From the NCBI GenBank assembly GCA_025059995.1, contig JANXCF010000008.1, positions 1 through 64,000 on the forward strand: DNA of 64,000 nucleotides, given 5' to 3'. The stretch comes from Leptospiraceae bacterium (lineage in GTDB: Bacteria > Spirochaetota > Leptospiria > Leptospirales > Leptonemataceae). Below are positions 1 to 64,000 of the stretch, piece after piece (the first letter of the stretch is position 1; every line of letters starts with the position of its first letter). The translations under genes and the position numbers were made by a program. The notes below the pieces were generated by a model that saw only the letters and a list, made by a program, of their open reading frames with translations, was not told the DNA's origin and did not search any database.

Positions 1-535
1 ATATTCCTCTTTGGTAAGGATCATTGATAGGAAGCCCACTATTCATTAGCCATCGAACTTTCCATGACAAAAACAAAGGATCCAAATCCTCATCCACAAA
101 CAAATAAGCATAATTATGATATTTTTTTAATGTAGGGCTTTCTGATCTTCCTATCAGGATTTCTTCTAACTGCTCTTTTGTATAACGACTTGCTACCGTA
201 GATAAATCGGGTCCTATCCTTTGCATCCCTATGGGGAAAGGAGCAAAAAAGAGAAATTCATTTGGCTCAATTGAAGGATCGTAGCCATACTTTTCGAAAT
301 CTATATATCTTTTGATTTCTGAAGTTTGAGTTCTTACATTCAAAGTATGGCAATATTGACAACCCTCTTGGTAGTATATTTCTGAACCCTTTAATACTAA
401 TGGGTTTTCAGGTATTTGCGTAAAAGAATGTTTTCCATGCAAATCGACCTCAAAAGAAAAGTAAACAGTTATAGCATAACCTATAACTAAAATTAAAACT
501 ATGGTGAAAAATAATCTTATGGGTTGCTGTATCAT
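1..535 (-). CDS. CcoO-like monohaem cytochrome c (cbb3 subunit II homologue), partial at window edge
   Basis: The product begins with one membrane anchor and then has a haem c site CQYCH. This is followed by an R-x-G-P-D-L stretch and a late V-R-W-L...G-L-P segment that match the order of motifs in CcoO, the monohaem subunit of cbb3 oxidases. The usual distal-ligand segment (S-x-M-P-G-Y) reads S-P-T-L-K-K-Y-H-N-Y here, so the methionine is replaced and a histidine lies nearby. I chose the ATG at 535 because AGGAG (542-546) sits six bases upstream. An in-frame ATG at 541 directly abuts that AGGAG. The gene follows the CcoN-like gene, and the AGGAG overlaps that gene's stop codon. The C-terminus lies outside the window. 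The family call is good; the function is uncertain. Confidence 0.75.
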   Translation of the reverse strand, partial: MIQQPIRLFFTIVLILVIGYAITVYFSFEVDLHGKHSFTQIPENPLVLKGSEIYYQEGCQYCHTLNVRTQTSEIKRYIDFEKYGYDPSIEPNEFLFFAPFPIGMQRIGPDLSTVASRYTKEQLEEILIGRSESPTLKKYHNYAYLFVDEDLDPLFLSWKVRWLMNSGLPINDPYQRGI

Positions 536-544
536 ATTCATCTC

Positions 545-1888
545 CTATGCCGTTTTTTCTGTCAGAAATTCTTTCGTTTTGAATGCTATAGGAACTAATA
601 AGAATGCTATAATCAAATAAACTATATCAAGTATGATTTTTACATAGTGAACAAAACTGGTTTTCGATAATATAACTTCCCAGCTATTATTCACGATATT
701 GCCGTCCTTCATTTCATAAATTGCGAATGATTGTAAGATACTTTCTAAACCAAATAATAACATTATGATAATAAATATAGCTAAGAATGTGTTTGATAGA
801 TAAGGATGAATGGGTTCTTTTAATTGATGTTTTTGATAGGCAGTATATAAGAAGTAAAGTGGCATCAATAAATATAGAACTTTATTTGGAAGAATCAAAA
901 CATCAATACTTGTATATTGAATATACCTATAAATGATTGGTAAACTTAAAATTGTATTGACTAAGAAAAAGATGCTCAACGCTATTCCAAAAACAGGAAT
1001 AGTAATATAATGCTCTTTTTTGGTTTGGTAATATAAATTATGTAAATAATACATAAACCCTAAGAAAAGTAGATTGATTACAGAATATACATAATTTCCA
1101 ATCCATGTCCAAAAATTTTGGTAAGGAGAGTTCCCTAAACCAACGCCACCCGAAATAGAAACTAAAACGGCAATCATGATAAAGAAAGAAGAGAAGTTTA
1201 TACCTTCATCATCGATTTGATTATAATTTTTAATCACTGAATAGAAAATACTAATTAATGGCATTCCAACGAAAAATACCAATACTCCCGTTGTATAAAA
1301 ACCTTGTGAGATTGCATCTTGGAAACCAGATGTGGGTGGAACAATTGTGATGTATGAGTTGGGAAAACCAAAATTTCCTAAAAAAAAGGTTGCCATCATA
1401 CCTGCTAAGGTGAAGATAATTAACTGAAAAATGCCATTCACTTTTCCATAAGTTTTAACATGGACTAATGTCAAGACAACAGCAATTGTGAAAACAAGCA
1501 TAAACAAGTTATCAGTAATAAAATTCATTTCACCATAAATCCTACCATCATTTCTTCCCAACATGATTGTTAGTAATCCAAACACTAAAGATAGCTGATG
1601 GACATAAAAAGAGATATTTCCAACTATTGTTGGTTTTATTTGGTCGATGGGTAGTTTATCAAGTTCATCATACAACATAGATAGAAAAAAAGAAAGTATG
1701 CTCCCAAAGATTACGATGATCAAGAAAATTGGGGTTAATTTTCCATAACCAATCACTTCACTGGATGAAAACAAACCAAACTGTAATTGTAAGCTACCAA
1801 CAAAACTTATAAATATTGCCAAGATAAACCAAATAATCCCTGCGTTTTTGTAATATTCAGATGTAGTTTTATATCCTCTCTTTTCCAT
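545..1888 (-). CDS. CcoN-like haem-copper oxidase subunit I homologue lacking metal ligands
   Basis: A 447-aa polytopic membrane protein with about 12 hydrophobic segments. Segments align with CcoN, the catalytic subunit of cbb3 oxidases. Y48-G-K-L-T-P-I-F55 corresponds to the F-G-R-L-R-P-L-H motif, with Phe55 in place of the low-spin haem His. Q190-D-A-I-S-Q with F197-Y-T-T200 corresponds to Q-D-A-x-x-Q-W-W-Y-G-H, with Thr200 in place of a CuB His. Residues 244-252 (S-I-S-G-G-V-G-L-G) replace the Y-I-W-A-G-P-H-H segment. No histidine occurs where the helix-10 haem ligands should be (around L-I-L-P-N-K). The protein therefore should not bind haem b, haem b3 or CuB. It starts 4 nt after the stop of the diheme cytochrome gene and precedes the CcoO-like gene. 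A structural or scaffold role is inference. Confidence 0.75.
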   Translation of the reverse strand: MEKRGYKTTSEYYKNAGIIWFILAIFISFVGSLQLQFGLFSSSEVIGYGKLTPIFLIIVIFGSILSFFLSMLYDELDKLPIDQIKPTIVGNISFYVHQLSLVFGLLTIMLGRNDGRIYGEMNFITDNLFMLVFTIAVVLTLVHVKTYGKVNGIFQLIIFTLAGMMATFFLGNFGFPNSYITIVPPTSGFQDAISQGFYTTGVLVFFVGMPLISIFYSVIKNYNQIDDEGINFSSFFIMIAVLVSISGGVGLGNSPYQNFWTWIGNYVYSVINLLFLGFMYYLHNLYYQTKKEHYITIPVFGIALSIFFLVNTILSLPIIYRYIQYTSIDVLILPNKVLYLLMPLYFLYTAYQKHQLKEPIHPYLSNTFLAIFIIIMLLFGLESILQSFAIYEMKDGNIVNNSWEVILSKTSFVHYVKIILDIVYLIIAFLLVPIAFKTKEFLTEKTA

Positions 1889-1892
1889 AACT

Positions 1893-2795
1893 TTACTCCA
1901 CGATTGCTTTAATGTATTGAATTAGGGTTGTCCATTGTTCATCTGTAAATGAATAATTTTGATGAGCTTTTTGGATATTTTCTTTTGAGATAGCGGTGTT
2001 TTTTAGGTCAGGTATCCCTACATATGCGGCTTTTCTTCGTGCTATATCCTTAATAGGTTCATACCTTGATTTATCTAAAAGTCCGATATGACTTGAACCT
2101 TGTATTCCTTCTCCACCAACTCCATGACAACTTTGACAATTATTTTGATATAGAACATAACCATCGAAATAATCCTCTCTTGCTTTTGAAATTTTTTCTG
2201 CTCTTTTAGCGTCCAAAGTTGATATACTGATGTCTTTTGCCACTGTGTAATTCGTTTTTTGGATTGTTTTTTCTAAATCTGGTGATGGTGTCCTTTCAGA
2301 TGCCGGGGTATTCTCTCCAAAATACCATTTACGATTTTCTTTATAAATTTCTTTTACTTGCTTCATATCTCTTGCTACTGCTTCCTGCCATTGTTTTTTT
2401 ATTTCTAAATCTTTTGGTTCTTTTCCTAAAGAGTACAAAAAGTTTGCTAATCCCCATTTAGCTTTATCTGTGAGATAATAGTAAGCATGATAATTATAGC
2501 CATCTTTTATTGTGTTATTAGTTCCAACAGAGATGGCTTTGAAGTAACTTAGTGGTGTTTTTTCTGGAGTTAGCTCAGCTGTGAAATCTGGAACTTTTAC
2601 ATCTAAGTCTCGTGCTTCTGGTCCATTTCCTTTATAGTCTACCCCATGGCAGTTTTTACAATTCATTTCCGTTGAAGCATAGACAATAGATCCATAATTG
2701 ATAGAATCTGGTGTTGCTTCATATACTTCAGGTTCTTTTTTACAATAAAGCATCAATGTGATTATGGATAATAAGAAAATATATAAACGTATCAT
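1893..2795 (-). CDS. Diheme c-type cytochrome lipoprotein with histidines at the distal-ligand positions
   Basis: A 300-aa protein with a lipoprotein signal peptide (lipobox L-M-L-Y-C18) and two haem c sites, C46-K-N-C-H50 and C220-Q-S-C-H224. It has two class I-like cytochrome domains joined by a charged linker of about 90 residues. The usual distal Met is absent: there is no Met between residues 45 and 143 or after residue 144. The equivalent places carry H103 (N-Y-H-A-Y-Y-Y-L-T-D) and H278 (A-H-Q-N-Y-S-F-T-D), each just before the W-containing last helix. Bis-histidine ligation and a low redox potential are therefore likely (inference). It lies between actF and the CcoN-like gene, in the place where a CcoP or electron-transfer cytochrome would be expected. 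It is probably anchored on the periplasmic side. Confidence 0.8.
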   Translation of the reverse strand: MIRLYIFLLSIITLMLYCKKEPEVYEATPDSINYGSIVYASTEMNCKNCHGVDYKGNGPEARDLDVKVPDFTAELTPEKTPLSYFKAISVGTNNTIKDGYNYHAYYYLTDKAKWGLANFLYSLGKEPKDLEIKKQWQEAVARDMKQVKEIYKENRKWYFGENTPASERTPSPDLEKTIQKTNYTVAKDISISTLDAKRAEKISKAREDYFDGYVLYQNNCQSCHGVGGEGIQGSSHIGLLDKSRYEPIKDIARRKAAYVGIPDLKNTAISKENIQKAHQNYSFTDEQWTTLIQYIKAIVE

Positions 2796-2818
2796 ATATT
2801 CCCTCTTATATTATTTGA

Positions 2819-4069
2819 TTAATGATGTCCATGCAAACATTCTTCTAATCGTGGATCATTGATGGGTATGAGCTTACTTTTTGTAAGAGCATACCCAATA
2901 ACTAAAATATACAAACCAGTGAATAATAGCAGCGATCCGATTTCCTGCCAGGAAATCATGACAAAATGACCATGATCTAATGTTGGATATAATACCCAAT
3001 ACATATCCCAAATTTGACCAAATAGCACTAACCCAGAAACCGCAGCCAACCATCCAAAATTTCTCTTTGAATCTCTTCTGATTAACAAAAAGAAGGGCAG
3101 TACGAATCGAATAAAAATTAAAGATAGTGATACCAAAGCCCAAGGGTTGTGGCTCATATCGTCGTTATAGATTCTGGTATTGTAAAAGATGGTTTCTTCA
3201 GGGATATGCCCATACCAAATCAACAAGAATTGAGAAGCTATACCAATATACGCCCAAAAAATGGAAGAACCCCAAATGTACTTTCCAACGTCATGAATGT
3301 GGTTTTCTGTTAGTGTATCTCCATAGTAGCCAGCCTTCTTCAAAAAGTAAACCCATATTGCCATTGCAGAAAAACTACTCAATAAAACTCCTGCAAAGAT
3401 ATACACAGCCCAGATGGTAGAAAACCAGTGGGGTTCAATACTCATGCTTAAATCCCAAGAAGTTGTCGATATGGTTAATCCAAAAACGACGGCAAAACCA
3501 GCTGATATTTTCGCTAAGGTAGGAGTATGTTCGAATTTTCCGTCATGATCTTGTTGAACCGAGAGCTTCCAAAGATACCAACCAAATATGATCCAAATGA
3601 TAAAAACAACAATGTTTCTTCCAATAAAAAAAGGAACATTGAGCCAAGGGGATTTATGCTTAACGAGTTTGTCGGTTTCTGGAGCATGAACCCAGTGATG
3701 AAATACTTGATCAATACCTAATCCCAAAATCAAAATGAGAAACACCAGCATGACGGGCATGAACCAAAAGTGGGTCTCAGCCAATCTTCTTATTGTTACG
3801 CTCCAAGCAGCACCCGATAAATGATGAACTGAAACAAAAAAGATGGATCCCAACGTGATTGGAAGAAATACCAAAAACGCTAAGTGTAATGAATAGAAAA
3901 GCCTGGGATTTCCATGATGATCTCCACCATGATGATGAGCAGAATGCCATGGAAAAATAATTTGCAATATCGTTAAGAACAAACCAATTAAAAATAAACC
4001 TAATGCAATGTTGCGTAGTTTTGATGAGAAATGAAATTCGATATTAGAATTTTTTTCAACTCCTGCCAT
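2819..4069 (-). CDS. actF: Alternative Complex III subunit ActF (quinol:cytochrome c oxidoreductase membrane subunit)
   Basis: A 416-aa polytopic membrane protein with about ten transmembrane segments, matching the ActF subunit (NrfD-related) that with ActC forms the quinol-side membrane core of ACIII. The N-terminal region has a His-rich periplasmic or loop segment (H-S-A-H-H-H-G-G-D-H-H). Conserved-looking patches include a W-D-L-S-M-S-I-E-P-H-W stretch near the middle. It is the last act gene of the cluster, starting 9 bp after the actE stop, and is followed by the cbb3-like module. ACIII transfers electrons from menaquinol or ubiquinol to a cytochrome or directly to an oxidase. The identification rests on the gene order actABCDEF and sequence character, and is strong. 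Confidence 0.92.
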   Translation of the reverse strand: MAGVEKNSNIEFHFSSKLRNIALGLFLIGLFLTILQIIFPWHSAHHHGGDHHGNPRLFYSLHLAFLVFLPITLGSIFFVSVHHLSGAAWSVTIRRLAETHFWFMPVMLVFLILILGLGIDQVFHHWVHAPETDKLVKHKSPWLNVPFFIGRNIVVFIIWIIFGWYLWKLSVQQDHDGKFEHTPTLAKISAGFAVVFGLTISTTSWDLSMSIEPHWFSTIWAVYIFAGVLLSSFSAMAIWVYFLKKAGYYGDTLTENHIHDVGKYIWGSSIFWAYIGIASQFLLIWYGHIPEETIFYNTRIYNDDMSHNPWALVSLSLIFIRFVLPFFLLIRRDSKRNFGWLAAVSGLVLFGQIWDMYWVLYPTLDHGHFVMISWQEIGSLLLFTGLYILVIGYALTKSKLIPINDPRLEECLHGHH

Positions 4070-4078
4070 TTGACACCT

Positions 4079-4693
4079 CTACTTTGCGTTTTGTTGTAAT
4101 AATCTGATATAATGTATGATTGCCCATCGATCCTCAGGTAAAATTTGAGCTGCGTAAGCCTTCATTCTTGCTCTTCCTACAGTTATGATGTGATAAAACC
4201 TACCATCTTCCCAATCTAAAACATTTGATTTATCACCCGCAAGTGCTGGGATGTTTGCCAATCTTGGAGAAAGTGGTCCATCACCTAAGCCTGTAGCTCC
4301 ATGGCAAACGGCACAGTAGACGTTATATTGTTTTTGTCCTCGTTCTAATACCTGTTTTGTAGGTTTTAAAGGGTTCTTTAGTTCCTTTGCTGGTGTATCA
4401 AAGTCATTTGGATCATATAGATAAGGCATATAGTTTCTTGGGACCGTCCCTTCGGGTGGCACCCTCATGGTAGAACCAAATCCTGATTGGCTTTCGATGT
4501 TATCACTACCTTTGAGTTTAGCACTATAATAACTAACCAAATAAGTTGTAACGTCCTCTTCTTGGGACTCAACTGCATAGTTATCATGTAAATCCAAAAA
4601 CCAATGCAAACCTGATTTGTTTCCTGCGTAATTACAACTCCACAAAACTGGTAAAACAGCAAATAAAGTTAGATATTTCATTACAGCTTTCAT
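4079..4693 (-). CDS. actE: Alternative Complex III monohaem cytochrome c lipoprotein ActE
   Basis: A 204-aa lipoprotein with signal peptide and lipobox (V-L-W-S-C). It carries one haem site, C-A-V-C-H-G, followed by G-x-G-D-G-P-L and a distal Met in G-R-A-R-M-K-A-Y, so it keeps the normal His/Met ligation, unlike the cytochromes encoded just downstream. ActE hands electrons from the iron-sulfur/pentahaem part of ACIII to the terminal acceptor. The ATG at 4693 overlaps the actD stop codon (ATGA), which indicates translational coupling. An internal ATG at 4681 would also give a complete signal peptide. Confidence 0.92.
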   Translation of the reverse strand: MKAVMKYLTLFAVLPVLWSCNYAGNKSGLHWFLDLHDNYAVESQEEDVTTYLVSYYSAKLKGSDNIESQSGFGSTMRVPPEGTVPRNYMPYLYDPNDFDTPAKELKNPLKPTKQVLERGQKQYNVYCAVCHGATGLGDGPLSPRLANIPALAGDKSNVLDWEDGRFYHIITVGRARMKAYAAQILPEDRWAIIHYIRLLQQNAK

Positions 4694-5391
4694 TTTTCAC
4701 CTACCTTTTTGATTTCTTCTGCGCCGAGTTCTTGAAAAAGAGCTCTTATTTGATCTTCATTATAGTTTTTAGAACTACCTGATATCCACAAAACAAACTT
4801 ATCATCAGTTATTCGTTCATCTAAAGGAATTCTACTTGGCTTGGGCATTCTGGATAAAATCATCAAGGTTATCACCGTGCTCAAGCCAGCAAACAAAACT
4901 GTTAATTCGAAGGATATAGGTATCATGGCTGGCCAACTGAATGTAGGTTTACCACCATAATTTAGAGGATAAGAATTCAAGTTGGGGTAAGCATCGATTG
5001 CTCGAGTGAAGGTGTAGGGAATTATGTTTTCGTGAGATATGGTTTGTACAAACACTGCTAGAATAAAACCCGTTAACCCTCCAAAAAATGTTACGTAGGG
5101 CAATTTTGACCTTTGATAACCCATTGCATACTCTAACCCATGAATTGGGAAAGGAGAAAAACAATCAAATTGATCATATCCTCTTTCCCTAACAGCTTTT
5201 GCGGCTTTTAGGAGTCTTTCGGGAGAATGAAAAACCGCATACATCCCTGTATTGGCTTCTTCATATCGATAGACGAAAAAGCGATTAATGAAGTTATTAA
5301 AGGCTCGTGTTTGTGCTCCAAAAAAAGCATCTAAAAATTTTTCTAACTTCTCGAATATCTTTTCTATTATATCATCTCTTTTAGTGACCAT
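4690..5391 (-). CDS. actD: Alternative Complex III subunit ActD (DUF3341)
   Basis: A 233-aa protein with an extended soluble N-terminal part and two central hydrophobic helices (about residues 97-120 and 155-180), as in ActD of ACIII (DUF3341 family). The C-terminal soluble segment contains D-D-K-F-V-L-W-I, typical of the family's end domain, followed by an acidic tail. No metal site is visible, and the subunit is thought to be structural. It overlaps the end of actC by 11 bp and the start of actE by 4 bp. The N-terminal 40 residues are longer than I would expect and precede the typical Y-A-V-F-H-S-P-E-R start of the domain. Confidence 0.92.
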   Translation of the reverse strand: MVTKRDDIIEKIFEKLEKFLDAFFGAQTRAFNNFINRFFVYRYEEANTGMYAVFHSPERLLKAAKAVRERGYDQFDCFSPFPIHGLEYAMGYQRSKLPYVTFFGGLTGFILAVFVQTISHENIIPYTFTRAIDAYPNLNSYPLNYGGKPTFSWPAMIPISFELTVLFAGLSTVITLMILSRMPKPSRIPLDERITDDKFVLWISGSSKNYNEDQIRALFQELGAEEIKKVGEK

Positions 5392-6793
5392 AACCCTTTG
5401 CCTCCGGTGATTTTACTAAGGTTTTGACTTCTGCGATCGCTATGGTAGGGAAGAATCTTGCAAACAATAGGAACAAGGTGAAAAACAACCCAAAAGAACC
5501 AGCCAAAATGGCATATTCATGAATTGTCATGATATACATGTCCCAGCTTCCAGGCAAGAAATCTCTGTGTAATGAGGTAACAACAATCACATATCGCTCA
5601 AACCACATACCAATGTTGACAAAAATGGAAATGATCCACAAGGCTACAGGATTGGTTCGGATTTTCTTGAACCAGAATAATTGGGGTGTGATAACGTTAC
5701 AAGAAACCATAATCCAGTAGGACCACCAGTAAGGACCAAATGCTCTATTAATGAAAGTAAAAGCTTCGAATTTACTTCCTGAATACCATGCCACGAAAAA
5801 CTCAGTAGCATAAGCAATCCCCACTAAAGAACCCGTCAACATTGTGACCTTTGCCATGTTCTCCAAATGCTTTTCTGTGATGTATTCTTTAAAATTGAAA
5901 ACTTCCCGCATTATTACGAGCAAAGTAAGAACCATACCAAATCCCGAAAACACAGCTCCAGCAACGAAATACGGAGGAAACACAGTTGTGTGCCATCCTG
6001 GGATTACAGAAGTTGCGAAGTCAAAAGAAACAACGGTGTGAACAGAGAAAACCAAAGGCATGGAAAGTCCCGCTAATATCATGGCTGTTGTTTCGTAATG
6101 TGCCCATGCTTTGGCACTACCTACCCATCCAAACGACAATACTGAATAGATCTTTTTTCTGATTTTGTTTACCCAGTTATCAGGTTTAATTCTATCACGA
6201 ACTGAAGCAAAATCAGGTATCAGACCCAAATACCAGAACACAAGTGATGTGATCAAGTAAGTCGAAATCGCAAAAACGTCCCAAAGTAGTGGCGAACGAA
6301 AATTTGGCCACAGAGTTCCCCGTTCATTAGGATAAGGGAAAATCCAAAATACAAACCATGGTCTTCCTAAGTGGATAAGAGGATACATCCCTGCACAAAT
6401 CACCGCAAAAATCGTCATCGCCTCAGCAGAACGATTGATTGCCATTCGCCATTGTTGTCTAAATACATACAAGATTGCGGAAATCAACGTCCCAGCGTGT
6501 CCAATCCCAATCCAGAAAACAAACGTGATAATAAAGGTTCCCCAACTCACAGGAACATTGATCCCAATGATTCCTATCCCCGTTGCAAAAAGATAAACAA
6601 TTTCAGCTAATAAAAGCAACAAGAAAGAAAAGGAAATTCCAAAGGCTATCCACCAAAGTTTTGTTGGAAAAGTATTGATGGGACGGATAATATCATCTGT
6701 GATCTGCTTGTAGCTCTTATCACCCTCCACCATGGTAGGGTGAATGTATTCTAACTGCTCTTTTGTTAAAGTGTGTGTTGTTTGATGTGCCAT
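5381..6793 (-). CDS. actC: Alternative Complex III membrane subunit ActC (NrfD-like)
   Basis: A 470-aa NrfD/PsrC-family membrane protein with about ten helices, the main quinol-interacting subunit of ACIII. Recognisable pieces include W-I-G-I-G-H-A-G-T-L-I-S-A-I-L near residue 97, L-G-R-P-W-F-V-F-W near residue 147, and the W-Y-S-G-S-K-F-E-A-F segment near residue 339. It sits between actB and actD with a 19-bp gap on the actB side and an overlap with actD. The length and order are those of a standard ACIII operon. Confidence 0.94.
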   Translation of the reverse strand: MAHQTTHTLTKEQLEYIHPTMVEGDKSYKQITDDIIRPINTFPTKLWWIAFGISFSFLLLLLAEIVYLFATGIGIIGINVPVSWGTFIITFVFWIGIGHAGTLISAILYVFRQQWRMAINRSAEAMTIFAVICAGMYPLIHLGRPWFVFWIFPYPNERGTLWPNFRSPLLWDVFAISTYLITSLVFWYLGLIPDFASVRDRIKPDNWVNKIRKKIYSVLSFGWVGSAKAWAHYETTAMILAGLSMPLVFSVHTVVSFDFATSVIPGWHTTVFPPYFVAGAVFSGFGMVLTLLVIMREVFNFKEYITEKHLENMAKVTMLTGSLVGIAYATEFFVAWYSGSKFEAFTFINRAFGPYWWSYWIMVSCNVITPQLFWFKKIRTNPVALWIISIFVNIGMWFERYVIVVTSLHRDFLPGSWDMYIMTIHEYAILAGSFGLFFTLFLLFARFFPTIAIAEVKTLVKSPEAKGYGH

Positions 6794-6812
6794 AATGATT
6801 CCTCTTTGAGTC

Positions 6813-9800
6813 TTATAATATTGGATTTCTAACTTTTGCTAAGTAAGTAATGGATGGATCTACCCCTAAGAATTCCAACACCTTATAACCTCTTCCCTTC
6901 TTGACTAATTGAGAAACTTCGGAGTTGGGATCGTTGATGTCTCCAAAGTAGATTGCATTTGTTGGGCATACTTCTTGACATGCAGTTTTAACACTTCCAT
7001 CAGGAATGCGATCAAGTCCCTTCAAACGTGCATCTTGTCTTGCTCGATTAAGTCTTTGTAGGCAGAAGTTGCATTTTTCCATGATACCTCTTTTTCGAAC
7101 GGTGACATCAGGGTTAAGAGCCAATTGCTGCGGATCTTGTAATTTTCTGATGGCACCTTCCATGTAATCCCAGTTTTCAAACCAGTTGAATCTTCGCACC
7201 TTATATGGACAGTTATTTGCACAATAACGGGTTCCGATACATCGGTTGTATACCATCACATTGATACCATCATCACTATGGGAGGTTGCAGCAACAGGAC
7301 ACACATTCTCACAAGGAGCATTCCCACATTGTTGACAAAGCATAGGTTGATGTACAACTTCAGGATTAGATTCATCACCCGAATAATATCGATCAATCCT
7401 CATCCAGTGCATTTCTCGTCCTGTATGAACTTCTTTTGGACCCACCATAGGAATATTGTTTTCAAGATTGCAACTTGTAATGCAAGCCCCACATCCAATA
7501 CACAAATTTAGATCAACCACCATATACCATCGAGTTCCTTCGTATTTCCATTCGGGCATCAAAGAAGCATTTTCTGGGAACTCAATTGCTTGTTTAGGTG
7601 CCTTCCAACCGTTCTTGTATTCAGCATAGGTGGTTTCAATTACGAGATTACGATCATACTGAGATGAAGCTTCATAAGGAGCATTCGGTAGTGTCCCGGG
7701 TGAGAAAAAGGCACGATTTTCTGTATTTCTTCCCGTTCGATATACCATTTGGGTTACAGCCAACTTCACGCGCTCTCCAGTGAGGGACACAGGAGACTCC
7801 CCATTGGGTAAAGGAGAAATACCGGTTAGTATCCATTGTCCTTCTTTAATGGAAGTGATTTTTATAGCATTTTCTCCTACATTATTTCCAACCTTACCCG
7901 CAGAAGTTCTTCCATAGCCCAATGGTATGAGCATTGCCTCGGGATGTAGACCTGGCTGTAAATAAACGGGAAGTTTCAATGTTCCTTCTTCTGTTTTGAT
8001 TTCGACTATGCTTCCTTGCTTGAGCTTGAGTTTTCTTGCCGTTTCTGGTAAAACAGCAACATAGTTCGACCAAACCACTTTTGTGATTGGATCCGGTTGT
8101 TCTTGACGATAAGCATTATTTGCCCCCGTTCCATCATATAACGAAATGTGATAGAAAAGTCCAATTCTATATCCTGTAGTATTTTTTGGTTCCTTGGGTA
8201 ATCGGTCTAGAGATGAAAGCTCAAACCTTCTTTCTTTTCCGGCTTTTCCGGGCACATCTAATTTTTTTGTTTGATAATATCCACTTTGGAGAATTCCGAT
8301 CCAGAATTTCGTAAAGCTTTCTTTCGTTAATTTAGCCCACTCATTTTTAAGGTACTCATGAAAACTATACTCACTAATCCTTGGTCCTAAAATTTGGATT
8401 AAGTAATCTTCGAAAGAAAGGGTGTCATACAAGGGTCTTATCACAGGTTGTATCACAGAACGAATTCCACTTACTAACTCCACATCACTCCAGCTCTCCA
8501 TATAGTGTGACAGAGGAAGAACTGCATCTGATGCCCAACCTGTTTCATCAATGCGATCACTAAAAGAAACCACAAAATCCGCATTTTTCAATGCTTCTTC
8601 TACTTTTATAGAAGGGGGTAGATGATAAACCAAATTCGCATTTGCTAATAGAACCACTTTGATTTTTTGATTTCGAATATCTTCAATCACTTGTAGGATT
8701 TCTTTTATGCTGCTTCCGGGTGAAATGGTCATCGGATTTTGATAATCAATGGTTTTCCCGTCATTTCCTAAGATATGGTTGATAAAGTTTACAGCTATTT
8801 GAAGGTTCAACGCATTTTGATCTTCAGCCAAGGGCGAACCCGCAATTACTATGGAACTTCCTTTGTTTTCGCTTAGTTTTGTTGCCACTTTTTTGAGAAT
8901 AGATGAAGACACACCCACCATTCCTTCTATTTTCTCAGGGATGTAGTTTTGTAAAAGAGATCGAACTTGATCATTTTTAGCAAAAGGTCCTACCATTAAT
9001 TGATTGTTTAACTCCGCTGCTATCGACAACGCTATGAGATAAGCATCTCCGGGTTTGATGGGGAAACGATGATCTGCATAGCCACCAGTGGTCGTAAACA
9101 TGGACTCAAAAACAATCAAGCTATTGTAATCTTGTTGCTTCTTGTAGTTTAAATTTCGTTTTTCTGTAAACGCTCTACTATATACTTGAGCTCCCGGGAA
9201 TGTTCCCATGAAATCATTTTCAATAGCTACTACAAGTTTCGCTTTATCAAATCGGAAGTAAGGAACAACACTCGTTCCATAAGATAACTTTTGTCCTTCT
9301 GCAATGGTTCTTAATGTTGGATCAGGACGAAACTCATAATGCTTTCCATTTGGGAATTGTTTGATAAATTCATTGATTAACTTTTTGGATGTTGGACTTT
9401 GAATCGGACCTGTTATTAATACATAATTTTCAGATTCGATTTTGGTTTGGATTTCACTGATGATTTCTTCTTTTGAAGTTTTAGACTTTCTTTTGTTTTC
9501 GATTCGCACAGCATATCGCAAACGATCAGGATCGTATAAATCCATGATATCAGCCACTTCTCGTCCAGACACACCTCCCTTTGTTAAGGGATGATCCGGA
9601 TTTCCTGCGATTTTGATGGGTCTTCCTTCTCGTGTGTGAATGATTATACCCGTTCCCTCTGGTGTTGCAGAAGCATAATAAACTTTTTCCCCTGGGGTGT
9701 ATTCTGGCGATTGAATGACAGCTGGGATGATTTGCTCTGTAGGTCTTCTACATGCAGCAGTTACCATTACAGCAGAAGCTCCCAAGAACTTCATGAAGTC

Positions 9801-9950
9801 TTTTCGAGAAAGTTTCTTTGATTTTGCAATTTCCATCATTTCTTTGAGTGTATATTCAAACTCAGGGGTTTTCCAGTTCTCAATCTCAGGTTGAGCTTTT
9901 TCTTCTAAGGATCTCCAATAGGTTTTTCTTTCCATCTTCATATCCCTCAA
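6813..9950 (-). CDS. actB: Alternative Complex III iron-sulfur subunit ActB (fused molybdopterin-like and Fe-S domains)
   Basis: A 1045-aa fusion. Residues from about 40 carry a Tat-like signal (S-R-K-D-F-M-K-F-L-G) that ends in V-T-A-A-C, suggesting a Tat-exported lipoprotein. The large N-terminal half resembles the molybdopterin oxidoreductase fold, which in ACIII carries no Mo cofactor. The C-terminal part has four cysteine clusters for FeS centres: C-I-G-C-G-A-C, C-Q-Q-C-G-N-A-P-C, C-I-G-T-R-Y-C-A-N-N-C-P, and a final C-N-F-C with a later C-x3-C-P. It is co-directional with actA (16 bp away) and actC. It links quinol oxidation to the haem subunits ActA and ActE. Confidence 0.95.
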   Translation of the reverse strand: MRDMKMERKTYWRSLEEKAQPEIENWKTPEFEYTLKEMMEIAKSKKLSRKDFMKFLGASAVMVTAACRRPTEQIIPAVIQSPEYTPGEKVYYASATPEGTGIIIHTREGRPIKIAGNPDHPLTKGGVSGREVADIMDLYDPDRLRYAVRIENKRKSKTSKEEIISEIQTKIESENYVLITGPIQSPTSKKLINEFIKQFPNGKHYEFRPDPTLRTIAEGQKLSYGTSVVPYFRFDKAKLVVAIENDFMGTFPGAQVYSRAFTEKRNLNYKKQQDYNSLIVFESMFTTTGGYADHRFPIKPGDAYLIALSIAAELNNQLMVGPFAKNDQVRSLLQNYIPEKIEGMVGVSSSILKKVATKLSENKGSSIVIAGSPLAEDQNALNLQIAVNFINHILGNDGKTIDYQNPMTISPGSSIKEILQVIEDIRNQKIKVVLLANANLVYHLPPSIKVEEALKNADFVVSFSDRIDETGWASDAVLPLSHYMESWSDVELVSGIRSVIQPVIRPLYDTLSFEDYLIQILGPRISEYSFHEYLKNEWAKLTKESFTKFWIGILQSGYYQTKKLDVPGKAGKERRFELSSLDRLPKEPKNTTGYRIGLFYHISLYDGTGANNAYRQEQPDPITKVVWSNYVAVLPETARKLKLKQGSIVEIKTEEGTLKLPVYLQPGLHPEAMLIPLGYGRTSAGKVGNNVGENAIKITSIKEGQWILTGISPLPNGESPVSLTGERVKLAVTQMVYRTGRNTENRAFFSPGTLPNAPYEASSQYDRNLVIETTYAEYKNGWKAPKQAIEFPENASLMPEWKYEGTRWYMVVDLNLCIGCGACITSCNLENNIPMVGPKEVHTGREMHWMRIDRYYSGDESNPEVVHQPMLCQQCGNAPCENVCPVAATSHSDDGINVMVYNRCIGTRYCANNCPYKVRRFNWFENWDYMEGAIRKLQDPQQLALNPDVTVRKRGIMEKCNFCLQRLNRARQDARLKGLDRIPDGSVKTACQEVCPTNAIYFGDINDPNSEVSQLVKKGRGYKVLEFLGVDPSITYLAKVRNPIL

Positions 9951-9966
9951 TTATGCAGTTATGAAA

Positions 9967-10530
9967 TCAATAATGACATGTTCCACAAGTTGTGATAGCA
10001 ATAGCGTTGTTATTACCAGCAGGGGTAGTTTCTTCGGTGTATTGTCGATGGCAGTTCACACACCAACCCATGTTGAACTCTGTATAAACATAGACTTTAT
10101 CCATAGTCTCAACTGGTCCATGACAAGTTTGACACTCAATCCCTCTGGCTACATGAGCTTTATGACTAAAATGAGCATGATCAGGAAGATCATAGACTTT
10201 ATTCCATCGAATGGGGATTCCTGCTTCATAAGATTTTCTAATGAATTGGATATGAGGACTATCACCTGCAACTTCAGTATGACACTTCATACATGTATTC
10301 AAATCAGGAACACTTGCATGCTCAGAACGCTCAACTGTGTAATGACAAAATTTACAATCAATCCCTACTTCTCCTGAATGAATCTTATGACTAAAAGGAA
10401 TTGGTTGGTCAGGTGCATAACCTTGATATTTTGGGTTTACCCCGTATAGGTAATAAAAAAAACCTAAAATAAGGAATATTAGCGTTAGCTTCCCACCATG
10501 CTTTTGGAATATTCTTCTGAGTGCGTTCAT
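9967..10530 (-). CDS. actA: Alternative Complex III pentahaem cytochrome c ActA
   Basis: A 187-aa protein with one N-terminal membrane anchor (about residues 14-30) and five CXXCH motifs: C-K-F-C-H, C-M-K-C-H, C-Q-T-C-H, C-V-N-C-H and C-G-T-C-H, the last almost at the C-terminus. This is the signature of ActA, the pentahaem subunit of ACIII. Additional histidines (P-F-S-H-K-I-H and H-F-S-H-K-A-H) fit bis-His ligation. It is the first gene of the cluster. An AAAGG-type ribosome binding site lies upstream, and a promoter candidate is described separately. Confidence 0.95.
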   Translation of the reverse strand: MNALRRIFQKHGGKLTLIFLILGFFYYLYGVNPKYQGYAPDQPIPFSHKIHSGEVGIDCKFCHYTVERSEHASVPDLNTCMKCHTEVAGDSPHIQFIRKSYEAGIPIRWNKVYDLPDHAHFSHKAHVARGIECQTCHGPVETMDKVYVYTEFNMGWCVNCHRQYTEETTPAGNNNAIAITTCGTCHY

Positions 10531-10563
10531 ATTACTTGCCTTTTTTTATAAAATTCTTTAATG

Positions 10564-10615
10564 AAATCTCTATTGAGATTTTGAGAAAATCTTTCGATTA
10601 ATTTCTCATTGTCAA
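10564..10615 (-). promoter_or_regulatory. Candidate promoter and stem-loop upstream of actA
   Basis: On the minus strand a perfect TTGACA hexamer lies at 10615-10610. Downstream of it is a 7-bp inverted repeat, AAATCTC-TATT-GAGATTT (10564-10581), in the probable leader of the actA operon. No good -10 box is present; the best is a weak AAGATT/GATTTT. The rest of the 375-bp gap to clpB is very A/T-rich and shows no gene. Confidence 0.4.
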
Positions 10616-10794
10616 CTAATTAAGGACTTCAGTATATAAAAAACGAAATTCAATTAAAAAAAGGAATAAACTTATGTAAAATTGTCTCTAAAAATTGAAA
10701 TAAAGTATCTAAAAAAAGAATTAAAATGTTATCGATATGGTACAATAATTGATTAATTTTTATTGCAATTTATAATAAATAAATATTAGCTTAT

Positions 10795-10807
10795 ATTGAT
10801 TATCAAT
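10795..10807. promoter_or_regulatory. Palindrome ATTGAT-T-ATCAAT upstream of clpB
   Basis: This is a perfect 6-1-6 palindrome about 100 bp before the clpB start, in the gap shared with actA. It could be an operator for either gene. No CIRCE element (the HrcA operator expected before some chaperone genes) is visible in this gap. The regulator is unknown. Confidence 0.3.
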
Positions 10808-10905
10808 CTCAAAATTTATGAAGGTATAAATATTAAGTAAATTTTATGATTTAATTTTAGCAAATGCTTTTATAAATTTTTTAAAATAAATTTCAGGAGA
10901 CGTTT

Positions 10906-13479
10906 ATGAAATTAGATAAAATCACAACCATGACAGCACAAGCAATCCAAAACTCCAAAAAATTAGCAGAAGACTATCACCATTCCGAAGTCACACCAGA
11001 GCATTTAATGTATGAGATTTTTAATCAAAAAAATGGCATAGGAGAAATGCTCTTATCTAAATTGAATCTTCAAAAAAACCAAGTGTTAAAAATTTTCGAA
11101 ACCTCAATCCAATCCCTTCCAAAAGTAGAAGGAGATTACGAAGCAAGACCTTCATCCTCTTTTGTTCAACTATTACAAAAAGCAGAAAAAATCATGCAAA
11201 GCAAAGGCGACTTATATCTTTCCACAGATCACATCATCCTTGCTTACATTGAGAACCGATACAAACACAGCAGAGACTTAGAAAACATTGGTCTTACAGC
11301 AGACAACATCAAAAACATTATCAAAGAACTACGAGGTGATAAACCCATCACCTCTGATAATCCCGAAGATAGCATGGACTCCCTTTCGAAATTTGCAAGA
11401 AATCTAAATGATTTGGCACGAAAAGGAAAGTTGGATCCTGTGATTGGAAGGGATGAAGAGATTCGAAGGATCATGCAAGTTCTTTCTCGAAGAACCAAAA
11501 ATAATCCTGTTTTGATAGGGGAACCTGGTGTTGGAAAGACTGCGATTGTCGAAGGACTTGCAGGTAAGATTGTAGCAGGTGAGGTTCCCGAAACCCTACA
11601 AGATAAAGAAATCTGGGCGTTGGATTTAGGAAGTATGATTGCAGGTGCCAAGTATCGTGGTGAATTCGAAGATCGATTGAAAGCTCTTTTAGATGAAGTG
11701 ATCCGCTCAGACGGAAAGATCATTCTTTTTATCGACGAGATTCACACGATTGTGGGAGCTGGTGCTGCTGAAGGTTCTTTAGATGCAGCCAACATGATCA
11801 AACCAGCATTGGCAAGAGGTGAACTACGCTGCATTGGAGCTACTACCCTCAAAGAATACCAAAAATACATCGAAAAAGATTTAGCATTAGAACGACGCTT
11901 TCAACCAGTTTATGTGAAAGAACCTACTGTAGAAGAAACAATCATCATCCTGAGAGGTCTCAAAAGTCGATATGAACTTCATCATGGAATCCGATTAACG
12001 GATGGTGCAATAATCGCTGCAGCAAAACTCTCAGACCGATATATACGAGATCGATTCTTACCAGACAAAGCCGTGGACTTGATAGATGAAGCCATGAGCA
12101 AAATGAGGATCGAATTAGATTCTTTACCCGAAGAATTGGATGTGATTTCGAAAAAAATCCAATCACTAAAAATTGAAAGGGAAGCTCTAAAAAGAGAAAA
12201 AGACAAAGCCTCTCAACAACGACTTCAAGAATTAGAACAAGAATTGGTAAACCTAGAAGATGAGTTTCGCTACAAAAAAGGGATATGGGAAAGTGAAAGA
12301 GAAATTGTGGAGAAAGCCAAAGCGATCCGTGAACAAATCGATCAACTGCGCATCAAAGAAAAAGAATACGAAAGGGTGGGAAATTACAACAAAGTCGCAG
12401 AAATACGATATGGTCAAATTGTAGCCTTAGAACAACAACTCCAGAACTTGGAAAAACAAATTGAGTCCGCAGAAAAACGTTACTTAAAAGAAGAAATCAC
12501 GGAAGAAGATATAGCTCTGATTGTTAGCCGATGGACGGGTATTCCCGTTGCCAAGATGCTCCAAACCGAAAAAGAAAAACTCTTAAACATGTTCGATGAT
12601 TTAAGAAAACAAGTGATTGGACAAGATCATGCTTTAAAAGCTGTATCCGAAGCTATTTTACGAAATCGATCCGGATTATCAGAACCCAATCGCCCTATGG
12701 GAGTGTTTTTATTTTTAGGACCCACAGGAGTTGGGAAAACCGAAACAGCTAAAGCTTTAGCAAGATTTCTTTTCGATGATGAACAAGCCCTTCTTCGCTT
12801 TGATATGTCAGAGTACATGGAAAAACATGCTGTGGCAAGACTGATTGGAGCTCCGCCAGGTTATGTGGGTTATGAAGAAGGAGGACAACTCACCGAAGCC
12901 GTTCGAAGAAGACCTTATCAGGTGATTCTTTTTGATGAAGTTGAAAAAGCACATCCTGACGTCTTCAATATCTTTCTGCAAATCTTTGATGATGGAAGAC
13001 TCACGGACTCCAAAGGACGAACAGTGGATTTCAAAAATACCCTCATCATTATGACATCCAACATTGGAAGCCATTACTTGATGGATCTTAGCCTGACGGG
13101 AGAAGAAAAAGAACGCCTCGTGCATCAGGATTTACTACGATTCTTCCGACCTGAGTTCCTCAACCGAATCGACGAAATCATACTTTTCAATCCCATCACA
13201 GAAGAAGTTTTATATGAAATTGTCAAAATCCAACTCCAACTTTTGTTCCAACGATCGAAAGAAAAAGGACTAAATCTACATTATACAAAAGAGCTTTTAG
13301 ATTGGCTCACAAAACGAGGATATGACCCTCAGTTCGGTGCAAGACCACTTAAGCGCTTAATCCAAAAAGAAATCGGCAACTACTTGGCAAGAGTTATCCT
13401 AAAAGGAGAATATGATCCTGAAAAGCAATATGCCCTCACAATCAAGAATGGAAGTGTGGAATTAAATCTTAAAACTTAA
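10906..13479 (+). CDS. clpB: ATP-dependent disaggregase ClpB
   Basis: An 857-aa Hsp100 chaperone of normal ClpB length. It has the N-terminal Clp repeats (residues 1-150) and a first AAA+ domain with Walker [11 protein letters not shown] long charged coiled-coil middle domain (about 400-530) distinguishes ClpB from ClpA/ClpC. The second AAA+ domain has G-P-T-G-V-G-K-T-E and the sensor/arginine region near [10 protein letters not shown]. With DnaK it resolves protein aggregates in the cytoplasm. The start is set by TTCAGGAG eight bases upstream. It is transcribed divergently from the ACIII operon. Confidence 0.97.
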
Positions 13480-13518
13480 ATCATTACGAAAAATCATTAA
13501 TCTTGGGATGCAATATAC

Positions 13519-13553
13519 AAAATGCAGGCGATTCGAATTAAGCATTTTTTTTT
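13519..13553 (+). terminator. Candidate terminator after clpB
   Basis: AAAATGC (13519-13525) pairs with GCATTTT (13542-13548). The run of nine T starts inside the 3' arm and continues to 13553. The loop is long (16 nt), so this is a weak to moderate intrinsic terminator candidate. Confidence 0.4.
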
Positions 13554-13602
13554 GTTTTTACTTTTCTAAATGGGCGTTTGATATTTTTTTGTTTTTAAAT
13601 CC

Positions 13603-14256
13603 ATGCCGAAGCTTGATATTTCTCTGACCATTGAAGAAATCAAATATTATTATTCTCTTTTGGAAGAAGAAATCACTGATTATGATTGCGGAGAGTTGTG
13701 CAAACCCTATAATCAAGGGGTTCCGTATTGTTGCTCTACGGATAATGCCGTTCCTCTGTTGTATAAAGCAGAATATGATTATCTTCGTTCTATTGGGGAT
13801 CAATGGAAAAAATGGTATCCCAAAACCAAAGAAGATCACAAATTAAAAAAACAAGAAACCAAAGATCAAATCTTTTGTGAATGCAAAGGACATTTACATT
13901 GTATTCGAAGTCAACGAAGCATCTCTTGTCGAACCTTCCCTTTAGAACCTTATTTAGATAGACGTGGAGTGTTTGTGGGTTTGACGTTCATCAAAGCTTT
14001 TACAGAAAAAGATGAAAAAACGGGAAAGGTCAAATGTCCCTTGACCCAACGATATAAAGACATACGGCAAGAATTTATTGATTCTCACTTCATCTTTTGG
14101 GAGAAAATCCTACTTCGTCGAGAAGAAGAATACGAAACCTACCTGCAAACTTCAAAAGAACTTCGAAAGGAGTTTCGAAAAACCGGAAAGAAATTTGTTG
14201 TCTTGTTTCCCTCTCATCTGAAAGACTCAAAAATCATTCCGAAATATCTTTATTAA
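13603..14256 (+). CDS. YkgJ-like cysteine-cluster protein
   Basis: A 217-aa protein with many cysteines: D-C-G-E-L-C, Y-C-C-S, F-C-E-C-K, H-C-I-R and S-C-R-T-F-P. The late C-R-T-F-P-L-E-P-Y stretch resembles the YkgJ family (CxxCxxxCC zinc- or iron-chelating domain), where cysteines bind a metal. The function of such proteins is poorly known. No strong ribosome binding site precedes the ATG. The stop codon overlaps the end of the dnaX frameshift extension on the other strand, so the two genes converge. Confidence 0.6.
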   Translation: MPKLDISLTIEEIKYYYSLLEEEITDYDCGELCKPYNQGVPYCCSTDNAVPLLYKAEYDYLRSIGDQWKKWYPKTKEDHKLKKQETKDQIFCECKGHLHCIRSQRSISCRTFPLEPYLDRRGVFVGLTFIKAFTEKDEKTGKVKCPLTQRYKDIRQEFIDSHFIFWEKILLRREEEYETYLQTSKELRKEFRKTGKKFVVLFPSHLKDSKIIPKYLY

Positions 14257-14492
14257 TCATCAGGAAGCTTCGGAACTTCATCTTCATTCACATAAGAACC
14301 ATAAAAACTATTTTGAATGGCGGTTTCTAGTTCAAAAGATTTCTTTTTCGTTGGTTTTGATAAATCTTCTTTTAGAAAGTTTAGATTTGATTTTGAAGGG
14401 TTTTCCTGTGATTTAGAGTTTTCTTTTATTTCGTTTGGAGTTGAGTGGATTTCTTTTGATTTTATGGTTTTTGGATCAGGGATTTTTTTTTT
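14253..14492 (-). other. dnaX: dnaX A10 slippery run and -1 frame extension (tau-like tail)
   Basis: The dnaX mRNA carries ten consecutive A (14492-14483). In the zero frame translation stops at 14464-14462, six codons after the run. In the -1 frame it stays open for about 77 codons to a TAA at 14255-14253. The extension begins I-P-D-P-K-T-I-K and ends Y-V-N-E-D-E-V-P-K-L-P-D-D, a lysine- and serine-rich tail with a plausible structured end. This matches how dnaX yields gamma and tau by ribosomal or transcriptional slippage at A-rich runs in other bacteria (known for E. coli and Thermus). A homopolymer sequencing error is the alternative. Confidence 0.6.
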
Positions 14493-15715
14493 AATTCTTC
14501 ATTCAATTCTTTCGTAAAAAGTGCTTCTTCGGAAATGTCTTTTCCTTCAATAGCTTTGGTTAATTGGTTAATGTCGTGAAGGATTTCTTCCAAACTTTTT
14601 TTATGGAGTTTATCATAAAGTTTGAGAAGCACCACCTCCATGAGAATCCGAGCTTCAAAAGTATTCTTGATTCTCAAATAGTAGGATTTAGAACGGGTTT
14701 GATAAATTTCTTCAAAAACCGCAGAAAGTTTTTCAAAGGGAATTTCCTTTACGACTTGCTTGATTTTTTCGATTTCTTCTCCAAGAAGCCCCAGTAGATC
14801 CCTATCTGAAACCCCTTTTTGAATCAAAATCGCAACTCGAAGAAACTCCAAAAATTCCCATAAAAATCTCTCTAAATCCCCTCCTTCATTAAAGATTTCA
14901 ACAACAGGACGTAGGAGCTCATCAGGAGAGGTTTCCGAAAAAAGTCGTTTTAACAAATCCAAAAACACATCCAAATGAAAACTTCCCATTAACTCTCGAA
15001 CTTTGCTAGCGGTGATTTCACCATCACAATAAGAAATCACTTGCTCAAAAAAAGACAGACTATCTCGGACTGAGCCGTCTCCCTTTTTTGCGATCAAAAA
15101 CAGAGCTTCTTTTTCAACCTTGAGCTTTTCTTTCTGCGCTATCTCTTCTAAATACTTTTGCAACTTTAACAAGGGAACTTTTTTGAAAGTAAAAATTTGG
15201 CATCTTGAAAGAATTGTCTCTGGGATTTTATTGATCTCTGTGGTTGCCAAAATAAAAAGAATGTGTTCTGGTGGTTCTTCTAAAGTTTTCAACAAGGCAT
15301 TAAATGACTCTTTTGTGAGCATGTGGACCTCATCGACAATATAAACCTTTTTCTTTCCCAAGATAGGTTTGAACTTTACGTTTTCTCGTAATTCTCGGAC
15401 ATCTTCAATTCTTCGGTTTGATGCCGCATCAATTTCAATCACATCCATAGAATTTCCTTGGGTGATTTCCTTGCAAGACTCACATTCATTGCAAGGTTCT
15501 ACTCCTTGGGGATTGAGGCAATTCACACGTTTCGCTAAAATCCTCGCAATGGTAGTTTTGCCTACACCTCTTGGTCCGTAAAACAAATAAGCTGAACCCA
15601 ATCGATTTTCTTTGATGGCATTTTCGATGGCAGTGATGGTATGAGTTTGTTCCACCACTTCCTGAAATCTTTGGGGTCGATAACGCCTCGCCAATACCTT
15701 GTAATGCCCAAACAT
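14462..15715 (-). CDS. dnaX: DNA polymerase III subunit gamma (and tau by frameshift) DnaX
   Basis: The 417-aa zero-frame product is a clamp-loader ATPase. The start M-F-G-H-Y-K-V-L-A-R-R-Y-R-P is typical. Walker A is G-P-R-G-V-G-K-T-T, and a zinc cluster C-L-N-P..C-N-E-C-E-S-C follows. Walker B lies in V-Y-I-V-D-E-V-H-M-L, with the SRC motif in L-S-R-C-Q. Domain III runs to about residue 360. The zero frame ends just after an A10 run, giving a gamma-like short form; the -1 frame gives about 488 residues (listed separately). It lies 54 bp after the thiolase gene on the same strand. It loads the sliding clamp at the replisome. Confidence 0.95.
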   Translation of the reverse strand: MFGHYKVLARRYRPQRFQEVVEQTHTITAIENAIKENRLGSAYLFYGPRGVGKTTIARILAKRVNCLNPQGVEPCNECESCKEITQGNSMDVIEIDAASNRRIEDVRELRENVKFKPILGKKKVYIVDEVHMLTKESFNALLKTLEEPPEHILFILATTEINKIPETILSRCQIFTFKKVPLLKLQKYLEEIAQKEKLKVEKEALFLIAKKGDGSVRDSLSFFEQVISYCDGEITASKVRELMGSFHLDVFLDLLKRLFSETSPDELLRPVVEIFNEGGDLERFLWEFLEFLRVAILIQKGVSDRDLLGLLGEEIEKIKQVVKEIPFEKLSAVFEEIYQTRSKSYYLRIKNTFEARILMEVVLLKLYDKLHKKSLEEILHDINQLTKAIEGKDISEEALFTKELNEELKKKSLIQKP

Positions 15716-15769
15716 CTTTGGAATAGTTATTGTTGAAACTTTTTAGTCAAGAATAAAAAAACAACAAAA

Positions 15770-16981
15770 TCACAATTTTTCGATGATGGTAGCTATTCCC
15801 ATCCCACCACCTATACACAAAGTAACTAAACCATAGCGTTTATTTCTTCGTTCCAATTCATCCAACAAAGTTCCCAGAAGAATTGCTCCTGTTGCACCCA
15901 AGGGATGCCCTAAAGCAATAGCCCCTCCATTAACGTTGACAATCTCATGAGGGATTTGTAATTCTCTCATGATGTAAATCACAACTGCCGCAAAAGCTTC
16001 GTTGATTTCCCAAAGATCAATATCTTCGATTTTTAAGTTTGCTTTTTTTAAAACTTTTCTGCTTGCTGGCACGGGTCCTGTAAGCATGATGGTAGGTTCA
16101 GTTCCCACTACGGCATTTGCTACGATCCTTGCTCGAGGCTTGAGTTGAAAGGTTTTAACTGCTTCTTCGCTTGCTAGCAAAACAACGCCAGCTCCATCCA
16201 CAACACCAGAAGAGTTCCCTAAGGTATGGATGTGATGGATTTTTTCCACTTGAGGGTAAGCCTTCAAAGCAATAGCATCAAACTCTTTTTCTCCAAAGGT
16301 TTTGAAAGCTAAAGGTAAAGAAGAAAGAAACTCAAAGGTATTTTCAATCCTTGGATGTTCATCGTACTCTACAAAACCGCCATTTACAGCAGGAACAGGA
16401 AGGATACTTTTTTTGAAGTACCCATTTTGTATTGCATGGTGAGCTCGCTTTTGACTTTCCTCGGCGAAACGATCCGCTTCTTCTCTGGTGATGTGATATA
16501 TCGTAGCTATTAAATCCGCTGAGATACCTTGTGGAACCAAATGAAAGCGGTTTTTTAATGTCTCGTTCCCGACATAAAGATCATAGCCTTCAATGTCTTG
16601 CCCCATCTTTACTCTACTCATGGATTCAACACCACCAGCAATCACCAAATCCATCATGCCAGAACCAATCATAGCAGACGCATTTTGAACCGCTTGCAAT
16701 CCAGAACCACAAAATCGATTCAAAGTATATCCTGGGACATGGATGGGTAACCCCGATGCCAAAACCGCATTCCTTGCAATGCAAGCTCCTTGCTCCCCTA
16801 CTTGAGTTACACAACCCAAAATCACATCATCTATGGCTTCAGGATCAACAGGATTTCGTTCTACAATCCCCTTAATACAATATGACGCTAAATCCACAGG
16901 ATGGATATGGGCAAGTGCTCCACGCTTTTTCCCCTTTCCTCTTGGTGTTCTAACAGCATCAATGATATAAACATCCTTCAT
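15770..16981 (-). CDS. Thiolase (acetyl-CoA acetyltransferase / 3-ketoacyl-CoA thiolase)
   Basis: About 403 aa when started at the ATG at 16981 ([13 protein letters not shown]), which has AAAGG upstream. A longer reading frame to 17125 lacks family similarity. It has the nucleophilic cysteine in N-R-F-C-G-S-G-L-Q, the catalytic His in [10 protein letters not shown], and the C-terminal C-I-G-G-G-M-G. It performs reversible thiolytic cleavage or condensation of acyl-CoAs. The sequence does not decide between beta-oxidation and acetoacetyl-CoA formation. It faces plsC across a short regulatory region with two palindromes. Confidence 0.92.
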
Positions 16982-17014
16982 GACCGAATTACCTTTGGAA
17001 TAAAGAAACGCAAT

Positions 17015-17032
17015 ATTGACTGAAAAGTCAAT
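17015..17032. promoter_or_regulatory. Inverted repeat ATTGACT-GAAA-AGTCAAT before the thiolase gene
   Basis: A perfect 7-bp inverted repeat with a 4-nt centre lies 34 bp upstream of the thiolase ATG. It could be an operator for a dimeric repressor of lipid metabolism, or a short hairpin in the leader. No regulator gene lies beside it. Confidence 0.4.
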
Positions 17033-17118
17033 TTCATTTTGAAAACCTGAAAACCAAGAAATTATCAAAATTAACCCATCATTATACAAGAGAGTTCTAA
17101 GAAATGAAAACTTTCCTA

Positions 17119-17146
17119 TTGACATTTTAATAAGCGTGCTTATGCT
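17119..17146 (+). promoter_or_regulatory. plsC promoter with an embedded palindrome, probably leaderless transcript
   Basis: TTGACA (17119-17124), a 16-bp spacer and TATGCT (17141-17146) form a good sigma-70-type promoter. The start codon ATG lies at 17153, about where transcription should begin, so the mRNA may be leaderless. The spacer contains ATAAGC-GT-GCTTAT (17130-17143), a perfect palindrome except for its centre, which overlaps the -10 box. That is a typical place for a TetR-like repressor to act. Confidence 0.5.
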
Positions 17147-17152
17147 TTTCTT

Positions 17153-17893
17153 ATGGCAGAACGAATCATGGATTTAATTAAGCTTTCAGAAAAAGATGTG
17201 TTTCAAAGTCTAAAGATTCTTCTGAGTCCTATTTTGAACATTATTGTGGATATCAAACACGAAGGTGTAGAAAACATTCCTCCAAAAGGAGGAAGAATCA
17301 TCATTGGCAACCATCGATCGGACATGGACCCTTTTATCGTTGCTTCCGTTGTGCCTTACTACATTTCTTGGATTGCGGCTGAATACACAAAAAAAATCCC
17401 TGTTTTTGATGCTTTGATTCAAAACACAGGTGTGATCCCTATGGACATAAATGGTAATATCAGCATTAGTTCCATTAAAAGAGTCATGACTGTTCTTAGA
17501 AAAGGAGAAGTTTTAGGGATTTTCCCTGAAGGTCATGATTATATGGTGCAAAATGATTTCTCAGCTCCCATGGTGAGGTTTCATGATGGATTTGCTGTTT
17601 TTGCTTACAAAGCCAGAGTTCCCATCATTCCATTTGTGATTATCCCCATTGAAGAAGAAATCACATCTATTCCGCTTCCACCAGCCATTCGACAAATGAT
17701 GGGACTTCCTGAAGAGATCGTAAGACTTCCTTTGCGGACTCAATACAAAAAAGTAAAAGTAGTTTTTTCCAAACCCATTATGCCCGAAGAATTCCTCCAT
17801 CAAGAAGAAGAAAAGGCAATACCTTACATTGTGGATCGTTCTCGAGAAATCATGGAAAATATCCAACGAAAAGAAGGTATGTTAGCTTCTTAG
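17153..17893 (+). CDS. PlsC-like 1-acylglycerol-3-phosphate acyltransferase
   Basis: A 246-aa LPLAT-family acyltransferase with the H-x4-D catalytic motif (N-H-R-S-D-M-D) near residue 53 and the substrate-binding F-P-E-G near residue 125. A G-V-I-P-M-D-I-N segment lies between them. It transfers an acyl chain to lysophosphatidate or a related acceptor at the inner membrane. No strong membrane helix is predicted by eye; the N-terminal part is amphipathic. A second ATG at 17168 is possible and would give a short leader. It is divergent from the thiolase gene. Confidence 0.85.
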
Positions 17894-17910
17894 AAATCAA
17901 ACTTACAAAG

Positions 17911-20559
17911 TCACCTTGTATAAAAACTTGTTTTTGCGATATCAAAGGGATTAACTTTTCTTCGATCTACGATAAAGCGACTCGGTCTTTGGGCTAAACC
18001 TCCCACATCAAACTTCACGAAATTGAAACTAAAAAAGACAATATTATCATAAAAATGAACAACACTTACGGAGTTCACTCCTGCAAGGATGCTTTTCTGT
18101 TGGAGCTCATACCCCAAACGAAATTCCCAATCATGCAAATCAAAAATCAAAGTCCCTTGAAAATACCCTATGTTGAAAGCTGCGTTTTGTCTTTTTTCCT
18201 TCTCGTAAAGCCCTGTGGACTCAAGGATATCCTGCCAAAAGGTTCTACTTTTTTCTGACTCAGGAATCCATTTAGCAGGGATACACTTGATTTGACCATC
18301 AACGAACCGACATTCTTGAGTTCTTTGGATGTATTTTGTGGGTTTAGTGAGTCGAGACTCCAACTCCATTTCGAAAAATATCTGTTTTGTGATTTGAAGA
18401 TCAAGCCGAGATAAAAATCGCATTTGATCCAACGCCGGCTGTTGATATACATGATACCAATAAAATCCTGCTTCAAAATACCGAAGCCTCCTGAGAAAAA
18501 ACAAATCGAAATTCGAAATGTAATAAGAAATCCCCAAAAGATTGGAATGATCTTTTTTTCTCAAATGATCATAAACATAATCATTTGAGATTTTCAATTC
18601 CGACACAACAATTCTTTTTTTGCTGAGCAAATGAAATTGAGAGGGTTTAAAAGGATTCAAAAAATTAATAAAAATCTCGGCTTTTGCAACAGGATAGGTC
18701 CAACGTTCTTCATTCCGGATGGGATACTCAAACTTTTTGTGATTATAAATGCTTTCAATAGAAAGAGAAAAAAACTCCCAAGGATTCATACTCCATCGAA
18801 CCAAAGTTTCGTTGATTTTCTCTCGATCGTTATACTCCCCTTGCGTGATTACCCCTCGATCTCTTAATTCTTCTCTTAAACTCAACTTCCGGGTATGATT
18901 TAATTCCAAAAAAAATGAACTCGGACCAAGGGTGAGAATCTGGTTTGTATAATAATACTCATAAGATTGTTTACGAGAATAAATTTGCAACGATCGATAA
19001 GCATCTTCAGAAATATTTTCTTTGTAAGGAGAGTATTTTTGACCACCATAACCTACGGTGGGTGAATACGAAAAATAGGGATAAAAAGAAATCGTGGTTC
19101 TAAAGCTTGTTTCTAATTTATTGAAATAGTTGGTATAATAAGGTTTTCCATCCGTGTAAACTTTACTTGTGGTGTGTTGAAAGACATTGTTCCAGTAAAA
19201 TGGCAAAGAAAGCCAATAGCCCAAAAAAACGTTTTTCTGGATTTCCAGATTGGGTATCACGTCATTTGCGGGTATGAACTTTGAGTCGGGAAAATTCGAA
19301 CTCTCCCTCCAAATCTTTACCCTCGATGCTTGAAAGTTCACAGTCAAATCGTCAATCTTGTCATTGTAGTATAAGGCATATTCAGTTTGATTTTGAATGA
19401 TACCTCTATTCGGCTCTGCTACAGTATAGAGAGCTGGAAGTGTGGTTGTGGGTAGGAATCTCCCTCCAAACTCATACTCAAACAAACGATGGGAATAATT
19501 CAAAATCCGAAGGGTGAGTTTTTGGACCCGATTTTTCTCTGGATTTTGTTGATTGAAGGTAAGGATAGAAAATACCTTGGTCCATTTATATTTTTCTTCT
19601 GCAAAAGTGCCGTCTTTTTGTTGGATTCGATTAGTAACCCGCAAATAATCCTTTTCTCGAACATCCAACTGAAATTCATATCGTTTATACTCAGCATAAC
19701 CCAAATCCAAGATATAACTTAACGTGGGGGAAAAACGATAAAATTCCGTTCCAAAAAACAACCCTCTTTTTTCATAATAATCAAGCTTGATTCGATAAGC
19801 TAACGGAAGAAAATTCGACAAGTACAATCTGGGTATGCTAAACTGATAAGTATTGTGTAAAAAATAACCTGACACATTACTATAACCTAATTGTGTGATG
19901 ATACCTGTTCCCCAGGGGTTAGAATAATAAAAAGGCAAGGGAATTAAAGGGACCCCTCCTACATAATACCAAACTCCTAAAGCAATGATTTCGTTATTCT
20001 CGAGCAAATAAATCTTTCTTGCCGTAAAGTGAGTGTGAGGTTTTTCCTGCATACAAGAAGTAAAAAAGGCATCACTGATTTCAAAGCGATTCTCTCCTAA
20101 ACCTCGAACAAAAAGTCCCACAAAATAAACTGGATCCTTATATCCATTTCCGTTGTATAAAATCCCATAGTGGTGTTCATAGTCATAAATGATTTTTTCT
20201 ACTTTTACATAAGCATTTTCTTCGTGGTATTCTATGTTTCCATAAGCAAACAATTCTTTTCGTTGGGTATCAATGATGACTTCATCCGCATAAAAAAAGC
20301 CAGTTTGTAGTATTACTTTTACTCTTCCGAAAATTCGGATTACATTTTCTTGTTGTTCTTCTCCTTGTATCCACTTTGTTGAATCAATATTTTCTATGAT
20401 GAGTTTGAACTTTTGATTTTCTTTTAGGAGCTGTTGGGGTTTTTCTATTTTTGTTGGTGCTGTTAGGCTTTTTGCTGGTGCCTTTGTGATGGTCTGAGAA
20501 AAGGAAACTTTTGATAGCAACAATCCCAAAACCAAGAAAAAGAAAGTCTTCAGGTTCAT
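17911..20559 (-). CDS. lptD: LptD-like outer-membrane LPS assembly protein
   Basis: About 882 aa when started at the ATG at 20559, which gives a clear signal peptide ending near S-F-S-Q. The N-terminal domain has an OstA/LptA-like repeat (A-D-E-V-I-I-D-T, F-A-Y-G-N-I-E-Y), then a F-F-T-S-C-M...P-H-T-H-F-T-A-R-K-I segment and G-V-P-L-I-P-L-P-F-Y-Y, which is characteristic of LptD. The remaining about 600 residues are rich in alternating aromatic and polar residues, as expected for a large beta-barrel. Three cysteines are visible in the mature protein, two of them late. It inserts LPS into the outer leaflet. It is divergent from the radical SAM gene. Confidence 0.8.
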   Translation of the reverse strand: MNLKTFFFLVLGLLLSKVSFSQTITKAPAKSLTAPTKIEKPQQLLKENQKFKLIIENIDSTKWIQGEEQQENVIRIFGRVKVILQTGFFYADEVIIDTQRKELFAYGNIEYHEENAYVKVEKIIYDYEHHYGILYNGNGYKDPVYFVGLFVRGLGENRFEISDAFFTSCMQEKPHTHFTARKIYLLENNEIIALGVWYYVGGVPLIPLPFYYSNPWGTGIITQLGYSNVSGYFLHNTYQFSIPRLYLSNFLPLAYRIKLDYYEKRGLFFGTEFYRFSPTLSYILDLGYAEYKRYEFQLDVREKDYLRVTNRIQQKDGTFAEEKYKWTKVFSILTFNQQNPEKNRVQKLTLRILNYSHRLFEYEFGGRFLPTTTLPALYTVAEPNRGIIQNQTEYALYYNDKIDDLTVNFQASRVKIWRESSNFPDSKFIPANDVIPNLEIQKNVFLGYWLSLPFYWNNVFQHTTSKVYTDGKPYYTNYFNKLETSFRTTISFYPYFSYSPTVGYGGQKYSPYKENISEDAYRSLQIYSRKQSYEYYYTNQILTLGPSSFFLELNHTRKLSLREELRDRGVITQGEYNDREKINETLVRWSMNPWEFFSLSIESIYNHKKFEYPIRNEERWTYPVAKAEIFINFLNPFKPSQFHLLSKKRIVVSELKISNDYVYDHLRKKDHSNLLGISYYISNFDLFFLRRLRYFEAGFYWYHVYQQPALDQMRFLSRLDLQITKQIFFEMELESRLTKPTKYIQRTQECRFVDGQIKCIPAKWIPESEKSRTFWQDILESTGLYEKEKRQNAAFNIGYFQGTLIFDLHDWEFRLGYELQQKSILAGVNSVSVVHFYDNIVFFSFNFVKFDVGGLAQRPSRFIVDRRKVNPFDIAKTSFYTR

Positions 20560-20651
20560 TTTTTTAAAAATTGAGATTGATATGAAGTAGTTAAACTTTT
20601 TTTGTATTTTTTCTTGTAAAGAAACAAATTCTATTAGTAAGAGGCTTAAAC

Positions 20652-22331
20652 ATGATTTTGATTTTGGATTTTTATGTAGATGAACCTGCGTGTTTTGGTG
20701 TTCCTCCCTACTTATCGCCCTACTGTCGATACGTAGCAGGAGCATTGGTTTCAGAAGGAATCCAAGAAGATAAGATTGATTATTTAACCGTAGATCAATG
20801 GAGAGCTCAAAATAAAATCCTAACCAAAGAATACGAAGTTGTATTCTTGATTGCAGGAACCACCGTCCCAGGCAAATATTTAGGAGGAAAGATTGGAACT
20901 GTCAAAGAAATCTTAGAATTTTTAGATATCCAAAAAAAACATGATCCTAAAAGCAAAGTGATTATAGGTGGTCCTATTCGCTTCGCAAATCCAGAAATCC
21001 AAAAAAACATCATCGAAAAAGGCGGAATTTTGATTTTAGGAGACATCGAAAAATACGCAGAACTCTATGCAAAAAGCCGAAATCAAAACAAAACACTTCT
21101 TCAAGACAAGTATCCTTTCTTTACTTTGCAAAGAAACTTTTCTGATGTGGATCGATATGCCAAACATGGAGCTTTTTTGACGACTAAACATCCAAATTAT
21201 CCATACTTGATGATAGAGCTCGAAACATATCGGGGATGCACGAGAGAACGATTTTGTTCTTTTTGCACGGAGGCTTTTTACGGAAAACCCCAATTTCGTT
21301 CTGTAGAAGGGATTTTAGAAGAAGTTGGTGCTCTCTATCACTTCGGAAATCGCTATTTTCGTTTGGGACGTCAAGCTGATATTTATACTTATCTGCCGGA
21401 TCAAAAAGAATTCAAGAATACTTTTCCAAGACCTAATCCTGAAAGTATCCGGAAGCTTTACGAAGGGATCCGAAGACAAGCTCCCGATCTGAAGGTTCTC
21501 CATCTTGATAACGTAAATCCTGGACTTCTCAGCACATTCCCAGAAGAATCAAGAGAAATCTCGAAAATCATCACTACTTATAACACCCCAGGAGATACCG
21601 CAGCAATGGGGATTGAGTCGATCGATCCCGTAGTCATCCAACAAAATGACTTAAAATGCAACGAAGAAGAAGCCATCAAAGCCATAGAAATCATTAATGA
21701 ATATGGAGCTCAAAGAAAAGATGGTCTTCCCATTTTGCTACCGGGTTTGAACTTCATTCACGGACTCATGGGAGAAACCGAAAAAACGTTCGAATTGAAT
21801 TATCGGTTTTTGTTAAAAATCAAAGAACGTGGATTACTTTTACGAAGGATCAACATCCGACAAGTGATGATTTATCGAAAAACAAAGCTCTATCGTTATT
21901 ATAAAAACAATCAATCCTATAAAAAAATAGAAAAACTTCATAATCGCTTTTTGTTTTATCGAGATAAGATCCGAAAGGAAATTGATCATTATTTCCTCAA
22001 ACAAAACTTCCCCAAAAACACTATTCTTCGAGAAGTGATTTTAGAATACGAAAATGCTGGGTATTATTTTGGACGTCAGCTGGGTTCTTACCCCATCACC
22101 GTAAAAATCCCCAAAGATGATCAAAAAGCAAAAAAAGCATTTGAAAGCAAAACCCCCATCGATGTAGTAATTACGGGTTGGGAAGAACGCAGCATTCACG
22201 GATTAACACATCCGATAGAAATCCAATACTTAGGATGGAAAGCCATCCAAACTATCCCTAACATCTCAAAAAGAGGAGCCTATGAACTTTTTTTAAAAAG
22301 CAAAGAGTTCAAAAAAAATCCAGTTTTATAA
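20652..22331 (+). CDS. Radical SAM protein with CX5CX2C and C-terminal HhH motif (COG1031-like)
   Basis: A 559-aa protein. The N-terminal part looks like a B12-binding-type Rossmann region (V-I-I-G-G-P near residue 98). The cluster is C196-T-R-E-R-F-C202-S-F-C205, that is CX5CX2C instead of the canonical CX3CX2C. The sequence G-I-E-S-I-D-P around residue 318 and I-N-I-R-Q-V fit the radical SAM barrel. The C-terminus has a helix-hairpin-helix-like segment (A-I-Q-T-I-P-N-I-S-K-R-G-A). This combination matches COG1031, an uncharacterised family I know mainly from archaea. The substrate is unknown. A terminator candidate follows. Confidence 0.75.
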   Translation: MILILDFYVDEPACFGVPPYLSPYCRYVAGALVSEGIQEDKIDYLTVDQWRAQNKILTKEYEVVFLIAGTTVPGKYLGGKIGTVKEILEFLDIQKKHDPKSKVIIGGPIRFANPEIQKNIIEKGGILILGDIEKYAELYAKSRNQNKTLLQDKYPFFTLQRNFSDVDRYAKHGAFLTTKHPNYPYLMIELETYRGCTRERFCSFCTEAFYGKPQFRSVEGILEEVGALYHFGNRYFRLGRQADIYTYLPDQKEFKNTFPRPNPESIRKLYEGIRRQAPDLKVLHLDNVNPGLLSTFPEESREISKIITTYNTPGDTAAMGIESIDPVVIQQNDLKCNEEEAIKAIEIINEYGAQRKDGLPILLPGLNFIHGLMGETEKTFELNYRFLLKIKERGLLLRRINIRQVMIYRKTKLYRYYKNNQSYKKIEKLHNRFLFYRDKIRKEIDHYFLKQNFPKNTILREVILEYENAGYYFGRQLGSYPITVKIPKDDQKAKKAFESKTPIDVVITGWEERSIHGLTHPIEIQYLGWKAIQTIPNISKRGAYELFLKSKEFKKNPVL

Positions 22332-22344
22332 CAACAAAAACATG

Positions 22345-22378
22345 ACTCATGAAAATAACTTTTCATAAGTTCTTTTTT
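22345..22378 (+). terminator. Candidate terminator after the radical SAM gene
   Basis: ACTCATGAAAA (22345-22355) pairs with TTTTCATAAGT (22360-22370) with one mismatch and a TAAC loop, followed by TCTTTTTT. It is a reasonable intrinsic terminator 13 bp after the stop codon. Confidence 0.6.
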
Positions 22379-22422
22379 GATTTTGTTTATTTCTGATAAA
22401 ATATCCTTTTGACCTACCAACC

Positions 22423-23337
22423 ATGACTTTACGATATTCATTTTTGATTTTGACGATAACTATCATCGGAGGTTGTAAAACCTATGAAGAGGCAAAGTTA
22501 GCAAAGCAATATTTCCCTCAGGGAAAATTCATTTCTTTATTGAACCATCAAGTTTTTGTGATAGAAAAAAATAGCCAGAATTCTCATCTCACACCGATTG
22601 TATTTATCCATGGGTTCTCAAGCAACGTTCACACATGGGAACTCATCTTTTCCGATACTCAGCTATCAAATCCGATGGTTGCTATAGACCTTTTAGGTTT
22701 TGGTTTCTCTGATAAACCCAATATAACTTATGATAGAAAACTTTACGTAGATCAAATCCATTCTCTTTTGGAGTTCTATCATTTCGATAAAGTGATTCTT
22801 GTAGGGAACTCCATGGGGGGTGAGATTTCTCTTCGTTATACCCTCAATCATCCAGAAAAAGTCAGCAAACTTGTTTTGATTTGCAGTGCTGGATTGATTG
22901 AAGGTTTTGATGCTCCCAAAATCATTAAATACCCTATGGTAGTTTTGCTTCGCTCCACAAATTTCTTGTTTCGCAATCGATATAGCATCAAATTTTTTTT
23001 ATCTGATGCTTTTTATGATAAAACCAAAGTTGACAAAAGAAAGATTGATTTATACACACTTCCACTTCGCACAAAAAATGGATATGAGGCTCATATAGGT
23101 TTGTTCTTGAGTTCTTATCAACCCATATCTCTGGACTCACTACAAAAAATCCAAATTCCCGTATTGATCATTTGGGGTGAACATGATCGTTGGATACCAT
23201 TGGAACATGCTTATCTTTTTTATCAAAACCTTCCCAGAGCTCAATTGGTAATACTTCCTGAGGTCGGGCATCTTCCTCAAGAAGAAGATCCAGGAGTTGT
23301 GATCTTTTATTTAAAAGAATTTATAAATTCAAAATAG
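22423..23337 (+). CDS. Alpha/beta-hydrolase lipoprotein
   Basis: A 304-aa protein with a lipoprotein signal (I-I-G-G-C18). The alpha/beta-hydrolase fold shows the oxyanion-region H-G-F-S-S-N, the nucleophile elbow G-N-S-M-G-G near residue 129, an acid in W-G-E-H-D-R-W, and a catalytic His in E-V-G-H-L-P-Q-E-E-D-P. It probably hydrolyses an ester or amide on the periplasmic face; the substrate is unknown. It converges with the following gene, with only one base between the stop codons. Confidence 0.85.
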   Translation: MTLRYSFLILTITIIGGCKTYEEAKLAKQYFPQGKFISLLNHQVFVIEKNSQNSHLTPIVFIHGFSSNVHTWELIFSDTQLSNPMVAIDLLGFGFSDKPNITYDRKLYVDQIHSLLEFYHFDKVILVGNSMGGEISLRYTLNHPEKVSKLVLICSAGLIEGFDAPKIIKYPMVVLLRSTNFLFRNRYSIKFFLSDAFYDKTKVDKRKIDLYTLPLRTKNGYEAHIGLFLSSYQPISLDSLQKIQIPVLIIWGEHDRWIPLEHAYLFYQNLPRAQLVILPEVGHLPQEEDPGVVIFYLKEFINSK

Positions 23338-23338
23338 T

Positions 23339-24109
23339 TTAATTTTTATAAATTAATTCGAATAATTTATCAACACCTTCTTCGAAAAGTGCTGGACCAG
23401 GTTGAAGGATAACCTCTGGTTCAATTTCATAAATACGCTGATTCTTCACAGCATTAGTAGAAGAAAAATTTTCTTTGACCCAATCGAAATTTGTTTTCTT
23501 CCCACACCAACAGTTAATAATTACATCTGGATTTCTTGCAAGGATTTCTTCTTTTGGAACAATTCGCTCCTTCGCACTCTTTTTAGTTTTCAATTCCGGA
23601 AATAGTGGTTGCGTATTCAATATTTCTAATAGTTCTTCTACCCAAGTTATTCCGCTTATGATGGGTTCGTCCCATTCCATAAAGAACACTTTGTGTTTTG
23701 TTGGGAATTTTTTAGCTTCTTGTGCGTAAAACTCTAACTTGTTTTTCCATCTTTGGATTAGAGTTTCGGTTTTTTCTTTTTGATCTATTAGCAATCCTAA
23801 CCAATAAAGAATTTGAAAGATATCTTCAATACTTCTTGGATTGGCTATAAATACATGATGATGATTCTGTATTAGTTCTTTTGCCACCTCTGCTTGAAGA
23901 TCCGAAAACCCCAAAATCAAATCAGGCTTTAATTGATTGATTTTTTCCACATTGACTTTTACAAAAGAAGACACGATGGGTTTTTCTTTGATGGCGTTGG
24001 AAGGACGTTTTACGTAGGATGAGATTCCAACAATTCTATCCTCCTCTCCTAATAAATACAAGAATTCGACGTATTCTTCTGTGAGGCAGACTATTCGTTT
24101 CGGAGTCAT
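23339..24109 (-). CDS. BtuF-like periplasmic-binding-fold protein without signal peptide
   Basis: A 256-aa protein of the PF01497 fold (ABC transporter substrate-binding, cobalamin/iron type): R-I-V-C-L-T-E-E-Y-V-E at the start, L-K-P-D-L-I-L-G-F in the first lobe and N-P-D-V-I-I-N-C-W-C in the second. No signal peptide or lipobox is seen, so it appears cytoplasmic, unlike BtuF. No transporter genes are adjacent. The ligand may be a corrinoid, but this is not shown. It lies 35 bp downstream of acs, and a strong hairpin covers the gap, including the possible ribosome binding G-run. Confidence 0.75.
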   Translation of the reverse strand: MTPKRIVCLTEEYVEFLYLLGEEDRIVGISSYVKRPSNAIKEKPIVSSFVKVNVEKINQLKPDLILGFSDLQAEVAKELIQNHHHVFIANPRSIEDIFQILYWLGLLIDQKEKTETLIQRWKNKLEFYAQEAKKFPTKHKVFFMEWDEPIISGITWVEELLEILNTQPLFPELKTKKSAKERIVPKEEILARNPDVIINCWCGKKTNFDWVKENFSSTNAVKNQRIYEIEPEVILQPGPALFEEGVDKLFELIYKN

Positions 24110-24113
24110 TATA

Positions 24114-24136
24114 GAAACCCCCAGGAAGGGGGTTTC
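24114..24136 (-). promoter_or_regulatory. GC-rich 9-bp hairpin between acs and the binding-protein gene
   Basis: GAAACCCCC and GGGGGTTTC pair perfectly around a 5-nt loop. On the minus strand the G-run lies about 8 bases before the ATG at 24109 and has no T-run after it. It could block ribosome access, act as an mRNA stability element, or weakly terminate the acs transcript. Confidence 0.5.
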
Positions 24137-24144
24137 GAAAGAAA

Positions 24145-26106
24145 TTAAAATGTATGGAAACGTTTTTTGTCTTCAATCAAAATATCGACAACAGAAGGAT
24201 CAGCTAAGGTGCTTGTATCACCCAAGTCTGTGAAAACTCCTTCGGCAATCTTTCTCAAGATTCTTCGCATGATTTTTCCTGAGCGAGTTTTGGGAAGTCC
24301 AGGCGCCCACTGGATAACATCTGGTCTTGCTATTTTTCCAATTTTCTCAGCTACTATATCAATTAATTCTTTTTTAAGCTCATCATTGGGTTGATAACCG
24401 ACTTTTAGAGTTACATAAGCATAGATACCTTGACCTTTGATCTCATGAGGAAAACCCACTACGGCAGCTTCAGCGACAGCAGGATGTTCAACCAAGGCAC
24501 TTTCAATCTCTGCAGTTCCAATTCTATGACCAGAGACATTCAAAACATCGTCCACTCTACCAGTGATGATATAATATCCGTCCTTTGTGCGTTTAGCTCC
24601 ATCACCAGTGAAATAATAACCTTTATACTGAGTAAAATAAGTATTATAGAATCGATCAGGATCACCATAAACTCCTCTCATCATTGATGGCCATGGGAAC
24701 TTGATGCAAAGATTTCCACTGGCTTCCATTTCTGTGATCTCTTTTCCTTCATTGTCGACAAGAACTGGTTGAACTCCAAAGAAGGGTTTTGTTGCTGAAC
24801 CGGGTATCATATCAATCGCACCAGGCAATGGAGTAATCATGATTGCTCCTGTTTCTGTTTGCCACCAAGTATCGACAATTGGACATCTTCCTTTTCCAAC
24901 GTTTTCATAGTACCATTCCCAAGCTTCAGGGTTGATCGGCTCCCCTACACTACCTAACAAACGTAAAGAATCAAGGTTGTATTTTTGAACCCATTGAACA
25001 CCTTCTTTCATCAAGGCTCGAATGGCTGTTGGTGCTGTGTAGAAAACATTCACTTGGTATCGATCTACTACTTCCCAATATCTGCCGGGATCAGGATAAG
25101 TTGGCACACCTTCGAACATGATACTCGTTGCACCATTGGACAAAGGACCATACACTATATAGCTATGACCTGTGATCCATCCAATGTCCGCTGTACACCA
25201 GTAAGTATCTTCTGGCTTATGATCAAACACATAATAAAAAGTTGTATTAACACCTAAAAGATAACCTGCGGTAGTATGCATTACTCCTTTGGGTTTTCCT
25301 GTTGAACCAGAAGTGTACAAAATAAACAAAGGATCTTCTGAATCCATTTCTTCTGGTGGACACTCCTTAGGAATATCACCAGCAAGGATATCATGTAAGT
25401 GATGATCCCTTCCTTCAACCCAATGCGTGTAGTGTCCTTTTCCTACCCTTTCAACTACAATTACGTGATCAACTTTATGAGAGGATTTTCTCAATGCCTC
25501 ATCCACATTTTTCTTCATGTCGATGATTTTTCCACCACGATAACCAGCATCAGAAGTAATAATCAAAGAAGGCTTTGCATCTTCTATTCTTGATTGTAAA
25601 GAGTCAGCTGAGAAACCACCAAACACTACGGAATGAATTGCCCCTATTCTTGCACATGCCAACATAAAAATGGGGAGTTCCAAAATCATGGGAAGATAAA
25701 TCAATACACGATCACCTTTTTTGATACCAAATTTTTTTAATACATTTGCGTATATCTGAACCTCTCGATGTAATTGCTGATAGGTTAAAGTTTTTTCATC
25801 CCCTGGTTTGTCTCCTACCCAGATTAGAGCTGCCTTATTTTTTGTTGGAGAATTGAGATGTCTATCAATGCAGTTATAAGAGACATTCAATTTACCGCCG
25901 ATGAACCACTTGACCTTAGCGTTTGCAAAATCATGTTCTAAAACCTTATCCCACTTCTTGAACCAGGTGATACGTTTTTCCGCTAATTCTGCCCAGAACC
26001 CCTCAGGATCTTCAATGGAACGCTTATACATTTCCTCATATTGTTCTTTGGTGATATTTGCTCTTTTTATGAATTCTTCAGGCGCTTTGTATACTGTATC
26101 ATACAT
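24145..26106 (-). CDS. acs: Acetyl-CoA synthetase (AMP-forming)
   Basis: About 653 aa, the usual Acs length. It has the adenylation P-loop [17 protein letters not shown], the A8 hinge region [17 protein letters not shown], and the C-terminal [11 protein letters not shown] carrying the lysine that is acetylated to control Acs in other bacteria. It activates acetate to acetyl-CoA. I chose the ATG at 26106 because AAAGGAG lies 7 bases upstream; a GTG at 26112 is too close to that site. Confidence 0.97.
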
Positions 26107-26287
26107 ACACACTCTCCTTTTGAGAATTCAGTATTTTGTTTGTGTATGATAAAAAAAAATACTATTTTTAGAAAATCAAACAAAAATCAATTTCATGATA
26201 AAATTCTTAAAAGAAAATTATACAAAATCGCATTCATCTAAAAAAAATTCAAACACCAATCTGTCATAAAACTATGAAACAACGTGT

Positions 26288-26818
26288 CTAATTCTTGAAT
26301 TCTTTTTTAAGAATTTCTAAAGTTTCTGAAACACTGTATCCTTGTTTTCGAATTTCTTGATATCGAATTATCTTTTGATAATAGTTATCTAATCCTAATT
26401 TATGAAAATCAAATTGAAAGAAAATTCCTTTTGCTTTTGTGTAAATCACGTCTTTCGAAAACACATTTGCTTCGATAAAAATCTTTCTTCTTTCTACTTT
26501 CTCAATCCATGACACAATATAATGGGTTTGGTATAAAGACACGGGCTTTTTGTATAGAATCTCAAAGTGATGAGTCAAACCAACATATCCAGATAAAAAC
26601 ATAACAGCTCCCATTGCTTCATCCAAAATGCTCGCTAAATACCCACCATGAACGTGATTAGGGGGACCTTCCATTTCTTTCCCAGGTGAAAATTCGAAAT
26701 AAAATTTTTTTTTATCTTCATCGAAGAAAGCCTTTAAACTTTCTTCTCTACCTTGATGCACGGAACGAATAAAAGAAGAATAGGAAAAAGTTATCAAAAT
26801 TGCATTCTCGGGTATCAT
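26288..26818 (-). CDS. Hotdog-fold thioesterase (PaaI/4HBT-like)
   Basis: A 176-aa protein with the hotdog signature G-P-P-N-H-V-H-G-G-Y-L-A-S-I-L-D-E-A-M-G near residues 54-73; the H-G-G and the following D-E are typical of PaaI-type acyl-CoA thioesterases. The C-terminal 40 residues are an extra charged helix. The substrate is unknown. It is transcribed away from a second, related thioesterase gene starting 95 bp further on. Confidence 0.8.
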   Translation of the reverse strand: MIPENAILITFSYSSFIRSVHQGREESLKAFFDEDKKKFYFEFSPGKEMEGPPNHVHGGYLASILDEAMGAVMFLSGYVGLTHHFEILYKKPVSLYQTHYIVSWIEKVERRKIFIEANVFSKDVIYTKAKGIFFQFDFHKLGLDNYYQKIIRYQEIRKQGYSVSETLEILKKEFKN

Positions 26819-26912
26819 AAAATTACAATATAAAAAATTGATTTTTCAGTCAATTATTAAAAATCAGAGATTTTGAAATTGATTGATTTATCAATCATAT
26901 TTATTTGTCTCT

Positions 26913-27506
26913 ATGGATTCCGTAAAAACTATTTTTGATGTTTCTCCAAGTAAAGTGGGTCAAGATTGGCATGATTCTTTTTGCTTTGGTTGTGGAACCG
27001 AAAATCCTTTTTCCTTGAGGGCAAGTTTTCTTTTCGATGAAGAATTTGGTGAGGTTCATTTTGATTACGTAATCCGTAAAGAATACGGGGGGGCTCCCAA
27101 TTATGCTCATGGAGGGATCTTAGCCACCTTGCTTGATGAAGCTCAAGGTTGTTTGTGTTTTCATGTGGGGCACGTGGTTATGACCGAAAGCCTCCACATC
27201 AAATATCATAAAGCGGTGCCTCTTAATGTTCCTATCAGAATCCGAGCTTGGCTTACAGCCGTTCGAAAAAGAAGGCTCTATACTCGTGGTATCATTTACA
27301 TCCCAAACAAAGAAACACAAGAACAAGAAATCTATGTCAGCTCGAATGCTAGTTGGTATGTTCTCCCTGAAAAACTCCAAAGAAAAATGTTTTTATCTTA
27401 TTTTTCAGAAGAAGAAATTGAAAAACAAAAACGTATCTTAGAACTCAATCGGAAAAGAGCTCGAGAGATCAGACTAAGACTACGAAAAAACCGTCATTCA
27501 GTTTGA
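26913..27506 (+). CDS. Hotdog-fold thioesterase (PaaI/4HBT-like)
   Basis: About 197 aa from the ATG at 26913; a TTG at 26883 would add ten residues. The sequence has F-C-F-G-C-G-T-E-N-P-F near the start and G-G-A-P-N-Y-A-H-G-G-I-L-A-T-L-L-D-E-A, the acyl-CoA thioesterase hotdog motif. The C-terminal tail is very basic (arginine-rich). It resembles the divergent neighbour at 26288-26818 and may be an old duplicate. It overlaps the end of the FmdB-like gene by 13 bp. Confidence 0.8.
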   Translation: MDSVKTIFDVSPSKVGQDWHDSFCFGCGTENPFSLRASFLFDEEFGEVHFDYVIRKEYGGAPNYAHGGILATLLDEAQGCLCFHVGHVVMTESLHIKYHKAVPLNVPIRIRAWLTAVRKRRLYTRGIIYIPNKETQEQEIYVSSNASWYVLPEKLQRKMFLSYFSEEEIEKQKRILELNRKRAREIRLRLRKNRHSV

Positions 27507-27703
27507 GTGGAACTTTCTTTTGATTTTTTATAATCCGTCATATAAAATCCACTCCCTTTAAACACTATCCCAGCTCCCGTCCCAATCAATCTTTCCACTT
27601 CTCCTCCACACGAAGGGCATGTCGTATCTGGCATTGCTTTGATACTTTGGAGCTTATCGTATTGATGACCACATCTCTTACAACGATATGTGTATGTAGG
27701 CAT
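27494..27703 (-). CDS. FmdB-family small zinc-ribbon protein
   Basis: About 69 aa from the M-P-T-Y-T-Y-R-C start. Cysteines C-K-R-C-G-H and C-P-S-C-G form a zinc ribbon, followed by F-K-G-S-G-F-Y-M-T-D-Y, the hallmark end of the FmdB/CxxC regulatory family. Its molecular role is not established. A longer start at 27736 is less likely. Confidence 0.88.
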   Translation of the reverse strand: MPTYTYRCKRCGHQYDKLQSIKAMPDTTCPSCGGEVERLIGTGAGIVFKGSGFYMTDYKKSKESSTQTE

Positions 27704-27835
27704 GGTCTTATTTTTAATAGGCTTTTTCTGAGGCAATCAAAATTTGTTCTCATACGTCATACGGGTATTACCAAAAAATATATTGAATTCAAGACAAAAT
27801 CTTGATCCCGAAAATTACTCAAAAACTTTGTTTCT

Positions 27836-29422
27836 ATGGACAATCAATTCGATGTGATTGTTATTGGTTCTGGAATTGGCGGTTTGACATCAGCGTCTCT
27901 ACTATCTAAACTTTTTGGAAAACGCGTCCTCGTGCTCGAACAACACTTCAAGCCCGGAGGCTTTACTCATATTTTTAAACGCAAAGACTGGGAATGGGAC
28001 GTGGGCATTCATTACATCGGACAAATGGATTCTGATTCTTTGCCAAGAAAGATCATTGATTTCCTTACGGATGGAAACTTGCAATGGAATAAAATGATAG
28101 AACCTTTTGAAGAATTCGTCTATCCAAACTTTCGATTTGAGGTTCATGGCAAAAAAGAAATTTACCAGCAAACCTTGATGGAAGCTTTCCCAAAAGAAAA
28201 AGACAACATCTCAGAATACTTCAATGACATAGAAAAAATGAACAAATGGTTCGGTTATCACATCACATGGAAGTCTTTACCAAAGCCTCTTGATTCTCTA
28301 CCTTCTCCACTGAGTTTTTCAAAGCATGCCTTGATTACAACAAAAGAATATTTGGATTATCGCTTTCGAGATGAACGACTAAAAAACCTTCTGGTCTCAA
28401 GATGGGGAAATTATGGACTACCTCCTTCTTATAGTGCTTTTTTGATTCATGCTTTGATCGATGTTCATTATCTTGAAGGTGGATGGTATCCGAATGGTGG
28501 TGCCAGCATGATTGCCAAAAGCATTCTCCCATCAATAAAGAAAAATCAAGGAGATGTTTTGTTGTCCCATCGAGTTGATAAAATCCTGATTGAAAACCAA
28601 AAAGCAATTGGGGTTGAAGTTTCTTTGCTCCAAGGAGATCACGTAAAAGAAAAAAAAGAGTTCTTTGCAGACATGATCATTTCCAATGTGGGTGCATATA
28701 ATACCTATCTTCGTCTTCTTCCAAAAGAAAAACTTGATGTCAACCTTCAAAAAGAGCTCCAAAACATCCAAAGTGAACTTAAACATTTCTTGAGTCATTC
28801 CACATCAATGTTATCGTTGTATTTAGGTTTGAAAGAGATCCCCCATTTTACAAACGGGCGAAACTACTGGATTTATCGTGATTGGGATCACGACAAAAAC
28901 TTTCATCAACGAAATGAACTCATTCACGGAAAACCTCAAATGATATACGTGTCTTTTCCTTCGATCAAAAATCCAATGTCAGTTTCACCAACCGCCGAAA
29001 TCATTGCTCCTATTGATTACGAGCTCTTCGAAAAATGGAAAACCCAAGCATGGAAAAACCGAGATGAAGACTACCAAAATCTAAAGAATCAAATCGCCCA
29101 TACTTTGATCAACTTCGCAAATGAATTCATACCTAATTTTTCCGACATCGTGGAATATTACGAACTCGCCACACCTCTTTCAAATGAGTTTTTTTCCCTC
29201 CATCCCAAAGGAATCATTTATGGATTACCTTGTATTCCTCAAAGATTCAAAAGTAAATATCTTGGACCGAAATCATTCCTACAAAATTTATTTTTGACGG
29301 GAGCCGACGTTGGAACTCCAGGCTTCGTGGGTGCCATGATGGGTGGTTTATTTGCTGTTGCAGCAAGCATGGGCATGAAAAACGCAAGCCAACTCCTTAA
29401 GACGATAATGAAAAAAAATTGA
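27836..29422 (+). CDS. FAD-dependent NAD(P)-fold oxidoreductase, RetSat/CrtI-like
   Basis: A 528-aa protein with the N-terminal dinucleotide motif V-I-G-S-G-I-G-G-L-T-S, L-E-Q-H-F-K-P-G-G-F-T, and W-D-V-G-I-H-Y-I-G, typical of retinol saturase and phytoene desaturase-like flavoproteins. The C-terminal part ends in L-F-L-T-G-A-D-V-G-T-P-G-F-V-G-A-M-M-G-G, the second FAD contact. It reduces or desaturates a polyene or lipid; the substrate is unknown. It is the last core gene before the restriction island. Confidence 0.82.
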   Translation: MDNQFDVIVIGSGIGGLTSASLLSKLFGKRVLVLEQHFKPGGFTHIFKRKDWEWDVGIHYIGQMDSDSLPRKIIDFLTDGNLQWNKMIEPFEEFVYPNFRFEVHGKKEIYQQTLMEAFPKEKDNISEYFNDIEKMNKWFGYHITWKSLPKPLDSLPSPLSFSKHALITTKEYLDYRFRDERLKNLLVSRWGNYGLPPSYSAFLIHALIDVHYLEGGWYPNGGASMIAKSILPSIKKNQGDVLLSHRVDKILIENQKAIGVEVSLLQGDHVKEKKEFFADMIISNVGAYNTYLRLLPKEKLDVNLQKELQNIQSELKHFLSHSTSMLSLYLGLKEIPHFTNGRNYWIYRDWDHDKNFHQRNELIHGKPQMIYVSFPSIKNPMSVSPTAEIIAPIDYELFEKWKTQAWKNRDEDYQNLKNQIAHTLINFANEFIPNFSDIVEYYELATPLSNEFFSLHPKGIIYGLPCIPQRFKSKYLGPKSFLQNLFLTGADVGTPGFVGAMMGGLFAVAASMGMKNASQLLKTIMKKN

Positions 29423-29642
29423 AGCAACTTTAAATTTAAAAAGTAGGAAGTCTAATTTAACGAATATAAAAGTTTGATTTTAGAAGCTGATGATGTTTTT
29501 CTTAAGTAATTATCAAAAAATTCAAGCAGTCTATCTCATAGAAATGCATAAAATTATCAAATCATTTCCTTTACTCGAAAATCTAAATCATGCTAAAAAG
29601 CCCTCATAGAAAAATTACTGGGATGCTCACATTCTACAATAA

Positions 29643-29659
29643 CGATTTTGCCAAAATCG
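29643..29659. repeat. Perfect palindrome CGATTTTG-C-CAAAATCG at the left island edge
   Basis: 8-bp arms around a single C, in the 277 bp between the FAD oxidoreductase and the methyltransferase pseudogene. No gene is seen in that gap. A 13-nt match (TCATAGAAAAATT) near 29604 recurs at 34226. Confidence 0.5.
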
Positions 29660-29699
29660 CCCTAAACTTAAAGAATATAGATGATCAACAAAAAGAAAC

Positions 29700-30950
29700 C
29701 AAAAGCGAAAAAAAAACTACATGCAGCAATTCCTAGAATTCTAAAAGAAAAAACAAAGGAACTACTAATATCGAAATTGGCAGAAAATATGGAGTCTCAT
29801 TCAAATACATCGAACAACTCATAACTAAAACTCAGGGAGTCAATATAAGCATATTGAATGCTTCTAAAAAAATAAAAAGACTACTTCCAAAAGACTTCAA
29901 AGAAGAACAAACTACAATTTGGAGCTTCAAACAAAATGTAATCATAAAACACTCAAAACCCGGAGATTTAGTTATAGATTATTTTTGTGGTGCAGAACCG
30001 CATATGAACCAGAACTTCTCGTCGGAGATGCAAGAGACCTTTCGTTTTTGCAAGATAACTCCGTTGATTTGTTCTCATCCTCCCTATGCTAATATCATTC
30101 GCTATACGGATTCCAAAGAAGATGATTTATCTTTAATGTAGAAGATTTTCTGAATAAAATGCGTAAAGTTGCAAAAGAAAGCTATAGATTTTTGAAAACA
30201 ATGTGCCATTTTGATAGGAGATATTCGAAGAAAAAAACATGTAATACCGTTAGGATTCAAGTTCATTGATATTTATCTAAAAGCTGGCTTTAGATTAAGA
30301 GAACTTATTATCAAACAACAACATAACTGTAGAGCCACAGGCTTTTGGTATAAAAACAGCATAAAACACAATTTTCTTCTACTTGCTCATGAGTATTTAT
30401 TAATCTTTGAAAATGAACTCCCTCTGAGCGTAAAATTGGATCATCTTGAGGCTACCACCGTGTGGATATTACCAGAAAAAATCTCGAAGAACACCTAAGC
30501 AAAAACGTAATCTCGAGGTATTCAAGCGGGAAAGATGATTCCGTCATAAACTTGGTCTCTGATACCAACTCAAAAAAGAGTCCAACGGAAAAAACCACAC
30601 AAGAAAAAGCCAACTGATTTTTATAAAATCACTTCTTTTTGACCAAACTCCAAACCTTGAGTCGTTTTTTAAAAAGAATGAAAGACATCATAAGTTTACA
30701 TTTACCATTCCTAAACAAAGGAGAATTCATAGTAATTCAAACTCAAGACAGACGCATAAATACATAGAACCCCTTGCTAAAAAGATAAAAGATAGTAGAT
30801 ACCCTGACATTTGATAATTTGTGGCTCAAAGAAATCATCGTAATTGTGCCAGATAGCTCAAGTTCAGATCAACAGAAACCGACGGATTACCTCAAAATCG
30901 TTCATCAATATTTGTTAGTTTATGAAGTAAATTTAGACAAAAAGCTGTGA
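29700..30950 (+). pseudogene. Decayed copy of the 517-aa DNA methyltransferase
   Basis: Translated pieces match the intact methyltransferase at 35286-36839 along its length: the HTH-like start (K-Y-G-V-S-F-K-Y-I-E-Q-L), L-P-K-D-F-K-E-E-Q-T-T, D-Y-F-C-G-A, I-C-S-H-P-P-Y-A-N-I-I, the Q-H-N-C-R-A-T-G-F-W-Y segment, and the end I-V-H-Q-Y-L-L-V-Y-E-V. Large parts are missing, including the segment between motif I and motif IV, and there are several frameshifts and stops. It is on the opposite strand to the intact copy, so the island contains an inverted, old duplication. Confidence 0.88.
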
Positions 30951-30971
30951 TGAAAAGAATGAGGTGATTAT

Positions 30972-33900
30972 TTACTTAATTCCAAAAAGTTCTTTTACTA
31001 ATTCATCATTTTTTTCTTCGAGGTTTTTAATTTCTTTTTCATTATCAGTTTTTTTAAAGTCGTGGCATTTTTTTGAATTTTCAGAAAGCTTTTTGTGAAG
31101 GGGATTTTGGGAATCAAACTTAGGTATACCAACGTATTCCATTACAGAAGGAGAACCAAAACCACGACCAGCAGAAGAATAGGATTTGATAAAATCCCGC
31201 ACGGGTTTAGAATTTAGAATAGCGCAAAGGTAATGAGCTTCGTCTTCGTTATCTGTCGGAATAAATGCTGTAGTACCCAAAGGAATAATGGTTTTGTATC
31301 CAATTGGAGTGTTTTCTACAGAAATGACTGCTGCAACTATGTCATTCGACATTCTTTTCCAAACAACTTTAAACTTACTCATCGTATGATTTGAAACTCC
31401 CAAGATTGCATAGAATGATGTTTTCTTAGCCAAATCTTGTAGTGCTTTTGATTTTCTTAAAAGTAAGAGTTCTTTAAATTTTGTTAAATATTCGTATGTT
31501 CTAGGACAGTTTTTTTTCATTATATCTTCGGGATACGGTTCACGTTTAGTTGGATCCTGAGTGAGTAGAACGAATATCTCTGGTTGTGCTTTCCATCTTT
31601 TTATATCACGACCTCGAAGAGCTGGATAAACTAAATCTTGCTCAATTCGATAAATTGATTTTGATATTTTCACTTTTCCCTCTTCTGGTAGATTTTCAAT
31701 TATAACCTCGTTTGAAGATAAAACATTTTTAATTTTTAACAAGAAGACTCCATACGGTTCAATATTGGCTCCTGTATAAGCTTTATATTGATTTTTACCC
31801 TGAATCTTATAAGAAACATCGTTTTCTGAATAATGTTGCCATGATCCAAAATTAGAATCAATTGGCTTGGCATTAAATCTTTCTTTTCTTAAAAGTGGTT
31901 CAACTTCGCTAAATAATTTATCAGGAGAAATTTTACCAGCTCCTTTTTTCTTACTCCAAACAAAATACTCTACGGGATAGGTGGTTTTTTCTCCTTTTTG
32001 TAAAACTATCATAGCAGTTTTATTGGCGGCTTTTTCGAAGGGTTTTAGGGAAACCAAATCATGAACTTTTAATACTTTAAGAAATTTACCATTTTTCAAC
32101 TGAAACCTTCTAAAACCTTCACCTGCACCTTTCGCTTTAAAAACTTCTTGTGTAATCAAAAATGCCAACTTTGCGCCATCTTTCAAATAACAATCAGAAG
32201 AAACATAGGTAAAAAGCTTAGAAAAATCTTTAACTCCACCTCCAAGGCGAACCTCGTATCCTTTTAATGAAAACAGATGATAATCTACCCAAAGTTGTTT
32301 TGTTGCTTTTCGATAATCCTGAGATAGATAATCCCATCTGATCCATGGTGGATTGCCTACGACAAAATCAAATTTTCCTGCCATTACAGGAGCAAAAGCA
32401 TTCTTGAGAAACCTCATCCATATACTATTTTTGTTTTGTTTATCGAGCTCTAAAATTTGACTATAAAATGATTTAATGATCTCTCTGTTTTGTGGAAAAA
32501 CCAATTTTTCTTTTTCTAATTTCTCGATAGCTTGATCCACTGAAAATCGATTTTTTACCATTGCTTCTATGATTTGAGTTGCACGATTGAGAGAATTCCC
32601 AAGGTCTCTAATCCAATCTGCGGGAATTTGAAATTTTCCTACCGAAGTCGTAATTTCTAAAAACTCACCGTATAGATTGACATCAGTTCTTGTAGGAGTT
32701 AAAACTGAATCTGTTAGATACACAGGAATCTCAATATTTTTACTTTTATCCAAAAACTCATGAAGTAAATCCCCCATTGCAAACAAATAATTCGTTCGAG
32801 AAGCAATAACGGCTAAGGGATTTAAATCAAATCCCCAGATGTTTTTAAATATATTTTCAGCAATTTCTTTTGCTTGTTTCTTTTTTTTTCTTCCATATTC
32901 GATAGCACGTTGGATAGCCAAAACTAAAAATGTCCCAGAACCACATGCAGGATCCAATAATCTTTTCTCCATATCACCATCATAACCTATTTCATTTAAT
33001 AATAATTCTGCTAACCAATCGGGTGTGTAATATTCTCCCAAACGATGACGAACTTCTTGAGGAACCAGATATTGATAAAGTTTTTTTAGTAAGTCACGTG
33101 TATAGCTTGACTCTATTATACTTGTTGCTGGTTCGAATTCAGAAATGGCTCGAAATATTTCTCTTAGATTGTCTTTTAATTCTTTTGAGTCAAAAGCATC
33201 CAAATACCATCGAAAAAAATCTCCTTCTAAAAAATTAGTGATCCCTTTTTTTGCGTAGATTCCCCCATTTTCTATGTCCTCGAGTTCTCTTTTTAAGTCA
33301 TCATCAGAAAGATGAGTAAATTTTGTTGCCAAGGAGGAACTAAATTTTGTTTCCTGCATTGTTACAAGTTCAGCAACCAATACCTTCATCAAAAAAGCAA
33401 AGTAAGTATGGATGGAAAACATTAATTCTTGTATATCTACTGATGAACTTACTCTATAAGCTCTCTGGATTGTTTCTTTTTCTATGTTTGAAAACTGCTC
33501 ACCATAGATAATTCCAAAAATCCTTTTCCATTCATCAAAGAAGGTTTGAATACGTGTTTGGTTTCCCCAATTTTTCAAAGCATTCACAAATGCCGAAATC
33601 ACTTTAGATGCAAGTTCGCTCTGAGGACCGAACTTCTGGGCTAATTTCTCAGCAGTGAGAGGAAGCCGAGATAAAGATCGTAAATATATCAAAAAGGTTT
33701 TTGCACTCTCTAAATTGAACTCATAACTATCAATGGCATCAGGTTCTTTAATCCATTTGCCATCTTTGTTTTTTACAAAGAAGATTTTTTCTCCATCAAA
33801 ACCAATACCTATCAGCGAGTTTTTTTTTGTTTTATTCATTATATCATTTAAATAACTAACTAACTGGTCATAAGTGCTATCCACATTCTTTTTTGAAGAA

Positions 33901-34133
33901 AAGGCTCTAGGAGATTTGTATTCGATAATCAGGTGCCCATGAACTGCATCAATACGACCACTATAAACATGTTTCTCATACTCCGGTTTTGATTTAAGAT
34001 TTAATTCGTTTTTTATGGGTTCTAAAAGTTTTTCGAATTGAATTCGTAAATCTTCTTCTGTTTTAGCAACTCGAAGGATTTCCTCAGCTCCCCTAACAAT
34101 TCCGTTAGCTAAAACTAATAGTGTCTCAACCAT
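30972..34133 (-). CDS. Single-chain restriction-modification enzyme (Type IIG-like, Eco57I-type N6-adenine methylase)
   Basis: A 1053-aa protein. The N-terminal PD-(D/E)xK nuclease is suggested by G-R-I-D-A-V-H-G-H-L-I-I-E-Y-K (residues about 57-72). A helical region is followed by the methylase with L-L-D-P-A-C-G-S-G-T-F (motif I, near 391) and V-V-G-N-P-P-W-I-R-W (motif IV, NPPW, near 592). The C-terminal 400 residues include a target-recognition-like part (A-L-R-G-R-D-I-K-R-W). The layout nuclease-methylase-specificity in one chain is that of Type IIG enzymes. The frame is intact, so it may be active. It has no separate S or R partner nearby. Confidence 0.85.
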   Translation of the reverse strand: MVETLLVLANGIVRGAEEILRVAKTEEDLRIQFEKLLEPIKNELNLKSKPEYEKHVYSGRIDAVHGHLIIEYKSPRAFSSKKNVDSTYDQLVSYLNDIMNKTKKNSLIGIGFDGEKIFFVKNKDGKWIKEPDAIDSYEFNLESAKTFLIYLRSLSRLPLTAEKLAQKFGPQSELASKVISAFVNALKNWGNQTRIQTFFDEWKRIFGIIYGEQFSNIEKETIQRAYRVSSSVDIQELMFSIHTYFAFLMKVLVAELVTMQETKFSSSLATKFTHLSDDDLKRELEDIENGGIYAKKGITNFLEGDFFRWYLDAFDSKELKDNLREIFRAISEFEPATSIIESSYTRDLLKKLYQYLVPQEVRHRLGEYYTPDWLAELLLNEIGYDGDMEKRLLDPACGSGTFLVLAIQRAIEYGRKKKKQAKEIAENIFKNIWGFDLNPLAVIASRTNYLFAMGDLLHEFLDKSKNIEIPVYLTDSVLTPTRTDVNLYGEFLEITTSVGKFQIPADWIRDLGNSLNRATQIIEAMVKNRFSVDQAIEKLEKEKLVFPQNREIIKSFYSQILELDKQNKNSIWMRFLKNAFAPVMAGKFDFVVGNPPWIRWDYLSQDYRKATKQLWVDYHLFSLKGYEVRLGGGVKDFSKLFTYVSSDCYLKDGAKLAFLITQEVFKAKGAGEGFRRFQLKNGKFLKVLKVHDLVSLKPFEKAANKTAMIVLQKGEKTTYPVEYFVWSKKKGAGKISPDKLFSEVEPLLRKERFNAKPIDSNFGSWQHYSENDVSYKIQGKNQYKAYTGANIEPYGVFLLKIKNVLSSNEVIIENLPEEGKVKISKSIYRIEQDLVYPALRGRDIKRWKAQPEIFVLLTQDPTKREPYPEDIMKKNCPRTYEYLTKFKELLLLRKSKALQDLAKKTSFYAILGVSNHTMSKFKVVWKRMSNDIVAAVISVENTPIGYKTIIPLGTTAFIPTDNEDEAHYLCAILNSKPVRDFIKSYSSAGRGFGSPSVMEYVGIPKFDSQNPLHKKLSENSKKCHDFKKTDNEKEIKNLEEKNDELVKELFGIK

Positions 34134-34361
34134 ATTTTAATAATCTATTTTTCTTCAAGTTATCTAAAAAATTTTTAATTTCACTTAACTATTGTAAAAC
34201 CTTATTGTCAAATATGCTTATATCTTCATAGAAAAATTCAAATACCCACCCCACAATAACAACTTTCTCAGAATAACTCCGATGATAAAAAAGGACATGG
34301 CGATGACAAAATTACTAAAAACACCTCATTAACTCACAACCTTCGAAACAAAATCATTCCC

Positions 34362-34712
34362 TCAAACGAAGAATTGATCAGTGATTATGCTTGAAAATTT
34401 TCTGATTGCATCACTCCACACTCCAAAAAGAGATACTTCTTTGGTTTTTGGATGGTAAATATTAACTGATTTTGTTTTTTCGGATTTGGAGCTACAAGGT
34501 CTTTCCACCCTGACATGTTGGTAATAAGATGTTATTGTCAATAAGGATTCATAAAAACTTTACAAGTTTTCGCTTACAAGCGATGCTTGAGATAATCCAT
34601 GAAAAACCTCATCAAAAATATTAACCATATTAAGGGTTCTTTTGAACATTTCTTGTAATCTTTGAGTAAATTTTTGATGCTTGAAGATAAGGTATTTAAG
34701 GTATGTTATAGG
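34362..34712 (-). pseudogene. Decayed coding segment of unknown function with one stop codon
   Basis: One frame reads as protein-like sequence from P-I-T-Y-L-K-Y-L-I-F through E-V-F-H-G-L-S-Q-A-S-L and, after a single TAA at 34562-34560, through V-N-I-Y-H-P-K-T-K-E-V-S-L-F-G-V-W to a TGA at 34364-34362. It follows the frameshifted gene ending at 34728 on the same strand. I do not recognise the family. The 228 bp between it and the 34133 start shows no gene. Confidence 0.45.
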
Positions 34713-34727
34713 CTAAAGCTTTTCATT

Positions 34728-35160
34728 TTATCTTAACCTCTTCAATACTGCTTTTTGAATCACAGAGAATCGATCTTTAACTCCAAAGTCCTCATACAAA
34801 TTTTCCGTGAGAGAACCATCCGGATAATTTGTTTTCTCTTGTATTGCCAAAAGTTCTGTCACGACTAGCAGAAATTCTACTGTAAATTCTCCTACTTTGT
34901 CTAATTCCTTGAAGAGGTTCAACATGCTCTTGTTTAAAAAACTGAATGCTTGGAGGAAATGAGCTTATAGGTTTTATTGATTTAAACATTGTCAAAATGT
35001 GCTCTTTCAATTTTAAGGTTAATGAAGGATTATAGGCATACTTGACATACATCTCTACAATTAAGTGAACGTGAGCAGGTGTGCGCTCTCTCTTGCCAGG
35101 TTCTTTAAATCTTACAATAAAATCATATGGAGACTCAGGTTTTCTACCGGGATAAACCAT
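34728..35160 (-). pseudogene. Frameshifted small gene of the methyltransferase operon, unknown function
   Basis: Two frames join into one continuous protein of about 143 residues: M-V-Y-P-G-R-K-P-E-S-P-Y-D-F-I-V to F-K-Q-E-H-V-E, then, by skipping one base near 34918, L-F-K-E-L-D-K-V-G-E-F-T-V-E-F-L to the end at 34728. The first part carries H-V-H-L-I-V-E-M-Y-V-K. It lies directly downstream of the methyltransferase and a 40-aa ORF, so it may be the restriction or accessory partner of that enzyme. The family is not recognised. It is either a dead gene, a +1 recoded gene or a read error. Confidence 0.55.
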
Positions 35161-35163
35161 AAT

Positions 35164-35286
35164 TTAGACATTTGCCTTAGTCGTATAGACAAGATCATCT
35201 TCTTGTAATTGCCTGACTTTTTGTATTTTATAAGACGACTCCAGATAATAATAAATTATTTTTAACAGGTTAAAAAGTTTTTTCAT
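35164..35286 (-). CDS. Small 40-aa ORF coupled to the methyltransferase stop codon
   Basis: The start ATG (35286-35284) shares its A with the methyltransferase TAA, giving TAATG, and the stop TAA (35166-35164) lies 3 bp before the next gene's ATG. The product (M-K-K-L-F-N-L-L-K-I-I-Y-Y-Y then a charged half) is basic and partly hydrophobic. I do not recognise it. The exact fit between two genes argues that it is translated. Confidence 0.5.
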   Translation of the reverse strand: MKKLFNLLKIIYYYLESSYKIQKVRQLQEDDLVYTTKANV

Positions 35287-36839
35287 TACTTTACCTCATA
35301 AACGAGTAGATATTGATGAACTATTCTTAAATAACCTCTTGAATCATGTTGGCTTAAATTTGAATCTTCGGTAGTAGCAATTATTATTTCCTTGAGCCAT
35401 AAATTGTTAAATGTCAATATATCTACAATCCTTTTACCAAGAGGTTCTATATAGCCGTCAATTCTTATGTCTTGGGTCTGAATAACAACAAAACCTCCCT
35501 TGTTTAAAGTAGGCAATTGTTGATTTACAAATGCTTTTATTCCTTTTAAATAATATTCTATGTTTGAAAATGATACTTCATTATCTAAAGGAATAAATTT
35601 AACAAAAAGTAATTGGTTGTCTTTCTGTGTGTTTCTTTGCAAAGAATTTTCATCAAGCTTGGAATCAGAAACAAGAGTTACAATTAAATAGTTCTTTCCT
35701 CCTGAATACCTATCAATTACATTTTTATTTAGATATTCTTCAAAATTCTTCTCTGGAAAGTTCCAAACTGTTGTAGTCTCAAACCGCTCTAATCTTCCTT
35801 TTAGCGAAGGCCTCTCTACCAAAAAAGAAAACAAACCATAGTCTATCTCTTTTTCCCTCACATTTGTAGAAGTAGGTACTTTGGGTTTTTCAAAGATGGG
35901 TAGATACTCATGGGCTAAGAGAAGAAAATTATACTTTCTACTATTTTTGTACCAAAAACCTGTAGTTTTGCAATTATGTTGTCGCTTTATGACGAGCTCT
36001 CTTAATTTAAAGCCGACATCTAAATAAACATTTATAAGCTTGAATCCTAATGGAATCACGTGTTTTTTTCTTCTAATATCTCCTATCAAAATAGCACATT
36101 GTCTCCCAGGCTTTAGAACTCTAAAACTTTCTCTTGCAACTTTTGACATTTCTTTTAAGAAATCATCTACATTAAGAAACGATAAGTCTCCTTCTTTGGC
36201 ATCAGTGTAATGGATAATGTTGGCATATGGAGGATGAGAACAGATTAAATCTACAGAATTATCTTTCAAAAAAGATAAGTCTCTTGCATCACCCACTAAT
36301 AGCTCTGGTTCATAAATCTTCAAATTGATTTTTTCGTCAAAAAAACTTAACTGTTTTGATTGTATACTAAAATCTACATTCTTCTTTGATAGTTCAATAG
36401 CTTTATCGTTTATATCAAGTGCAATACACCTTCTTCCTAAGAGTTTGCATTCTACTGCGGTTGTTCCAGCACCACAGAAATAGTCCAGAACTAAATCTCC
36501 TGGTTTTGAATATTTAAGAATTACATTTCTTGGGATATAAGGTGTCCAGTTACCTCTATATTCTCCGCTATGAGTTGCCCAGTTACCCCTTTGTTTAAAA
36601 CTCCAGACTGTAGTTTGTTCATCTCTGAAATCTTTGGGATATAATCTTCTTATTTTTTTAGGTACATTTAAACTGCTAATATTAAGTCCTTGCGTTTTGG
36701 TAATAAGTCGCTCAATATACCTGAATGTTACCCCGTATTTCTGACCAATTTCTAAATCAGGAGTTCCTTTTGCTTTTTCTTTCAAGATCGCGTCTTGAAG
36801 TTCCTTCTCAGTTTTAAAATTCGCATTCTGATTAGTCAT
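35286..36839 (-). CDS. DNA methyltransferase (N4-cytosine/N6-adenine, SHPPY type)
   Basis: A 517-aa protein. Residues 25-50 look like a small helix-turn-helix (E-I-G-Q-K-Y-G-V-T-F-R-Y-I). Motif I is D-Y-F-C-G-A-G-T-T near 118, and motif IV is S-H-P-P-Y-A-N-I near 200, so the AdoMet motif precedes the catalytic one. F-R-V-L-K-P-G-R-Q-C-A-I-L-I-G-D follows. The C-terminal 150 residues hold a second degenerate methylase-like half ending I-V-H-Q-Y-L-L-V-Y-E. The SHPPY motif points to an exocyclic-amino methylase, but the base cannot be assigned. The start overlaps the stop of an upstream methylase remnant (ATGA). Confidence 0.85.
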   Translation of the reverse strand: MTNQNANFKTEKELQDAILKEKAKGTPDLEIGQKYGVTFRYIERLITKTQGLNISSLNVPKKIRRLYPKDFRDEQTTVWSFKQRGNWATHSGEYRGNWTPYIPRNVILKYSKPGDLVLDYFCGAGTTAVECKLLGRRCIALDINDKAIELSKKNVDFSIQSKQLSFFDEKINLKIYEPELLVGDARDLSFLKDNSVDLICSHPPYANIIHYTDAKEGDLSFLNVDDFLKEMSKVARESFRVLKPGRQCAILIGDIRRKKHVIPLGFKLINVYLDVGFKLRELVIKRQHNCKTTGFWYKNSRKYNFLLLAHEYLPIFEKPKVPTSTNVREKEIDYGLFSFLVERPSLKGRLERFETTTVWNFPEKNFEEYLNKNVIDRYSGGKNYLIVTLVSDSKLDENSLQRNTQKDNQLLFVKFIPLDNEVSFSNIEYYLKGIKAFVNQQLPTLNKGGFVVIQTQDIRIDGYIEPLGKRIVDILTFNNLWLKEIIIATTEDSNLSQHDSRGYLRIVHQYLLVYEVK

Positions 36840-37177
36840 CTTGGATCCTCTGGTTTTTTGCTAATAATCACGCTTTCTTCCCTCATTACCCTATTGCAAG
36901 CACCTAACGGAGGATTGAATATCAATTTTTCAAACTTAAATCCAACTTCTTCACTGAATTTTTTAGTTGTCAAGTTGTGGGGATTTTTTCCCATTGACTG
37001 TACTTTCTCCAATTATGATCGCTAACTTACCACCGGGTTTTAATGCCCAAAATATGTTTTTTACCGCTTCTTTTAAGTCCTCATAATACAAGGCAACCCT
37101 TGGAGGTAATCCAGTATAGTTGCTCTTTGGATATACATTGCACGGCTTTATAAAAAATATTGAAGAAAAAGTTTAAG
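36836..37177 (-). pseudogene. C-terminal remnant of a second DNA methyltransferase
   Basis: On the minus strand, P-C-N-V-Y-P-K-S-N-Y-T-G-L-P-P-R-V and N-I-F-W-A-L-K-P-G-G-K-L-A-I-I-I-G-E are typical of the last third of exocyclic-amino DNA methylases. A single extra base at the GGGAAAAAATCC run near 36990 shifts the frame. The rest reads L-T-T-K-K-F-S-E-E-V-G-F-K-F-E and ends in V-I-I-S-K-K-P-E-D-P-R with a TGA that overlaps the ATG of the 517-aa methylase. The N-terminal half is missing, and the excisionase-like and HsdM block begins just beyond it. Confidence 0.7.
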
Positions 37178-37206
37178 GTTTTTAAATTAAATTGCTTGCC
37201 TTGTAA

Positions 37207-37386
37207 AGAATTGACGATTCAGAGTTTTTTACAGCTAAAGAATTAGCTAAAAAATTAAGAGTAAATATAATGACAATTTACCGCTATATTAAAGCGAGGA
37301 AATTAAAAGACTATAAAATAGGCAAAGAGTTTAGAATTGAAAAAAAAGAATTCCAAAGGTTTTTAGAAAAAATCAAAATGAAATAA
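37207..37386 (+). pseudogene. Excisionase-like helix-turn-helix fragment without a normal start codon
   Basis: About 57-59 codons encode F-F-T-A-K-E-L-A-K-K-L and I-Y-R-Y-I-K-A-R-K-L-K-D-Y-K-I-G-K, the MerR/excisionase-type HTH_17 domain, ending at TAA 37384-37386. No ATG, GTG or TTG precedes the domain in frame; an ATT at 37210 is the only early candidate. It ends 5 bp before the HsdM fusion. It is either a truncated gene or one using a rare start, and it may once have regulated the element or its excision. Confidence 0.6.
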
Positions 37387-37391
37387 AATTT

Positions 37392-39191
37392 ATGAGCAAT
37401 AAAAATAATCAATCAATTTTTGAAAAAAATATCCAAAGAGGTATTGAAGCAAAAATTATATCTTTTAACGAAGACAAATCAAAGATTACCTATTACGCTT
37501 CACGAGATTTTACAACAAGCTTTAAAAAACCAGAAGAACTGGTGAGAGCATCCTACTTTGTTGAATTAGTTCTAGATTATAATTACTCTCCAAAACGAAT
37601 AGATTTTGAAGTAATTGTTCCGAGACGAAAACCAGAAGATAGAGCAGATATTGTGGTTTATGAAGACGATGAATTAAAAAAACCTTATTTGGTAGTTGAA
37701 TGTAAAAAAGAAAAAATCTCTGATGCCGAATTTAAACAAGCCATAGAGCAGGCATTCGGCAATGCTAATAGTTTAAGGGCTAAGTTCGCTTCTGTAGTCG
37801 CAGGCACAACCAAAACTGCTTTTGATGTAGCTGGTTTTAAACCCAGCGAAAGAGAAAAAAATGTTATCTCAGATATTCCAGTTAAATATGGCAAAACTCC
37901 TAAGTATAGATTTATTAAAGGTGAGGAAAATAAAGAATTGAAGACCGTTTCAAGAGAAGAACTTATACAAATATTAGAAAAAGCTCACGATACCGTTTGG
38001 CAAGGTGGAAGATTGGCCCCTACAACTGCCTTTGATGAAATTTCAAAACTTTTATTTTGTAAATTAAAAGATGAAAAAACAACGCCTAAAGGAAAACCTT
38101 ACGATTTTCAAATTGGCACTCACGAGTCGCCCGAAGAAGTTTTTAATAGAATAAATAAAATCTATCAAAAAGCTAAACAAGAGGATGAAGAAGTTTTTAA
38201 AGAAGGTATAAGATTAGAGCCGAAAATTGTTTATAATGTTGTAGAACATTTACAGTCTCTTGCCTTAAATAAAATTGATTTAGATACCAAAGGTGTGGCT
38301 TTTGAAAGATTTATTGAAGATTTTTTCAGGGGTAAAATGGGACAATATTTTACTCCAAGACCCATTATTCAGTTTTGTATAAAAATGATGAATCCTCAAA
38401 AAGATGATAAGGTTTTAGATCCCGCCTGTGGAAGTGGTGGATTTTTGCTTAATGCAATGGATAATGTGAGACACTACGCAGAGGAAAATTATGATGAACG
38501 GGAAGCATGGGAACATTGGCATAATTTTGCTAAAAATAATGTCTACGGTATTGAAATAAATGACCAGATAGCCAGAGTTTGTAAAATGAATATGATAATT
38601 CACGATGACGGACACACAAACATTATAAACACTGATGCTTTAAGTGATTTTGAAGATATAAATAAAATGCATAAAGGATTTAAAAAAGACCATTTTGACG
38701 TTATTTTAACTAATCCTCCTTTTGGAGCGGCTATTAAAAGAACCGAGAAAGATTATTTAGACAAATACGAATTAGGCAAAGGAAGAGAAAGTCAAAAAAC
38801 CGAAATCTTATTTATTGAACGGTGTATTGATTTTGTTAAGCCAGAAACGGGAAAAATTGCTATTGTTTTGCCTGATGGCATTTTAACCAATTCATCTTTG
38901 CAATATGTCAGAGACTTTATAATGGAAAAGTGTCAGATTTTAGCGATTGTCTCGCTTCCCCAGTTTGCTTTTAAACATTTTGGAGCGGGAGTTAAGTCTT
39001 CTTTGGTATTTTTAAGACGAAAAGGCGAAAAAGAAAAATTAGAAAAATATCCCATCTTTATGGCAATAGCTGAACACATTGGCTATGACGCTACTGGCAG
39101 AGAAGACCCGATAAATGATTTAGATAAAATTGCCCAAGAATATCAAAAATTTTTGAAAAATCCTAAAAACTATGACGGATGTGAAAGATAA
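37392..39191 (+). CDS. PD-ExK nuclease / HsdM methylase fusion (Type I or BcgI-like R-M subunit)
   Basis: A 599-aa protein. The N-terminal segment resembles the HsdR N-terminal nuclease domain, R-A-D-I-V-V-Y (near 84) with V-V-E-C-K-K-E (near 104) providing D...ExK. The central part is an HsdM-like helical domain with R-G-K-M-G-Q-Y-F-T-P-R near 316. The methylase has V-L-D-P-A-C-G-S-G-G-F near 341 and I-L-T-N-P-P-F-G near 438. The next gene is HsdS and overlaps by 20 bp. A nuclease-methylase chain plus a separate specificity chain is the layout of BcgI-like Type IIB enzymes. No HsdR translocase is present. No Shine-Dalgarno sequence precedes the ATG. Confidence 0.82.
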   Translation: MSNKNNQSIFEKNIQRGIEAKIISFNEDKSKITYYASRDFTTSFKKPEELVRASYFVELVLDYNYSPKRIDFEVIVPRRKPEDRADIVVYEDDELKKPYLVVECKKEKISDAEFKQAIEQAFGNANSLRAKFASVVAGTTKTAFDVAGFKPSEREKNVISDIPVKYGKTPKYRFIKGEENKELKTVSREELIQILEKAHDTVWQGGRLAPTTAFDEISKLLFCKLKDEKTTPKGKPYDFQIGTHESPEEVFNRINKIYQKAKQEDEEVFKEGIRLEPKIVYNVVEHLQSLALNKIDLDTKGVAFERFIEDFFRGKMGQYFTPRPIIQFCIKMMNPQKDDKVLDPACGSGGFLLNAMDNVRHYAEENYDEREAWEHWHNFAKNNVYGIEINDQIARVCKMNMIIHDDGHTNIINTDALSDFEDINKMHKGFKKDHFDVILTNPPFGAAIKRTEKDYLDKYELGKGRESQKTEILFIERCIDFVKPETGKIAIVLPDGILTNSSLQYVRDFIMEKCQILAIVSLPQFAFKHFGAGVKSSLVFLRRKGEKEKLEKYPIFMAIAEHIGYDATGREDPINDLDKIAQEYQKFLKNPKNYDGCER

Positions 39192-40555
39192 AAATCAAAT
39201 GTGTTTTGTAGTCTGGAGTGATGAGATTGAGGGAAGATTGGATTGTTATTTTTACAAACCAGAATTTACTAAGATAGATAAAGAGGTAAGAAAAATTACA
39301 GATAAAACATTGGGCGATTTTGTATTATCTATTGCTGGAGGGGCGACGCCTGATATTAAAAAATTCTAAAAATGGAATACCGTTTTTAAGAGTTCAAAAC
39401 ATAACACCTGAAGGTCTTAATTTACAAGATATTAAATACATAAATATAGCAACCCATAATGGAATGCTTAAAAGGAGTCAGGTAAAAGAATTTGACCTGA
39501 TAACAAAAATTACGGGTGTCGGTAGAATGGCAGTTTCTGCAGTTGCTCCGAAGGAATTTGAAGGTAATATAAATCAACATCTTGTAGTAATAAAAACTAA
39601 AAATGAGCAAACAAGCAAAACTTTAGCTACTTTTCTAAATTCTGATATTGGTGAAAAATTGGCTAAAAAACGTTCAACAGGAGGGACAAGACCAGCTTTA
39701 GATTATACAGCATTAAAATCAATTCCAGTAATTTTCAAACCAGAAATCGTTGAAATAATGGAATCTGCTTACAAACAAAAAAAAGAAAAAGAAGCGGAAG
39801 CGGAAAAATTGTTAGCTTCAATAGATGATTATGTTTTAGAAATGCTGGGCATAAAAATGCCAGAAATAAAAGATAAAATGTGCTTTGCAGTGGATTCAGA
39901 AGAAGTAAAAGGCAAGAGGATAGATGCTTATTATCACAAACCAAATCTTAAAGAAATAAAAAAAGCATTTGAGAAAGGAAAATATAAAACAGTAAAAGTC
40001 AAAGATTTCTTAGCAAAAATTAAAAAAGGAATTGAGGTGGGGTCAAAATCTTATGTTTCCGATGGCGTGCCATTTGTAAGAGTAGTAGATATTGATGATT
40101 ACAAAATAAATATAGATACAGACAAAAAAATTAGTTTTGATTTATATAAAAATCTAAAAGATGAATATAACCCCAAAAAAGGCGAATTGTTATATTCCAA
40201 AGATGGAACGATTGGTTTGTGTGTTGTGGTAGAAAAAGAAATGGATTTTATAATAAGCGGGGGGATTTTAAGATTAGAGGTTAAAAAAAATATAAATAAT
40301 TTTTATCTCAAAACAGTTTTATCAAGCAAAATTTTAAAACTGTTAGCCGAAGCTGAAAGTATTGGACAAATAATAAAACATCTTCTACCAGAAAAATTTT
40401 TAAATCTCCCAATCCCTCTTCCTCCTCTTGAAATTCAAAACCAAATCGCCGAAGAGGTTAAAAACCGAATTGAAAAAGCAAAGAAATTAAAAGAAGAAGC
40501 TAAAAATATCGTTGAAATGGCAAAAAAACAAGTTGAAGAAATAATCTTAAAGTAA
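39172..40555 (+). pseudogene. hsdS: Specificity subunit HsdS, frameshifted at an A6 run
   Basis: The first reading frame (39172-39369) starts M-T-D-V-K-D-K and runs to G-G-A-T-P-D-I-K-K-F, then stops. The next frame continues N-S-K-N-G-I-P-F-L-R-V-Q-N-I to 40555. Deleting one A from ATTAAAAAATTC (about 39355-39363) restores a normal HsdS. Two target-recognition domains are visible; the second has G-V-P-F-V-R-V-V-D-I. Each is followed by conserved helices, the last being L-E-I-Q-N-Q-I-A-E-E-V. It could be a dead gene, a phase-variable switch, a recoded gene or a read error. Confidence 0.8.
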
Positions 40556-40558
40556 ATT

Positions 40559-41112
40559 ATGAAAGCCATAATTTTAGCCAGAGTATCAACTGAAGAACAA
40601 AAAGAAGCGGGTAATTCTTTATCAACTCAGCAAGCACGATTGCGAGCGTATATAAAAAGAAATTCCGATTTAGAACTCATTAAAGAGTTTATTTTCGATG
40701 AATCGGCTTACAAAGAACATCGGAAAGAATTTAATAAAGTATTAGATTTTATTAGAAAACAAAAAGAGGTTGTGGCTTTGTGCTGTGATAAAGTTGATAG
40801 GTTGTGTAGAGATTTTTTAGTGGGGTTGCCTGCTTTGGAAAAATTAAGAAGAATTCCTAAGGACATGTTTAACAAAAAGCTAAAAGAGTATAAAGAAAAA
40901 CGGGTAGAAATTGAGGCAAGAATGAGACAATAATACATGATGCGGATGAAAACTTCAATTTAACGGCAAATACGGTCTAAAATTTAGCTAAAAAGGCTTA
41001 TGAGATATTTCAGTGTTCTGAAGTAGAAGAAAAAAGGCAACTTTTGAATTTATTACTTCAGAACGCTACTTTAGAGGGCAAAAAACTCAAATTTAAAATC
41101 CCTTTGATGTGA
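40559..41112 (+). pseudogene. Large serine recombinase with internal deletion
   Basis: The first 124 codons (40559-40933) start with the resolvase catalytic segment I-L-A-R-V-S-T-E-E-Q and C-C-D-K-V-D-R-L-C-R-D-F. They then jump after L-E-K-L-R-R-I to a coiled-coil tail E-K-R-V-E-I-E-A-R-M-R-Q. Downstream, out of frame and with one TAA, come H-D-A-D-E-N-F-N and S-E-V-E-E-K-R-Q-L-L-N-L-L-L-Q-N, the usual C-terminal end of large serine recombinases. The DNA-binding middle (about 300 codons) is gone. It is probably the dead integrase of the island, ending 26 bp from tRNA-Asn. Confidence 0.8.
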
Positions 41113-41138
41113 TTTTGGAAGCCTCAAAGTGTCCTATA

Positions 41139-41214
41139 TGGCTCCCCAGGCAGGACTCGAACCTGCGACCTGGTGGTTAACAGCCACTCGCTCTACCGGC
41201 TGAGCTACTGGGGA
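41139..41214 (-). tRNA. tRNA-Asn (anticodon GTT)
   Basis: A full 76-nt cloverleaf on the minus strand: acceptor TCCCCAG/CTGGGGA, D-arm GCTC..GAGC, anticodon arm GTGG-CTGTTAA-CCAC with anticodon GTT, and T-arm GCAGG-TTCGAGT-CCTGC. The CCA end is encoded. Its 3' end faces the restriction island; I found no copy of that 3' end at the island's left edge. Confidence 0.97.
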
Positions 41215-41236
41215 GTGTGAGTGTTTGGTAAATACC

Positions 41237-41264
41237 ATTTAAGAACATTGTTTTTTTCTGTCAA
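41237..41264 (-). promoter_or_regulatory. tRNA-Asn promoter
   Basis: On the minus strand TTGACA (41264-41259), a 16-bp spacer and TTAAAT (41242-41237) place transcription start about 15 bp before the mature tRNA. Confidence 0.6.
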
Positions 41265-41344
41265 TCAAAAAAGCGAAAAAAACGAAGATTTTGTTTTATT
41301 GAGATTGTTGGTTGACTTGGTTCTTTATAGAGAATTTTTATCGT

Positions 41345-41617
41345 ATGGATGTAAAAACTTTTCTTCTTGTTTTTGGGACGATCTTTTTGGCTGAGATTGG
41401 GGATAAAACCCAGCTTGCAACTTTACTTTATGCCACAGATAAAAACGTCAATCCTTGGATTGTGTTTTTGGGAGCTTCTTTGGCTTTGATTCTGACAACG
41501 GCTATAGGAACTTTTCTTGGGAGTTTGGTTTCTCAATACATTTCTCCAAAATACTTAAAGTTTGTTGCTGGAATTTTGTTTATTCTTGTTGGGATTTGGA
41601 CGATTTTATCGAAATAA
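41345..41617 (+). CDS. GDT1/UPF0016-family membrane protein (single repeat)
   Basis: About 90 aa from the ATG at 41345; a longer start at 41312 lacks support. It has three hydrophobic helices and the E-I-G-D-K-T-Q motif of the GDT1/TMEM165 cation transporter family near residue 16. Bacterial members are Mn or Ca exporters. This one carries one repeat, so it would pair with a second copy or a homologue elsewhere. It is not obviously part of an operon. Confidence 0.85.
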   Translation: MDVKTFLLVFGTIFLAEIGDKTQLATLLYATDKNVNPWIVFLGASLALILTTAIGTFLGSLVSQYISPKYLKFVAGILFILVGIWTILSK

Positions 41618-41775
41618 GTTATAATTTTTAATAAAATAATTTTATAAATTATCTTAATAAATTTTTACTGCTATTTTTTATAAAAACCGAATTCAATTTT
41701 ATAAAAGTTAGTTTCTATTTTCCGATAATCAACTTACATTCAATGGAATCAAAAATCTAACTTCTTTCTTAACCT

Positions 41776-43848
41776 ATGGAACTAAATCAAGAACAGTGGG
41801 AAGCAGTGCATTCAATAGAAGGTCCTGTTTTAGTCTTTGCAGGAGCTGGGAGTGGGAAAACACGAGTGATTGTTCATCGCATCCAAAACATGATCGAAAA
41901 AGGTATTCCCCCTCAATCCATTGTAGCTGTTACATTCACTAATAAAAGTGCCAAAGAAATGAAAAAAAGATTAAGCCAAATTTTACCCAAAAAGAATTTA
42001 CGGGGAATGGTGGTTTCTACGTTCCATTCGCTTGGAAACAAAATCCTACAATCAGAAATTGAAATTATAGGTTATCGAAGACCTTATACGATTTTCGATC
42101 AAGAAGATAAAATCCAAATATTAAAAAATATTTATAAAGAATTAAAACTAAACGATGATGGGATAGACGATGATTATATTCTCTATTTGATTTCGCTTAT
42201 AAAAAACTCAAACCTCAAAATCGAAACATGGCTTTATCAAAATGGGTTTTTGGTTAGAAATCTGGATGAAGATACTTTCTTGAAAATTTACAAAAAATAT
42301 CATGAGTATTTGCTTTCTTTAAATGCAATTGATTTTGATGACTTGATATTACTTCCACTGCGTATGTTTTCTCAATACCCAGTGGTTTTGGAAAAATACC
42401 AAAAAAGATATAAATACTTTCTTGTGGATGAATTCCAAGACACCAATCCTTTGCAGTATGCATTCCTTCGGCTTCTCGTTGGAGATCGAAAAAATGTTTG
42501 TGTTGTAGGGGATGATGATCAATCCATTTATGGTTGGCGTGGAGCTGATGTTTCCATCATCCAGAACTTCAAAAAAGATTATCCTCATGCCAAAATAATC
42601 ATACTTAACAAGAATTATCGTTCTACACAAATCATAATCGATGCTGCTTATTCTCTCATCAAAAACAACCTCAATCGGGTTGATAAGAAAATCATCTCAA
42701 TGAACAAAATGGGAGGGAAAATCAAAATCATAGAGTGCTACGACGAAAAAGAAGAAGCTGAAAAAGTCGCCGAAATCATACTAAAAAAAATCACAAGAGA
42801 AAAACGAAACGCAGGAGATTTCGCCATCCTTTTTCGAACAAACTATCAAGCACGTCCTTTTGAAGTAGAATTACGAAAACGCGGGATTCCTTACCAAGTC
42901 GTGGGTGGATATCGTTTTTTCGATCGAAAAGAAGTAAAGGACCTCTTAGCCTATTTAAGGGCAATAGCCAATCCCCATGACGAAATCAGCTTGCTAAGAA
43001 TCATCAACTTTCCTAAACGAGGGATTGGAGAGTCCACCATCAAAAAAATCCATGAATTTATTATTGAATATGAAACCACGAACCAAGAAAAACTGAGCTT
43101 CTATCAAGCTTTACAATTTATGGTTCAAAATGAAGAGTTGTTTCAGAATCTCCAAAAGCAAATCCTTGCCATCAAGGAATTTTTGGAATTGTTGGAAACC
43201 TACCGAAAGGAGTTTGCCATCAGTCGCAGTTTATCCCAAACCTTACGAAAACTCATCCAAGAGTTAAAACTCGAAGAAGAATACCAAAAAGAAGAAAAAG
43301 AAGAAGTAGCAAAAGCGAAGATCTATAACCTTTCTGAAATTGTTAATATGCTTGCTTATTTCGAAGAAGAATGGGATGAGGTCCAACCTCCTTCATTATT
43401 TGATTTTCTCTCAAGGGTGAGTTTACTGAGCTCGGATAGCGAAGTCGAGGATATTCAAAAAGGTCGGGTTCAACTTCTAACCTTGCATTTATCGAAAGGG
43501 CTGGAATTCCCTGTAGTATTTTTGTGTGGAATGAATGAAAAGATCTTTCCTTCAGAACGAGCCCTCTTGGAAACCAACGACGAAAACCGCTCTTTAGAAG
43601 AAGAAAGAAGATTATGTTATGTGGGAATTACCAGAGCAAAAGAAGAGCTGTTTCTTTCCTATTCGTTGTATCGTAAACGATTTGGTGAGGAAATCCCTTT
43701 TGAACCATCAAGGTTCTTGAATGAAATCCCCGAAGAGTTCGTAGAATATGAATATATCACCAATAAAAAATCAGCTTCATTAGACAAATCCGAAATAGAT
43801 GATGTTAAAATCCTTTTAAATGAACTCAACAATCTCTTGATTAGTTAG
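41776..43848 (+). CDS. UvrD/Rep-family DNA helicase
   Basis: A 690-aa superfamily 1A helicase: Q-motif near N-Q-E-Q-W-E-A-V, Walker A G-A-G-S-G-K-T-R, motif II F-L-V-D-E-F-Q-D-T, motif III G-D-D-D-Q-S-I-Y-G-W-R-G-A, motif V L-L-T-L-H-L-S-K-G-L-E-F, and motif VI E-E-R-R-L-C-Y-V-G-I-T-R-A. It is slightly shorter than most UvrD/PcrA and closer to Rep in feel. It acts in repair or replication restart. It converges with the ABC ATPase gene, overlapping by 8 bp. Confidence 0.93.
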   Translation: MELNQEQWEAVHSIEGPVLVFAGAGSGKTRVIVHRIQNMIEKGIPPQSIVAVTFTNKSAKEMKKRLSQILPKKNLRGMVVSTFHSLGNKILQSEIEIIGYRRPYTIFDQEDKIQILKNIYKELKLNDDGIDDDYILYLISLIKNSNLKIETWLYQNGFLVRNLDEDTFLKIYKKYHEYLLSLNAIDFDDLILLPLRMFSQYPVVLEKYQKRYKYFLVDEFQDTNPLQYAFLRLLVGDRKNVCVVGDDDQSIYGWRGADVSIIQNFKKDYPHAKIIILNKNYRSTQIIIDAAYSLIKNNLNRVDKKIISMNKMGGKIKIIECYDEKEEAEKVAEIILKKITREKRNAGDFAILFRTNYQARPFEVELRKRGIPYQVVGGYRFFDRKEVKDLLAYLRAIANPHDEISLLRIINFPKRGIGESTIKKIHEFIIEYETTNQEKLSFYQALQFMVQNEELFQNLQKQILAIKEFLELLETYRKEFAISRSLSQTLRKLIQELKLEEEYQKEEKEEVAKAKIYNLSEIVNMLAYFEEEWDEVQPPSLFDFLSRVSLLSSDSEVEDIQKGRVQLLTLHLSKGLEFPVVFLCGMNEKIFPSERALLETNDENRSLEEERRLCYVGITRAKEELFLSYSLYRKRFGEEIPFEPSRFLNEIPEEFVEYEYITNKKSASLDKSEIDDVKILLNELNNLLIS

Positions 43849-44836
43849 AAGAGTATTTCCAACAATAAACAATATGCTGATCGAATGAAATAGGTTTGGG
43901 TTCGTTTTTACACAACTCAAACCGATAACTACATCGGTTTTCAAACCTACATCCTTTGGGATAAAGCTCAGGAGGAGGCACTTGTCCCGGTATGCCTTGA
44001 ATGGTTTTTTCTACGTCCAAGTCGGGAATGGCTTTTAATAAACCTTGACTATAAGGATGGAGGGGTTGATTAAGAAAGCGTTCGACGTCAGTTTGCTCGA
44101 CGATCTTTCCTGCATACATTACAGCTAATCGATCTGCATATTGAGCCAAAAGCCCCATGTTGTGGGTGATCAAAAGAATGGTTGCGTTTTCTTCTTCTTG
44201 GAGTTCCTTAAGGATGTTCATGATTTGTGCTTGGACGGTGACGTCTAAAGCGGTTGTGGGTTCATCGGCTATCACCAACTTGGGTTTTAGTAAGATTGCA
44301 AGTAAAATTACTATTCGCTGGAGCATACCACCTGATAACTGATGAGGATAAGACCGCAAAATGGTATCCACTTGAGGAAAATTCATTTTTTTTAGCAAAT
44401 CAACAACGCGATTCTCAAAAGAAATTTGCTTTTTTTTGAATTCTTCTTTGTGGAATATGTAGAGTTCCTTTAGATGATGTTCTACGGTATAGAGGGGGTT
44501 TAGTGCCATGAAGGGTTCTTGAAAAATCACACCAATTTCAGCTCCTCGAATTTTTCGGATTTCTTGTTCTGAAAGTTGATCCAACCGAATTTCTGTCCCA
44601 TTAAGATATAGGGTGATTTCTCCTGAAAGAATTTTTCCATTGGGTTCTGGGGGCATCCTCACAATCCCCATTGATGTAAGGGTCTTCCCACAACCTGATT
44701 CTCCGACAAGTCCGAAAATTTCTCCTTCGAACAAAGAAAAGCTCACATCATCAACAATAGAAATAAGTTTATCAGACTGAATACCAATAGAAAGATGTTC
44801 TACTTTCAATGCAAGATTATCTTTTTTCTTTTTCAT
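43841..44836 (-). CDS. Oligopeptide/dipeptide ABC transporter ATPase (DppD/OppD-like)
   Basis: A 331-aa ABC ATPase: Walker A G-E-S-G-C-G-K-T, signature L-S-G-G-M-L-Q-R, Walker B L-V-I-A-D-E-P-T-T-A-L-D. The C-terminal extension H-P-Y-S-Q-G-L-L-K-A-I-P and the C-R-F-E-N-R-C...C cysteine cluster are hallmarks of the Opp/Dpp subfamily and may bind FeS. The permeases and partner ATPase are not in the window. It overlaps the end of the RppH gene by 20 bp and is probably co-transcribed with it. Confidence 0.92.
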   Translation of the reverse strand: MKKKKDNLALKVEHLSIGIQSDKLISIVDDVSFSLFEGEIFGLVGESGCGKTLTSMGIVRMPPEPNGKILSGEITLYLNGTEIRLDQLSEQEIRKIRGAEIGVIFQEPFMALNPLYTVEHHLKELYIFHKEEFKKKQISFENRVVDLLKKMNFPQVDTILRSYPHQLSGGMLQRIVILLAILLKPKLVIADEPTTALDVTVQAQIMNILKELQEEENATILLITHNMGLLAQYADRLAVMYAGKIVEQTDVERFLNQPLHPYSQGLLKAIPDLDVEKTIQGIPGQVPPPELYPKGCRFENRCSYRFELCKNEPKPISFDQHIVYCWKYSSN

Positions 44837-45317
44837 AGAGGGTTTTTAAATACTCTGGAACAAACTCGTAAAAATATTTTTGTATCTTTAGGTAAACTTC
44901 TTTTTTGAATTCTATTATGCTGTTGACTAAAACATCGATGTCCATCCACTTTAGGGTTCGAAATTCTCGATGATGAGATGAATTGAGATCTAAACTTTGG
45001 ATGTCTCCATCCCAATGAAAGAAAAACCATTTTTGTGTTTGCCCACGATATTTTTTTAAGTGTTCAGGAATGTGTTCAGGAAAGTCATAAGAAAGCCACT
45101 CGGGTATTTCAAAAACAGGCTTTTGGAGTTTTAACCCCGTTTCTTCGTAGAGTTCTCGGATGGCGGCATCTTCTGGATTTTCTCCTTCATCAATCCCACC
45201 TTGTGGGAGTTGGTAATTCTCTGGATGATCGACTCGATCTCCAACCAAAACCTTCATCTGGGAATTAAACACCAAAATCCCCACATTTTTACGATAGGGT
45301 TTTTCTTGATTTTTCAT
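44817..45317 (-). CDS. rppH: RppH-like Nudix RNA pyrophosphohydrolase
   Basis: About 166 aa from the ATG at 45317; an upstream non-ATG extension to 45356 is possible. The Nudix box is G-G-I-D-E-G-E-N-P-E-D-A-A, then R-E-L-Y-E-E-T-G. Flanking residues Y-R-K-N-V-G-I-L-V-F and W-F-F-F match RppH, which removes pyrophosphate from 5'-triphosphate RNA to start decay, or dinucleoside polyphosphate hydrolases. It overlaps the DppD-like gene. Confidence 0.88.
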   Translation of the reverse strand: MKNQEKPYRKNVGILVFNSQMKVLVGDRVDHPENYQLPQGGIDEGENPEDAAIRELYEETGLKLQKPVFEIPEWLSYDFPEHIPEHLKKYRGQTQKWFFFHWDGDIQSLDLNSSHHREFRTLKWMDIDVLVNSIIEFKKEVYLKIQKYFYEFVPEYLKTLYEKEKR

Positions 45318-45562
45318 CTTTGTGTTCAAAAATTTCTTCTCTTTTTGTTTTTGCAAAGTGTTTTTAAGTTTGAGACTTCACGAAGCATTTAATTTTCCTT
45401 TGTTTAGATAAATCATATCAAAAAGAATTTCTAAGAAAATTGATTCTTATAATAAAGAAATTTTATAAATTTCATTTATAATAAATTGATTTTAAAATCT
45501 AAATTTACTTTACGTTGGCTTTCACACAAAAAGAAATGTAAAAACAAAAAAGGAGACGTATT

Positions 45563-46318
45563 ATGGTGACGATTGATCTTAAAGACAAAACAGCCATCAT
45601 CACAGGCTCTGCACGAGGGATAGGGAAAGCCATAGCCGAAAAATTAGCTCAAGCAGGAGCAAAAGTCGTAATCAATGACATTTTAGAAGAACAAGCAAAA
45701 CAAACCGCCGAAGAAATCGCAAACAAATACCAAGTAGAAACTTTATATTTTGCGTGTGACATTTCGAAAGAAGAAGAAGCAAATAAGTTGATTGAGCTCT
45801 GCAAAGAAAAATGGGGAAAAGTTGATATTCTTGTGAATAATGCAGGTATCACACGGGATACACTTCTTTTACGTATGACTAAAGAACAATGGGATCAAGT
45901 CATCAACGTGAATCTTACGGGAACGTTTCTTTGCACCAAAGCTGCTTTTAAGGTCATGATGAATCAACGAAGCGGTGTGATTATCAATATTTCGTCTATT
46001 GCAGGGGAAAATGGAAACATTGGACAAGCGAATTACTCTGCATCGAAAGCAGGTGTGATTGGTTTAACCAAGACTGTTGCGATGGAAGGGGCAGCAAGAG
46101 GAGTTCGTTGTAATGCCATAGCACCAGGTTTCATTCAAACTGCTATGACAGATGCTATTCCAGAAAAAATCAAACAAAAAATGATCGATAGCATACCTCT
46201 TCGAAGACCGGGAATGCCTGAAGATATTGCAAATGCGGTTTTGTTTTTAGTATCAGATTTGGCATCATACATTACGGGCATTGTGTTGGATGTTAATGGT
46301 GGGGGTTTTCGTCCTTAA
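45563..46318 (+). CDS. fabG: 3-oxoacyl-ACP reductase FabG
   Basis: A 251-aa short-chain dehydrogenase: T-G-S-A-R-G-I-G nucleotide-binding motif, N-N-A-G-I-T, catalytic S-S and Y-S-A-S-K, and the I-T-G-I-V-L-D-V-N-G-G-G end typical of FabG. It reduces 3-oxoacyl-ACP with NADPH in fatty-acid elongation. AAGGAG lies seven bases upstream. The next genes are acpP and rnc, a common arrangement. Confidence 0.95.
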   Translation: MVTIDLKDKTAIITGSARGIGKAIAEKLAQAGAKVVINDILEEQAKQTAEEIANKYQVETLYFACDISKEEEANKLIELCKEKWGKVDILVNNAGITRDTLLLRMTKEQWDQVINVNLTGTFLCTKAAFKVMMNQRSGVIINISSIAGENGNIGQANYSASKAGVIGLTKTVAMEGAARGVRCNAIAPGFIQTAMTDAIPEKIKQKMIDSIPLRRPGMPEDIANAVLFLVSDLASYITGIVLDVNGGGFRP

Positions 46319-46406
46319 TCACAAAAAACAAAAAAACCCACTTTTAAACTTGCCAAATTAATATCGTTCATTTTAATTGCTGTAAACTTTTTTGAAGGAG
46401 ATGTCT

Positions 46407-46646
46407 ATGACTGATGAGTTGTTCCAAAAGGTTCGATCCATCATAGCACAGCAATTGGGTGCAGAGGAATCAGAAATCACAGAAGATTCCCATTTTATTG
46501 AAGATTTAGGAGCAGACTCTCTTGATACTGTGGAATTAGTCATGGCTTTGGAAGAAGAGTTTGGTATTGAAATCTCTGATGAAGATGCAGAAAAAATCCA
46601 AACCGTAGGTGATGTAATCAAATACATCAAAGAACATCAAAAATAA
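46407..46646 (+). CDS. acpP: Acyl carrier protein AcpP
   Basis: 79 aa from ATG 46407; AAGGAG (46395-46400) lies 6 bases upstream. It has the phosphopantetheine serine in G-A-D-S-L-D-T-V-E and the acidic helices of ACP. It lies between fabG and rnc. Confidence 0.95.
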
Positions 46647-46729
46647 GGATTTCAATTGGACCGGTTTTCTTTTTCTATCAATCGATTGAAGATCGTGATA
46701 GAAAAAAGAAAATCGGTCTTCCCCTACGT

Positions 46730-47479
46730 ATGCAATACTCAGAGTATGAAAAATTAATCCTTGATAAAGAAAGAATCCAAAAGCTAAAAGAACTATCAAA
46801 ACATTTAAACATTCGATTTCGAGATTATCGATTGTATGATCTTGCTTTGACTCATAGTAGTTTAGCTAACGAACCGAATTCTCACAAATTAAACAACCAG
46901 CGTTTAGAATACTTAGGAGATGCTATCATTGGTTTTATAGTAAATGATTATCTTTTTCGTAATTTTCATCTCAATGAAGGTCAGATGGCGAGAATTAAAT
47001 CCATTGCTGTATCAGAAAAATCATTGGCAAGTGCAGCAAGAAAACTCCGCTTAGGACAGTACTTAAAGATGAGCAAAGGAGAAAAAAACAGCGGCGGTGC
47101 AAGGCGTCCATCAAACTTAGCAGATGCTTTCGAAGCAATGGTTGCAGCAATTTACTTGGATCAAGGAATTGAGGCAGCAAAAAAATTTGTTCTATCAATG
47201 CTTGAGGGAAGATTAAAAAAACTCACCAAACCAGGAAAAGCAATCGACCCCAAATCAGCTCTGCAAGAAATCATACAGAAAAAATATCATACACATCCCA
47301 TCTATGAACTCGTCAGCCAAGAAGGACCGGATCACAAACGTGAATTTGTTTTTCGTGTCATCATCAACGGGATTGAAATCGCACGAGGGAGTGGGAGCTC
47401 AAAAAAGAAAGCCGAAAAACAAGCAGCACAAAAAGCTTTAGAAAAAATCAAAAATCAATTCGATGAACTCCTTATATGA
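46730..47479 (+). CDS. rnc: Ribonuclease III
   Basis: A 249-aa protein with the RNase III signature R-L-E-Y-L-G-D-A-I-I-G near residue 61, the second catalytic region D-A-F-E-A-M-V-A-A-I-Y, and a C-terminal double-stranded RNA-binding domain (D-P-K-S-A-L-Q to K-A-E-K-Q-A-A). It processes rRNA and other duplex RNA. The stop codon overlaps the aroB start (ATGA). Confidence 0.95.
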   Translation: MQYSEYEKLILDKERIQKLKELSKHLNIRFRDYRLYDLALTHSSLANEPNSHKLNNQRLEYLGDAIIGFIVNDYLFRNFHLNEGQMARIKSIAVSEKSLASAARKLRLGQYLKMSKGEKNSGGARRPSNLADAFEAMVAAIYLDQGIEAAKKFVLSMLEGRLKKLTKPGKAIDPKSALQEIIQKKYHTHPIYELVSQEGPDHKREFVFRVIINGIEIARGSGSSKKKAEKQAAQKALEKIKNQFDELLI

Positions 47480-48585
47480 ATTATCGAGAATTATGGATAC
47501 CCCTCAAAGAAACTGTTGATAAAAGTTATTATATATACTTGTCTGATAAAATAGAAGAATATTGGCTCCAACAACTCAAAAAAAAACAATACACAAAACA
47601 TGTAATCATCACAGACGAAAATGTTTATCAATGTTATAAAAAAACAATAGAGTTTTTTGAAGATTCTTTAGGGGAAATTCATACCATCATTCGTCCGGCT
47701 GGAGAAGAATACAAACACATCTCGTATTTGCAGGAAGTTTTTGAAGAACTACTTTCAGCTAATGTTGATCGAAAAAGTTGCATCATAGCTTTCGGAGGTG
47801 GAGTGATTGGAGATTTTGCTGGCTTTGTGGCATCGACATATCAACGAGGTATTGATTATTACCAAATCCCCACGACTCTTTTAGCTATGGTGGATTCAAG
47901 TGTTGGTGGGAAAGTCGCCGTCAATCTAAATATTGGAAAGAACATTGTAGGTTCTTTTTATCAACCGCAGGCTGTATTTTGTAATATCGAGTTCTTGAAG
48001 ACCCTCCCTGAGAAAGAATGGATTTGTGGTTTAGCTGAAATGCTGAAGCATTCTCTTTTAGACCCCAATGTATACGAAAATTTCAGGGTCCAAGTAAAGA
48101 ATCAACCTAACTATCGGGAATGGGATAAGGAAAGATGGTTTCAGATGATTTTTGAGTCAATCCAAGTGAAAGCCAGGGTGGTTTCAAAAGACGAAAAAGA
48201 AACGGGTCTTCGTTCCATTTTGAATTTAGGACATACTGTTGGGCATGCCATTGAGTCTTATACCCACTACAAGGCACTAAATCATGGAGAAGCGGTGAGC
48301 CGAGGACTGGTTTTTTCTCTTCTGTTGTCGAACGAAAAATGGGGACTCGGGGATGAAATCATAAACGAAGTTTTTGATTTGATGAAGTTATTGAAACTAC
48401 CTATGGACACGTATAACATTAGTTCCGAAGAGCTGATACCTCACTTGTTCTATGATAAAAAAAATCAAGGAGGCAAAGTAAAAGAAGTATATCTCAAAGA
48501 GATTGGAGAACCCATCTATAACCAAGAGTTATCGTTAGATAATTTTCGAAACACATGGCAAAGGCAAAAGCAACTCTTTGGCTAA
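47476..48585 (+). CDS. aroB: 3-dehydroquinate synthase AroB
   Basis: A 369-aa protein with the NAD site [31 protein letters not shown], and metal-binding residues in [14 protein letters not shown] and N-H-G-E. It catalyses the second step of the shikimate pathway. It overlaps rnc and is followed by aroQ after one base, giving consecutive pathway enzymes. Confidence 0.95.
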
Positions 48586-48586
48586 T

Positions 48587-49078
48587 ATGAAAGAAATCAA
48601 AATCTTACTCCTAAATGGTCCGAATTTGAATTTATTGGGCTACCGAGAACCTCATATCTACGGAAATACCACACTAAAAGAAATAGAAGAACAACTCGAA
48701 AAGGATGCCTCTTTATGGGGAGCTGCCCTTGATTGTTTTCAATCCAATTATGAAGGTGCTTTGATTGAAAAGATACAAGAATACTACCAAAAACCTTATG
48801 ATGGAATCATCATCAATCCCGGAGGTTTGACTCATACGTCTGTTTCGTTGAGGGATGCTTTGCTTTCTGTGAATGTCCCTTTTGTGGAAATCCATATCAG
48901 CAATGTTTATGCACGAGAACCTTTTCGTCATCATTCTTTTTTGAGTGATAAAGCCCTTTTTGTCATTTCGGGTATGGGAATATTTGGATATCGAGTTGCC
49001 TTGCTGGGTTTGATTCAAAAACTCAAAGGTCTTTCTTGGCAAATGGATTTGGAGTCAAAACAACTCAAAACTCAATGA
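48587..49078 (+). CDS. aroQ: Type II 3-dehydroquinate dehydratase AroQ
   Basis: About 163 aa from ATG 48587. N-G-P-N-L-N-L-L-G with the lid, [19 protein letters not shown], and E-I-H-I-S-N-V are diagnostic of type II dehydroquinase, the next enzyme after AroB. The canonical tyrosine of the lid region is present (G-Y-R-E-P-H-I-Y-G). It overlaps the convergent gene by 14 bp. Confidence 0.95.
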
Positions 49079-49799
49079 CCATACCATCATACAAGGGAAA
49101 GCCAAAACCCGGGGTGTGATGATTGATCTTTTGGATTTCGTGGTAAATTTCATCATACAAATGATTAAAAAACAGTCGCTTGGTTTTGATTTTCGCACGA
49201 TTTTCCATCACTTCTTCTAAGGATATGTGGGATGACTCAGGCTCTTTTCGAAGGAAACTTACTTCCATGATTCCCACATCCACACCATCCATAAGTTTGA
49301 AAACAAATTCATCTAAAACGGAATCCCCAGTGAACGCAAAACTATGATTTTGATCAAAAATCTTATATCCTATACTTTCTTCTTTGTGGTTAATGGGAAA
49401 TGTTTGGATGGTGTAGTTTTGGTATTTCCACGTTTCATTAGGACTGATTTCGATTATCTCCACATCAAATGGAAATTCTTGTTTTTGAAAGAGAATTTCT
49501 ATCAATTGCTGAATTTGAGTTTTTAGATTTTTTGGTCCAACAATCATGAGCTTTTCCGTGCGCTTTAAGACATACTTAAAAAAAATCAACAAAAATGGAA
49601 TCCCACTATAATGATCTCCGTGAAAGTGGGTAATCAAAATTACATCTAAGCTTGACAAATCTACTTTATACTGATTGGCTTTGAGTAGCACAGTAGCTCC
49701 GCAGTCAATCATGATTTTCGAATCCAGTAGAAACCCACTATGACCTCGACCATCGAGATTATAGGCATTTCCAGAACCCAATACGATTAGATTTTTCAT
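49065..49799 (-). CDS. Metallo-beta-lactamase-fold hydrolase (RNase Z-like)
   Basis: A 244-aa protein with V-L-G-S-G-N-A-Y at the start, the zinc motif [10 protein letters not shown], a later F-A-F-T-G-D-S aspartate, and F-F-N-H-L-Y near the end. This is the RNase Z / CpdA-like subset of MBL enzymes, but it is shorter than RNase Z and lacks a clear exosite. It could act on tRNA ends, cyclic nucleotides or another phosphodiester. It overlaps panB by 4 bp. Confidence 0.8.
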
Positions 49800-50587
49800 C
49801 TTGATGGTGGGAATTTTCGTGATTTTACTTCATGGTCAAATTGAATCAAAGATTGGATTCCCATTTCAGCAAAGTTTGCATATCTTTTCGCATGTTTGGG
49901 AGTAAAGTCTGGATCCATTCCAAGAAGATCATGTATCACTAAAACCTGTCCGTCAGTTTGATTTCCTGAACCAATCCCAATTGTGGGAATTTCCAAAAGC
50001 TGCGTGATTTCTTTGGCTACTTCTTCTTCTGTCAGCTCAAGCACAATAGAAAAACAACCCACTTCTTCTAAAGCCTTTGCTTGTTGGATGAGTTTTTCTT
50101 TTTGTTTGTCATCTCTTCCTTGTATTTTATAACCACCAAAGTTCAAATAGCTTTGAGGTGTGAGTCCTATATGCCCCATCACAGGCAAGCCTGATTGGAC
50201 CAGTTTTTTTATGAGTTTTAAGGTGCTTTTATCTGCTCCTTCGAATTTAAGGGCTTGGCATTGTGTTTCTTTTATCACTTTGAAAGAATTTCGAAGCCCC
50301 TCTTGTATGCTTGTTTGATAACTTCCCAGGGGCATATCGGCAATTAGAAATTTTTCTGGAGCTCCTCTTCGAACCAACTTTGTGTGATATATGATTTCTT
50401 CTAAACGAACAGGCAATGTTGAGGAGTTTCCTTGAACTACCATTCCTAAAGAATCCCCAACCAAGACGGCATCGATAGGAGTTCTGCTAATCCACTTTGC
50501 CATTGTAAAGTCATAACACGTAACCACACTAATCAGTTCTTTTTCTTTTTTTTTTCGGATCCAATCAGAAGGATATTTCAGATTCAT
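49796..50587 (-). CDS. panB: 3-methyl-2-oxobutanoate hydroxymethyltransferase PanB
   Basis: A 263-aa protein with V-L-V-G-D-S-L-G-M-V-V-Q-G, A-D-M-P-L-G-S-Y, G-H-I-G-L-T-P-Q-S and G-I-G-S-G metal- and substrate-binding stretches. It makes ketopantoate for CoA synthesis. It overlaps the MBL-fold gene, which is probably co-transcribed. Confidence 0.95.
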   Translation of the reverse strand: MNLKYPSDWIRKKKEKELISVVTCYDFTMAKWISRTPIDAVLVGDSLGMVVQGNSSTLPVRLEEIIYHTKLVRRGAPEKFLIADMPLGSYQTSIQEGLRNSFKVIKETQCQALKFEGADKSTLKLIKKLVQSGLPVMGHIGLTPQSYLNFGGYKIQGRDDKQKEKLIQQAKALEEVGCFSIVLELTEEEVAKEITQLLEIPTIGIGSGNQTDGQVLVIHDLLGMDPDFTPKHAKRYANFAEMGIQSLIQFDHEVKSRKFPPSR

Positions 50588-50629
50588 AAAGTTTACCTTT
50601 AAGTGAGAATAAACCCAAGAAAGTTTTCT

Positions 50630-51514
50630 TTAATCACAATGACGACAAGAGATTGCATTCGATTCTTTTTCGAATTGTATAGTGGCATGATCTATATCAA
50701 AGTGTTTTTCTAAATCGTTGCGAATTCTTTCTAAGAGTTCTTCGTTATCATCATGATAGGTTCTTACAATATGAGCAGTAAGGGCAACTTCGGTTGTGCT
50801 TATTGCCCATACATGTAAATCATGAACATTTTGAACGCCAGGTAATGTTTTTAAGTATTGATGGATTTCATGTAAATCTACTTTTTGGGGAACGGCATCA
50901 ATCATCAAATTCAAAGACTCATAGAAAATCTTCCAAGTGCCCCATAATATCACCAAAGCAATCAAAAAGCTCATTAAAGGGTCTATCCAAAAAAACTGGG
51001 TATATCCGATGATTATCGCAGAAATAATTACACTGATTGTGATCAGACCGTCTGTTAACATATGAATGAAAGCACTTCTAAAATTTAAATCTTCTTTTTC
51101 TCTGCGGTAAAATAGAAATGCTGTTCCAAAGTTCACTATTACTCCCACGATCGCCACTTTTAACATTCCTTGAATATCAAGATTATCGATAGGGCGATAC
51201 AATTTTTGCAAAGACTCAGTCATGATTCCTCCTACTGCTATAAAAAGAATCACCGAATTGATAAGAGCTGCCATGATGCTTGCTTTTTTTAAACCATATG
51301 TTCTTCGAAAATTTGGCTTTTGAGTGGAGAGAAAATACCCAAGCCATGCTATTCCTAAACTCAAGACATCACTCAAATTATGAACGGCATCAGATATTAA
51401 TGAAAGTGAATGAAAATATAATCCGAAAGAAAACTCAATCGCCACATAGGTGGCGTTGAGGGAAATACCTATGATAAAAATTTTGTTTGTATTTTTTTTT
51501 ATAAAGTGATGCAC
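50630..51514 (-). CDS. Cation diffusion facilitator (zinc/cation efflux)
   Basis: A 294-aa CDF protein with six membrane helices; the metal site residues are D-A-V-H-N-L-S-D (H-x3-D) in helix 2 and D-G-L in helix 5. The C-terminal domain has H-D-L-H-V-W, and the tail ends C-R-H-C-D. It exports Zn or related ions in exchange for protons. Confidence 0.9.
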   Translation of the reverse strand: MHHFIKKNTNKIFIIGISLNATYVAIEFSFGLYFHSLSLISDAVHNLSDVLSLGIAWLGYFLSTQKPNFRRTYGLKKASIMAALINSVILFIAVGGIMTESLQKLYRPIDNLDIQGMLKVAIVGVIVNFGTAFLFYRREKEDLNFRSAFIHMLTDGLITISVIISAIIIGYTQFFWIDPLMSFLIALVILWGTWKIFYESLNLMIDAVPQKVDLHEIHQYLKTLPGVQNVHDLHVWAISTTEVALTAHIVRTYHDDNEELLERIRNDLEKHFDIDHATIQFEKESNAISCRHCD

Positions 51515-51548
51515 ATTCTCAGAGAAAACTTACATAGCCTAAAAACAA

Positions 51549-53909
51549 CTAATTTTTTTGATGCAAACGATAATAAACTTCATCTTTCAATAATTTATAG
51601 ATTTCTTCAAAAAAGAATTCACCATCGTGCTCAATTTGACTTTTGACCATAATAAAGTCACTGATATAGACATCTCCTAAGTCTTTTAAAATTTCTTCTT
51701 GTTCGGGAGTCAAATTAGGATTTGTCAATTGTTCCTTAAAGAAATCTAAAAAAACTTGGGGTATCATTTGTTTTTTTATGCTAAAGAATTCTACTTTCAT
51801 ATGAAATCTTCTTTTTATTTTTACAAACAATTTATCGATGTGATTGGTAGTAGCTATCAATATCCCTTTATACTGATCTATGGCTTGAAGGAACTGATTA
51901 ATAATTGTGCTATGGATGTCATTTTCGTACTTATTTCCTGAAAAGAAAGTATCTATTTCATCTATGATTAAGACGGTATTTCCCAGTGAAGCTTGCTTGA
52001 AGTAATAATGAATCAATTTTTCTGTGACTCCAAAGAAAGGATTTAGAATATTTTGGGGAGTAATTTCGATGACTTTATAGTTCAATACGTTTGCTATGTA
52101 TTTTGCCAACTCAGTTTTTCCTGAACCTGGAGGTCCGTAGAACAAAATATTAAAACTCTTAGTTTTATTTACGTTGCTTCTTGCAAAATTCTTGATTCTA
52201 TCCAAGATTTGATTTACGGGAGGTGAGGTATTAACGTATCCAATATTATAGTTTTGATGCAATCTTTTTGAGGCTGACGGAAAATTCTTATTGTAAACGA
52301 ATTCATAATTACTATCAAAAATTTCCCTGGCAGTTTGTATGATTTCTTGTTTCGAAATATCAGGATTTATCGAGATAATATTTCGGACCTGTCTCAGAGC
52401 TGTTTCAATCATTCCAACTGGAATAGTTGTATCCGTAAAATATTCCCTCAAATCATGAAAACTTATTCGTTCATCAAGGTTTAATTTCTTCAAGATTTGT
52501 TCGACGATATATTCTCGAGTTTCCCCATTGAAAACGCTAAAATGAACGGAATAGTCAAATCTTCTTTTTACGGATTCATCCATTAAATCCGTATAGTTTG
52601 CTATCCAAATGATTTTGTATTCACTCTTATCCAAAAAGTCATTTAGCCAGCTTTTTTGAATATTATGATTTCTTCTTGAGGAAAGGAATACATCAAAAAT
52701 AGAAAAATGGGTATTTAGAAACTCATCCGCTTCATCCATTATTACTATTCCATCATTGTCTTTAGCATAATTGCAAGCCATGATTAAATTGATGACTCGA
52801 TTTCCAGAAGTATCATCCCGAATCTTTTTTGATGAAAGATAACCAGAAAAATAAGAACTCCTATTAGAAACATAGACAATTTTTTTATTTAAGTTTTTTA
52901 TGATACTCTTGGCTAAAGAAGTTTTTCCTGTTCCAGCTTTTCCATAAAAGATGATGTTTGCTTTTCCTTCTGATTTTAGCATATTTTCTATAATTTTTAT
53001 TTTGTCTTTGTAGAAGCTGAATAAGTTTATATCCAAGATTTCTTCTTTCTGAACTGGATCTGTGGGATCAATCACTGAAAAAAATCGATCAGTAAAATCT
53101 AAGCTATCTAAATCTTCTAAAAAATCATAAATTTCATCATTCAAATTGATTTCATCTCTATCGATTTCAATTATATCATAAAAGAGTAATTTTCCTTTCT
53201 TTTGCAAAGTTAACTTGATCTTGCTCTCTACGATACCTAACAATGTGCTGATAGCTTTTATAATACCAATATTCTCTATACCATCAACAAGCATTTTGAA
53301 AAGATTGTTTATCACGCTGTTTGACATTAGATAGTAAGTAAAAATCAAGATTTCTTTCTCTACTTCATCTAAATTCAAAAACTTGGATATATCATCTATC
53401 TTTTTCTGAAGCCTTAGTTCTTCTTCTGATAGGGTCTTTTGAGAATCAATAGATTTTTGAATGAAAAATAAGAAAATCTGGATAAATTTTTTCTGATGAT
53501 TATAGGACAATTCAGAAACAAAATCTTCAACTTTTTTATAATCAGTTCTATAATCTTTAAAGTTTTTAAGGATTTCTTCCTCGTCGTCATACCTTCCACT
53601 CATATATCTTCTTCTAAAAGAATTCACGTAGCTTTCTTTATCATCTTTTTCTTTTTTTTCCTCTTTTTGAAAGCTTTTCAGAAATTTTTGAATTTCTTTG
53701 TTGAATTCTTTTTGAATACTTATATCAAAGCCTTCGTAGACATTGACAAGAATCCCATAATCATCTAACAGTCTTGAGTCTGCAATTTTCGCCGCATTCT
53801 GAATATAAACTCGAATTGCGTTTTGAATATATGCTAATTCCCTTTTGCTAAACATTTTATCTACTTTTATTTTTCTGCTACTTCTAAAGTAGTGAAGTCT
53901 TTTTCCCAT
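51549..53909 (-). CDS. Tandem-AAA ATPase with a large helical N-terminal domain
   Basis: A 786-aa protein. Residues 1-310 are charged and helical, with no recognised domain. AAA domain 1 has Walker A G-K-A-G-T-G-K-T-S (near 321), Walker B I-V-I-M-D-E-A-D-E-F and an R-R-F finger. AAA domain 2 has G-P-P-G-S-G-K-T-E (near 592), V-L-I-I-D-E-I-D-T-F-F and R-R-F. Both look active. The family is COG0464-like; the role could be remodelling of a protein complex. A start at ATG 53855 is also possible: TATAAT lies just before 53909, and a palindrome CTACTT-CTA-AAGTAG covers 53878-53892. No neighbour suggests a partner. Confidence 0.75.
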   Translation of the reverse strand: MGKRLHYFRSSRKIKVDKMFSKRELAYIQNAIRVYIQNAAKIADSRLLDDYGILVNVYEGFDISIQKEFNKEIQKFLKSFQKEEKKEKDDKESYVNSFRRRYMSGRYDDEEEILKNFKDYRTDYKKVEDFVSELSYNHQKKFIQIFLFFIQKSIDSQKTLSEEELRLQKKIDDISKFLNLDEVEKEILIFTYYLMSNSVINNLFKMLVDGIENIGIIKAISTLLGIVESKIKLTLQKKGKLLFYDIIEIDRDEINLNDEIYDFLEDLDSLDFTDRFFSVIDPTDPVQKEEILDINLFSFYKDKIKIIENMLKSEGKANIIFYGKAGTGKTSLAKSIIKNLNKKIVYVSNRSSYFSGYLSSKKIRDDTSGNRVINLIMACNYAKDNDGIVIMDEADEFLNTHFSIFDVFLSSRRNHNIQKSWLNDFLDKSEYKIIWIANYTDLMDESVKRRFDYSVHFSVFNGETREYIVEQILKKLNLDERISFHDLREYFTDTTIPVGMIETALRQVRNIISINPDISKQEIIQTAREIFDSNYEFVYNKNFPSASKRLHQNYNIGYVNTSPPVNQILDRIKNFARSNVNKTKSFNILFYGPPGSGKTELAKYIANVLNYKVIEITPQNILNPFFGVTEKLIHYYFKQASLGNTVLIIDEIDTFFSGNKYENDIHSTIINQFLQAIDQYKGILIATTNHIDKLFVKIKRRFHMKVEFFSIKKQMIPQVFLDFFKEQLTNPNLTPEQEEILKDLGDVYISDFIMVKSQIEHDGEFFFEEIYKLLKDEVYYRLHQKN

Positions 53910-54115
53910 ACTATTATATTAGCTAAAAAAAAGCTTATTTTGTTTCAATTCTTTTTATTTTTTTTGTATTCTCAATAATTTTTTTTAAGTTAAATAGCAA
54001 GAAATTCATGCATAAACCATCATGAAAAGTAACGATTAAAATTCAGAATTTTGTTTGAATGAATAAGATAAATTTAAAATTTACTTTTTACGTTTTTAAG
54101 AAAAAGTGTGTTATT

Positions 54116-54511
54116 ATGAGTAATATTCCACAGAACCTGAAATACAGTAAACAACATGAGTGGATTTTGGTAGATGGTCAATACGCTTTGCTTGGTATCA
54201 CCGATTTTGCACAGAAATCCTTAGGTGATATCGTGTTTTTAGAACTCTTAAATGTTGGTGATAAAGTTCAAGCTGGTGAATCATGCGGAACAATAGAATC
54301 AGTAAAAGCCGCCGAAGAACTATACTCCCCTGTAAGTGGCACAATAGCCGAACGAAACGAAGAAGTGCTTAAATCACCAGAAAAAATCAATCAGGACCCC
54401 TACAAAAACTGGATTTTGAAAATCAAGGACTTTGACCCTAACGAAGTTGAAGGATTGCTTTCTGCCTCAGAATATCAAAAATACCTCGAGTCTTTAGAAC
54501 AAGAGGGTTAA
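54116..54511 (+). CDS. gcvH: Glycine cleavage system H protein
   Basis: 131 aa from ATG 54116. Lipoyl domain with the lipoyl-lysine in E-S-V-K-A-A-E-E and the surroundings G-I-T-D-F-A-Q-K-S-L-G-D. It shuttles the methylamine group between P and T proteins. It is followed after one base by gcvPA. Confidence 0.95.
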   Translation: MSNIPQNLKYSKQHEWILVDGQYALLGITDFAQKSLGDIVFLELLNVGDKVQAGESCGTIESVKAAEELYSPVSGTIAERNEEVLKSPEKINQDPYKNWILKIKDFDPNEVEGLLSASEYQKYLESLEQEG

Positions 54512-54512
54512 A

Positions 54513-55859
54513 ATGAAATACTTACCCATCTCAGAAACCCAAGTAAATGACATCCTACAAAAACTAAACAAAACCTCCATAGAAGACTTTTTCTCTCATA
54601 TTCCCAAAGAATATACAAAATCGACTTCTTCTTTTCTTGACGAGCCAAAATCTGAATCTGAAATCCGCCGCTATATCACAGAAACAATCCAAAAACATAA
54701 TTTAGTGATTTATCCACATCAGAACTTTATGGGTGGGAATGGACATGCCCACGAAATCCCCGCTATTATCGATACTCTAACATCTCGAGGAGAATTTCTT
54801 ACTGCTTATACTCCGTATCAACCCGAAGTAAGCCAGGGTTCACTACAAGCCATGTTTGAGTATCAAACCATGATGGCAGAACTCATGGGGGTTGATGTTT
54901 CTAATGCTTCTCTTTATGACGGTTCTACATCGGTGATCGAAGCCATCTTGATGGCATGTAGAATCAAAAAAAAATATAAGGTTCTTGTTTCTTCGTTATT
55001 TCACAAAGAGTATTTAGAAACGATTGAAACCTATTCTCAGCTCGGACCCTTTGAATACGAACTCATACCCCAAAACGAAGAGGGAAAAATCAACGTAAAT
55101 GACCTAAAGAGCAAATTAGAAAAACAAAAACAAGAGATTTCTGCCGTCGTGATTCAATCCCCAAACTCCTACGGAATCATAGAAGACTTGGAACTGATTC
55201 AAAACATAGTCTATAATCATGACGTTCTGTTGATAGTTGCTGTTTTAGAAGCCATCAGCTTGGGGTTGCTCCAACCTCCGGGTAAATACGCCGACATCGT
55301 TTGTGGTGAAGCTCAATCTTTTGGAATTCCTTTGAATTTCGGTGGTCCTTGGTTGGGTTTCATTGGAACGAGAAATGAGTTTTTACGTAATCTTCCAGGA
55401 AGACTGATTGGCATGGGAACGGACGTGAACGGAAAACGAGCATTTGCCGTTACCCTTTCCACACGTGAACAGCACATTAAACGAGAAAAAGCCACATCAA
55501 ACATCTGCACCAATCAAGCCCTTATGGCACTACGAGCTACCATTTACCTGAGTTTAGTGGGGAAAAGAGGTCTCCAAGAAATCGCTTTACGATGTGCCAA
55601 ACTCACCCAATATGCAAAACAACTTTTGACATATCAGCAAGAAATAAAATTAGTTTATCCGAAATCCCCCGTATTCAACGAAATCTATATAAAAACTCCC
55701 ATCCCAGCAGGGAAAGTTTTTGAAAGGGTGCTTGAGTCTCAAAACATTGCTGCTGGAACCATTGTTGACGAAAATCACCTTTTGGTCTCCTTCAATGAGA
55801 CCATGAAACCTTCAGACATCGAAAAATGGAAAAATACTTTAATTGCTGCTTGCAAATAA
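54513..55859 (+). CDS. gcvPA: Glycine dehydrogenase subunit 1 (GcvPA)
   Basis: A 448-aa protein corresponding to the N-terminal half of P protein: M-G-G-N-G-H-A-H, Y-T-P-Y-Q-P-E-V-S-Q-G, and G-E-A-Q-S-F-G-I-P. A split PA/PB pair replaces the single-chain P protein. RBS AGAGGG overlaps the gcvH stop. Confidence 0.95.
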   Translation: MKYLPISETQVNDILQKLNKTSIEDFFSHIPKEYTKSTSSFLDEPKSESEIRRYITETIQKHNLVIYPHQNFMGGNGHAHEIPAIIDTLTSRGEFLTAYTPYQPEVSQGSLQAMFEYQTMMAELMGVDVSNASLYDGSTSVIEAILMACRIKKKYKVLVSSLFHKEYLETIETYSQLGPFEYELIPQNEEGKINVNDLKSKLEKQKQEISAVVIQSPNSYGIIEDLELIQNIVYNHDVLLIVAVLEAISLGLLQPPGKYADIVCGEAQSFGIPLNFGGPWLGFIGTRNEFLRNLPGRLIGMGTDVNGKRAFAVTLSTREQHIKREKATSNICTNQALMALRATIYLSLVGKRGLQEIALRCAKLTQYAKQLLTYQQEIKLVYPKSPVFNEIYIKTPIPAGKVFERVLESQNIAAGTIVDENHLLVSFNETMKPSDIEKWKNTLIAACK

Positions 55860-55869
55860 GAGGTTTTTT

Positions 55870-57363
55870 ATGAATCAAATCATTTCCATACCTTTCAAAC
55901 AAGCACGAGTAGCTCAAACCTTCGAAGAACCATTGATATTTGAATTATCCTATTCCGGAAAGATTGGTTTTACTATTGACAACCGAGATTTAGAGTCTAT
56001 TGAACTCGAGATTCCAAAAAAATATTTACGAGATGAACTTAATTTGCCAGAGGTATCTGAGCCTGAGGTTCTGCGACACTATACCCGCTTATCTACTTGG
56101 AATTATGGGATTGATTTGAATTTTTACCCTCTCGGCTCCTGCACAATGAAATATAATCCACGCATTAACGAAGAAATTGCTAACAAAGAATATTTTCTAC
56201 ATCTACACCCATCATTAGATGAAAAATACATTCAACCACTTCTGAAGCTAATCTACGAACTTCAAAACTACATTAAAACCCTTACAGATATGGATGATGT
56301 TTCTTTACAACCTGCGGCGGGAGCCCATGGAGAATTGGCTGGAATCTTCTTAATACGAGCCTATCATAAGTCAAAAAACAATAACCATAAAAATCTGGTT
56401 CTAATACCCGATAGTGCTCATGGAACGAACCCAGCCACTTGCACGTTTGCAGGCTTTGAAGTGAAAGAACTGAAATCCACAAAAGAAGGAACCATAGACA
56501 TTCAGCAATTAAAAAGTGTGATGAATGAAAATGTCGCTGCTTTAATGATAACCAATCCTAACACGTTAGGGATTTTTGAAACGAATATTCGAGAAGTATC
56601 AGATATTCTACATGAACATGATGCTTTACTTTATATGGATGGTGCTAACTATAATGCTATTATTGGGAAAGTTTCTTTTTCTCAGATGGGAATTGATGTA
56701 GCTCATTTGAATTTGCACAAAACCTTTAGCACTCCTCATGGTGGGGGAGGACCGGGAGCTGGCGCAATTGTAGTAAGTTCAAGGTTAAAGGACTTTTTGC
56801 CTGGACCAGTTGTTCGATATGATTCTCAAAAAGATTACTACTACTTTGATTTTCCCGAAAAGTCCATTGGAAGATTGAAAGCAGGGATTGGTCATACAAG
56901 CATGATGATCCGTGCGTTGGTTTACATTTTGAGTTGGGGCAATCAAATCCATAAGATTGCGGAGCATTCTGTTTTGAATGCAAACCTGATTCGCTCAGAA
57001 TTAGAATCCCATCTCAAGTTGGCTTCTCCCAATCCCACTATGCATGAAGTTGTATTTTCTCATCATACTTTGAAGAAACATGGATATGAAACCGTCCATT
57101 TAGCAAAAACCTTGATTGATTATGGCTTTCATCCTCCTACTGTTTACTTCCCTCTGATTGTGCCGGGTGCTATCATGATTGAACCCACTGAAACCGAAAG
57201 CCCCGAGACCATCTTGAAATTCACACAAGCGGTAAAAGACATCTTGCGTCGGATGGAAAATCAGGATCAAGAAATTTTCAAAAGTCCTCTTACTTCGTTC
57301 GTAAACCGCGTTGACGAAGTAGGGATTGCAAAAAATTTGATATTAAAATACTTTACAAAATAA
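55870..57363 (+). CDS. gcvPB: Glycine dehydrogenase subunit 2 (GcvPB)
   Basis: About 497 aa from ATG 55870. PLP-binding lysine lies in L-N-L-H-K-T-F-S-T-P-H, followed by G-G-G-G-P-G. Y-P-L-G-S-C-T-M-K-Y-N-P lies near the start. It pairs with GcvPA to decarboxylate glycine. A gcvT gene is not in this window. Confidence 0.95.
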   Translation: MNQIISIPFKQARVAQTFEEPLIFELSYSGKIGFTIDNRDLESIELEIPKKYLRDELNLPEVSEPEVLRHYTRLSTWNYGIDLNFYPLGSCTMKYNPRINEEIANKEYFLHLHPSLDEKYIQPLLKLIYELQNYIKTLTDMDDVSLQPAAGAHGELAGIFLIRAYHKSKNNNHKNLVLIPDSAHGTNPATCTFAGFEVKELKSTKEGTIDIQQLKSVMNENVAALMITNPNTLGIFETNIREVSDILHEHDALLYMDGANYNAIIGKVSFSQMGIDVAHLNLHKTFSTPHGGGGPGAGAIVVSSRLKDFLPGPVVRYDSQKDYYYFDFPEKSIGRLKAGIGHTSMMIRALVYILSWGNQIHKIAEHSVLNANLIRSELESHLKLASPNPTMHEVVFSHHTLKKHGYETVHLAKTLIDYGFHPPTVYFPLIVPGAIMIEPTETESPETILKFTQAVKDILRRMENQDQEIFKSPLTSFVNRVDEVGIAKNLILKYFTK

Positions 57364-57387
57364 AAAAATTTGATTACATAGAAACAT

Positions 57388-57666
57388 ATGCAATGGGAAA
57401 GAATACTAAAAGATTCTGTCAAAGATGGAACTATAAGGGAATTACACTTAAGGCATATACCAACACTAAAAAACTGCGAAAACTGGAATGATGTTGAAGA
57501 AATCGGGCTTGTTGATCATCGAACTAAATACGCTCACTACAAGGGGATTCTAGTTAAATACGGTGAGCGAATTTATTTTGTCCCGGAAAAAAGAATGCAG
57601 GCTTTAGCTCCTTATCGTCCATGGAAAACCAAAAAAGTCATCAAAGTGATTGACGTAGAAAAATAA
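57388..57666 (+). CDS. Hypothetical 92-aa protein
   Basis: A basic, soluble small protein (L-H-L-R-H-I-P, V-D-H-R-T-K-Y, F-V-P-E-K-R). It has no signal peptide or membrane segment. It starts 24 bp after gcvPB and ends directly against the pabBC stop codon, so convergent transcripts meet there. I do not recognise the family. Confidence 0.6.
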   Translation: MQWERILKDSVKDGTIRELHLRHIPTLKNCENWNDVEEIGLVDHRTKYAHYKGILVKYGERIYFVPEKRMQALAPYRPWKTKKVIKVIDVEK

Positions 57667-59442
57667 TCATTCTTTGATTCTCCCTTTGAGTATACCCCTC
57701 ACACTATTCACGAAATAAACACAATCGGCTTTTTTAACATCATCCAAAGTAAGGGAAGTTTCTTCAATTTTTAGTTTTTGTATTAGTTTTCTTCTCATAA
57801 TCCCATTGAGTAGTCCGTCTGATAGGGGCGGAGTATAGAATTTCCCATTTTTTTTTATGATTATGTTAGTATAAGTTCCCTCTGTGATTTGATTTTTGGT
57901 ATTCAACAAAAGCATTTCGTCCAAACCTGTTTTGATGGCTTCGTCAAGTTGAACCTGATAACTACGTTCTGAGGTTTTATAATACAAAAACAGGTTTTTT
58001 TCATCCACAGGCTGATTCGATATACCAAAAATAATCTCTTTTTTCTTTGAAAGATAATCCAAAAAAATTTGGATTTTTCCGTTTTGATAAATTCGAAAGT
58101 GAACTCGGACAAGTCTTTTAACATGCTTTAGGCACTTTTTGAGGCGTTGGAATTTTGATTCGATCTTGGAGTTATTTACCGGGATTTGGAAAAAACTTTT
58201 AGTTGCTTTGAGCCTTTCGAGGTGTGATTTCTCAAAGTAAAAAATACCACCACAAAACTTCATGGTAGTAAAAATATATTTTGGCTTCGTTGATCTTTGG
58301 AGTTGTTTTAAAACTTTTGATTTAAGAAGGCATTCCTTATATTCGCTTTTAGGATGAGAATCATACGTAATTCCACTCCCCACATAATAATAACCTCGAT
58401 TTGATTTCACCACCAAGGTTCTTATTGCTACGTTGAAAAAACCAAAGGAATTTTTTGGAGCAAGCCATCCGATTGCTCCCGTATAAACACCTCGCTGGTA
58501 TTTTTCTAATTGTTGGATATGTTTTATTGCTTCTATCTTTGGAGCTCCTGTAACAGAACCCGAAGGAAATAAGGTCTCCCAAAAACGCTTTTCTCTGGGA
58601 AAATGCCTCAATCTGGCTTGTATCTCAGTGATCATTTGAATCACGGTGGGATGAATTTCGATAGCAAAGAGGTTTTTTATTTTTACACTTCCAATTTCAG
58701 AAATCCTTCCCAGATCGTTTCGAAACAAATCCACGATCATTGCATTTTCAGAAACTTCTTTAGGATTGGTTCTTAAATATTTGATATTATTTATCAATTT
58801 TCTTAATGATTTTGAGGGTTGTTGGGTTCCTTTCATGGGTTTAACTAAAATTTCTTTTTCTCTTTGCAAAAAGAAAATCTCAGGCGAAACAGATAAAATA
58901 GAAAAATCAGAATCCATCACCATCACAGAGCTCAGGGTCCTCTGATTTTTCCAAAGATGATAAAAAAGACTCATCAAGTTCCCATAGACCTCGCAAACTA
59001 CTGGAAAAGTATAATTGACTTGATAAACCTTTCCTTGAGAAATCAAATCTCTGATCTTAAGAATGTTTTTTTTATATTCAGAAAAGACCTCTTCTAATCG
59101 AAATCCACGAATAAAGAAATCAATTTTTGTATCCTCCCAGCTGACCTTATGATAATTTTCAAAAAATCCTCCGTAAACCAATGGCAATTTTATCAAAAAA
59201 GGTTTTGATTGCTTTGGAAGAGGTAATAGGTATTTACTTAACTCAAAAGAAAAAAATCCAGCAAAGTAATAGGGATTGTTTTTTGAAAGTTCATCAAAGA
59301 AACTTTCGATTTCATTTTCGGTTCTTTCTGAGTCATGATCATAAATAACAAAAGTTTTTAAGGGATTTTCGAAAACTATCCATTCTGAAGTTTTTTGATA
59401 GGATTTCGTTTCTTCCGTTGGATGAAGAAAAAAGAACCTCAT
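57667..59442 (-). CDS. pabBC: Fused aminodeoxychorismate synthase (PabB) and lyase (PabC)
   Basis: A 591-aa protein. The PabB half has the chorismate-enzyme motif with K-P-M-K-G-T near residue 200 (the lysine marks ADC synthase, not anthranilate synthase), then F-P-S-G-S-V-T-G-A-P-K. The C-terminal half is a PLP fold class IV lyase (D-E-M-L-L-L-N-T, E-G-T-Y-T-N-I). The fusion makes p-aminobenzoate for folate with a PabA glutaminase encoded elsewhere. Confidence 0.9.
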   Translation of the reverse strand: MRFFFLHPTEETKSYQKTSEWIVFENPLKTFVIYDHDSERTENEIESFFDELSKNNPYYFAGFFSFELSKYLLPLPKQSKPFLIKLPLVYGGFFENYHKVSWEDTKIDFFIRGFRLEEVFSEYKKNILKIRDLISQGKVYQVNYTFPVVCEVYGNLMSLFYHLWKNQRTLSSVMVMDSDFSILSVSPEIFFLQREKEILVKPMKGTQQPSKSLRKLINNIKYLRTNPKEVSENAMIVDLFRNDLGRISEIGSVKIKNLFAIEIHPTVIQMITEIQARLRHFPREKRFWETLFPSGSVTGAPKIEAIKHIQQLEKYQRGVYTGAIGWLAPKNSFGFFNVAIRTLVVKSNRGYYYVGSGITYDSHPKSEYKECLLKSKVLKQLQRSTKPKYIFTTMKFCGGIFYFEKSHLERLKATKSFFQIPVNNSKIESKFQRLKKCLKHVKRLVRVHFRIYQNGKIQIFLDYLSKKKEIIFGISNQPVDEKNLFLYYKTSERSYQVQLDEAIKTGLDEMLLLNTKNQITEGTYTNIIIKKNGKFYTPPLSDGLLNGIMRRKLIQKLKIEETSLTLDDVKKADCVYFVNSVRGILKGRIKE

Positions 59443-59445
59443 TTT

Positions 59446-60840
59446 TTAATGTTTTAGATAAACAAAAACTGAAGGGATAGTCTGGAATCCTGTTATGCTC
59501 ATTATCGTGAAATTAGCTTTATTTTTTTGTAAATACTCTTCTAATATTGGTTCAGAAGGTATTTTTTCGGAAATTACAAAACAATCGATACTTTCATAAG
59601 TTTTTTTTCTTTTAGCTATGTGTTCACCAGTTGAATACTTTAAAATACCAAAAGGAGCAAACTCCTTGTAAATTTTATCTTTTGGTAAATCAAAATAAGG
59701 ATCAGGGATTGCTTGTAAGAAAACCATCTGACAATTTTGAGTATGATTTTTTAAAAGAGAAATATACTCAACATATTCTTTTTTATATGCTTGATATTTG
59801 GATAAGTGTTTATACCAAAAGTGAAATTGTATAAAACCAAACAAGAAAAACAAAAAAATCATCAAGTATGTTCTAAAACTTTGATAATATTTGATAAAAT
59901 TTATAAAAAAAATCAACAAAAAGGGAACAATATAAACCACATACCACATTTCCCTTCCAAAAAAAACCACTAAAAACACAAAAAGAAAAATCAAAAAATA
60001 CTTAATAACCTGTTTGTCCCGAAACACATCCCAAATGAACAAAACCATTCCAGCGAGAATCAAAATATAAAAAGCAATAAAGTTTATTTTTGTCTGATAT
60101 TGTCCACCCAAAACTTTTACAAAATACAAAAAACTCTGAAAATCATAATGTGCAGTTTTCCTTGCAAATTGTGAGAAAAATTGAATCACAAATACATCCC
60201 AATGAAAAGCTACATAAATCAACCAAGGAAACATAATCAAAATCACAATCAAAGCAATCTTGACTAAATCCCGCCAACGATAAGTGTAGAGAAACGTGAT
60301 GGGAACTAAAAAAACACTTATGGGATGAGTCAAAGCCGAAAGTCCTATAAACATCCCAGAAAGAGAAAAGTTTTTTCGTTCCAAGAAATACACGGTAAGA
60401 AGCGAAAAAAGTAAATTCAAACTTTCCATACGAATAATATTTCCTGCTCGCAAAAACGAAAGCTCTATTCCCAAAAAAAAGCTAAAAATAATCGCAATTT
60501 TCTCATCTTTAATTACCGATTTAATTATTTTATAAAAAATATATAAAGTCAATATTCCAAAAAATAATGATAGGCTTCTACCTACCCACAAAAACTCACC
60601 AATAAAGACATACAGAAAAGAAAGAAAAACCATGTAAAGCGGAGACATCCATAAAGTTGCTTGATCCATCCCAAACACAATACCTGATAGAACTTCTGTT
60701 GTGAATTTTTTGTAATTTGCAAGTTGATAAGCCGCTGATGAAAACAATACCTCATCAGGCCACGGAGGCGGAAAATATTGATCAAGGAAAATTATTAAAG
60801 TAATATAAGTAATTACTACAAAAGAAAACAAATATTTCAT
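59446..60840 (-). CDS. Membrane glycosyltransferase (GT39/ArnT-like)
   Basis: A 464-aa polytopic protein with about 10-12 helices. The first loop has P-P-W-P-D-E-V-L-F with the acidic motif of C-type glycosyltransferases; a further W-M-S-P-L-Y segment follows. It probably transfers a sugar from a polyprenyl donor to lipid or protein. It starts 1 bp from the STAS gene on the same strand. Confidence 0.75.
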   Translation of the reverse strand: MKYLFSFVVITYITLIIFLDQYFPPPWPDEVLFSSAAYQLANYKKFTTEVLSGIVFGMDQATLWMSPLYMVFLSFLYVFIGEFLWVGRSLSLFFGILTLYIFYKIIKSVIKDEKIAIIFSFFLGIELSFLRAGNIIRMESLNLLFSLLTVYFLERKNFSLSGMFIGLSALTHPISVFLVPITFLYTYRWRDLVKIALIVILIMFPWLIYVAFHWDVFVIQFFSQFARKTAHYDFQSFLYFVKVLGGQYQTKINFIAFYILILAGMVLFIWDVFRDKQVIKYFLIFLFVFLVVFFGREMWYVVYIVPFLLIFFINFIKYYQSFRTYLMIFLFFLFGFIQFHFWYKHLSKYQAYKKEYVEYISLLKNHTQNCQMVFLQAIPDPYFDLPKDKIYKEFAPFGILKYSTGEHIAKRKKTYESIDCFVISEKIPSEPILEEYLQKNKANFTIMSITGFQTIPSVFVYLKH

Positions 60841-61214
60841 TATCTATTTAGATATTCCATAGCTTCGTTGAGGTCTTGGAAAATAGGGATAAGGTTTTGT
60901 AGTTCGGATATGTGGAGGATTTTATAAACTTCTTTGCTTAAATTACATACACCAAACTGATAGCCTCTGGCATCTAAATATCTTTTCATTTTCAAAAACA
61001 TTTTGATTCCAGAGGATGAGACATAAGGAACATATTTCATATCTATAATTACATTAGAAGGTTCACTTGTTAAATGTTCAATTAATTGGTTATAAAAATT
61101 ATCTGCGAAGGATAGATCCAAACGAATATGAGGTTCAACTATTAAAAAATTTTGAAGTCTATAAGCTTTAAATAACTCATTAGAAAAATCTTTCGATTCC
61201 TCATTCATTGCCAT
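60840..61214 (-). CDS. STAS-domain protein (anti-sigma factor antagonist-like)
   Basis: A 124-aa protein, STAS fold with the phosphorylatable-serine region V-S-S-S-G-I. It may belong to a partner-switching signalling pathway, but no kinase or phosphatase lies nearby. The start at M-A-M overlaps the end of the coiled-coil gene. Confidence 0.8.
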   Translation of the reverse strand: MAMNEESKDFSNELFKAYRLQNFLIVEPHIRLDLSFADNFYNQLIEHLTSEPSNVIIDMKYVPYVSSSGIKMFLKMKRYLDARGYQFGVCNLSKEVYKILHISELQNLIPIFQDLNEAMEYLNR

Positions 61215-61482
61215 TCAAATTATTTACAGAACTATCAAGTGTAAAGTGATTTTTCTTATAATGATTTTTTTGTTCCTTCATGAATTTTTGCTGTTTTTTG
61301 GATTGTTTTAGTTCTTCTTCTGTTTCCTGAATGGTATCGAGAAGCTTTTCCTTCAATCTGAGTAAATTTTCCCATTTTCGTTGTAAATCCATCTCAATAC
61401 TTATCGGATAATTCGAATAAAAGTTTTGTCTCTTTAATTCATGGATATAGAATGTTTCATATTCATTTCTAATTAATAACAA
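61201..61482 (-). CDS. Small coiled-coil protein of unknown function
   Basis: Up to 93 aa if a TTG at 61482 is used; the first ATG (61392) would give 63 aa. The core is a lysine/glutamate/glutamine coiled coil. No clear ribosome binding site decides the start. It overlaps the STAS gene by 14 bp, so they are probably translated together. FliJ-like identity was considered but cannot be supported. Confidence 0.5.
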   Translation of the reverse strand: MLLIRNEYETFYIHELKRQNFYSNYPISIEMDLQRKWENLLRLKEKLLDTIQETEEELKQSKKQQKFMKEQKNHYKKNHFTLDSSVNNLNGNE

Positions 61483-61586
61483 AATTTTGATCTCTTAAAG
61501 AAATTTTGATTAATTTTCCCATTAAAAATAAGATATCCCATAGAAATGATTTACAAAATTCCAATTTTCTTAAATCACTTCCTAAT

Positions 61587-62879
61587 ATGAAAAAATGGGA
61601 AGAATATTATCAATCACGATTAGTGAGTGCTGATGAAGCCATATCTCATATAAAGAGCAACCAAAGAATTTTTTTGACTGGAAATGCCGCGATTCCAAAA
61701 ACCCTTTTAGAAGCTCTTTTAAAAATAGCTCACACCTTAGAAAATGTAGAACTCAATCACTTACTCACTTTCGGAGAAGATTACTTTAGCAAATACCCAG
61801 GAATACGACACAATGCCTGGTTTATTGGACCTTCGATTCGAAAAGCTGTCAACGAAGGTAAAGCTGATTATATCCCTATTTTTCTTTCGGAGATTGCGAA
61901 ATTGGTTCGATCTGGTGCATGGGAAATTGATGTAGCACTAATACATGTATCACCTCCGGATCGATATGGTTTTATGAGCTATGGCGTAGAAACTTCTATC
62001 ACAAAACCCTGTGCTGAAGCAGCTAAACTTGTAATTGCTCAAGTAAACCGAAAAATGCCTCGTGCTTTGGGAGATTCTTTTATCCATATTAGTGAAGTTG
62101 ATTATTTTGTTGAAGCTGATGATGATTTGTTTGAGCTTAAAAATGATGAGTTCACAGTAGTAGAAAAACAAATAGCTGAAAATGTAGCAAAACTCGTAGA
62201 AAATGGAGCAACCCTTCAATTAGGGATTGGGGGTATTCCCAACGCCGTTTTAAAAGCTCTCGAAAATCACGTAGATTTAGGCATACATACGGAGATGTTT
62301 TCAGATGGCATCCTACCTCTTTTGGAAGGAGGGGTCATTACGAATCAAAAAAAGGGACTTCATCGAGGAAAAGTGATTGCAGGCTTTTGCATCGGAAGTC
62401 GTGAACTTTACAATTATATTGATAACAATCCTATTTTTGAATTCCACCCAAACCATTATACAAATGATCCTTACTTGATTGCTCAAAACAATAAAATGAC
62501 TGCCATTAACTCAGCAATTGAAGTTGATTTAACAGGACAAGTGTGCGCCGATTCTATCGGAGAGAACATCTATAGCGGTATTGGTGGTCAAGTTGACTTT
62601 ATCCGTGGTGCTGCCAGATGTCCTACGGGTAAACCTATCATCGCTCTTCCCTCCACGGCAAAAAATGGAACAGTTTCAAGAATCGTTCCAACTTTATCAA
62701 AAGGTGCGGGAGTTGTTACAAGCAGGGGAGACGTCCACTGGGTGGTTACAGAATATGGAGCTGTGAATTTGTTTGGAAAGAATTTACGACAAAGGGCAGA
62801 ACTCTTGATAAGTATTGCCCATCCTGATTTTCGCAGCTGGCTCAGAAAAGAATCTAAGTGGATCGAAAAGAATTTGTGA
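61587..62879 (+). CDS. Acetyl-CoA hydrolase/transferase family CoA-transferase
   Basis: About 430 aa from ATG 61587; a longer start at 61506 has no support. L-G-I-G-G-I-P-N-A-V lies near residue 213, the catalytic Glu in H-T-E-M-F-S-D-G, and G-G-Q-V-D-F-I-R-G-A near 352. These match 4-hydroxybutyrate/butyrate-type and Cat1-like CoA-transferases. It moves CoA between acetate and another acid; the substrate is not fixed by sequence. Confidence 0.88.
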   Translation: MKKWEEYYQSRLVSADEAISHIKSNQRIFLTGNAAIPKTLLEALLKIAHTLENVELNHLLTFGEDYFSKYPGIRHNAWFIGPSIRKAVNEGKADYIPIFLSEIAKLVRSGAWEIDVALIHVSPPDRYGFMSYGVETSITKPCAEAAKLVIAQVNRKMPRALGDSFIHISEVDYFVEADDDLFELKNDEFTVVEKQIAENVAKLVENGATLQLGIGGIPNAVLKALENHVDLGIHTEMFSDGILPLLEGGVITNQKKGLHRGKVIAGFCIGSRELYNYIDNNPIFEFHPNHYTNDPYLIAQNNKMTAINSAIEVDLTGQVCADSIGENIYSGIGGQVDFIRGAARCPTGKPIIALPSTAKNGTVSRIVPTLSKGAGVVTSRGDVHWVVTEYGAVNLFGKNLRQRAELLISIAHPDFRSWLRKESKWIEKNL

Positions 62880-62900
62880 GTCAAACTGATAACCACTAAT

Positions 62901-63671
62901 ATGCCTTGGGATTGGAAACGAAACCAACCTTATGGCGTTTATAAAAAAATATTACTTCCACCAGAGAAACTACAAGAAGAACTCCATTTTCTACGCCCTC
63001 ATCTTTTACTTTTAAGAGATCACTACTATCGAAAATCAAAATCTCCGGAACAGATTGCGTATGAATTTTTTTTGTTGTACTACACTCAAAGAAATAAGGG
63101 GAAGCGTCTATTCAACACGAAAAACCCACCTTTGGAAAAAATGGATCAATCCCTTGTGTTTCTTAACGCTGTTCGACTCTTTCGTATTCCTGATACAATT
63201 CGACTCACCCTCATTCATTGGCTATCCCACAAGTGGAAAATCCAACTTTTGGATTACAATCCATCTTCTTATGAAATGTTAAAATTTCAAGCCAACGGAG
63301 TTCGAATTGTCACGATTGACTGGGAACATGCTCTGAGCGGAAAGTATGTTTTTGGCATTCGAGATGCTTTCGAGCATTTTTTACATGATTTAGAACATTG
63401 CTATAATTTCTATCATAACTATGAATGGTATCAATCACAGAAAGAAGTTTTCAACAAGCTATTGGAGTTTTATCCCGAAATAGAATGGATCATTCAAAGA
63501 GAGCCTGACTTTCAAGCAAAATGGGATTATTTGATTTCTGATATGAATTCCCACCCTCAACATCTAAAAGAATATACTAAAGCCATTTTCTTCGAGCTCT
63601 TAAATAAGAAAAAAGACATCATACCCAAGAACGTTCGGGAGAAAATTGAAAATCTACTACAAACTTTTTAA
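62901..63671 (+). CDS. Hypothetical 256-aa protein with a HDLEH motif
   Basis: A soluble protein, 21 bp after the CoA-transferase. The segment H-F-L-H-D-L-E-H-C-Y-N-F (near residues 164-176), with additional H and D residues, could bind a metal. No family is recognised, and no signal peptide is present. Confidence 0.55.
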   Translation: MPWDWKRNQPYGVYKKILLPPEKLQEELHFLRPHLLLLRDHYYRKSKSPEQIAYEFFLLYYTQRNKGKRLFNTKNPPLEKMDQSLVFLNAVRLFRIPDTIRLTLIHWLSHKWKIQLLDYNPSSYEMLKFQANGVRIVTIDWEHALSGKYVFGIRDAFEHFLHDLEHCYNFYHNYEWYQSQKEVFNKLLEFYPEIEWIIQREPDFQAKWDYLISDMNSHPQHLKEYTKAIFFELLNKKKDIIPKNVREKIENLLQTF

Positions 63672-63677
63672 CGATAA

Positions 63678-64000
63678 TTATCGTTGAGCGGCTTTTTTGA
63701 CTTCTAATTCGACTTCTCGTTTAAGGTTGGTTCCAGAGACATAATGAATGCACTCGCAGTTTTGCCAACTCCCACCTCTTGGAGCACATTCCTTCGTGTT
63801 CACCCCTTTGATCACTCCTGAGCGGATCGATGTGATGGCATAACTTGTGGCTTGTCCATCCAGCATACCAGACTGTGCTTCGATTGTCTCTCCAATCATC
63901 TTTCTAATGATATTATCCATGGCTTGAAGCTTTGCTGATTCTATGCACGTTACTTTCATCATCTCTTCGTCTTGCTTTTTGATGGCGTTTTCACTCGCTC
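63678..64000 (-). CDS. LPP20-like protein, partial at window edge
   Basis: The reading frame is open through the window edge, so the N-terminus is missing. The visible about 107 residues include A-M-D-N-I-I-R-K-M-I-G-E-T-I-E and two C-x-C/C-rich pieces (N-C-E-C-I), resembling LPP20-type periplasmic lipoproteins. It converges with the 62901 gene. Confidence 0.45.
   Translation of the reverse strand, partial: ASENAIKKQDEEMMKVTCIESAKLQAMDNIIRKMIGETIEAQSGMLDGQATSYAITSIRSGVIKGVNTKECAPRGGSWQNCECIHYVSGTNLKREVELEVKKAAQR

Follow-up and report, generated by a model that had tools for sequence, protein, structure and literature searches.

A cbb3-derived module with a ligand-less CcoN-like protein, encoded with alternative complex III in a family of Leptospirales

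The metal site is what defines subunit I of a haem-copper oxidase. Here we describe an operon in which a subunit I homologue with none of its six metal ligands is encoded together with a quinol-oxidising complex, alternative complex III (ACIII), and with cytochromes that carry an invariant His in place of the distal Met. The occurrence of a ligand-less oxidase copy in an ACIII operon, next to Met-to-His cytochromes, suggests that an old oxidase has been rebuilt into an electron wire in this spirochaete family. If a subunit I of this kind is conserved throughout a bacterial family and encoded alongside such a complex, it would be evidence that the fold of an oxidase may be re-employed as a scaffold. 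The module also offers a naturally occurring case in which to trace the fate of electrons from ACIII, which the Flavobacterium ActE deletion, as described in PMC8552683, leaves open.

Gene content of the operon

The operon occupies 10.5 kb on the minus strand at the start of the window (the whole stretch of DNA analysed, 64,000 nucleotides). ActABCDEF comes first and is followed by genes for a dihaem lipoprotein-like cytochrome (DiH), a CcoN-like membrane protein and a CcoO-like cytochrome (Table 1). The draft of the window genome (G000) comprises 17 contigs with a total of 2.38 Mb and is 95.8% complete. Assignment to ACIII follows from the presence of the ActABCDEF set with both the ActD and the NrfD-like signatures (PF11821 and PF03916) and from the gene order in relatives. 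No Pfam family scored above the cut-off for ActF, and the labels ActB and ActF are assumed by us for the corresponding genes of this operon. The contig ends within the CcoO-like gene, so that the window includes 180 of its about 212 residues. The remaining 28 C-terminal residues are encoded at the start of a second contig (G000:C2:1-84), and comparison with relatives suggests that some seven residues are lost in the gap between the two contigs. The fourth gene of the module, encoding a CcoP-like protein, follows on that contig.

Table 1 Genes and haem-ligand sites of the ACIII operon and the adjoining module. Positions are those of the window unless contig C2 is named.
Feature	Position	Strand	Basis or remark
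CcoO-like monohaem cytochrome	2..541	-	FixO PF02433, 9.2e-17; 3' end cut by contig end
CcoO-like, CxxCH	347-361		
CcoO-like, H142 codon	116-118		
CcoN-like membrane protein without haem or copper ligands	545..1888	-	Profile to PDB CcoN
DiH, dihaem lipoprotein-like cytochrome	1893..2795	-	Cytochrom_C PF00034; invariant His
DiH, CxxCH (two)	2646-2660, 2124-2138		
DiH, H103 codon	2487-2489		
DiH, H278 codon	1962-1964		
ActF of alternative complex III	2819..4069	-	Operon position; synteny in relatives
ActE monohaem cytochrome	4079..4693	-	PF13442; distal M177 kept, codon 4163-4165
ActD	4690..5391	-	PF11821, 5e-56
ActC, NrfD-like	5381..6793	-	PF03916, 1e-24
ActB, iron-sulphur/molybdopterin-like subunit	6813..9950	-	Synteny, operon position, sequence
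ActA, multihaem cytochrome, five CxxCH	9967..10530	-	Cytochrome_C7 PF14522, 2.2e-12
CcoP-like, fourth module gene, monohaem	C2:120-602		Start of contig C2, beyond contig break

The CcoN-like protein lacks all six metal ligands

A family profile of the CcoN-like protein matches the CcoN chains of cbb3 oxidases in the PDB over ~400 residues, with E-values from 6.1e-39 to 2.4e-31, and by homology the protein thus belongs with CcoN. A canonical CcoN is expected to carry six His ligands, and all six were present in each of the four canonical sequences that formed the control (seven of ten canonical loci gave no usable row); the assignment of these histidines to individual metals is presumed. In the CcoN-like family, no His was found in any of 20 rows at the sites for haem b3, for the second haem b and for the three CuB ligands, nor in any of 19 rows at the first haem b site, which the G010 sequence does not cover. 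In the row from G015, a His lies one column away from a ligand site. No H, M, K or C is conserved at 80% in the family alignment.

Loss of every ligand is also expected if a duplicated oxidase is simply decaying and has no present function, and the modest identity of the CcoN-like protein to its relatives (24-48%) would suit such decay. However, the gene is intact in 20 genomes at a fixed position in the operon, and dN/dS for orthologue pairs of 87-93% identity is 0.03-0.08, the same range as for ActE and ActF. On this dN/dS, pseudogene decay was rejected, and we regard it as extremely improbable. With the six ligands gone and dN/dS this low, the CcoN-like protein is under strong purifying selection and is retained, but not as a catalytic oxidase.

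Distribution and synteny of the module

A search of 100 related genomes recovered the CcoN-like protein from 19 of 21 further members of the same family, and the weak matches in other families coincided with ordinary CcoN. The two family members without a match (G012 and G020) are uninformative, since their ACIII contigs stop inside ActF. As far as contigs extend, the order ActABCDEF-DiH-CcoN-CcoO is constant in all 20 genomes with the CcoN-like protein, and the CcoP-like gene comes next after the CcoO-like gene in 18/18 relatives whose contig continues. A scan of GTDB contigs with a five-row CcoN-like alignment, which relies on two short peptide patterns and says nothing on absence from other phyla, returned 10 of these loci, from MAGs labelled Leptospirales, Leptospiraceae, Spirochaetia, Spirochaetaceae or plainly 'bacterium'. 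The same contig scan with the window CcoN-like sequence alone gave no match.

ActD is nearly universal in the class (46/48 genomes) and was found in 50 of 392 sampled genomes of the phylum; the carriers outside the class (G057, G059, G069 and G079) have no CcoN-like match in the 100-genome search. The idea that ACIII always brings the module with it was rejected, as the module is absent from all 14 loci outside the family (f1) at which the 3' side of ActF is readable (L074 in part; L071 and L080 stop inside ActF). Other genes lie 3' of ActF at these loci, which suggests that the module was added within a single family of Leptospirales. In sister families, a small cytochrome c is encoded directly before ActA, and its distal segment has a Met in 9/9 loci (L072-L079 and L081). 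Among the open-access papers returned by literature searches, no title or opening part of an abstract mentions a ligand-less CcoN on ACIII or a His-ligated CcoO.

Invariant distal histidines in DiH and the CcoO-like protein

Ordinary CcoO is expected to bind its haem iron through the Met of a distal S-x-M-P motif, which we take to be general for this subunit. Among ordinary CcoO proteins of the same class, 35 of 36 rows indeed carry Met and the remaining one carries His (36 loci were fetched, of which 35 were readable, L120 being the exception; the window genome's own CcoO was added). In the CcoO-like protein of the module, Y141-H142-N143-Y144 stands in place of this motif, as the first-pass annotation had noticed. 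Outside CxxCH, H142 is the only fully invariant residue (20/20) among those counted, with K161 next best at 18/20; the count covered every H, M, K or C shared by at least 90% of the rows (80% for the dihaem subset of DiH and for the CcoN-like family), and tyrosines did not enter it.

The same annotation had reported that DiH has no Met at either distal position, and its residues and coordinates are right: H103 lies in Y-H-A-Y and H278 in A-H-Q-N-Y. The lipobox Cys, the CxxCH and H103 are invariant in 19/19 DiH sequences, and in the dihaem members the second CxxCH and H278 are invariant as well (12/12, with K86 at 11/12), a count that leaves out six mono-haem members and the DiH of G002, whose frame is broken near its end. 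The contig used for G010 carries neither DiH nor ActE. Since H142, H103 and H278 are all invariant across homologues, the change from Met to His is family-wide and not due to chance. In a tree, the 20 module CcoO proteins form one clade (support 1.0, stem 1.5), and because they do, the change in the CcoO-like protein is most simply explained by one event that was then fixed. The module CcoO thus keeps CxxCH but not the His/Met haem c of a cbb3 oxidase, Met-Pro having become x-His in 20/20. By sequence the module belongs to the cbb3 family, but as both features that define this family, the metal ligands and a His/Met CcoO, are missing, it should not be called an oxidase.

Substitution by His does not by itself place the residue on the iron. 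H142 falls in the Pro column of S-x-M-P, one residue past the Met, H103 likewise aligns with the Pro of Met-Pro in 6h5l_B, and H278 was aligned across a loop of variable length. These offsets would fit a reading in which the conserved histidines stand off the resting iron, the haems are otherwise bound or five-coordinate, and DiH and the CcoO-like protein serve on ACIII as haem proteins of a peroxidase-like or gas-sensing kind. Structure models, which could not place the histidines, leave room for it too: predictions for DiH (10 rows) and for the CcoO-like protein (11 rows, headed by the full-length protein from L055 since the window copy is cut) reached mean pLDDT values of 63 and 49, which do not allow ligation to be judged, and no PDB entry matched the poor DiH model at E 0.001 or better in a fold search. 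Nevertheless, no other H, M, K or C is fully invariant, K161 and K86 coming closest, and the same change has occurred in two unrelated proteins of the operon; we therefore consider off-iron histidines quite unlikely. The distal segments of DiH and the CcoO-like protein have also lost their prolines, as reported for MtoD of Sideroxydans lithotrophicus, a haem c protein described as having His for the usual Met in a proline-poor distal segment (PMC4412085), and they share with it, at the sequence level, the replacement of Met by His. The haems of DiH and the CcoO-like protein are most likely bis-His.

The second haem domain of DiH is missing in 6/19 sequences (L039, L040, L042, L043, L045 and L053; genomes G004, G021, G018, G016, G014 and G013), which indicates that this haem is dispensable. 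In G002, the ActE and DiH frames appear broken (L036 8536-8901 and 10422-11222), through either sequencing error or real decay. One ordinary-type CcoO, that of G008 (L093), has a His exactly at the distal Met position (S-T-H-P, within STHPAYPW). It belongs to a second cbb3-type pair with divergent gene order (L122 8561-10814), and the adjoining CcoN keeps all six ligands, so that a CcoO with His at this place can occur alongside an intact cbb3 site. This pair is possibly a His-ligated CcoO on an intact oxidase.

Cytochromes that keep Met and the question of potential

The first-pass annotation interpreted these changes as a shift of the whole module to bis-His haems of lower potential. A whole-module shift is not borne out by the remaining cytochromes. 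The CcoP-like protein, which has one haem and groups with the CcoP subunit of cbb3, retains CxxCH and Met in 18/18 relatives and in the window genome. ActE retains M177 in 18/19 sequences, the exception being a truncated ORF, so that the annotation was correct in stating that ActE keeps its Met. Met is therefore kept at two of the five haem sites considered, and a third site, the second haem of DiH, is the one missing from six genomes. The module probably mixes His/His with His/Met haems.

Neither is a lower potential entailed by bis-His ligation. MtoD, a class-I monohaem cytochrome c in which both ligands are His and the distal segment is not rich in proline, has a reported potential of +155 mV (PMC4412085), which means that such ligation does not imply a low potential. 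In the ACIII of Rhodothermus marinus, the ActA haems, bis-His except one, are reported to span -45 to +230 mV, and the His/Met haem of ActE lies at +165 mV (PMC5928083). A change from Met to His should thus not be taken as low potential without measurement.

Low-potential bis-His haems might still exchange electrons with something other than a terminal oxidase, such as a low-potential periplasmic or extracellular partner. The invariant His at three haem sites and the absence of an active site from the CcoN-like protein are compatible with this, and ACIII elsewhere is described as oxidising menaquinol, a low-potential donor (PMC8552683). We nonetheless judge it unlikely, given the Met kept in the CcoP-like protein and ActE and the potential that bis-His haems can reach. 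No dedicated multihaem partner was found in the window genome by two tests, both so insensitive that they missed even ActA. Of the proposal that the module serves a role other than feeding a conventional cbb3 site, one part stands, since there is no cbb3 site within the module, but a lower potential and another role do not follow from it.

A proposed electron relay from ACIII

We give about even chances to the explanation that these genes form one functional ACIII module, in which a catalytically dead cbb3 acts as a scaffold and carries a relay of haems out of ACIII. A former C-type haem-copper oxidase would have lost its active site and become a cofactor-free membrane scaffold, on which the CcoO-like and CcoP-like proteins would be docked beside ACIII. 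Electrons from menaquinol would then pass through ActB, ActA and perhaps ActE to the His/His haems of DiH and the CcoO-like protein, on to the His/Met haem of the CcoP-like protein, and out toward a terminal oxidase, in the window genome probably the separate intact cbb3. Such a relay would replace a diffusible cytochrome c, and the potentials of DiH and the CcoO-like protein would not need to be low. What is observed is the gene set, the loss of the ligands, the invariant His and the selection; the scaffold role, the order of the haems and the partner are what we infer.

In the window genome, the single PF00115 match is an intact cbb3 on contig C7. Matches to PF00034 and PF13442 comprise ActE, members of the module, the CcoP of that cbb3 and, on contig C1, a dihaem protein that we take to be MauG- or peroxidase-like. 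No free monohaem carrier was found with these two profiles in the 95.8% complete draft, a search that does not extend to cupredoxins. Known ACIIIs are described as delivering electrons either to soluble carriers or, within a supercomplex, straight to an oxidase (PMC8552683, PMC5928083). Taken together, one intact cbb3, no free carrier found and this known handover favour a scaffolded relay to an oxidase.

Relatives mostly have two to six PF00115 matches. G013 has one, of a longer type, which from its length and score looks aa3-like. Because the oxidase content varies among relatives, the constant partner of the module would be ACIII rather than one particular oxidase, and the module is not tied to cbb3. 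A further elaboration, which we put forward only tentatively and hold to be doubtful, is that an oxidase stripped of all its metals has been kept for its shape: it would be a pseudo-cbb3 wiring hub fixed to ACIII, possibly the dead partner of a real cbb3, with His/His haems tuned between menaquinol and the His/Met exit.

Comparison with known systems

Like cbb3 oxidases (PDB 3mk7, 9g6b and 6xkw), the module comprises homologues of CcoN, CcoO and CcoP encoded in that order, and its CcoO and CcoP proteins combine a haem c with N-terminal membrane segments. It differs from them in the six His ligands absent from the CcoN-like protein, the His for Met-Pro in the CcoO-like protein, the single haem of the CcoP-like protein, the extra dihaem lipoprotein ahead of it and an operon that begins with ACIII.

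ACIII-(c)aa3 supercomplexes of R. marinus and Flavobacterium johnsoniae likewise join ACIII to an oxidase-derived partner, by a path that is able to by-pass soluble carriers (PMC5928083, PMC8552683). The partner described there is an active aa3-type oxidase, whereas that of the module is derived from cbb3, has no active site and would be associated with ACIII on the evidence of the operon; membership among supercomplexes with an active oxidase is thus not supported by a CcoN-like protein without metal ligands. If the inference holds, the module would resemble an ACIII supercomplex partner in its working. For F. johnsoniae, aa3 is reported not to require ActE, and the electron path has been proposed to split (PMC8552683). 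In Rhodobacter capsulatus, bc1-cbb3 with cytochrome cy offers another case in which anchored cytochromes wire a quinol-oxidising complex to cbb3, but as described the system consists of bc1 and a live cbb3, with no dead oxidase subunit (PMC8361435). MtoD, for its part, is a small soluble shuttle with proven ligation, whereas the module proteins are anchored subunits of an ACIII operon with predicted ligation (PMC4412085).

Two further observations concern the haem-copper oxidases of these genomes. The ordinary cbb3 CcoP of the window genome (L034 9734-10279, on G000:C7) is short, at 182 aa, and apparently has one haem c; a textbook CcoP has two. In G022 and G034 (L134 2726-6584 and L135 2752-6638), two dissimilar haem-copper subunit I genes of ~475 and 575 aa are adjacent, with a gene of 174-178 aa between them. 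The shorter subunit I keeps only some of the His residues, and these pairs may represent a nitric-oxide-reductase-like system.

Follow-up and report, generated by a model that had tools for sequence, protein, structure and literature searches.

The gene at 545..1888 of the window (the whole stretch of 64,000 nucleotides that was analysed) encodes a homologue of the cbb3 oxidase subunit CcoN, here called psCcoN, in which every metal ligand has been replaced. That this protein is ligand-free, intact, under selection and tied to alternative complex III (ACIII) is well supported. In the reading that we prefer, to which a probability of about 0.6 is given, psCcoN is the cofactor-free core of a dead cbb3 paralogue that has become a fixed accessory of ACIII, and would act as a scaffold for the haems of its CcoO- and CcoP-like partners (CcoO' and CcoP').

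Gene order and completeness of the operon

The window opens contig C8 of a 2.38-Mb genome, very probably that of a spirochaete of the class Leptospiria, and its first position lies at a contig end. From 10530 down to 2, the minus strand carries the genes ActA-B-C-D-E-F, a dihaem c-type lipoprotein, psCcoN and a CcoO/FixO-like gene, with intergenic gaps of 3-4 bp on either side of psCcoN. The features, in the order of transcription, are as follows.

9967..10530, minus strand: ActA (pentahaem c)
6813..9950, minus strand: ActB, with a molybdopterin-like domain and an Fe-S domain
5381..6793, minus strand: ActC (NrfD-like)
4690..5391, minus strand: ActD, with an N-terminal extension of ~35-45 aa that is specific to family f1 (see below)
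4079..4693, minus strand: ActE, monohaem c
2819..4069, minus strand: ActF of ACIII, named by synteny and by similarity to the ActF of relatives
1893..2795, minus strand: dihaem c-type lipoprotein, 300 aa, two CXXCH, present only alongside the psCcoN module
545..1888, minus strand: psCcoN, ligand-free CcoN paralogue, 447 aa, ATG start, intact, 12 predicted TM helices
2..541, minus strand: CcoO', the CcoO-like subunit; 180 codons up to the contig end, which truncates the gene; CXXCH present, Met-ligand motif changed to Y-H
G000:C2:1-84: remainder of CcoO' on contig C2 of the same genome, last 28 codons of the gene
C2:129-602: CcoP-like monohaem gene (CcoP'), at the start of contig C2 after the CcoO' remainder

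The window thus holds the complete ActA-ActF set, with a pentahaem ActA, an ActD family member and an NrfD-like ActC; a Pfam search with ActF (2819..4069) gave no match above the cut-off. Contigs C8 and C2 abut within the CcoO' gene (residues to about 179 on C8, 185-212 on C2). Since the rest of CcoO' and the CcoP' gene are found at the start of C2, the ACIII-psCcoN operon is complete in this genome and is merely split across the two contigs by the assembly. A normal CcoN, which the initial annotation had thought worth seeking to the left of position 1, is not located there: joining C8 and C2 through CcoO' places CcoP' at this point, as in the relatives.

The catalytic cbb3 of the same genome is encoded on contig C7 (CcoN at 62404-63696, then CcoO and CcoP). 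The Pfam model finds no other subunit I in the genome, in which a bd oxidase was likewise not found.

Other unusual oxidase genes were observed elsewhere. Four Leptospiria genomes encode a second odd haem-copper-oxidase-like protein (L150:3906-5351(-), L151:2752-4185(+), L152:4660-5769(-) and L153:2717-4129(+)) of about 470-480 aa, with a weak COX1 score (46-67 bits) and a position beside COX2/COX1-like genes; it lacks the HH dyad and keeps the WGGGH and PAHYHASIG segments. A COX1-like gene of a congener (G002:C7:117067-118390) is apparently broken by stops or frameshifts. A divergent CcoN with all ligand motifs (L154; G008:C1, about 3528000-3530300) lies in opposite orientation to a short CcoO-like gene. 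On a plasmid of Methylophaga thalassica (L144), a CcoN with all ligands has no ccoO annotated alongside; its neighbours are sulfite reductase, DsrE-like and nitronate monooxygenase genes.

Ligand positions

The ligand columns were read, in P. stutzeri numbering, from an alignment of psCcoN with PDB 9g6b, the genome's own CcoN on contig C7 and eight further CcoN from the class. Three sites of the window protein are defined as follows.

Codon 1724..1726, minus strand: F55, aligned with the low-spin haem b ligand H60
Codon 1289..1291, minus strand: T200, aligned with the CuB ligand H207
1133..1159, minus strand: S244-G252 (SISGGVGLG), in place of the GPHH CuB segment

At all three the alignment agrees with the initial annotation, which had also reported no histidine in the equivalent of helix 10; the haem b3/CuB ligand columns H345/H347 are occupied by I and P. 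The CuB ligand columns H257/H258 hold V and G, and the column of the cross-linked Tyr251 (helix VII) holds V in the window protein and V, I, T, L or A across the orthologues. None of the six His ligands is present (0/6) in each of 20/20 orthologues; all six are retained in 26/26 catalytic control relatives, a set that takes in Proteobacteria, Bacteroidota, divergent cbb3-like enzymes and one NOR-like enzyme. The alignment was also checked for other histidines that might fall on ligand columns: the seven other His of psCcoN are neither on nor beside such a column, and none is conserved. The claim that every metal ligand is replaced, made for one protein, therefore holds with the cross-linked Tyr included for the window protein and all 20 orthologues. 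psCcoN cannot bind haem b, haem b3 or CuB, so reduction of O2 is impossible for it, and by the defining ligands it is not a CcoN.

Fold and family assignment

Structures were predicted with AlphaFold for the window protein (pTM 0.85) and for one orthologue (pTM 0.84) and were compared with the PDB using Foldseek. For both models the best matches were cbb3 CcoN chains (probability 1.00), with a TM-score of ~0.75 and an E-value of 1.3e-8 for the window protein, and 0.82-0.87 and 3.5e-14 for the orthologue; NOR and other oxidases ranked below. The similarity to the CcoN fold for which structure prediction had been suggested is present, and the predicted models have the 12-TM haem-copper oxidase fold.

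In sequence searches with the window protein, no match was obtained in Pfam, PF00115 included, or to TIGR00780, a search of PDB sequences returned chance antibody matches only, and NCBIfam gave a weak cbb3 match (8.5e-12). Some other orthologues pass PF00115, and one is matched by TIGR00780 ccoN at 64 bits (cut-off 583). In a search among relatives, psCcoN matched the genome's true CcoN with an E-value of 1.9e-8 and 20% identity across ~212 residues.

Partner cytochromes

CcoO' of the window matches PF02433 with 61.7 bits (cut-off 29.6), and its CXXCH is retained in 20/20 genomes. In CcoO, the Met of the SxMPxY motif is the axial ligand of haem c. This motif, with its M-P, is missing from CcoO' in 20/20, and an invariant His stands one column past the lost Met column (YHNYAYLF type), again in 20/20; M-P is kept in 23/23 catalytic CcoO controls, those of the same family included. 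From the loss of the Met motif together with the invariant His, a bis-His haem of lower potential is predicted for CcoO', in which the new His, one residue after the Met column, would be the haem ligand. CcoP' aligns over its full length with true CcoP (29-34% identity) and retains the PMP motif, whose Met suggests a high-potential end. In the dihaem lipoprotein, a conserved His rather than Met was seen near the C-terminal helix of each haem domain (by eye, and weaker evidence), and both haems may be bis-His.

With its altered CcoO' and a CcoP' that aligns from end to end, the unit is a complete and catalytically dead cbb3 'NOP' set (psCcoN-CcoO'-CcoP') accompanied by a dihaem lipoprotein, and not a lone odd protein. 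This whole set and the Met-to-His exchange of CcoO' go beyond the initial annotation.

The conserved His at the expected Met positions of CcoO' and of both lipoprotein haems would also suit a module whose low-potential haems exchange electrons with partners that are not O2 reductases, such as a donor in the periplasm or an acceptor of anaerobic respiration, psCcoN being no more than an anchor. The scaffold reading, on the other hand, would not lead one to expect a bis-His haem in an arm that passes electrons to an oxidase. We nevertheless regard service to such other partners as rather unlikely, as the PMP motif of CcoP' suggests a high-potential end and the operon has no constant neighbour that could be recognised as the gene of a dedicated reductase or dehydrogenase.

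Distribution and synteny

A profile made from 11 orthologues recovered psCcoN at 204-700 bits in 20 genomes of one family-level clade (f1) of uncultured relatives of Leptospira; its highest score for a catalytic CcoN is 164 bits, and among 393 genomes of the phylum none outside f1 reached the psCcoN range (only f1 exceeds 200 bits). The ligand-less CcoN proposed for search in relatives was thereby found, as 20 orthologues. When a genome collection was scanned, a single sequence returned nothing; the alignment-based scan, with two conserved peptides against 84,980 species genomes, returned ten loci.

As far as the contigs reach, the gene order in f1 is constant: ActABCDEF, dihaem lipoprotein, psCcoN, CcoO', CcoP'. 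The module was seen in every f1 genome whose contig extends past ActF, and in two further f1 genomes the contig stops inside ActF. ACIII is also encoded in all other families of the class; 14 operons could be read there, and in none does the module follow ActF, which is succeeded by a small lipoprotein or riboflavin synthase (names by eye). The module thus appears to be a fixed part of the ACIII operon in one spirochaete family. Two further family traits were observed within the complex, the ActD N-terminal segment of ~35-45 residues and an insertion in ActE, both missing in the rest of the class.

In f1, psCcoN always lies within the ACIII operon and never in a real cbb3 operon. This placement argues against a psCcoN that is no part of ACIII and instead helps to assemble the real cbb3, regulates it or serves as its decoy (for instance, a dummy subunit pairing with CcoN), as does one assembly (G013, 91% complete) that has the module and in which no catalytic CcoN was found, although the latter may lie in an assembly gap. 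A real cbb3 does exist in the cell and each of its three subunits has a mimic in the module, which leaves this interpretation with a small share of probability.

Selection and origin

When congeners are compared in pairs, psCcoN has dN/dS values of 0.03-0.18, similar to those of ActF and ActE. Loss of all catalytic residues might by itself suggest gene decay or an error of assembly. Both are ruled out almost completely by purifying selection, fixed synteny and the 20 orthologues, which are intact and come from as many assemblies, and the initial view that the gene is intact and unlikely to be dying is upheld on the same grounds. In phylogenetic trees, psCcoN and CcoO' each form a clade of single origin (100/100 support in both cases). 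Both clades have long stems, and in the psCcoN tree, whose root is uncertain, psCcoN was placed neither inside nor outside catalytic CcoN; because of these long stems, the duplication cannot be positioned relative to catalytic CcoN.

Conservation pattern

Conservation of psCcoN peaks in the periplasmic loops of helices 1-6. It is higher on the periplasmic side (0.58 vs 0.49, permutation p<0.001), where 12/15 of the conserved polar columns are found. Because catalytic CcoN is also more conserved periplasmically, if more mildly (0.79 vs 0.73), this bias is only partly diagnostic and is support rather than proof. No His, Cys or Met column is conserved (best His 9/19, best Met 10/19), and no charged residue of the cytoplasmic half is conserved across orthologues. 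S240 and Y317 serve in the K-channel of CcoN; in nearly all psCcoN orthologues these positions, like that of the conserved E323, are hydrophobic or variable. On this pattern a cofactor or a proton path in psCcoN is unlikely, the latter following from the lost K-channel positions together with the missing cytoplasmic charge.

A large protein retained at low dN/dS could have acquired another cofactor, or a quinone, and a new catalytic function, and polar residues near the periplasmic side (R116, E120, D126, N172, D191, Y198) are conserved. Most of these are conserved in ordinary CcoN too, however, and the lack of a conserved His, Cys or Met column and of conserved charge in the cytoplasmic half makes such a function improbable. 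A proton or ion pathway working with ActC/ActF would be in keeping with the descent of the fold from a proton-conducting family and with the proposal that ACIII pumps protons via ActC/ActF (PMC5928083), but it is very unlikely given the state of S240, Y317 and E323 and of the cytoplasmic half. Among the three roles offered initially for a haem-less CcoN, the scaffold or dock fits best, and the proton or ion pathway is disfavoured on these residues.

Proposed role

In ACIII, menaquinol electrons pass via the mostly bis-His haems of ActA to the His/Met haem of ActE (PMC5928083). The complex can hand electrons directly to a docked oxidase, whose subunit I adjoins ActC (PMC5928083), and a split of electron paths at ActA/ActE has been discussed for Flavobacterium (PMC8552683). 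By analogy, psCcoN may occupy the oxidase-like place in ACIII, and its conserved periplasmic face would hold the CcoO' and CcoP' cytochromes beside ActA/ActE. Menaquinol electrons could then leave ACIII via a built-in haem arm, through the bis-His CcoO' and the dihaem protein and then the His/Met CcoP', which would lead to the real oxidase of the cell and replace or supplement soluble cytochrome c. Against this reading, the partner is not unique, as other f1 genomes possess a caa3-type oxidase as well.

A more tentative extension, which we hold at somewhat less than even odds, is that ACIII absorbed a whole terminal oxidase that lost its catalytic centre and whose c-haems changed from His/Met to His/His, the outcome being a cofactor-free oxidase scaffold whose low-potential haem branch is a new electron exit or entry.

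The initial annotation knew of no function for such a form, and a search of the open-access literature for ligand-less CcoN, ACIII in Leptospira and pseudo-oxidases likewise found no description of such a module. To our knowledge, haem-copper oxidase subunit I, among the best-studied membrane enzymes, has always been treated as defined by its ligands. A fold kept under strong selection without any ligand would mean that the haem-copper oxidase fold can serve as a pure scaffold. The lineage would offer a natural test of what binds ACIII-oxidase supercomplexes together, and the module suggests that respiratory supercomplexes can fuse by domesticating a dead partner.

Comparison with known systems

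psCcoN shares with cbb3 CcoN (TIGR00780, PDB 3mk7/9g6b/8smr) the predicted 12-helix fold (TM up to 0.87), the loop motifs Y/FG-x-L-x-P, G/S-R/K-E-Y-x-E and x-Q-D-A..Y, and a gene followed by ccoO- and ccoP-like genes, the CcoO version being altered. It differs from CcoN in having no ligand of haem b, b3 or CuB, no cross-linked Tyr and no K-channel residues, in a score well under the family cut-off, and in a gene that sits with ACIII. CcoO' resembles CcoO/FixO (PF02433) in its single TM helix, its CXXCH, the flanking RIGPDL region and a score above the Pfam cut-off, and differs in the exchange of the axial M-P for an invariant His at the next position (20/20).

The ACIII-aa3/caa3 supercomplex of Rhodothermus and Flavobacterium likewise combines ActABCDEF with an oxidase-type complex, and there no soluble carrier is needed (PMC5928083). 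Here, in contrast, ACIII is encoded together with a dead oxidase-type partner that would carry c-haems only, and the real oxidases are encoded elsewhere. A precedent for such a part exists within ACIII itself, where ActB1 without a prosthetic group and ActF without a quinol site are related to redox enzymes but have lost the active site and are now structural (PMC5928083); these derive from the molybdoenzyme and NrfD families, whereas psCcoN derives from a haem-copper oxidase. The psCcoN module is built from known families and most likely works like an accessory of ACIII.
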